The notes under the pieces were generated by a model that was not told where the DNA came from, searched no databases, and saw nothing but the letters and a program-made list of their open reading frames with translations. Made by a program: the position numbers and the translations under genes. Shown piece after piece: positions 1 to 29,101 of a stretch of 29,101 nt of DNA (position 1 is the first letter of the stretch; each line of letters starts with the position of its first letter). This DNA comes from a virus, in IMG/VR virus record IMGVR_UViG_3300025138_000235, positions 1 through 29,101 of that record; one strand, given 5' to 3'.

Positions 1-2821
1 CGTCTCTAACTACAGCTCTACTGGCTGTGTTAGTACTTGTGAACGCACCAGTATCTGCTAAGTCAATTGCTAATGACCCGCTTGATGTCACAGTACCTGA
101 TATACCTGTTCCACCACCAACACTAGTAACTGTACCAGTTGTTGTTGAATAACCAAATGCTTGTATCTTGTCTTGAACTGCCTTCGCTGTCATTAACACT
201 GAATCACTATCACTAAATGCTTCTGATCCAGTTTGTATTGCCGCCCCGGCAAAATCACTAACTGCTAAGTCTGGCATAGTATATGTAAAGGCACCTGTTG
301 AACTATTGTATGCTAAGTCGTTAGTTGCACTAAACAATCCTCTTATTGTAGCATCAGTTCTAGGTGCTGGGTCAGTGTAACTAATTACACCAGTTGAACT
401 ATTGTATGCTATGTCGCCTGTGGCACTAATAACCGCTCTAGCTCTTGCTGTTGTATGATAAAGGTTGCTTGAACCTTCCGTTAAATCATCTGTATCTGAA
501 CTTGATTCGTCTAGTAATTTCTTCCATGCACCACTATGTGCAAAATATCCTTTTCCTGTACCATGTACATGAGCAAACATTCCGTGGTATGTTGAAGCAC
601 TTGGTAAGTCAACTTCTGCTGAATACATGTTACCAAACAATACTTTATTACCAAGCATGTCTATATCATTACCAGTATCTAAATTAAGTGTTAATGCACC
701 GGATGTTCCGCCACCTGTTAAATTTGTTCCTGCTGTAACACCTGTGATATCACCTGCGTCATTAGTAAAACTAAATACACCGTTACTGTAAGATAAGTCG
801 CCACCTGCACTAAACAATGATTTAATATAAGTTGCATTTGCGGTCAAAGTAACTGATCCACTTGACCCACCACCTGTTAAACCTGTTCCAGCCGTTACGG
901 CTGATATATCAGCAGTACTTGTATTAACAATAGTAATAGCATTACCACTATGTGTAACATCTATTCCTGTGCCGCCTGTAAATGTGACTTCTTCGCCACT
1001 TGTAATTGTTTCTGTACTACCTGATTCTGTATCAAATTTCCAGTTAGCATAATTGTCTGCTGAGCTTGTAAATGCACCAGTACTACTATCGTAACTTAAT
1101 GTAGTTCCAACTGCACTAAACTCGCCTCTGATTTGGCTTTGTGAAACGCCTGAGTAACTAAATTGTCCTGTACTAGCATTATATGTAAATGTTCCGTCAC
1201 CCGCATTGTCTTGAGCACTAAAGGCACCTCTAATTGCACTTATATCACCGTCAACTGTTACAACGTTCCCTGATTCTGTTACGTTAGTATATGTTCCACC
1301 GTCAATACTTTTGATACCATGCAGTACTGTACTACCACTTGTTCTACTACCTGCATAGATGTTAAGTCCTGTACTACCTACATCTTCAACATCTCCAGCA
1401 TCTACGGCTGGTGTAATTTCTTTTATTACGCCATTTACATAAACGTATGCTTTACCACTTGAGTTGTCAGTATATATTGCACCATTAGTTGCTGTTGCAC
1501 TATCTGGTAGTAAAACTGCTCCAGTAAATGTTTTTGTTCCTGCTAAACTTTGATTGCCTGTTGTTCTTATAACTGTATTATCTACTTGTATATCATTTGC
1601 ATTGGCTGTAATACCGTCTCCGCCTACAACATTAAATGTTGTTGTGCCACTTGTATATGTTAAACCTGCTCCGCCAACAAAATCTGTTGCAAGTAGCATA
1701 TTGTTGTCTGCACTACCGTCATTACTAAATCCCCATCTGTTACTGCTTTCGTTCCAATTAAGGTATACGTTTGCAGTTGAATGTGCAACTTGTAATTTTG
1801 CGTCTCTATCTGCACCGCCTTGGTTTAGATAAATGTTATTGTCTGTTACTATAGAGTCTGTTTGTGTAACAGTATCTATATTTGTTGCTGTAATATTACC
1901 GCTAAATGTAATGTTTCCTGGCAACGTTGCGCCTGATAAATCTACTGTTCCAGTAAATGTTTTATCTGCTGTAATTGTTTGAGTTTGTCCTATAGTAAAT
2001 GCATTAACTACAGTATTAAAGTCTGTAACTTGTGATGCTGTAATGGCTATGGGTACATTACTAAGACTAGTAATTCTTCCGAATCTGTCTGTTGTAGTAG
2101 CCGCCACCGCGGTTGCAGTACCAAATGTTCCTACTCCACTTGCACCAACAGTATCTGATAGGGAGATATTACCATCACCACTTGTATATGTAATACCGTT
2201 AATACCACCAAATAATGCTCTTGTGGCAGTTGAGAAATTTGTAATTTGTGAACTTGGTATTGCTATTGTTGTTGCGTTTGCTTGGGTTAATCTACCTTTT
2301 GCATCTACAGTAAAACCTGATGTTTTTGTAGCACTTCCAAATGACCCTGTGTCTGTATTAACCGAATTCAATGCTAAACTTATTGTTGCTGTATTACCAG
2401 CACCTTGGAATTGTGATGAGCCTGAACCGTCACCTGCAATGGCTACTGTTACTAAATCTGTAAACATTGTGGCTTCACTAGCCACACCTGTTAAGTTACC
2501 TGCGAATATATTACCTGATATACTAGCACCACTTGTAACTGTTAAAGTTTGGCCGGAACCTATAACAATATTACCTTGTAGGTTAGGTTCAACAACCATG
2601 TTGCCGCCTGTAAGGTAACTAATATTTGCAAAAGTGTTATTGCTGTTAAAAGTAATTTTCGCTGTTGTATTCTCACCATCTGAGTTGATAATAAATTCTT
2701 CAGCCGCCACTCTGTTTTCGTTAATAGTTGTACTAACCTGAGTAACGTTACCTTCAACAGTCAGGTTACCCTTGACTGTAAAGTCGTCTTGTGCATTTAT
2801 ATAGGTATTGTTTATCGCCAT
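1..2821 (-). CDS. Large tail-fibre / virion structural protein, 3' end beyond window
   Basis: The frame is open from the ATG at 2821 to the window edge, giving about 940 codons with no stop. The N-terminus (MAINNTYINAQDDFTVKGNL) and the following GNLTVEGNVTQ text resemble the start of fibre and structural proteins of marine T4-like phages. The rest is low-complexity, rich in Gly, Ser, Thr, Asn and Ala. It contains at least five degenerate copies of a unit of the form RxxFSAxGDLxYNSSTGxFxY (near 291-345, 382-450, 770-835, 1069-1135 and 1151-1240). A segment reading HVHGTGKGYFAHSGAWKKLL lies near 515-580. I infer an elongated trimeric beta-structured fibre; receptor binding would lie in the missing C-terminus. 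An AGGG-type Shine-Dalgarno and a late promoter box at 2850-2857 precede it. The exact virion position is unknown. Confidence 0.8.
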   Translation of the reverse strand, partial: MAINNTYINAQDDFTVKGNLTVEGNVTQVSTTINENRVAAEEFIINSDGENTTAKITFNSNNTFANISYLTGGNMVVEPNLQGNIVIGSGQTLTVTSGASISGNIFAGNLTGVASEATMFTDLVTVAIAGDGSGSSQFQGAGNTATISLALNSVNTDTGSFGSATKTSGFTVDAKGRLTQANATTIAIPSSQITNFSTATRALFGGINGITYTSGDGNISLSDTVGASGVGTFGTATAVAATTTDRFGRITSLSNVPIAITASQVTDFNTVVNAFTIGQTQTITADKTFTGTVDLSGATLPGNITFSGNITATNIDTVTQTDSIVTDNNIYLNQGGADRDAKLQVAHSTANVYLNWNESSNRWGFSNDGSADNNMLLATDFVGGAGLTYTSGTTTFNVVGGDGITANANDIQVDNTVIRTTGNQSLAGTKTFTGAVLLPDSATATNGAIYTDNSSGKAYVYVNGVIKEITPAVDAGDVEDVGSTGLNIYAGSRTSGSTVLHGIKSIDGGTYTNVTESGNVVTVDGDISAIRGAFSAQDNAGDGTFTYNASTGQFSYSGVSQSQIRGEFSAVGTTLSYDSSTGAFTSSADNYANWKFDTESGSTETITSGEEVTFTGGTGIDVTHSGNAITIVNTSTADISAVTAGTGLTGGGSSGSVTLTANATYIKSLFSAGGDLSYSNGVFSFTNDAGDITGVTAGTNLTGGGTSGALTLNLDTGNDIDMLGNKVLFGNMYSAEVDLPSASTYHGMFAHVHGTGKGYFAHSGAWKKLLDESSSDTDDLTEGSSNLYHTTARARAVISATGDIAYNSSTGVISYTDPAPRTDATIRGLFSATNDLAYNSSTGAFTYTMPDLAVSDFAGAAIQTGSEAFSDSDSVLMTAKAVQDKIQAFGYSTTTGTVTSVGGGTGISGTVTSSGSLAIDLADTGAFTSTNTASRAVVRD

Positions 2822-2849
2822 TTATGTAATCCCTTTAATATATAAAGAC

Positions 2850-2857
2850 TATTTATC
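2850..2857 (-). promoter_or_regulatory. Late promoter box (TGATAAATA class) for the fibre gene
   Basis: On the minus strand this reads GATAAATA preceded by T and followed by GTC, 28 bases upstream of the fibre ATG. It matches T4 late promoter TATAAATA in 7 of 8 positions and is the same 9-mer found before other structural genes here. It is probably recognised by RNA polymerase carrying gp55. Confidence 0.7.
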
Positions 2858-2888
2858 ATTTTTCACCAATAAGAAATTACAGCCAAAA

Positions 2889-2913
2889 AAAGAGGACTTA
2901 AAAAGTCCTCTTT
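2889..2913 (-). terminator. Intrinsic terminator of the head operon
   Basis: An 11-bp perfect stem (AAAGAGGACTT / AAGTCCTCTTT) with a 3-base loop. On the minus strand it is followed by a run of T residues. It lies about 60 bases downstream of the gp23 stop and separates the capsid operon from the fibre gene, which has its own late promoter. A smaller 6-bp hairpin at 2922-2936 and an imperfect one at 2956-2979 overlapping the gp23 stop lie just before it. Confidence 0.88.
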
Positions 2914-2972
2914 AATTGTTTCTAGTTAAAAACTAGTAACTGGTCTACTTTGAAACCGGTAAGTCTTTCGGC

Positions 2973-4112
2973 TTACTGGAATGCAACGTTACTTAAAGTA
3001 ACTGCATCAACGTAATCCGCCGCATTACCAAGAGATGACGCAGTATTTGTAAGTTCTTTATAACCGTATCTGGTCATAAAACTTACTACTGGTTCAAAAC
3101 TGCTTGGATCCATTACTGGGCCTGTGCTCATTAATGGAATGTAAGGGCAGTAAAATGCAGGAGCATCAGTTTCGCTTGATCCTTTGTAACCAACAAGTAC
3201 TTTCGTACCGTCAGCCGCATAGTTATCAGCAAATACTTTGATGGAACCATTTAATGTACCAACAAACTTAGTGTTTGTAGGTGCTTCAAATGAACCTTCA
3301 GTTGTTCTTGCAAATGTTGAAGTTGACGCACTTTGTAGGATTGTCAATGCTTCTGGAGATACAACAATGTAGTTTCCAGCGCCACGTCTAGTTCTAGCCG
3401 CGATTCTGTTAGCCGCTCTGTTAATCTCAATAGCCAAAGCCGCATGTCTGTCACCAACGTAAATACTTGTTCCACTTAGTGAACTAAAGTCTAAAGTTGT
3501 TCCAGCGCCTGCTAGAGTTCTTAGTGAACCGATAATTTCTTGGTCGATTTCAACTACGATCTCTTGTGCTAAAGCCTGCATAATTTCTGCTTCGACGTCA
3601 ACGCCGTGCATGGATTCTGCATCTTGAGCCGCCTCAAAAGTCCATCTTGCTGATAACCTTCTGGTTTTCGCTTCGACAGTTTCTTTTAAGATCTGTATGC
3701 TCATTTTTCTACCTGCGTTTCCCTCAGCGGCCGCTGTTGCGTCCGGAGATCCTGCGTATGTAGAAGCAAGTTTAAACGGACTTAACGCCTCGTCACCTGC
3801 TGTTGCTCCACCACCAGTTTCAGAATATCTGACTCTTAGTGTATGGATTTGCCCTACTGGACCAGTCATAGGCTGTACGCCTACTAGCTCGTTAGCAATA
3901 ACAGAAGGCATAACCCTTCTAATTAGTGGTAACATAACTTTGTTTAATGTTGCTACTGAACCTGCACCTGTGGCACCTGCTGTTGCGGCCTCGGACAAAT
4001 GTCTCTTTGTATTTTCGAGGACAACATCTAGTGAAGATTTTCTGTTTCCAGTCAATCCTTCTAGTAATGCGTCTTTTGTTGCAGACCAGTTGCTTTCAAA
4101 TAAGTTTGCCAT
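2973..4112 (-). CDS. 23: Major capsid protein, gp23
   Basis: This is the T4-type major capsid protein that forms the hexamers of the head shell. The diagnostic stretch LPLIRRVMPSVIANELVGVQ followed by PMTGPVGQIHTLRVRY (about residues 61-95) matches the gp23 core. At 379 residues it is much shorter than T4 gp23 (521), so the peripheral insertions of T4 are probably reduced. The N-terminus is helical and charged (1-41), as expected for the delta peptide removed by the gp21 protease; HLSE|AATAG at residues 38-46 fits the L-x-E cleavage rule, giving a predicted cut after E41. The start has a clear GGAG Shine-Dalgarno. It is the last gene of the operon, 15 bases after gp22 and just before a strong terminator. 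Confidence 0.96.
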   Translation of the reverse strand: MANLFESNWSATKDALLEGLTGNRKSSLDVVLENTKRHLSEAATAGATGAGSVATLNKVMLPLIRRVMPSVIANELVGVQPMTGPVGQIHTLRVRYSETGGGATAGDEALSPFKLASTYAGSPDATAAAEGNAGRKMSIQILKETVEAKTRRLSARWTFEAAQDAESMHGVDVEAEIMQALAQEIVVEIDQEIIGSLRTLAGAGTTLDFSSLSGTSIYVGDRHAALAIEINRAANRIAARTRRGAGNYIVVSPEALTILQSASTSTFARTTEGSFEAPTNTKFVGTLNGSIKVFADNYAADGTKVLVGYKGSSETDAPAFYCPYIPLMSTGPVMDPSSFEPVVSFMTRYGYKELTNTASSLGNAADYVDAVTLSNVAFQ

Positions 4113-4127
4113 TTTAATAACTCCTAA

Positions 4128-5240
4128 TTATTTTGAAAGTCCGGCTAGTTTGCGGATCATATCAATTTCTACTATATCATCCGCTTTCTCATTGGCTTCT
4201 GCTGTTAAAACAGTTGCCTTATCGCCAGTATGTTCACTGACAACGGATTCTGATAATGCTTTCTTAACTCTAGGTGCTTCTCCATCTAAAACTGAAGGTA
4301 AGTACTTGTTAAAGGACTCTTCCAATTTAGATGTTTTTACACTTTCAAGTAAATCTAACATCAATTCTTTCTTTTCTTTACCTAATGGTGCCATTAGATC
4401 AGTTAATGTTTCTTTACGATTCATTTGATCTTCTGCTATTCTTAACTTGGATTCAACTAGTTTAGTTGCGTCTTTCGATGCTTCTACTGTTGCTGATGCT
4501 TCGTTAAGTTTAGTTTCCATGTCGGCAATTTGTTTTTGTATCTTCTTGACTTCTTTTGCTTCATTCAAATAGCTCACGCCATATTCATTTGCAAATGCTT
4601 CAAAAATTCTTCGACCGAAATCGTTTTCACGTGCCTTAGTAATGTCATTACGGAAAGATTTGACTTCATTAACAATAACGCCATTGACAATAGTTTCCAC
4701 CTTGTCTGCGGCTTTCTTGATAAAGTCTTTCTTGGCTTCTGCTAATTGCTTTTTGCCTTCTCTTACCATTTTAACTTTTTGTTCTACTAAAGATTTTTTA
4801 TCTTCGTGGAACTCGGATAGTTCAGTTGCTAATTGCTCTGCTACAAAATTATCTAATTTTGTTACATGCTCACTAGTATTTGCTCTATCTGCTCTAAGTT
4901 CTTTAACTTCCTTTGCAACCATTTCGGTTACAAATTTATCTAAGACCTTAGCATGTTCACTTATTGCTTTCGTGTACTTCACTCGATCTGATGCAAGGGC
5001 TGATTTTTCTTCAACAATCGCTTGAACCTCGGCTTCAACTTTTTCTGAGATGAAGTTATCCACTGCTTCAACAATCTGACTCTTGTCATGATCATATCGC
5101 TGTGCAAACTCTTCTCTAAGTTCCGCTGTTAGCTCTTCTCTTGCTTCAGAAACTTTACCTTCCCATGCTTCTTGAAGAGCTGATTTAACGTCATCCGTTA
5201 ACTCTGCATTCTCAAGTAGTTCTGTAAAATTCACTGCCAT
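4128..5240 (-). CDS. 22: Prohead core scaffolding protein, gp22
   Basis: This is the assembly scaffold of the prohead, expected to be degraded by gp21 during maturation. It is recognised from its position between protease gp21 and capsid gp23 and its almost entirely helical, Glu/Lys/Ala-rich composition. At 370 residues it is longer than T4 gp22 (269). A helical unit recurs: DNFISEKVEAEV at 61, DKFVTEMVAKEV at 101, DNFVAEQLATEL at 130 and a weaker copy, DFIKKAADKVE, at 172. Expansion of these units probably explains the extra length. Residues 200-232 (NDFGRRIFEAFANEYGVSYL) are the least repetitive part and resemble the conserved patch of marine gp22 proteins. The start has an AGGAG ribosome site. 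The repeat reading is mine; the gene assignment rests on synteny and composition. Confidence 0.9.
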   Translation of the reverse strand: MAVNFTELLENAELTDDVKSALQEAWEGKVSEAREELTAELREEFAQRYDHDKSQIVEAVDNFISEKVEAEVQAIVEEKSALASDRVKYTKAISEHAKVLDKFVTEMVAKEVKELRADRANTSEHVTKLDNFVAEQLATELSEFHEDKKSLVEQKVKMVREGKKQLAEAKKDFIKKAADKVETIVNGVIVNEVKSFRNDITKARENDFGRRIFEAFANEYGVSYLNEAKEVKKIQKQIADMETKLNEASATVEASKDATKLVESKLRIAEDQMNRKETLTDLMAPLGKEKKELMLDLLESVKTSKLEESFNKYLPSVLDGEAPRVKKALSESVVSEHTGDKATVLTAEANEKADDIVEIDMIRKLAGLSK

Positions 5241-5253
5241 AGTAGTCTCCTAC

Positions 5254-5877
5254 TTATAATTTTAAATCATTGATGAAACCAGTGATTGCTTTCATCAAGT
5301 GTTTTTCTGCACTTTTATCGTGTGTTAATGCTTTAGCAGTATCAAATATTTGACTACCGCCTTGCATATTAAATAAACTCTCATATATAGTCTTGGGATA
5401 GGCATCAGGGGCACTTGGTTGTGCCACAATGTCCACTGTTACAATATCAAAGTCGCTTACACGTCCACTATCGTTTACGTTTCCACTTCCTCTACTGCTT
5501 ACACCAAGATTTGCTCCTGCCTTCAATAATGCTCTTGCAATATTTCCCATTGGTGTTTCTATAATTTTAAGTTTGCCAAGACCGTTACTGTTTTCACAGT
5601 ACATATCAGTAATGATATGGCTTACGCGGTCTAAATTTATTTGTAATTCTTCTGGATGATCTAACTCACCCATCACAGTCTCGCCTTTTGACAAGCGAGC
5701 CTTTACACTATCAACAGCCTTTGTTATCTCATCTTTAGGATATACTCTTCCATTTTGATTTTTTACGTCTCCTTGGATGAATAAACCTGCCATAAATAAT
5801 TCCTTACCATCTTTAGACTCAGATAACTGAATCCTTGATAGCTCAGGACTTAAATATTCGTATAACTTATTAGCCAT
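5254..5877 (-). CDS. 21: Prohead core maturation protease, gp21
   Basis: Serine protease of the herpesvirus-like assemblin fold that cleaves the scaffold and capsid precursors inside the prohead. At 207 residues it is nearly the size of T4 gp21 (212). GELDHPE at 70-76 supplies the catalytic His (H74) and GVSSRGSG at 125-132 the catalytic Ser (S127 or S128). The N-terminal segment FMAGLFIQGDVKNQNGRVYP is the usual first strand and turn of the family. The start ATG follows GGAG by seven bases. It lies between the acidic core protein and gp22, the T4 order. Confidence 0.96.
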   Translation of the reverse strand: MANKLYEYLSPELSRIQLSESKDGKELFMAGLFIQGDVKNQNGRVYPKDEITKAVDSVKARLSKGETVMGELDHPEELQINLDRVSHIITDMYCENSNGLGKLKIIETPMGNIARALLKAGANLGVSSRGSGNVNDSGRVSDFDIVTVDIVAQPSAPDAYPKTIYESLFNMQGGSQIFDTAKALTHDKSAEKHLMKAITGFINDLKL

Positions 5878-5902
5878 TGTTTACTCCTATCAGTAAAAAG
5901 AC

Positions 5903-6685
5903 TTACGCCTTTTTAGGTTCAACTTTAATGTTGTCTGACGGTGTGTGATCTTTTGCTGACTCACCATGGTTGCCTTCGCCACCATCTGTAAGTTTAACAG
6001 GTGTTCCTGACTTTCCAACTTTTGATCCGCCACTTGGAAGTGGTGCATCTTTGTTGTCGTCTACTGGAGCGGATGGAGTTTTAACAGTATCAGATAACTT
6101 AGTTGCTTCTTCAACAACTTCGTCTTCTTCTGTAGTCTCATCTAGATCGTATTCCACAGATTCTAAGTCTAGCTCATCGCCAACTTCCATTTCTGCTTCT
6201 TCACCATCTTCCATCTCATCACCTTCTTCATCAGCAAGTAATTTTTCAAATTCTGCTTTAAGGTCTTCAAGTTCGTCTTTGATCTCTTCAACTTCGTCTT
6301 CGAGGTCTACGTTCTCTTCTGAATCAGCGTCCATTTCCATTTCTTCTTCTTCGCCGTTCATATCGCCTTCTATTTCTTCTTCGTCTCGTAAAATTTCATC
6401 TACAAAACTTCCTGCTGGATCTGAATCTTCAATAGTTTCTTCTACTGCTTCTTCTTCAGTGTCAACAGTTTCTTCAACTGCTTCTTCTTCTGATTCTTCT
6501 GATTCTTCAACTGCTTCTTCTTCAACTTCTTTTGCGTCTTCAGATGAATCTTCGTCTAGAACTTTTTCATATTCTGCTCTTGCTTTAGCAACAACATACT
6601 CATGTAACATTTCTTCCGCTTTTTCATTTTCTTCTGCAAGGAGAAGTTCAAGAATTTCTTCTAATTGTGTTCTTGATTCTGACAT
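5903..6685 (-). CDS. 67: Acidic prohead core protein, gp67-like, enlarged
   Basis: A 260-residue protein dominated by Glu and Asp between about residues 50 and 200. The N-terminal 45 residues (TQLEEILELLLAEENEKAEE onward) are helical and resemble the N-terminus of T4 gp67, which likewise turns into an acidic tail; T4 gp67 is only about 80 residues. The C-terminus from about 205 is Gly/Pro/Lys-rich and basic at the very end. Its place directly before gp21 is where T4 has gp67/gp68. I place the start at 6685, not at the in-frame ATG at 6697, because GGAG sits six bases before 6685 whereas 6697 has no ribosome site. It is expected to be an internal core protein processed by gp21. Assignment is by synteny and composition. 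Confidence 0.78.
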   Translation of the reverse strand: MSESRTQLEEILELLLAEENEKAEEMLHEYVVAKARAEYEKVLDEDSSEDAKEVEEEAVEESEESEEEAVEETVDTEEEAVEETIEDSDPAGSFVDEILRDEEEIEGDMNGEEEEMEMDADSEENVDLEDEVEEIKDELEDLKAEFEKLLADEEGDEMEDGEEAEMEVGDELDLESVEYDLDETTEEDEVVEEATKLSDTVKTPSAPVDDNKDAPLPSGGSKVGKSGTPVKLTDGGEGNHGESAKDHTPSDNIKVEPKKA

Positions 6686-6810
6686 TGTGGTCTCCATTTG
6701 AATAAAATTTGCACACAGAAACTATGGTTTCAGATGCGCCTGTTATATACTTAGTGTAATATAGTGTTTTTATGCTAGAATGGGCTGAATATGAACCATT
6801 CCTTGTGTTT

Positions 6811-7773
6811 TCAGTGTGATACTGTAACTGAGTGTTGTTTCGTAATTCTATTTATCTTATCGTAATTATTTTGCAGTATTTGAGCCATTTGTTGTGAATT
6901 TACTATATCATGTACTGCTTCTAAACTTATATTTTCTACTATACGTTTGTTTTCATTTAATACAGCATTAGTTCTTTCAGTAGGATCTATAATAGTATCA
7001 TATGTTTCATCAAAAAGTATATTATTAAATGTCTGAAATCCCAAATCTTGTAGTTTTTGTAGAGCATTTGCATTGCCTATTAACAAAAAAGGACGTTTAT
7101 AGTATATACTTCTCCATAATTTTTCAGTAAAAAAGATTTCTGTCCACCAATCAAAGGGAACATCGCCCACACTTGTTTCAGTTATAACATCATAATAAGT
7201 ATCATCAAACACATCATAAAAAGATTTCTGTTGTATTGTGTGGCTGGTAATAATGTTAGGGTCCATATATCCATCAACACTCATACCTTTCCATACAAAA
7301 GTACAAATACCTTTGTCTATTAGATCATTTTGTGTTAAATGCTCAAATACTACATTCCTATGACTACGGTTTCTGCCATTTAAACAAGAAAAATGCCTTC
7401 TTTTAGCAGTTTCATTATAATTGCAACTATAGTCTTTATGCATCTTAACTGTTTGATATAACCAATAAAGGCTGTATTCTACGTGTTTTAAGGGTATTAT
7501 ATGCTTATTAAGTTGTAAGAAATTATTATATGACTGCTGATTTAACAGATTTCCTGTAATAAATGTAACGTCTTGTGGATTTATGTTATGCTTGTCTAAT
7601 AACTCATGAAGCATTTCGTAAATGCTTTTTGTAGTGTGTACATTATCTAGATAGTAATTGGCTTCCGTAGAATAGTCTATCGTTAGGGCTTTACCTTGTA
7701 CATACTCTGTTTTTAAAAGATTGTCTAATACTTGATCAGCATTAGGGCTGGATAGTAAGTGTAACGTAATCAA
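6811..7773 (-). CDS. Putative glycosyltransferase-like protein within the head operon
   Basis: A 320-residue protein inserted between the 70-aa gene and the gp67-like gene. The segment KRRHFSCLNGRNRSHRNVV (about 124-142) and the later FTEKLWRSIYYKRPFLLIGN with LGFQTF (about 217-250) recall the C-terminal half of fucosyltransferase-like (GT10-type) proteins seen in viruses, where a T-E-K-x-W/F motif precedes a short strand and GF-x-TF. I cannot see a full donor-binding set, so the activity is uncertain. The start is TTG without a good Shine-Dalgarno, beginning 5 bases after the previous stop, so translation is probably coupled. There is no signal peptide. It could glycosylate a virion or host surface component, or be an unrelated cargo gene. 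Confidence 0.55.
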   Translation of the reverse strand: MITLHLLSSPNADQVLDNLLKTEYVQGKALTIDYSTEANYYLDNVHTTKSIYEMLHELLDKHNINPQDVTFITGNLLNQQSYNNFLQLNKHIIPLKHVEYSLYWLYQTVKMHKDYSCNYNETAKRRHFSCLNGRNRSHRNVVFEHLTQNDLIDKGICTFVWKGMSVDGYMDPNIITSHTIQQKSFYDVFDDTYYDVITETSVGDVPFDWWTEIFFTEKLWRSIYYKRPFLLIGNANALQKLQDLGFQTFNNILFDETYDTIIDPTERTNAVLNENKRIVENISLEAVHDIVNSQQMAQILQNNYDKINRITKQHSVTVSH

Positions 7774-7778
7774 ACGTA

Positions 7779-7991
7779 TTAAATAAGTCCGCCTGCTCCG
7801 GTGTCACCGGCAGGTGGCTGATACATAACAGATACAAATTTCTTATGCTCTATTTCTTCAGCACGTTTAATAGCTCTAACCTTACGCAATTTATTAAGTT
7901 GCTCAAGTGTTAGTTTAGGCTTCCTACGTTCGTCTGAATTCTTTTTTTGATATTCATCGAACTCGGGATTGTAAAATTCTATTAGTCTCAT
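7779..7991 (-). CDS. Small conserved protein downstream of portal
   Basis: A 70-residue basic, mostly helical protein (MRLIEFYNPEFDEYQKKNSD at the start). A Lys/Arg-rich middle (PKLTLEQLNKLRKVRAIKRA) is followed by KKFVSVMYQPP and a Gly tail. Its ATG overlaps the gp20 stop (TAATG), so it is translationally coupled to the portal. Small proteins of this look follow gp20 in marine T4-like phages, in the region where T4 has gp67 and gp68. I do not know its function; a minor prohead-core or portal-associated role is a guess from position. Confidence 0.75.
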   Translation of the reverse strand: MRLIEFYNPEFDEYQKKNSDERRKPKLTLEQLNKLRKVRAIKRAEEIEHKKFVSVMYQPPAGDTGAGGLI

Positions 7992-9709
7992 TATATACTC
8001 TCTGGTGGTGTTCCTACTGGTGCTTGTGGAATTGTACCTACATCTGTATTTAGCGGATCTGCTATAGGATCTTCTAAAGGTATCATGCTTGGGTCTAATT
8101 CTGCATTAGGATTTACTGCCGCATCGGCTTCTGGCCTAATTCCTAAGTTTCTTAAATCTGCTGGTGTTTTATCATCTGCAAATTTCTGGTATTTGTTTTC
8201 CTCTCTCCAAAGATCTTCGTTCTCTTTCATTTCTTGATCTGTTAAACCAAGATACTTTTTAAGTTTGAATTGCTGTGAAAGGAATGGCGTTTGAGCTACT
8301 GAATTGTATAAGTTTGCTCTTTCAGTATCTAACTGTAAATCTCTATAACTGCTAAAGCTCATTGGATTATTGAATGTGATATCAAAATCGTGACTATCGA
8401 TTTCTATTCCTCTATGTTTAAGGAACAGTTTAAACTCATTATCTAAATCTTCTTGTATTTGTTTTTGCAGTCTTTCTACATATCTTGCAAATCTGTATTC
8501 TTGAATATATGCAATACCTACTTTACCGTCATTATATGTTGCACTTCCATCATCTGGGCCTGTTGGTAAATAACTTGCTGGTATTCTTAATCCACGTAAA
8601 AGTTTGTTGTTAAAGTATCTTAAGTCATCAATTTGCCCTAAGTTTTCACCACCTGGTAAAGTTTCTACTTTACTTCCTCTGCCATCACCTGTTTGAGCAA
8701 AGAAATAATCCTCTAACATACTCATTGGGTTATAAGCGGCATCTACAACATTCTCACCTGCTTTGTTTTTATTAGGAACACGTTTTTGCTGTACTTCGTA
8801 CTTAACTTGTTCTAAATATTGTCTTGCTTTATGAGGTGGCATATTACCTACATCGATCTGGAACACACGTCTTTCTGGTGCTCTGTGAACTCTGTAAATA
8901 ATAATACTGTCTTCAAGTAATTCTTTTTGTTTGAATACTTTAAAAATTGGTTCTAATATACTAATACCAAATGGCCATGAATGATCCATGCCTTCTGTTA
9001 AACTAACATGTACAACATGCTCTGCATCTACAGGTACACCTTGATTTACTCCGTCAATAGCACCTGTTAAGTAACTGCCTGACGCATTGGAATTATTTGT
9101 ATTAAGCATTTGCCCACTACCAGCACCATAAGGTGAACTATGTAGTGCGGATGGATTAGTTGCTAACAACTCTCCAAAGTTTGGTGCTAGATTTTTAACA
9201 AAATAGGTTTCAATTTTTTTACCTGCTGACTCATTCACAACAACTTTTTCTATATTTGCTGGGTCTGTCCAGTATAGTTTAAAAGTTTGTGGGTCTCTTA
9301 CAAAAAATTGGTCTCCGTATTTAATTGTGCTACGGAATATTCTAAATGCACGTTTATGTAGTTCATTTAAATGACACCATTGCTGTAAACTTTTAGATAA
9401 TATTTTGTCTTCTGTGTCACTAGGTCTTCCCTTGTAATATATTTTGAAAGGCAATTTATTGTATTCATCTTCCTGAGTTCCAAATTCTGCAATAGTATCT
9501 AATGCGGCATTAATTTCCAAATCGTTATCCATTTGGTCATACTGCATATATCTCATCAATCTATTTGGTGATCCAGCATAAACTTCTGGTAGCCAACTAG
9601 CATATCTACTAGATGCGGCACCAGGCATGTCTGTGCTTGTATTGTTTCCAGTGACATTTAGTGGTAGTCCACTGTTATCAACACTCGAAAAATATTTTCT
9701 CCAACTCAT
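7991..9709 (-). CDS. 20: Portal vertex protein, gp20
   Basis: Dodecameric portal through which DNA is packaged and to which the tail attaches. At 572 residues it is close to T4 gp20 (524). Diagnostic text includes MPPHKARQYLEQVKYEVQQK and, further on, TLPGGENLGQIDDLRYFNNK with LLRGLRIPASYL, the most conserved block of T4-like portals. The C-terminus is an acidic, Pro-rich tail. The start has an AGGA ribosome site nine bases upstream. It is the first gene of the head operon and has both a late box and a sigma70-like promoter in the 70 bases before it. Confidence 0.97.
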   Translation of the reverse strand: MSWRKYFSSVDNSGLPLNVTGNNTSTDMPGAASSRYASWLPEVYAGSPNRLMRYMQYDQMDNDLEINAALDTIAEFGTQEDEYNKLPFKIYYKGRPSDTEDKILSKSLQQWCHLNELHKRAFRIFRSTIKYGDQFFVRDPQTFKLYWTDPANIEKVVVNESAGKKIETYFVKNLAPNFGELLATNPSALHSSPYGAGSGQMLNTNNSNASGSYLTGAIDGVNQGVPVDAEHVVHVSLTEGMDHSWPFGISILEPIFKVFKQKELLEDSIIIYRVHRAPERRVFQIDVGNMPPHKARQYLEQVKYEVQQKRVPNKNKAGENVVDAAYNPMSMLEDYFFAQTGDGRGSKVETLPGGENLGQIDDLRYFNNKLLRGLRIPASYLPTGPDDGSATYNDGKVGIAYIQEYRFARYVERLQKQIQEDLDNEFKLFLKHRGIEIDSHDFDITFNNPMSFSSYRDLQLDTERANLYNSVAQTPFLSQQFKLKKYLGLTDQEMKENEDLWREENKYQKFADDKTPADLRNLGIRPEADAAVNPNAELDPSMIPLEDPIADPLNTDVGTIPQAPVGTPPESI

Positions 9710-9727
9710 ATGAATCCTTTATGTATT

Positions 9728-9756
9728 ATATTACACTATTTATCAGATATTGTCAA
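9728..9756 (-). promoter_or_regulatory. Possible sigma70-type promoter overlapping the gp20 late box
   Basis: TTGACA (9751-9756) is followed after 17 bases by TAATAT (9728-9733); TATAAT also occurs three bases further on. The late box lies inside the spacer. The sequence around TTGACA is identical over 17 bases to that before the hydrolase gene (26759-26775), which supports a real promoter element. Confidence 0.5.
9737..9744 (-). promoter_or_regulatory. Late promoter box for gp20 / head operon
   Basis: On the minus strand this reads GATAAATA preceded by T and followed by G, 28 bases upstream of the gp20 ATG. It is the same TGATAAATAG form as at 2850 and 12392. Confidence 0.7.
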
Positions 9757-9780
9757 CTATTAATTTACAACCTGGCTAGG

Positions 9781-12357
9781 TTATGTTTTATCTCTTATGG
9801 TAGTAAGTAATGTATTAGATTTTTTCTGAGCTAGTAATAGTTCATTAAACTTCACAAGTTGAGCTTCAAAGTATGGCGCCAATGCTTCAGAAGTTGCCGC
9901 GGAATTTGTTTGTACTGGTGCGTTTGCATTATTAATTGTAGTATTATTATTAGTAGTACTTAATGACGGATCTAATGTTGTAGCACCGCCTTGTGCCGCA
10001 GTGGCGGCCATGGTTGCTTTCGCTAGGTCCATTATTTTAACAGGATCTGCTTCTTGCGAAAATCCTATTACTTGCTCTATTGGTGAGTCTGCGCCAAACA
10101 ATCCAAGAACACCTGATTTAAGGCTGTCTAGTACCCCAGGCGACATTGTTTCTGTAAATGAGGCCAAGGAATCACTTAATACTTGTATACCACCTGCTAG
10201 GGCTACAAGTTGTTGTGGGTCTTTACCACTTAATTGTTCTATTGCAGTTGTTGTGGCCTGTGTAGTTTTAACCATTGCGTCTGCTTCAGCAGTTATTCTG
10301 CCTACTTTCATTTCGCCATATTTTTCAATAACTTTGCCTACAGACTCTACTATTCCTGATATAGAATCGCCCACAGACGTTATTACACTTCCAATGCCTT
10401 CAAATACACTCTTAATGGCTACACCAAATGACTCTACTACTGGTGCCGCTCCTGACAATATATCTTTCATCATTTTACCGAATGCTTCAAATCCTAGACT
10501 TGCTAATGCAAAGGCTCCTGCTAAGGCTACTATTGCCAATGTAACTACTGCAACACCGGCGGCTACCACCGGATTTCCGAATGCGGCCAATCCTGCCGCC
10601 ATGCCGGCCATTACGCCTGTTTTTGCGACTGTACCAGCCACTACAGTTCCGGCGGCGGCGGTGCCACCACCTAGTCCTATCATGCTGGCAATACCAGCCG
10701 ATATTATGGCGCCCAATTTAACTGCCGCTATAGCGGCGGCAAAGGCTACACCAATTGCAAGAGTTACTTTCCCCCAATTAATGGCTGAGGCAATACCCTC
10801 TACCAGTGCAACACCCATATCATAGAGTATTTTACCAATTTTTTCTTTAAATGACAGCCCTGCTAAACCTTCCACATAGCCTTGGATAAAGGATACAACT
10901 TTTTTTATTATGGTATCTAGATTTTTTCCCATATCTATACCAAATTGTTCTATTTTTTTAGTGGTAGAGCCTGCGCCTGAATCTAGACCGAAAAGTGTTA
11001 GCACTATTTTCTGAAAACCAGTTGCAAGATTGTTTAATAAGTTCGTGGTATCGTCTAAACCTTTACCAAAACCTGACATAAAGGTGTTTATTACTGAACT
11101 AAACATTCCTTTAACTTTTGCTACTATAGTATTAAGTGCATTAAATCCTGTTTGTACGTTTTCTATTTCTAAGCCTTGTTCCTTCATTTTTGCGGCACTT
11201 TGTTCAAACTGTATTATTGCTTTTGCCATTGCTTTGGCTTGTTCATCACCTGCCCTGGCTAATAAGAATACCCTGCTACGTTCACCGTCGCTTAAATTTC
11301 CTAATTCATTTGTAAAGGACATTGCCGCTTCTTCGCCATTAATCAGGCCATTGTTAAAGTCTTCAATAACACTTTGCATGTTGTCTGCAAGTCCTGGCAA
11401 TACCGTAATAAATCCAAAAGCCGCATCACTAAAACCAACCGCTCCCATACTTGCGGCTTCCAGAACTGCTACCCCAATCTCTCCGCCAACCTCTCCGCCC
11501 ATTGCTCTCATACCTGATAGGAAACTTTGAGCACCGGTAACTAATTCGGCTCTACTTGCACTACTTGTTCTAATCATATTGGCCATTAGCATTGTATTAT
11601 TTGCTAAAGCGGCCTCTGTAAACTCTCGTTGTGCGTCAGTACTAACACCAAGTGCTTTACTATACTTCAATTGGGTTCTACCTAATTGAGCTACATCTTG
11701 TGCCATTTTTTGTTGTTGCCTTGCATCAAGATTGCCTAAGTTTAATAATTGTGTCCTTAATTTTAATTCATCAGCAATAAAACTTCCAGCGTCTTCTAAA
11801 CTTAGTCCAAGGTTATTACCTGACTTGGTAACATCTAAAAAAGATTGTAAAACTTGGGTAGTTGCAACGTTACCCAGAGTTCTAAATACTTGGGCATTGT
11901 TTAACATCATGTCAGTTGCCGCGTCAGTACTCATTCCAAGTTCATTAAGTGATGCTATCTGCTTTACAGTACCACCTTCTAATGCTAAACCAGATTGGCT
12001 TAGAGAGTTTAATGACCCGCCTAACTTTATAAAACTTGCTGTAATTGTTGTAAGAGCCGTACCTAAAACAATTAATGCAAGACCAACTGACTTATCCATT
12101 ACAGTTCCTATGGTACCTGCTATAGATTCGCCAATACGTTCTCCCATGCCATCCAGGGAACTGGAAACTTCTTTTAGATCTTCACTATAATCGTCTAAAC
12201 CGTCTGCAAGGTTTCTCAAGGCTTTTTCGGTTTTTGCTTGTTGTTCTTTGCCCTTTTTACCTGATAAAACTTCTACTAGTTTTAGCAACGTAGATTCTTT
12301 TGCCCAATCGGGTACAACGGTTTGTCCGTTACCTAAATCTATTGGGTTATTAGCCAT
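9781..12357 (-). CDS. Probable tail tape measure protein
   Basis: An 858-residue protein with the usual look of a tape measure: a charged helical N-terminus with coiled coil (about 20-75), a hydrophobic helix near 90-110, long Ala/Gly/Leu-rich helices, and a strongly hydrophobic Ala/Gly/Val block at about 525-625 that could form several membrane helices. An Asn/Thr-rich linker and a short C-terminal helix follow. In T4 this role belongs to gp29 (590 residues), which I cannot align by eye, so the call rests on composition and position. The gene is divergent from gp26/gp51, which behave like tail assembly chaperones normally encoded beside a tape measure. At about 0.15 nm per residue the length would allow a tail up to roughly 130 nm. 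AGGA precedes the ATG. An alternative is a membrane-interacting baseplate protein. Confidence 0.68.
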   Translation of the reverse strand: MANNPIDLGNGQTVVPDWAKESTLLKLVEVLSGKKGKEQQAKTEKALRNLADGLDDYSEDLKEVSSSLDGMGERIGESIAGTIGTVMDKSVGLALIVLGTALTTITASFIKLGGSLNSLSQSGLALEGGTVKQIASLNELGMSTDAATDMMLNNAQVFRTLGNVATTQVLQSFLDVTKSGNNLGLSLEDAGSFIADELKLRTQLLNLGNLDARQQQKMAQDVAQLGRTQLKYSKALGVSTDAQREFTEAALANNTMLMANMIRTSSASRAELVTGAQSFLSGMRAMGGEVGGEIGVAVLEAASMGAVGFSDAAFGFITVLPGLADNMQSVIEDFNNGLINGEEAAMSFTNELGNLSDGERSRVFLLARAGDEQAKAMAKAIIQFEQSAAKMKEQGLEIENVQTGFNALNTIVAKVKGMFSSVINTFMSGFGKGLDDTTNLLNNLATGFQKIVLTLFGLDSGAGSTTKKIEQFGIDMGKNLDTIIKKVVSFIQGYVEGLAGLSFKEKIGKILYDMGVALVEGIASAINWGKVTLAIGVAFAAAIAAVKLGAIISAGIASMIGLGGGTAAAGTVVAGTVAKTGVMAGMAAGLAAFGNPVVAAGVAVVTLAIVALAGAFALASLGFEAFGKMMKDILSGAAPVVESFGVAIKSVFEGIGSVITSVGDSISGIVESVGKVIEKYGEMKVGRITAEADAMVKTTQATTTAIEQLSGKDPQQLVALAGGIQVLSDSLASFTETMSPGVLDSLKSGVLGLFGADSPIEQVIGFSQEADPVKIMDLAKATMAATAAQGGATTLDPSLSTTNNNTTINNANAPVQTNSAATSEALAPYFEAQLVKFNELLLAQKKSNTLLTTIRDKT

Positions 12358-12391
12358 CTATCGCTTTCCTTTAAACACTAGTTTTAATGAT

Positions 12392-12399
12392 GATAAATA
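12392..12399 (+). promoter_or_regulatory. Late promoter box for gp26-gp51
   Basis: TGATAAATAG on the plus strand, 61 bases upstream of the gp26 ATG. It faces away from the minus-strand box at 12426-12433; the two predicted transcripts overlap by about 15 bases. Confidence 0.7.
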
Positions 12400-12425
12400 G
12401 TCGTGTGAATAAGTATCATATGTTA

Positions 12426-12433
12426 TATTTATC
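12426..12433 (-). promoter_or_regulatory. Late promoter box for the tape-measure candidate
   Basis: On the minus strand this reads TGATAAATATAA, about 70 bases upstream of the ATG at 12357. Confidence 0.65.
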
Positions 12434-12460
12434 ACTTTAATTAACAGGAGTTTTAATAGA

Positions 12461-13297
12461 ATGTCAAATCAACCCAATCCTTTAAGTGGTCACTTTAGAT
12501 CGCCTAAATTATATGTAAAACTACCATCAGGTGGAAGGTTTTATACCCCGGATATTTTAGACTACCCAGAATCAGGCGAACTTCCTATTTTTCCAATGAC
12601 AGCCAAAGATGAGCTGATTATGAAAAATCCGGATGCTTTACTTAATGGTGAAGCAGTTTCACAACTTATATCTAGTTGCGTACCAAATGTTAAACAAGTA
12701 AAACAACTTGTTTCTAATGATGTTGACGTGCTACTAGTTGCTATACAGGGTTCAACTCATGGAGACAATATAGAAGTATCCACTGAATGTCCTATATGCA
12801 AAGAAGTTGTAAACGGCGTAGCAAGTGTTGAAGCCGCCATAGAAACCATGGATCTTTTAGAAGAGCTTTATACGGTACCTGCAGGAGAGTTAGAAATAGA
12901 AATTAAACCTTTTAGATATGACAGTACTGTTAGGGCTGGTATTGCCAGTTTCCAAAGTACTAGAAGTTTACAAGCATTAGCAGATATACCAGATGACATG
13001 GATAAATTAAAAGTATTCAATGACAACTTTATGAGAATGGCAGATATGAACTATTCATTAATAGTTGATGCTGTATATTCAATTAAAATGGGTGATGAAG
13101 TAATTACAGACCGCGATCATATCAGAGAATTTTTAGATAACTGTGAAGCAAGTATAGGTAATGCTATAGAGAAGCAAGTTACAGAAATTAATAAAATAGG
13201 CATAAACAAAACAATGCAATTTGAATGTGAAAAATGCGATGATACATTTGAGGCGCCGATCTCATTTGATCCTGTAAATTTTTTCACGGCTTCCTAG
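12461..13297 (+). CDS. 26: Baseplate hub / tail assembly protein gp26
   Basis: A 278-residue protein. The N-terminus (NPLSGHFRSPKLYVKLPSGG) and the following FPMTAKDELIMKNPDALLNG match the gp26 family of marine T4-like phages. Two Cys pairs, C110-P-I-C113 and C256-E-K-C259, probably form a zinc ribbon. T4 gp26 (208 residues) acts in assembly of the central baseplate hub. An AGGAG site precedes the ATG. Its last codons cross a slippery run at 13276-13285, so a fraction of ribosomes should shift -1 and make a 352-residue gp26-gp51 fusion. The stop of the short product is the TAG at 13295-13297. Confidence 0.9.
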   Translation: MSNQPNPLSGHFRSPKLYVKLPSGGRFYTPDILDYPESGELPIFPMTAKDELIMKNPDALLNGEAVSQLISSCVPNVKQVKQLVSNDVDVLLVAIQGSTHGDNIEVSTECPICKEVVNGVASVEAAIETMDLLEELYTVPAGELEIEIKPFRYDSTVRAGIASFQSTRSLQALADIPDDMDKLKVFNDNFMRMADMNYSLIVDAVYSIKMGDEVITDRDHIREFLDNCEASIGNAIEKQVTEINKIGINKTMQFECEKCDDTFEAPISFDPVNFFTAS

Positions 13298-13306
13298 CAA
13301 GGGCCG
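13276..13306 (+). promoter_or_regulatory. Programmed -1 frameshift signal (slippery run plus hairpin)
   Basis: In the gp26 frame the run reads A AAT TTT TTC. It contains two overlapping X-XXY-YYZ heptamers, A-AAT-TTT and T-TTT-TTC. A hairpin (CGGCTT / GGGCCG, loop of eight) follows at 13287-13306, one to four bases after the run, with the gp26 stop in its loop. A second stem (TGAGG / CCTCA) lies at 13311-13324. The -1 frame is closed by TGA at 13267-13269 just upstream and has no ATG, GTG or TTG before 13375. Confidence 0.8.
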
Positions 13307-13518
13307 AGCCTGAGGAAATCCTCAAGTTCCTAGAGAAGCTCAAAAAAGACACAGAGTCCATTTATTCAAATATCATGGAAACTCTGATCCACGCAGAAGG
13401 AAAAATATCTTATGCTGAGCTTTGGAGCATGAGCCCATTTGAACGAAACTTATTTGTAAAAGTACTCAATAACTATTTTAGCAAGAAAGCAGGTACTCAA
13501 GGAACAGAAGACTTATAA
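13282..13518 (+). CDS. 51: gp51-like baseplate hub assembly moiety, expressed by -1 frameshift
   Basis: The -1 frame after the slippery run encodes about 78 residues: GFLARAEPEEILKFLEKLKK, then DTESIYSNIMETLIHAEGKI and a C-terminal helical part ending GTQGTEDL, with stop TAA at 13516-13518. T4 has gene 51, a small baseplate hub assembly factor, immediately after gene 26, so position supports gp51; I cannot confirm the match by alignment. No start codon exists in this frame before an internal ATG at 13375, which would remove the first 31 residues, so the natural product is the fusion with gp26. The stop overlaps the next gene (TAATG), typical of a real coding frame. The pairing of a short and a frameshifted long product mimics the G/GT tail chaperones of other tailed phages. 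Confidence 0.75.
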   Translation, partial: FHGFLARAEPEEILKFLEKLKKDTESIYSNIMETLIHAEGKISYAELWSMSPFERNLFVKVLNNYFSKKAGTQGTEDL

Positions 13519-13940
13519 TGGCGTGGTACTTTAAAGACGAACTTGTAGAACAACTTCCAGAAGATTGTGAAGCGTTCGTATACTTAATTACTAACACAAC
13601 CAACGACAAAAAGTATGTTGGCAAGAAGTTAGCAAAATTCAAAACAACTAAACCTCCTTTAAAAGGCAAAAAGAATAAAAGGCGTGGCACTAAAGAAAGT
13701 GACTGGCGTACATATTGGGGTAGCAGTGATCATTTAAATGCTGATGTCTTAGAGCTTGGAGAGGACAGTTTTAAAAGAGAAATATTGTACTATTGCCCTA
13801 GTAGAGGCATAGCAAGTTACCTAGAAGCCAAAGAACAGTTTGATAGGCGAGTACTAGAAACTGATGATTATTACAACGGAATCATCAATGTCAGAATAGG
13901 TGGATCACAAATCCTTAAGGAACATCTCAAGTCCTTATAA
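13518..13940 (+). CDS. GIY-YIG family nuclease
   Basis: A 140-residue single-domain protein. VYLI at 21-24 and KYVGKK at 32-37 form the GIY-YIG pair. They are followed by DWRTYWGSSDHL (62-73), FKREIL with the conserved Arg (85-90), and EAKEQF with the likely metal-binding Glu (E103). Relatives occur as stand-alone genes in many marine T4-like phages and are often annotated as homing endonucleases, though no separate DNA-binding domain is visible here. Its ATG overlaps the gp51 stop, so it is co-translated with the baseplate genes, unusual for a free-standing selfish gene and compatible with a domesticated role. The reaction would be metal-dependent DNA cleavage. Confidence 0.85.
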   Translation: MAWYFKDELVEQLPEDCEAFVYLITNTTNDKKYVGKKLAKFKTTKPPLKGKKNKRRGTKESDWRTYWGSSDHLNADVLELGEDSFKREILYYCPSRGIASYLEAKEQFDRRVLETDDYYNGIINVRIGGSQILKEHLKSL

Positions 13941-13946
13941 GTAGGT

Positions 13947-13973
13947 GTGTTAAAACTAATATAGTTAAAACAC
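13947..13973 (+). other. Imperfect hairpin after the GIY-YIG gene
   Basis: GTGTT pairs with AACAC and AACT with AGTT around a small central loop, seven bases after the stop. There is no U run, so it is at best a weak terminator or an mRNA 3' end protector. Confidence 0.35.
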
Positions 13974-14004
13974 AATCACATCAAGGCACACACATAGGAC
14001 TATA

Positions 14005-14245
14005 CACCGGCTCCACCGAGGCTATAATTCGGACTCTTCGACAATCCAGTAACCCTGGTGCGAGATTTAGAGATGTATAGCGGCAAAAATACAAACACAC
14101 GATAATCAGTATTAAAAGGATGTAGGCAATGAGAAAAAGCAACCTACAAATTATATAACTAAACTTGACTAGGTAATATAATTTCCGTGAGATGAGACGG
14201 TAGTGTATGGGGACAGAAAGCTCACTGGTTCCTAATAGCACCCGA
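14005..14245. ncRNA. Candidate structured RNA in the convergent intergenic region
   Basis: No convincing gene lies in 13941-14401. Within it, several helices can be drawn: GCTATA (14021) with TATAGC (14076); CCAG with CTGG (14046-14058); TGTAGG with CCTACA (14121-14148); CCGT with ACGG (14185-14200); GGGAC with GTTCC (14210-14232); and a long-range GGTGC (14057) with GCACC (14238). On the plus strand TTCGAC followed by GGTGC recalls the 5' domain of tmRNA, but no T-arm or CCA end is visible. The minus strand shows a 5-bp stem with a GTCGAAG loop that resembles a T-arm, again without partners. Strand and class are undecided. Confidence 0.3.
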
Positions 14246-14301
14246 GTTTAAGATGATAATGCATCACATGATGACAACATATTCTTCTGTATAGGAGAAT
14301 T

Positions 14302-14331
14302 ATGACTTCAACATACATGATAACGAAGTAA
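14302..14331 (+). CDS. Possible 9-codon micro-ORF with a strong ribosome site
   Basis: AGGAG lies five bases before an ATG that encodes MTSTYMITK and then TAA. It could be a leader peptide, a remnant of a lost gene or chance. No promoter was found for it. Confidence 0.2.
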   Translation: MTSTYMITK

Positions 14332-14386
14332 ATTTAAATCGAATAAATGAGTTGAGTGAAACGAAACGAATTGAAGAAGATTTAAA

Positions 14387-14401
14387 AGACACGAAGTGTC
14401 T
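14387..14401 (-). terminator. Short hairpin terminator of the gp55-47-46 operon
   Basis: AGACAC / GTGTCT with a three-base loop (TTC on the minus strand) directly follows the stop of the 263-aa gene and is followed by TTT on the minus strand. The T run is short, so termination may be weak. An 8-bp inverted repeat (14333-14340 with 14379-14386) lies just beyond it. Confidence 0.5.
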
Positions 14402-15193
14402 CTAATATGCTTTTATAGAATGTATAAAACGATATTTTTTTATTTGTAACAGTTCTGGCTTATGAGTTAGTTTGCCGAGAGGTATTTTTCCAACAGCAAG
14501 TCTTTTGTCGCCAATAGTAAAAGGTAGTTTGTGATGTATTTTTGCAAGGAATCTGTTAAGATTCATTAGATACCTTTTGCCAGCAACTAAATCGGTATCT
14601 AGCCAGCATAATAAAAAAGTGTTTAATATATGTGTAGGTTGAATTTGGTCTTTGGGTATGTTTATATCGCCGTCATTAAAAATAGCCATAATATGTTTTC
14701 CAACATGTGGGTAACCCATATACAACCAGTCTTCCTTCATATCAGGAGTGAATAAATCATAATCTTCATCCAGTAATGGTTCTCCTGAATCATCTGTTAC
14801 TACTAAAATTTTAGCTCTAGAGCTTCTGTGTAAATCTTCCAGATGATGAATAGTATCATTTAATTTTACTAATACATTATGTAGTTTTTGTGAAGGATAT
14901 TTCTCTTCCATTAACTTGTAATGCATACTTGCAAATATATCATGCAAATAATTCAAGTCCATGGAAGTAATTTCTAATTCAGGCTTAATTTTTTTAAGGT
15001 CTTCAATACATGCATTTAAAACATCCTGTACATCTTGTATAGATTCGCCAAACCCATAGCAACTGCTGTTGTTTAAGACTGGAAATTTATTATGTTTAAG
15101 ACGTTTCCAAATTTGCTTTGCAACCCTGTTATCAAACAGCTCGTAGGTCAAGGTGTATTCTGCGTTCTCACCTAAATTTACATCAATTAACAT
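14402..15193 (-). CDS. Unknown protein, last gene of the gp46/47 operon
   Basis: I do not recognise this 263-residue protein. It is soluble, mixed helical and rich in Asp, Leu and Lys, with no signal peptide or membrane segment. Noticeable patches are SSCYGFGESIQDVQDVLNAC (about 43-62), an acidic stretch with KILVVTDDSGEPLLDEDYDL (about 128-147), LYMGYPHVGKHIMAIF, and a basic C-terminus (QIKKYRFIHSIKAY). The ATG lies inside gp46, an 11-base overlap, so expression is coupled to the SbcC-like subunit and its time of action should be early. A role near recombination or replication is inferred from position only. Confidence 0.8.
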   Translation of the reverse strand: MLIDVNLGENAEYTLTYELFDNRVAKQIWKRLKHNKFPVLNNSSCYGFGESIQDVQDVLNACIEDLKKIKPELEITSMDLNYLHDIFASMHYKLMEEKYPSQKLHNVLVKLNDTIHHLEDLHRSSRAKILVVTDDSGEPLLDEDYDLFTPDMKEDWLYMGYPHVGKHIMAIFNDGDINIPKDQIQPTHILNTFLLCWLDTDLVAGKRYLMNLNRFLAKIHHKLPFTIGDKRLAVGKIPLGKLTHKPELLQIKKYRFIHSIKAY

Positions 15194-16949
15194 ACTCGGT
15201 GTCTGTGTTATAACTTGTAAAGCCGCCTTCTTTTACCACAGTTAATACATTGTTTACACGACCTATAAGTTCTTCTTTGTGTGAAATAAGCATGATGTTT
15301 TTTCCTGACTCTCTGTGCATTTTCTTTAATACTGCTAGAGCATTCTCTACACCCATTGTATCCATGCCACTATCAACTAGCTCATCTATGCACATTAAGT
15401 TCATTGGTCTGTTTAAACTTTCGTATATGTCTCTGAATGCCCAACTTAATCCAAGTATTAGTCTGTTACGCTCTCCTCTACTTAAATTATCAAAGTCTAA
15501 GTCTCTGCCGTATTCTGTAATCTCAACATTAAGGTCACTTGCAAATTTTACTTCATGTGGTAGCCCTAGTTTGTCTAAGTAGTAAGATAGCCTGTGATTT
15601 AAATATGCAATATTTTGATCAATAATTTTCTTACGGATAAAACTGTCTTTACTTGTTAATAGTTTGTATAAAAAGTCCTGATGATCTTGTAAATGCGTAA
15701 GTTCATTCATAATTTCGAACTCTACTTCCTGCAACCCTGATGTTTTTAATCCTTCTATTTGATCTGTATACGGATTTTCTTCACCTGCTTTTTCCTTTAA
15801 CTGGTTTGTAAATGTTTCTACATTATGTTTATGCGATAATGCCTCTTCTAATGTAGTATACGAAGTTACAGGCATATCAGGTAATACGCCAAAGTCATCT
15901 AAACCTATTTCAATATCTTTATTACGTTGCTCTAAATCCTCGAAGTAATCTTGTTCTTTAGCAATACTATCTTCAAGCTCTAATGTATAATGTTCATGGG
16001 TATCTAAGTGTGCAGTAGGTTGTTCACATGCTGGGCAAACGCCTGCTTTAGCACTCTCTAAATCCTTTTCTAGTTTTAGAAGTTTTTCTGAACTTCTGTT
16101 TACACTTGTTTGCAATCGTGTAAATTCAGTATCAAGTATTTGCTTGTTAGCAAGTTGTTCTTTAAGTTCTATTATTTGTCTATGATTTGCTAATTCAGAA
16201 TCTATATCTAGTTTTTCCATGTCAACAATTTGTACGCCTAGATCATTAATTCTGGATTCTTTATTACTTTCCCATGCTCTACTACGACTTTCTATTTCTT
16301 GTATATTTTTTTGTATACGTTCGTTACTTTTATTAATAGCATTAATTGTAATCTCTTCTTCTTTAATAGCATCTCTAGTGACTTTTTGTCTTTCTTTTAG
16401 CACTTCTGCCTTTTGTGAAAGCTCAGTTATACCTAATAACTGTTCAATCATATCTTTCTGATCGTTTGCTTTCATTCCGAGGAATGGTTCAGTGTATGTG
16501 TTTAGTGCAATTAAATGCTTAAACATTAAGTGAGGAAAGCCGATAATTTTTTCTATCTCTTTCTGTGTTTCTCTACTATCGCCTTGTTGCTCGTTATCAA
16601 GTGCATCTTCGCCATCTATAAAAAGTTTTAATATATTAGGACGTCTGCCTCTTTCTATTCTGTACTGCTTACCTTGTATTTCAAACTCAACAGTGGTAAT
16701 CATTCCTTTACCATTTGTTTTGTTTATAAGGTTATCTTTTCTTATGTTTGTTAAGGCGTCGCCATACAATGCATAACTTAAAGCATTTATAATTGTTGTT
16801 TTACCAGTACCGTTTCTGCTACCGTCACCACCCATGTCTAAGTTATGGCCTAGCACTAATGTCAACTGACAGTTATCAAAATTAACTGCCTGTGTGTTGT
16901 TGCCAACACTCATAAAGTTTTTTGCTGATACGTTTTTAATCTTTAACAT
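15183..16949 (-). CDS. 46: Recombination nuclease ATPase subunit gp46 (SbcC/Rad50-like)
   Basis: A 588-residue SMC-type ATPase that works with gp47 to resect DNA ends for recombination-dependent replication. The Walker A motif GSRNGTGKTT spans 43-52, with a glycine-rich insert just before it. Two coiled-coil arms flank a zinc hook CPAC at 305-308. The C-terminal lobe has the signature LSRGERNRLILGLSWAF, a Walker B with MCIDELVDSGMD and a switch His in MLISHKEEL. T4 gp46 is 560 residues. Its ATG overlaps the stop of gp47 (TAATG). Confidence 0.97.
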   Translation of the reverse strand: MLKIKNVSAKNFMSVGNNTQAVNFDNCQLTLVLGHNLDMGGDGSRNGTGKTTIINALSYALYGDALTNIRKDNLINKTNGKGMITTVEFEIQGKQYRIERGRRPNILKLFIDGEDALDNEQQGDSRETQKEIEKIIGFPHLMFKHLIALNTYTEPFLGMKANDQKDMIEQLLGITELSQKAEVLKERQKVTRDAIKEEEITINAINKSNERIQKNIQEIESRSRAWESNKESRINDLGVQIVDMEKLDIDSELANHRQIIELKEQLANKQILDTEFTRLQTSVNRSSEKLLKLEKDLESAKAGVCPACEQPTAHLDTHEHYTLELEDSIAKEQDYFEDLEQRNKDIEIGLDDFGVLPDMPVTSYTTLEEALSHKHNVETFTNQLKEKAGEENPYTDQIEGLKTSGLQEVEFEIMNELTHLQDHQDFLYKLLTSKDSFIRKKIIDQNIAYLNHRLSYYLDKLGLPHEVKFASDLNVEITEYGRDLDFDNLSRGERNRLILGLSWAFRDIYESLNRPMNLMCIDELVDSGMDTMGVENALAVLKKMHRESGKNIMLISHKEELIGRVNNVLTVVKEGGFTSYNTDTEYVN

Positions 16950-17965
16950 TATTGGGTTTCTATGCTGTTGTAGATGTCTCTTAAAACATCTTTTTGTACT
17001 GTATTACTTTCTATGGTATCTAATTGAGCTAGTACAATTTGATCTACACTTTCAAATTGTATCTCACCACCTTCAAAATCTTCTTCTTCTTTAACTGGAA
17101 TAAGTTGTAATTCTCTTACACCATATTGTTCTGCAAATTTCTCTCTAATAAAGTTTGCTTCTTCGTAACTGATGCTTACGTCAAGTATTACTCTTGCGTA
17201 TGTATAACCATCTAATAAGTTCTGATGATCATCTAATAATTGTTTTAATGTAAACTTTCTATACTTAGGACATTCTGACCAATTTACATACTGCGGTTCA
17301 TCTCCCCATGTAAGGAACATAGCACCACGCTCGTCGTCACTGACATCTGCATAATTGTGTGGGAAAGCATTGCCTATATAATGTATATTATTTTTAAATT
17401 GTCGTTTGTGGAAGTGACCACTAAACACATACTCTGGTCCACTTAACATTTTGTCGCTTATGCCACCATGGTCTGGCATTTCTACCATTGCATTCATCTT
17501 AAAGTATGGTAATTCAAAATGCCCAAACATATATTTGCATTGCATTTTAGAAACCTTTTTATACTCATCAGCAACAAGCCATGGTATAATAGCAACATCA
17601 TCTTGTAGGAAATGGTCGTCAATCATGACAAAGTTTTCTAAGTCTCTGATGTACTCAATACTGTTAAGTTCCCTTTTGTCTTTGTAATACAGATCATGAT
17701 TTCCCATAATCATATAAACTTTTTCAAAAGAGTCGTTAAGTTTTTTAAATGCCTTAATAGAAGCATTCATAGTTGCAACACTTATACTTGCTCTATGGTG
17801 ATTCCAATCTCCAAGAAATATACATGTTTCTGCATTTCTGGCTTTCGCTTCTGCGATAAACCAGTCTATGTATCTTTCACAGTCTTCTAAATGTAAACGG
17901 CTGTTTTGCTTTAATCCGTAATGTATATCCGTAAAGCAAGCCGCTGTCTTAAACAGTTGGGCCAT
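16949..17965 (-). CDS. 47: Recombination nuclease subunit gp47 (SbcD/Mre11-like)
   Basis: A 338-residue metallophosphoesterase, almost identical in size to T4 gp47 (339). The metal-binding motifs are present: FTDIHYG (11-17, D13 and H15), FLGDWNHH (50-57, D53), MGNHD (87-91) and, further on, GHFHKRQ. The C-terminal third is the acidic capping and gp46-binding region. It begins four bases after the gp55 stop with no strong ribosome site, so coupling is likely. With gp46 it degrades DNA ends to expose 3' single strands for UvsX-type strand invasion. Confidence 0.97.
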   Translation of the reverse strand: MAQLFKTAACFTDIHYGLKQNSRLHLEDCERYIDWFIAEAKARNAETCIFLGDWNHHRASISVATMNASIKAFKKLNDSFEKVYMIMGNHDLYYKDKRELNSIEYIRDLENFVMIDDHFLQDDVAIIPWLVADEYKKVSKMQCKYMFGHFELPYFKMNAMVEMPDHGGISDKMLSGPEYVFSGHFHKRQFKNNIHYIGNAFPHNYADVSDDERGAMFLTWGDEPQYVNWSECPKYRKFTLKQLLDDHQNLLDGYTYARVILDVSISYEEANFIREKFAEQYGVRELQLIPVKEEEDFEGGEIQFESVDQIVLAQLDTIESNTVQKDVLRDIYNSIETQ

Positions 17966-17968
17966 AAA

Positions 17969-18838
17969 TTAATCGTTAGTGTTTGAGGTTTCGTTATCTA
18001 ATGCGGCTTCACGTAGTTCACGCATCTGATTCTCATGTTGAATTTGTCTTCCATAACTTGGTAAATGACCTTGCTCAATTAGGATATCATCTCTAATCAT
18101 TTGGTTTCTTTTTTCCAAGTTAAGTACTCTAGTAAAACTATTGTTTACTGCGGCTGTATAATAAGCAAACGGGTTATCAGATTTCATTTCATTAAACTGT
18201 AAGCCAATATAACTTAATTGTAATAATGCTTGTCCACGCATTTCGTCTACATAAGTATAACCTCTCCAGTTACCTCTATGTGAATACCTTTCAACTAGTT
18301 TTAAAAACATAGTTCCTAACTTGTTTGTAATTTTGCCATGCTGAACACTAAAGTTACCATTGCTTATACTACCTTCCCAATGGCTTCTTGCAACTTCTTT
18401 TACTTCGTCATTTACATACGCATAGTGCTTGAATGGAGGGAAGTTTACTTTTGCTTTTGTTTCTGCTTCATTTCTAGGATTCTTTTTTCTGCCTGGCTCT
18501 AAAGGGATATGATCCATGCCCATTACACGAAATATTAAATCTTCCTTGTCGATGCTTTTAGGCTCTACAGCAAATTCCTTTTGTTTAGGTTTGTTTCTGT
18601 AATCCTTAGGATCATGTGTTGCCATTGCGGCCTGGTATGCATCATATTGCAACCTTGCGGCTTTATTTTCCCTTGCGGCTTTTATACTGTTTCTGTTAAT
18701 CTTTGCAACATCTTCTAGTATGATGTCAAACCCAGTATATTTTTCATCTGCTGACCAGCAGAATGTCATTTTACTTTTATGGATTTCCTTAAGAATATCT
18801 TTGTTATTAAGATAATTTACTTTTTTTGGCTGTGCCAT
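17969..18838 (-). CDS. 55: Late transcription sigma factor, gp55
   Basis: The C-terminal half carries the gp55 signature: LVERYSHRGNWRGYTYVDEM (181-200), then a helix with QALLQLSYIGLQFN, then KSDNPFAYYTAAVNNSF (219-235), equivalent to the KSNNPFAYFTQ block of the family and to sigma region 2. NLEKRNQMIRDD follows. At 289 residues it is longer than T4 gp55 (185); the extra mass is N-terminal, including a Lys/Arg-rich stretch at about 53-130. The neighbouring gp47 and gp46 repeat the T4 gene order. It is expected to redirect host RNA polymerase to the TGATAAATA boxes in this window. A good ribosome site (GAGGAG) and a near-consensus sigma70 promoter precede it, as suits an early gene. Confidence 0.92.
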   Translation of the reverse strand: MAQPKKVNYLNNKDILKEIHKSKMTFCWSADEKYTGFDIILEDVAKINRNSIKAARENKAARLQYDAYQAAMATHDPKDYRNKPKQKEFAVEPKSIDKEDLIFRVMGMDHIPLEPGRKKNPRNEAETKAKVNFPPFKHYAYVNDEVKEVARSHWEGSISNGNFSVQHGKITNKLGTMFLKLVERYSHRGNWRGYTYVDEMRGQALLQLSYIGLQFNEMKSDNPFAYYTAAVNNSFTRVLNLEKRNQMIRDDILIEQGHLPSYGRQIQHENQMRELREAALDNETSNTND

Positions 18839-18877
18839 GAACTCTCCTCAAAATTATAATTCATTTATATTGTTAGT

Positions 18878-18905
18878 ATTATACACAGTAATCGTGTATT
18901 GTCAA
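18878..18905 (-). promoter_or_regulatory. Sigma70-type early promoter of the gp55 operon
   Basis: On the minus strand TTGACA (18900-18905), a 16-base spacer and TATAAT (18878-18883) give a consensus host promoter. The predicted start leaves a leader of about 33 bases carrying GAGGAG. An inverted repeat TACAC-7-GTGTA fills the spacer and touches the -10 box, an operator-like arrangement. Confidence 0.82.
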
Positions 18906-18980
18906 TTAATATTTACCAGATCTGCACAAAACTGGAAACTTATACAGGAAACAAAAATTATAACACGTTTTAATGAAACT

Positions 18981-18988
18981 GATAAATA
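18981..18988 (+). promoter_or_regulatory. Late promoter box for the baseplate operon
   Basis: TGATAAATAGA on the plus strand, 20 bases before the ATG at 19008, with AGGAG between (18996-19000). Confidence 0.75.
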
Positions 18989-19007
18989 GAAGCATAGGAG
19001 ATACTAC

Positions 19008-19934
19008 ATGTTTGGACTTTTAAAAAACATTGGCAAAGGTTATTTAGGTAACTTAGCCAATAGCAAGATTGGTGGGATTGATAACCCTCATGCAAGGAGA
19101 CTAGCAGGTAATCTTTTGGGTAGTGCTTTTGGCGGAATAATACCAGGCCTGAGTAATCCTCCTAGGAACTCAGATCAAAATTTATTATTTGGTGCAAGAA
19201 GATTAAGTGAACTCCAACTCAGAGACGAGTTACAACAACAAACCGATCAAGCAAGTACATTTACGATACCTACAGCCGACGATGTAGCAGAAAATTATGA
19301 TTGGAGAGCCAGGTTGAGACCCAAAGTAGGTGGTGAAGCCTACGTTTACGGTACTGCATACATGGATGGTGGCACTAATATACTACAGCCTATAATAAAC
19401 TCAAAAGGTTTGGTATGGCAGTATACTCCACAGATATTTATAGCCGCAGGTGCAAACTATCAATCATATGAATTACAAGGGATGAACTATCCTATAAATG
19501 CATATCAGAATAGTAGACCACCAGAGCTACCTATATCAGCAGAATTTACAGCAAACAATATAGAAGAAGCAAGGTATCTATTAGCAGTTATGCATTTCTT
19601 AAAAGTAATAACTAAATCATATGCAGGAGATTCAGCAGTTTCAATGGGTGTGGCAGGAACGCCACCGCCTGTAATGTTGTTTGAATATTTAGGTGAGCAT
19701 GGATTTAATAAAGTGCCTGTTATATTAAAAGATTATTCCATACAATACGCAGATGACATAGACTATGTACCAGTACATTACCAAATGGGCGGTAAAAAAA
19801 CGGTAACGTATGTACCCTCATCAGCATTTATTACTATCAACTTATCAGTTCAATATACACCTAAGAAACTCAGAAAACAATTCGACATCAGAGGCTTAAC
19901 AACTGGTGCCGCATACTCAGACGGATTTATCTAA
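19008..19934 (+). CDS. 48: Baseplate tail-tube cap protein, gp48-like
   Basis: A 308-residue protein opening with MFGLLKNIGKGYLGNLANSK. Its C-terminal two thirds resemble the gp48/gp54 group that caps the baseplate and starts tail tube polymerisation: PPELPISAEFTANNIEEARY, AGTPPPVMLFEYLGEHGFNK, VPVILKDYSIQYADDIDYVP and a final strand pattern ITINLSVQYTP. T4 gp48 has 364 and gp54 320 residues; I prefer gp48 from overall resemblance to marine gp48, but gp54 is not excluded. It is the first gene of the baseplate operon, with a late box and an AGGAG site. Its stop overlaps the gp53 start. Confidence 0.8.
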   Translation: MFGLLKNIGKGYLGNLANSKIGGIDNPHARRLAGNLLGSAFGGIIPGLSNPPRNSDQNLLFGARRLSELQLRDELQQQTDQASTFTIPTADDVAENYDWRARLRPKVGGEAYVYGTAYMDGGTNILQPIINSKGLVWQYTPQIFIAAGANYQSYELQGMNYPINAYQNSRPPELPISAEFTANNIEEARYLLAVMHFLKVITKSYAGDSAVSMGVAGTPPPVMLFEYLGEHGFNKVPVILKDYSIQYADDIDYVPVHYQMGGKKTVTYVPSSAFITINLSVQYTPKKLRKQFDIRGLTTGAAYSDGFI

Positions 19935-20236
19935 TGGCATTATTTCACGGTAAAAATAGTTTTTTATTAAATGCAGGAACAATGGGTGAATACCTAGACG
20001 TAAATAATCTTCCTAAAATGCCACGTGGCATTTATGATGAGGACTATATTATAACTGCAGAACATGTACAACGTCCTGACATACTAGCACTTAAACTATA
20101 TGGCTCAACTGCCTTATGGTGGGTCTTTGCTTTACGGAATCCAGACATAATTAAAGATCCTATCAGAGATTTTAAAGCAGGTACACGAATAAAATTACCA
20201 TCTATGGAATCAGTTAAAGTTGTAACAGGAGGCTAG
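19934..20236 (+). CDS. 53: Baseplate wedge protein, gp53-like
   Basis: A 100-residue protein. The C-terminal two thirds (HVQRPDILALKLYGSTALWW, then VFALRNPDIIKDPIRDF and TRIKLPS) match the LysM-like end of gp53, which joins neighbouring wedges in the baseplate. T4 gp53 has 196 residues, so much of its N-terminal part is absent here. The ATG overlaps the stop of the preceding gene. Confidence 0.85.
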   Translation: MALFHGKNSFLLNAGTMGEYLDVNNLPKMPRGIYDEDYIITAEHVQRPDILALKLYGSTALWWVFALRNPDIIKDPIRDFKAGTRIKLPSMESVKVVTGG

Positions 20237-20237
20237 G

Positions 20238-23138
20238 ATGCCAGGCCATCATTTCAATAGTTCAGCACAATACCACGAAGGCTCAAACAAATCTCAGTAT
20301 AGTGCCACGGATACTAAAGAAAAGGCTGAAAAAATTGCAGATGAAATTGCGGCGAATAAGGCAACGACAACTAAAAAAGATGTAACTATTAATGAGTACA
20401 TAGGTGAGGTGTTAGCCAACGAATTGGACCAATACGATAATCATACATATAACTTAAAACTTTATCTGATAGCACCAGGTACTGCAACGTCTCAGGCAGG
20501 TACTGAAGACGGAGTGTTACAAGATGCAGACACATCTGATTCTGACGAACAACGAAAAGATGATGGTGGAACAGGTTCCTCACAGTTTACTGGTTCAGGC
20601 TGGTTAAATAATAATGTAAGAGATAAGCCAGAAAATACGGTAGTACTAGCACAAACAGGTGTTACTGAAGTAGGCATAGACGATTTAAGTATAGAATCAG
20701 TACCAAGTGGAACAAGCGGCTCAGAGTCAGCCAAAGTGAAGTTTACTATTACACAGCCACTTGCATGTGATTTCCCAGATCAAATAGTTAGAGCTAGAAC
20801 ATATTTAGGCATGCCTGCTGATGCAGGTGCTGATGTGCCCTTCTTTTTAGAAATTAATTTCATTGGATACAACGAATCTGGTGGTACACCAAGAGTTGCA
20901 GATGCTGATCAAGGTGGTAAACAGCAAAACATTAAGGGTCCTTATGTATTCCCGATAATTATTAAAAACTTCTCAATGAATATAACAGCAGGTGGGTCGT
21001 CCTATGACTTTGAAGGTGTAGTTAAAGATGATCTAGTTAATGCAGATGCTTTTATGAGATTAGACAAGTGGTTCACTATAACAGGAAGAACTATTTACGA
21101 GATGATGTACGACCTTGAAACTCAAATAAATAATTACAAGGAAAAAAATAAGAAAATAGAAAGAGTAGATTTTGGGTTAAAAGGGACAAAAGGCAAAGTT
21201 GCTAAGGCGAATAGCCAGCCGGTATCAGATGGCACGGTGCCAGGGTTAGATATACAGGATCAGTCATTAGACATTGACAATGCCGAGGATGTAGCCAAAA
21301 TAATTAATCCAAAAGTAGTTGAGGCAGATAATAGCGTCAAGGTCGAAGAAGCAGTTGAAGAGCCTAGAACCACAATGGTGAACGTGGTTAAAAATGCTAT
21401 AGGATTTCCTATTTCCATAGACTTAAAAGAAGGTATGCATATTGAAAAGGTATTAGGTATCCTTTTATCAATGAATGTAGAATTCATGAATAGCACAACT
21501 AGGTCCAAGAGTGTTGACGCAGATGAAACAGAAGTTGATGTTAATAAACTAGTAACCTGGTATGCACTTGATGTATCGTTAGAATACGGTGAGTATAACG
21601 AAGACAAAGCAGAATATAGTAAAGTAGGACACATTATACCCAGAACATTCCAAACCCCTAGTTCAAGTATTGCTATTAAGCCAGAAGAAGTAACTAAGGG
21701 CCAAAACTTAGACAAGGAAGAGGAAAGGACGAAAGTTAACCAAATGCATATTAAGAAAGCATACGAATACATTTTTACTGGTAGGAACGATCAAATTTTA
21801 GATCTCAATATACAGTATAACGAAGGGTTAGCATTACTGGTACCTACTGAGCGAGGTCTCCTAGGAGATATAAGTTTAAATGCCGCAAGTGTATTAAACG
21901 CAACTTCAGTACCTGTAAATCAAAGTGCAAAAGACGGTGGAATAGATAAACTTAATGAATCTGCAAAAAGTGGTGGCGGTGGATTTTTTGATCAATTAAA
22001 AAAATTAAAAGACACAGCAGAAAGCACATTAGATATGATAGGAAAAGCGGCTAATTTTAATAACGCACAACTTAAAGACCTTTTAAATAACCAAGCAGGT
22101 GAGTCTGCTACAAAATTAAAAAACCTTCTAGCAGATCAAAATAATGCTCAGGCTATAGCAGATGCCTTAACAGCAAGAAAAACAGCAAGTGCCCAAGCAG
22201 ATGTTGTAACACAGGCTGATGAATTTTCTCCTGGAGCGTCAGGATTTATTTACGGTGGTGACTTAGGACTACAAGGTGATGTTAAGTATGCTGACAGACT
22301 GGAAGAAAATGCTAACAATTATAAAGACTCAAAAACTGAACCTGCTAAATCACCTAAAAAATCTGGTAGTCCAGCATTGCGATACCAAGAAAAAATAATA
22401 GATGGCTTCGCAAATGTTGGTACAACTAAAGGTGTTAAAAACAATCTATTCACATACTTATATGATCAGCATAACTCTATAGATTTTTTAATGAGATTAG
22501 AAATGCAACTAAGGGGCGATCCTTGGTGGTTAGGCAGAATGCCATTAGTTGGCGATATAAACAAAGCACCTGTAGGAATGGACTCCGCAAAAATCAAAGA
22601 AACAGTTGAGGATAGTGATAACTATCTTACAACCACTAGAGATAATTTTTTCTTATTTGCTATGAATTCACCAAGATTAATTGACGGAAATTTAAGAGAC
22701 GAAGATGCAAATACAGGACTATGGAATCAGGAAAGCGACGGTACGTCTTATTTCTTATCAGGAATTTATCAAGTGAGAGATGTTACGCATTCTTTTAATA
22801 TGGGCGAATATAAAATGGATATTGTTGGCGTAAAAGAAACAGCAATTAATTTAGATACTTTAGGCAGAATAGATAACTTTAGAATGGTAGACACAGAAAG
22901 AACTGGATTTAGTGCCAGGAAACAAGACGGCGTCTTAACTGATTCAGATAAAACTGCCGCTGGTATGGTTGTAAGTGATCACCATGCTCATGTTACTGGT
23001 GAGATGGCGTCATCTGGTAAGACTGCTGAAGAACTTAAAGCAGAAGGCTTGATTACACAAATTCAGTATGATGCTTGGAAGGCCAAAGACAGAGATGGTA
23101 GTAGTTTCTTTAAAGATTTAGAAACCGGAGATGACTAG
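20238..23138 (+). CDS. Large baseplate hub candidate (possible gp27 counterpart)
   Basis: A 966-residue protein with a strong AGGAGG site. After a polar N-terminus, residues about 135-290 form a beta-rich domain starting TGVTEVGIDDLSIESV and including FDFEG-like text (SYDFEGVVKDDLVNADAFMR), seen in structural proteins of marine T4-like phages. A long variable middle (about 300-680) carries Lys/Glu- and Ala-rich helices. The last third has a second beta domain with LMRLEMQLRGDPWWLGRMPL, then FAMNSPRLID and YFLSGIYQVRDVTHSFNMGE, resembling the closing domain of phage hub proteins. It lies directly before gp5, where a hub partner for the spike would be expected and where no other gp27 candidate exists in the window. 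The gp27 role is inference. Confidence 0.6.
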   Translation: MPGHHFNSSAQYHEGSNKSQYSATDTKEKAEKIADEIAANKATTTKKDVTINEYIGEVLANELDQYDNHTYNLKLYLIAPGTATSQAGTEDGVLQDADTSDSDEQRKDDGGTGSSQFTGSGWLNNNVRDKPENTVVLAQTGVTEVGIDDLSIESVPSGTSGSESAKVKFTITQPLACDFPDQIVRARTYLGMPADAGADVPFFLEINFIGYNESGGTPRVADADQGGKQQNIKGPYVFPIIIKNFSMNITAGGSSYDFEGVVKDDLVNADAFMRLDKWFTITGRTIYEMMYDLETQINNYKEKNKKIERVDFGLKGTKGKVAKANSQPVSDGTVPGLDIQDQSLDIDNAEDVAKIINPKVVEADNSVKVEEAVEEPRTTMVNVVKNAIGFPISIDLKEGMHIEKVLGILLSMNVEFMNSTTRSKSVDADETEVDVNKLVTWYALDVSLEYGEYNEDKAEYSKVGHIIPRTFQTPSSSIAIKPEEVTKGQNLDKEEERTKVNQMHIKKAYEYIFTGRNDQILDLNIQYNEGLALLVPTERGLLGDISLNAASVLNATSVPVNQSAKDGGIDKLNESAKSGGGGFFDQLKKLKDTAESTLDMIGKAANFNNAQLKDLLNNQAGESATKLKNLLADQNNAQAIADALTARKTASAQADVVTQADEFSPGASGFIYGGDLGLQGDVKYADRLEENANNYKDSKTEPAKSPKKSGSPALRYQEKIIDGFANVGTTKGVKNNLFTYLYDQHNSIDFLMRLEMQLRGDPWWLGRMPLVGDINKAPVGMDSAKIKETVEDSDNYLTTTRDNFFLFAMNSPRLIDGNLRDEDANTGLWNQESDGTSYFLSGIYQVRDVTHSFNMGEYKMDIVGVKETAINLDTLGRIDNFRMVDTERTGFSARKQDGVLTDSDKTAAGMVVSDHHAHVTGEMASSGKTAEELKAEGLITQIQYDAWKAKDRDGSSFFKDLETGDD

Positions 23139-23140
23139 AT

Positions 23141-25945
23141 ATGAACGGTGGTAAAGTAACAGGTCCTAATAATTTTGTAACTGGTGAAACCTATGGTACT
23201 ATATCTTCATCTATACAAGCTCATCAGGATATGGGAATCTATCTGGGTAAAGTTGTAAACAATAAAGATTTACATTTTAGGGGCAGTATAGATGTAGAAA
23301 TACCCCAATTACACAGAACAACAGGCGATAAAGTAAAGTCTATTAAAACATGTAGATACTCGACACCGTTTGGTGGCATTTCAAGTATTAGTACAATAAA
23401 ATCTGACAATACAGAAAAATTTGAGAATACCCAACAAAGTTATGGCATGTGGACTCAACCACCTGATATAGGAAGTTTAGTGCTAGTTTGTTTTGCAGAT
23501 GGTAATACTAAACATGGCTATGTATTAAGTCACTTAATGGCTCCAAGCAAAAACAATATGGTACCAGGAATGCCTCATGGAAGAACATTCCAAGGTGGTA
23601 AATTTAAAGTACCCACAACAGAAAAAAACAAATATTCAGAACAGCAAGGCGACACTAACTCAGTTATAAGACCTATTCATCATGATTTGGCTGAAGCAAT
23701 CACAAAACAAGGTTTAATTAATGATAACATAAGAGGTACAGGTACTAGTGGCAGTAGACGAGAAAGTCCAAGTTCTGTTTTTGGTGTATTAACCAAAGGC
23801 CCTAGAGGGTTAGATGGAAAAACACCTATAGGTGCAGGACATCAATTTGTTATGGACGATGAGCCTACTAGTTCATTAATAAGAATAAGATCAGGCAAAG
23901 GTCAGCAAATACTACTAGACGATGTAACTGGCACAATATACATGATTAACAAAGGCGGGTTAGCATGGATCGAACTTGATCAAACAGGTAATATTAATCT
24001 ATTTGGTGAAGGTGATATAAACCTTAGGGCTAAAAAGAATTTTAATCTTCGTGCAGACTACGATGTTGTTATAGAAGCAGGACAAAATATCCGGATGAAA
24101 GCCGCGGGTGATAATATTGCCGGCGACTACATGGGTAGTAAATTAGCAAAATTAGGGTTACCACCATTAGGCACAGGAGGTAATATTAACTTCCATGCGG
24201 CCGCTGACGTAGGAATATTAGCCACTCGAAATGCACAACTATCCGCAATAGGTGGAGACATAGATATTAACAGTGGTAACATGCTTAAAACACTAAGTGG
24301 TACAGCAACATCTATTTCAAGTACAACTATAGGTGTAGACATAAATGCAAAAGCAGGCGTAGTTGGTATAGCCGCCCCAGCAGTAGGAATAACAGCAGGA
24401 TTAACAGGTATATCTGGAGGCTTAATTAATTTAAATACAGGACCGGCACCTATACTTACAGGATTAGATGCACTAAAAGTTTCTGCTCCTCCCTTAGACG
24501 GTATAGATCAAGAAGATCAACCCAGCGAACATCCTGAATACGACAGAGAAGGTGATGTTGCTCTAACCAGTGGCGGAAAACGTCCTGGGTCCAGAACTAA
24601 AATCAATACTATTGTTGGTAACTTACTAACAGCAGAGCCTTATGATGGACATGGTCAGTTTGATCCTACATCTGAAGACCCAGAGTCCATGGAAGAAGAT
24701 ACTTCCGCAGATGCAGAAACACTTAATGGACAAATTAGTGGAGACGACCAAAGTCCTGCAACTGTAGTAACACCAGAAGGTGACAAAATAGGTAACGGAT
24801 TTAAAGACCCTGTAACTGGTGCTGTAGGATCAGCCTCTGATGTTATGGACGGTATAGGTAATGGCTTAAACGGAGTAGGTAGTTCTATAAGTGATGCCAT
24901 GGGTGCTATAGCAGGCATGATACCTAATATGGAAGATGTGAGTGGTATGTTAAGTAACTTCTTACCTGCAAGTATGAAATCCTTAATGGGCATAACAAGT
25001 ATGGAAGGAATGATAGCGGCAATGGGCATAGCCATTCCTGCATTTAGGTTCCCTACAGGTAACGCAATAGGTGATAAAATAATTGGTCTAACAAAGCAAA
25101 TGAAAGAACTAGAATCAAGACTAGGACAGTTTAGTTTAAATGATTTTGATTTACCAATAGACTTAGATTCACTACAAATAAAAGAGTTTAAAAATAAGAT
25201 AGCAGGAGTTGTAGGCGAAGTTACAGCACTACAAGGCCAGGCTAATCAAATAAAAGACGGTGTAACTGATCTGCGTACAGGAGCAGATTTATTAAAAGGT
25301 AAAGTTGGCGATTATAAAGAAGTATACGATGGTGTAACAGGTGAGCCTATGGGTTCTATGGGGATAACAGGTAAAAACTTTATAGCAGTAAAATCAGCAT
25401 TAGCAGAAAAAAGTATAGACGTAACTGTTGATGGACCTAGTTTAATATTTGCAGATAGAAAAACAGGAAATAAAATAGTAGACGTTTCTAATGGTATAGG
25501 ACCAGTAGGTCAATCATTAGGCTTAATAAGTACTCTACAAGAAACGAAAAAATTCATGTCTGACTTAATCACCGTTGACATTAGTGATAATCAATTACTT
25601 GCATTAACTAGTTTTGCTTCACATATAGGCATACAAAATTTTGCTAACAGTGAAGTACTTATAGAGTTAAATAATCAAAATTATGCACTAGTCCCAACAC
25701 TTATGAAACGTTGGAGGACTGGTAGAGTCGGCGCTGATAGTGAAGTTGTTGTTAGGCAAGACTATGTACAAAGAAGAGAATATGAATGTGAGTTATTTAC
25801 TACCCCAGATTGGTGTAAACTATCACTAGAAGAAATGGGTATGGGAAGTGCAAACAAAAATATGTCGTTCAGACAATTACGCTCTATGTTAAAATCTGCT
25901 AAGGAGCAAAAGTATATAGAAATGGGACTTATAGTACCTTCTTAA
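23141..25945 (+). CDS. 5: Baseplate central spike protein, gp5-like, with a C-terminal degenerate lysozyme-like domain
   Basis: A 934-residue spike. Residues about 28-145 are the OB fold of gp5/VgrG proteins (GIYLGKVVNNKDLHFRGSID, later PDIGSLVLVCFADGNTKHGY). Residues about 220-440 form a triple beta-helix with short repeats (GNINLFGEGDINLRAKKNFN onward). A disordered acidic linker, Gly/Met-rich helices and a coiled coil follow. Residues about 755-890 resemble the T4-lysozyme (GH24) fold: SLIFADRKTG, DISDNQLLALTSFASHIGIQ (A821 region), then RREYECELF (878-886). In T4 the lysozyme lies between the OB fold and the beta-helix; here it is at the end. The catalytic Glu position appears to be Asp (D764), so activity is doubtful. 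GGAG in the end of the preceding gene serves as ribosome site. Confidence 0.9.
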   Translation: MNGGKVTGPNNFVTGETYGTISSSIQAHQDMGIYLGKVVNNKDLHFRGSIDVEIPQLHRTTGDKVKSIKTCRYSTPFGGISSISTIKSDNTEKFENTQQSYGMWTQPPDIGSLVLVCFADGNTKHGYVLSHLMAPSKNNMVPGMPHGRTFQGGKFKVPTTEKNKYSEQQGDTNSVIRPIHHDLAEAITKQGLINDNIRGTGTSGSRRESPSSVFGVLTKGPRGLDGKTPIGAGHQFVMDDEPTSSLIRIRSGKGQQILLDDVTGTIYMINKGGLAWIELDQTGNINLFGEGDINLRAKKNFNLRADYDVVIEAGQNIRMKAAGDNIAGDYMGSKLAKLGLPPLGTGGNINFHAAADVGILATRNAQLSAIGGDIDINSGNMLKTLSGTATSISSTTIGVDINAKAGVVGIAAPAVGITAGLTGISGGLINLNTGPAPILTGLDALKVSAPPLDGIDQEDQPSEHPEYDREGDVALTSGGKRPGSRTKINTIVGNLLTAEPYDGHGQFDPTSEDPESMEEDTSADAETLNGQISGDDQSPATVVTPEGDKIGNGFKDPVTGAVGSASDVMDGIGNGLNGVGSSISDAMGAIAGMIPNMEDVSGMLSNFLPASMKSLMGITSMEGMIAAMGIAIPAFRFPTGNAIGDKIIGLTKQMKELESRLGQFSLNDFDLPIDLDSLQIKEFKNKIAGVVGEVTALQGQANQIKDGVTDLRTGADLLKGKVGDYKEVYDGVTGEPMGSMGITGKNFIAVKSALAEKSIDVTVDGPSLIFADRKTGNKIVDVSNGIGPVGQSLGLISTLQETKKFMSDLITVDISDNQLLALTSFASHIGIQNFANSEVLIELNNQNYALVPTLMKRWRTGRVGADSEVVVRQDYVQRREYECELFTTPDWCKLSLEEMGMGSANKNMSFRQLRSMLKSAKEQKYIEMGLIVPS

Positions 25946-26126
25946 ACTCTTTTTGTAAATCAACAAATTTAATATAAGCTCTGTATTTTTGCTCTTGCTC
26001 TTCGGCAACTTGTTGTTCTAATATTTTTACTCTAGCCTTAAGACCATTACACTCATTGTTTTTATCAACAAGCATACATCTAAGTTGTTCTTCTAACGTA
26101 TCGTTAAGTGATTTCATTTCAGACAT
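25929..26126 (-). CDS. Small coiled-coil protein
   Basis: A 65-residue, highly charged protein predicted to be one long helix with heptad spacing (NDTLEEQLRCMLVDKNNECN, then ARVKILEQQVAEEQEQKYRA). It starts two bases after the hydrolase stop, so the two are co-transcribed. The 3' end overlaps the end of the convergent gp5 gene by 17 bases. No function is recognised. The ribosome site is weak (GAGAAC). An alternative start is the fourth codon. Confidence 0.6.
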   Translation of the reverse strand: MSEMKSLNDTLEEQLRCMLVDKNNECNGLKARVKILEQQVAEEQEQKYRAYIKFVDLQKEFKKVL

Positions 26127-26128
26127 TT

Positions 26129-26731
26129 TTAGTTCTCTATTATTTTATGCAACATATTTGTTACAGTATTATTTAACAAAACTCCGCTATGACCTGCTTC
26201 TATAGTGATATTTTCGCTGTTTTTAAATTTAGGTGGTGTTGCACCTTGGCTATCTACTGTAATCATACCGTCATTTGCTTTACCACCTAATCCTGCAACA
26301 GGATTGGAGCCATTAGTACATATGATGTTTGTGTGTCTTCCGTTATATGTTTTTTCTTGTAATAAGGCAAGTACATCAGCACCTGGTTTAGTGTTTTCAA
26401 ATACTTTACCTCTAAAAAACATTCCAAATACTCTGGCCATTGGTGTGCCTTCAAAGGGTGTTGCTATTGTAACTAAGTGATCTACATTTTTAGGATACAC
26501 ACTAGCATACCAACTTGCTATTAATCCACCAAAACTATGCCCTACAAGTACTACAGGTTCTTTTCCAAACTCTCTTTCTTTACGAATTCTTAAAATTTCT
26601 ACAATGTCGAACGGGTCATCTTCCATATCGTATGCTGGTGCAAAGAATGGGTGCTCAGGTATCTTCAAAGTAAAGTAATTAAAGTTGTCAGGGTCTGCAT
26701 TTGCCCCATGTAGGTAGATTACATTTTTCAT
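26129..26731 (-). CDS. Alpha/beta hydrolase (lipase/esterase-like)
   Basis: A 200-residue hydrolase. The oxyanion-side strand is VIYLHGANADPDNFNYF (4-20), the nucleophile elbow is GHSFGG (64-69, S66), the likely acid is D154 in KANDGMITVD, and the His is H181 in EAGHSGVLL. ATPFEGTP (90-97) is typical of the PGAP1/lipase-like branch. There is no signal peptide, so it acts in the cytoplasm or is released at lysis. The substrate is unknown; an acyl ester of host membrane lipid or of a storage compound are candidates. It has its own sigma70-like promoter, implying early expression apart from the structural genes around it, and no Shine-Dalgarno. Confidence 0.88.
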   Translation of the reverse strand: MKNVIYLHGANADPDNFNYFTLKIPEHPFFAPAYDMEDDPFDIVEILRIRKEREFGKEPVVLVGHSFGGLIASWYASVYPKNVDHLVTIATPFEGTPMARVFGMFFRGKVFENTKPGADVLALLQEKTYNGRHTNIICTNGSNPVAGLGGKANDGMITVDSQGATPPKFKNSENITIEAGHSGVLLNNTVTNMLHKIIEN

Positions 26732-26737
26732 AATACT

Positions 26738-26766
26738 AGTGTACAGTAAAAATGGCCAATTGTCAA
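26738..26766 (-). promoter_or_regulatory. Sigma70-type promoter of the hydrolase operon
   Basis: On the minus strand TTGACA (26761-26766), a 17-base spacer and TACACT (26738-26743). The predicted transcription start falls at or next to the ATG at 26731, so the mRNA may be leaderless. Confidence 0.62.
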
Positions 26767-26796
26767 CTATTAATTAAAACTCGTTATAATGAATAT

Positions 26797-26804
26797 GATA
26801 AATA
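26797..26804 (+). promoter_or_regulatory. Late promoter box for gp25-gp6
   Basis: TGATAAATAC on the plus strand ends five bases before the gp25 ATG at 26810, so transcription is predicted to begin at or beside the start codon. A TATAAT at 26785-26790 with TTGTCA 19 bases upstream is a weaker alternative promoter. Confidence 0.65.
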
Positions 26805-26809
26805 CTTGC

Positions 26810-27184
26810 ATGGCAACATTATTTAAAGGATTCAGTACAGTTGATAAAGTCAGGGCACCTTATACCCTAACTGATGCAGATCTTGTAAAGAGAGATCTAC
26901 TTAATCATTTTTACACCAGAATAGGTGAAAGGATAATGAGACCCACATTTGGAAGTGTTATTTGGGATTACCTTATGGAACCAGAAGACCCTGATACACA
27001 AGAAATTATAAAAGATGATATAGAACGTATTGTAGCAAGTGACCCTAGGGTAGAGTTCCAAGAAACAAATCTAACAATATTAGATCATACAATACAAGCA
27101 GAAGTAAAAATAAAATATGTATTACTTAATAGTACAGATACTTTATTTTTAGAATATGTTACAAGTAATACGGATAATGGATAA
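26810..27184 (+). CDS. 25: Baseplate wedge protein gp25
   Basis: A 124-residue protein, near the size of T4 gp25 (132). It is the lysozyme-like sheath-initiating wedge protein found in all contractile tails. ATLFKGFSTVDKVRAPYTLT at the start and IGERIMRPTFGSVIWDYLME in the middle are diagnostic; the EPR-type core motif of the family appears as GERIMRPTFGS. I place the start at 26810 because family members begin MAT-LFKGFST. An ATG seven codons upstream (26789) lies before and within the late promoter box and is unlikely to be in the transcript. The stop overlaps the gp6 start. Confidence 0.93.
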   Translation: MATLFKGFSTVDKVRAPYTLTDADLVKRDLLNHFYTRIGERIMRPTFGSVIWDYLMEPEDPDTQEIIKDDIERIVASDPRVEFQETNLTILDHTIQAEVKIKYVLLNSTDTLFLEYVTSNTDNG

Positions 27185-29101
27185 TGGCATCAGTAAATAG
27201 ACAAAATAATTTATTTGCCGCGGAAGATTGGAAAGTTGCCTATAAGGCATTTAGCCAAGTAGATTTTCAGGCTTATGACTTTGACTCAATAAGAAAAACG
27301 TTAGTTGATTATATAAAAACTAACTTCCCAGAAAACTTTAATGACTATACAGAAAGTTCAGAGTTTATTGCTATACTAGAACTACTAGCATTTTTAAGTA
27401 CAAGTATTGCATTTAGAATGGATGTTAATACCAGAGAAAACTTCTTGGAAACTGCTGAGCGTAGAGACTCAGTATTTAAACTAGCAAGAATGTTAGGATA
27501 CAATCCTAAAAGAAATATTCCTGCAAGTGGATTGATGAAACTTAGTGCAGTAACTACTACAGAGCCTCTGACAGACAGTCAGGGCAACCAATTAAATAAT
27601 GTAAAAGTATTTTGGGATGACGCAAATAACCCTGACAGTTACGAACAATTTATAACAATTTTAAACTCAGCAATGAGTAGCACCAACAGATTTACTGCTC
27701 CTATTAAAGCAGGTAAAGTTGCAAATATTAATACAGAAAAGTATCATTTAAATACAATTATAGGTTCTCCTATATCATATACATTTAACATTAACGCAAA
27801 CGGCGTAAACAGAACTAATGAAATAGTAAACGGTGACTTTTTTGATGGCAAGTTCTTTTATGAAAAAGAGCCAAACCCAACAAACGACTTTGGGATTTTT
27901 TACAGAAACGACGGACAGGGTATAGCAAGTAATAGTACAGGATTCTTTTTACTATTTAAACAGGGTGCTTTAGCATTCCAAGACTTTGACTTTACAACAC
28001 CAGTTGTTAGCAGAGTGCAAGATATCACTATAGCAAAAATTAACGAAACAGATGTTTACCTACAAGAAATCACAACAGGCGGAACAGTACTTAATCAATG
28101 GACAAAGATTCCAAATACTGTAGGCCAAACACTAAATTATAATAGCCAAGCACTTAATACTAGAAACTTATATGCTGTTGAAAACTTAAACAATGACGGT
28201 ATTAGACTTAGATTCCCTGACGGTAACTTTGGTAATATACCAACAGGCGTATTTAGAGCATGGTACAGAACTAGTGATGCAGAGTCGTATACTATACAGC
28301 CTGATGATGCAACAAATTTAAGTGTTGTGTTACCATACGAAAATGCGGCTGGCGTAGAATATAACTTAACATTATCATTTGGATTAAAATCTGCTGTTAA
28401 TAATAGTTTACCTGCTGAAACATTAACAAATGTCAAAGCAAATGCACCAGAGACATTTTATACACAAAATAGAATGGTAAGTGCCCAGGACTATCAAGTT
28501 TTTCCTGCTAGCCAATCATCAAATCTTAAAAAATTAAGAGCAACAAATAGAACACATGCAGGGCACAGTAGATACATAGATATCACAGACCCAACTGGTA
28601 CATTCCAAAGCATAGAAACTTATGCTGAAGATGGTGTACTATATGCTGATGTTAATAATATTTCAGAAACGTTTACAATTAACGAGAATAATACGGCTAC
28701 AGAAGTAGTTAATAGTATTTTACCGTTGTACTTAAAGAAGCAATCACTAAACAACTTTACATATGATACATTAAGAAAAAGTGTCATAGCAACATCACCG
28801 GCAACATTTGATACTAGTGGCAGAACAATTAATTGGGCAACATTGCCAGTTATGACAAGTAATACAACTGGTTACTTAACTGAGAATACATCAGCATCTG
28901 GTGTTGTTACTACTAGTGTATTAATTAATGCTACCGCAGAAACATCAATGTTTAAGGAAAACAACTTTGTTAAGTTTGTTAATCCTGCTGATGTTTCCAA
29001 ATACAAATGGGTAAGACTAACGAGAATAGACAACAACGGCCAACTATCAAGTGGGCTAAGTACATCTACAGGTCCTATTACTGTAAGTTCTACAATAACT
29101 A
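27184..29101 (+). CDS. 6: Baseplate wedge protein gp6, 3' end beyond window
   Basis: The frame is open from the ATG at 27184 to the window edge (639 codons; T4 gp6 has 660). The N-terminus has the wedge-forming helices: FDSIRKTLVDYIKTNFPENF, then EFIAILELLAFLSTSIAFRM and RENFLETAERRDSVFKLARM. These match gp6 of marine T4-like phages and the gpJ-like family. The middle holds beta-rich arms, and AQDYQVFPASQSSNLKKLRA near residue 435 is typical of the conserved core dimerisation region. Its ATG overlaps the gp25 stop (TAATG). gp6 forms the ring of the baseplate inner wedge. Confidence 0.94.
   Translation, partial: MASVNRQNNLFAAEDWKVAYKAFSQVDFQAYDFDSIRKTLVDYIKTNFPENFNDYTESSEFIAILELLAFLSTSIAFRMDVNTRENFLETAERRDSVFKLARMLGYNPKRNIPASGLMKLSAVTTTEPLTDSQGNQLNNVKVFWDDANNPDSYEQFITILNSAMSSTNRFTAPIKAGKVANINTEKYHLNTIIGSPISYTFNINANGVNRTNEIVNGDFFDGKFFYEKEPNPTNDFGIFYRNDGQGIASNSTGFFLLFKQGALAFQDFDFTTPVVSRVQDITIAKINETDVYLQEITTGGTVLNQWTKIPNTVGQTLNYNSQALNTRNLYAVENLNNDGIRLRFPDGNFGNIPTGVFRAWYRTSDAESYTIQPDDATNLSVVLPYENAAGVEYNLTLSFGLKSAVNNSLPAETLTNVKANAPETFYTQNRMVSAQDYQVFPASQSSNLKKLRATNRTHAGHSRYIDITDPTGTFQSIETYAEDGVLYADVNNISETFTINENNTATEVVNSILPLYLKKQSLNNFTYDTLRKSVIATSPATFDTSGRTINWATLPVMTSNTTGYLTENTSASGVVTTSVLINATAETSMFKENNFVKFVNPADVSKYKWVRLTRIDNNGQLSSGLSTSTGPITVSSTIT

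Follow-up and report, generated by a model that had tools for sequence, protein, structure and literature searches.

A conserved, very probably inactive lysozyme-type domain at the C-terminus of the gp5 spike in uncultivated T4-like phages

Introduction

During injection, opening of the cell wall is usually ascribed to tail-associated lysozymes. In phage T4, an active lysozyme sits between the OB fold and the beta-helix of the spike protein gp5, and the beta-helix ends the protein, capped by the PAAR protein gp5.4. The virus fragment studied here (29,101 bases; 'the window' denotes this whole stretch) encodes a spike that shares the OB-fold and beta-helix plan of T4 gp5, but its sole lysozyme match lies at the C-terminus. 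Where did this domain come from, and does it still cut the wall? A sequence-only reading had proposed that the T4 domain was relocated to the end of the protein, that it was apparently inactive, with an Asp (D764) at the position of the catalytic Glu, and that it may now serve as a structural or peptidoglycan-binding tip.

C-terminal placement of a gp5 lysozyme is already known, since the RaK2 gp5 homologue carries one in a domain composition called very unusual (PMC3622015) and CBB gp5 combines one with a possible M23 domain (PMC5259590). Our literature search, which covered mainly openly available papers, found no account of an inactive or degenerate lysozyme maintained at the tip of gp5.

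Results

The window encodes T4-like structural proteins, namely gp23 (PF07068, E 9.5e-99), the prohead protease (PF03420) and the gp20 portal (PF07230). Further matches in PHROGs include a gp46/gp47-like nuclease, a late sigma factor and gp53-like and gp6-like wedge proteins. The open reading frame at 23141..25945 (+ strand) runs from ATG to stop and encodes 934 amino acids; the frame, its length and the peptides quoted by the sequence-only reading were all found in place. Its product matches phrog_13211, 'baseplate hub subunit and tail lysozyme' (E 5e-30), and residues ~26-380 are ~25-37% identical to gp5 of PA5oct, Phosso, SCTP-2, RaK2 and 121Q-type large phages in tblastn alignments. The gp25 wedge gene (PF04965) lies shortly downstream. 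These matches identify the product as a spike of the gp5 type from a T4-like phage.

Two other genes of the window deserve mention. An alpha/beta hydrolase (26129-26731, - strand; PF00561, E 4.7e-12, and a PHROG esterase/lipase match) is placed between gp5 and gp25 within the baseplate cluster. In addition, a 140-aa open reading frame (13518-13940, + strand) matches phrog_447 'NAD synthetase' (E 5e-35) as well as homing-endonuclease families, and the PHROG name may be wrong.

Within the spike, the OB-fold region covers approximately residues 33-135 (23237..23545, +), as judged from colinearity with relatives and a weak match to Phage_base_V at residues 100-130 that stays below the Pfam cut-off. 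It leads to the beta-helix without an intervening lysozyme, and this arrangement is colinear with that of the relatives. The beta-helix repeats extend over approximately residues 270-450 (23948..24490, +), based on weak, below cut-off matches to DUF2345/DUF3540, on phrog_9992 and on alignment A6. A low-complexity linker follows, and then a conserved, helical-looking segment beginning with 'IPAFRFPTGNA..' (together 24491..25363, +; limits approximate, from comparison with relatives). The remainder, residues 742-934 (25364..25942, +), is the tip domain, which we classify as a degenerate GH24 domain or pseudo-muramidase from profile, alignment, model and fold comparisons. The order of OB fold, beta-helix and C-terminal lysozyme recognized earlier stands.

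The GH24 homology of the tip, likewise recognized before, lies well above chance. Pfam Phage_lysozyme (PF00959) matches residues 795-863 with an E value of 6.1e-9 for the whole protein, above the curated cut-off, and PHROG endolysin families, the NCBIfam BgtA and SpmX models and PDB lysozymes all match the same C-terminal part. The Pfam match spans only positions 44-111 of the 125 in the profile, so the half of GH24 that holds the catalytic residues is not recognizable by the profiles used. When alignment A7, which comprises 27 family members, was compared with intact GH24 sequences by hhalign, the probability was 99.3% (E 9e-21).

We modelled the tip with AlphaFold2 on A7, leaving intact GH24 sequences out of the alignment. 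This model (mean pLDDT 87.4, pTM 0.73) superseded an earlier prediction from 7 close sequences, in which the N-lobe was weak (mean pLDDT 63.9). It contains a helix at 747-756, strands at 759-764, 767-772 and 778-781, a long helix at 788-809 and then the C-lobe helices. The predicted C-lobe, residues 788-890 (25502..25810, +), fits the endolysin 8app_B with an rmsd of 1.1 A over 92 columns at 32% identity (Foldseek). Many longer Foldseek alignments superpose badly (5-19 A), as would be expected if the N-lobe is remodelled or the two lobes are oriented differently in the predicted structure. VIA-align gave 8app (Z 13.1) and SpmX (6h9d, Z 12.9) as its top two matches; other endolysins of the P22/R21/Acinetobacter type mostly reached Z 11-13, versus ~6 for T4 lysozyme. 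The structure prediction and fold search proposed by the sequence-only reading returned a lysozyme-type fold. Matches to KtrA in the PDB searches were taken as chance. Residues 891-934 (25811..25942, +) are a family-specific extension of the C-terminus in which the model places a helix; most family members in A7 share it, and the endolysins compared lack it.

The N-lobe, residues 747-787 (25379..25501, +; model pLDDT ~82-86), is remodelled into a helix and three short strands. In place of the catalytic lobe, the family shows a hairpin with the motif '(V/I)DGPS(L/I)I..D..G.K(V/L)(V/I)(D/E)...G(I/L)GP.G'. The segment VDGPSLIFADRKTG, previously read as a weak match to the first half of GH24 lysozymes, belongs to this family-specific hairpin, which the GH24 profiles used do not recognize. 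The effect is visible in where profile matches begin: at positions 38-66 of 152 in degenerate members versus 2-13 in intact tips and same-branch endolysins, although most of the latter sequences also built that profile. With Pfam (125 positions), most degenerate members start at 42-48, with outliers at 26-34, and most intact tips at 1-4.

The Glu, the Thr and the TIGYGH strand of GH24 are absent. In intact GH24, helix 1 ends with the catalytic Glu; in the tip, this position falls into a gap (hhalign) or a deletion (BLAST), and a residue census of the 27 members found no conserved Glu in any N-lobe column. The column that hhalign aligns to the catalytic Thr holds I, V, L or M, and 'IVDVSN' replaces the 'TIGYGH' strand. 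MAFFT alignments with intact GH24 sequences scattered the N-lobe, and residue equivalence was not taken from them. Loss of the catalytic Glu from the tip is robust, in agreement with the sequence-only reading. One divergent member, L081 (2554-3207), has a Glu within VENVGIVTYMDKQSGIS, in what could be an E-8-D-5-S remnant of the catalytic triad; L081 may be an intermediate.

The more specific proposal that D764 (codon 25430..25432, +) occupies the position of the catalytic Glu was not confirmed. By hhalign, D764 falls two residues before the Glu, which itself lies in a gap just after it, and D772 falls on the catalytic Asp. When one family member (L070) was aligned by BLAST with lysozyme R of Pseudomonas phage PP9W2 (E 3e-18), a deletion of 11 residues took in the Glu, and the counterpart of D764 fell on the catalytic Asp; a second member (L080) aligned to the TRS1 endolysin gave the same placement of D764. 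Many VIA alignments start at D764 and pair it with residues about three after the Glu, which in the R21 endolysin is Glu35. The equivalent of the catalytic Asp therefore depends on the register, being D772 with hhalign and D764 with BLAST. While the three methods differ in register, none of these alignments sets D764 on the catalytic Glu. An E-8-D-5-T register was also rejected on spacing, because 7 residues separate D764 from D772.

Could the tip still be an enzyme, with D764, D772 and D781 forming a non-canonical muramidase or transglycosidase? These residues are conserved in 26, 22 and 23 of the 27 members, respectively, the tip is under purifying selection (see below), L081 offers its possible triad spacing, and the ambiguous register of the N-lobe leaves room for an unconventional active site. 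Against this, no Glu is conserved, the Thr column holds I, V, L or M, the TIGYGH strand is gone and D772 is replaced by H or A in five members. In T4 lysozyme, loss of the Glu abolishes catalysis. We consider continued enzymatic activity unlikely; a lysozyme-type domain at the end of gp5 is well supported, and it has very probably lost its catalytic activity.

How widespread is the degenerate tip? Scans of viral contigs yielded close relatives of 74-79% identity, and an alignment of the OB/beta-helix core led to 80 further gp5 loci, in many of which a tip profile found the domain. The 27 members of A7 align over the whole tip, with 26-77% identity to the window and shared motifs. In a tree of the gp5 core (92 rows), every row with a degenerate tip falls into a single clade of 36 rows with a support of 100. 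The clade yielded no tip with an intact GH24, and four of its loci carry no tip. A more careful tree of 38 rows gave the same split (100/100) and implied that tips switched between the fused and the separate state three times or more. Thus, the degenerate tip spans a whole group of uncultivated phages and is broader than the sequence-only reading had seen. No isolate with a degenerate tip was seen among the tblastn matches listed for four family queries, and the sole find of a scan of genome contigs was a GH24 protein from a Clostridiales MAG, with a match over 47 residues.

Outside the clade, the gp5 C-terminus holds other modules: GH24 in five loci (among them L138), GH24 together with a CBM5/12-like chitin/cellulose-binding match in three and SLT in one, with nothing recognized in others. 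Four further gp5 homologues outside the clade end in a match to the S74 intramolecular chaperone, which is unexpected on a spike.

In eleven loci, the tip is encoded by a separate open reading frame that begins no more than a few tens of bases from the stop codon of gp5. A purine-rich, Shine-Dalgarno-like stretch precedes most of these frames. In three of them the break comes earlier, so that the linker region falls in the second protein. Encoding on a separate frame argues that the tip domain is able to act in trans.

These genes bear on the idea of a decaying, functionless vestige of an active lysozyme. The lost catalytic residues are what such decay would leave, but the motifs are invariant across a divergent clade, some phages maintain the domain as a gene of its own with a separate start, and dN/dS is low. 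Between the window and six relatives, it is 0.12-0.22 for the tip and a similar 0.07-0.26 for the OB/beta-helix core (Nei-Gojobori); both ranges are rough because dS is near saturation. Judging from these comparisons, neutral decay of the tip is very unlikely and a functionless vestige is highly improbable; purifying selection maintaining the C-lobe is shown.

We then turn to origin. A tree of the C-lobe, built on only 94 columns and with several long branches, separated (100/99) a T4-type side, comprising T4 gp5, RaK2, Vibrio 2.275 and the CBM-linked tips, from an endolysin-type side with the endolysins, L138 and all degenerate tips. Three further degenerate tips group with the family on long branches. 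Forcing the degenerate tips together with the T4 gp5 and RaK2 lysozymes was rejected (AU p 0.0086). By this placement, the C-lobe belongs to the P22/R21/SpmX branch of endolysins, and the T4 gp5 lysozyme is not its source.

A T4 lysozyme that moved from between the OB fold and the beta-helix to the C-terminus is accordingly contradicted by the tree, and by the fold comparison, in which P22/R21/Acinetobacter-type endolysins score about twice as high as T4 lysozyme. The C-terminal position is real, and gp5 of RaK2 and Vibrio 2.275 do carry a T4-type lysozyme there; even so, we regard relocation as very improbable, and that part of the sequence-only reading gives way to acquisition of an endolysin-type GH24. 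A RaK2-like origin of the tip is rejected by the same tree. RaK2 gp078/CBB_240-type gp5 proteins (Alcyoneusvirus and relatives) resemble the window protein in having an OB fold, a beta-helix, a C-terminal lysozyme and a similar gene order. They differ in that the RaK2 lysozyme is T4-type with Glu, Asp, Thr and TIGYGH intact and is preceded by an M23-like domain, whereas the window tip is endolysin-type and degenerate and M23 peptidase (PF01551) has no match in the window. The presumed source is the P22/R21/Acinetobacter-type GH24 endolysins, whose C-lobe is alike in fold and sequence (~30-43% identity). Unlike the tip, these are stand-alone enzymes with an E-D-T triad and TIGYGH, lacking the C-terminal extension.

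Discussion

The trees suggest that an endolysin-type GH24 was joined to gp5, or set directly downstream of it, in the ancestor of one T4-like clade. Sequence and model show a later remodelling of the catalytic lobe, in which the end of helix 1 that carries the Glu and the strand with Thr and TIGYGH gave way to a short conserved hairpin, with the C-lobe retained under purifying selection. As the cutting machinery is lost yet the domain is kept by selection, the tip probably binds some target instead of cutting the wall. Opening of the wall would then need another enzyme. Besides the tips, no GH24, M23 or SLT genes were found in the related fragments, a result that says little about absence because these records are partial; since all are uncultivated fragments, other wall enzymes in the same phages are an assumption.

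What might the tip bind? A non-catalytic peptidoglycan-binding module, in which the kept C-lobe would still bind glycan strands and so fix or orient the spike within the wall, is possible though doubtful. The predicted C-lobe fold is well preserved, and other gp5 tips are wall-directed (intact GH24, SLT, CBM5/12, and M23 with GH24 in RaK2-like phages). However, the hairpin lobe, which supplies the second half of the cleft for glycan, is rebuilt here, and the separate-gene forms are not covalently attached to the spike. Because some phages encode the tip as a separate protein, docking to a protein (the spike, the tip itself or the host) is slightly favoured over attachment to the glycan of peptidoglycan.

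The closest earlier example of a repurposed GH24, by analogy, is the muramidase domain of SpmX from Caulobacter and Asticcacaulis. This lysozyme-like domain has no detectable activity in vitro, binds PopZ and DivJ directly and oligomerises (PMC5347347). The tip is close to it in fold (6h9d) and in the NCBIfam SpmX model (E 2e-6), and both fall on the same GH24 branch. SpmX differs in being a bacterial polarity protein, outside phage spikes, that keeps its Glu (E19 in Caulobacter numbering, PMC5347347; the structure compared is from Asticcacaulis), whereas the tip lacks it, so the comparison concerns only how the two may work. On this analogy, we think it reasonably probable that the tip is a conserved pseudo-muramidase that serves, without catalysis, for docking or for binding the wall. 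A 'structural or binding' role, as proposed by the sequence-only reading, is still the most sensible interpretation. The wider proposal, that a clade of uncultivated T4-like phages uses a dead spike lysozyme, in the spike or co-encoded with it, as a non-enzymatic adaptor and virion counterpart of SpmX-type repurposing, seems to us about evenly balanced.

A clade that keeps the domain without its catalytic lobe suggests a second, non-catalytic job of the lysozyme fold at the spike. It gives, in parallel with SpmX, a case in which the repurposing of a phage lysozyme can be tested, and it marks the gp5 C-terminus as a place where modules are often exchanged. The C-lobe by itself lifts the tips above the Pfam cut-off, so automatic annotation will probably miscall them 'tail lysozyme' or 'endolysin'.

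Other enzyme-like domains were seen at gp5 C-termini. Those of Agrobacterium phage Atu_ph07 (L021:7303-8499, E 1.5e-17) and Sinorhizobium phage Phosso (L022:7900-9048, E 6.7e-10) end in a trypsin-like peptidase (PF13365). By eye, Atu_ph07 keeps 'TNAHVV' and 'GMSGGPV', and Phosso has 'TNAQVI' and 'GMAGGPV'; from these motifs, the Phosso tip may be a second dead-enzyme tip. In Phosso gp5 (L022:5917-9051), a Gly/Ser-rich linker of well over 150 residues lies between the beta-helix and the tip modules.
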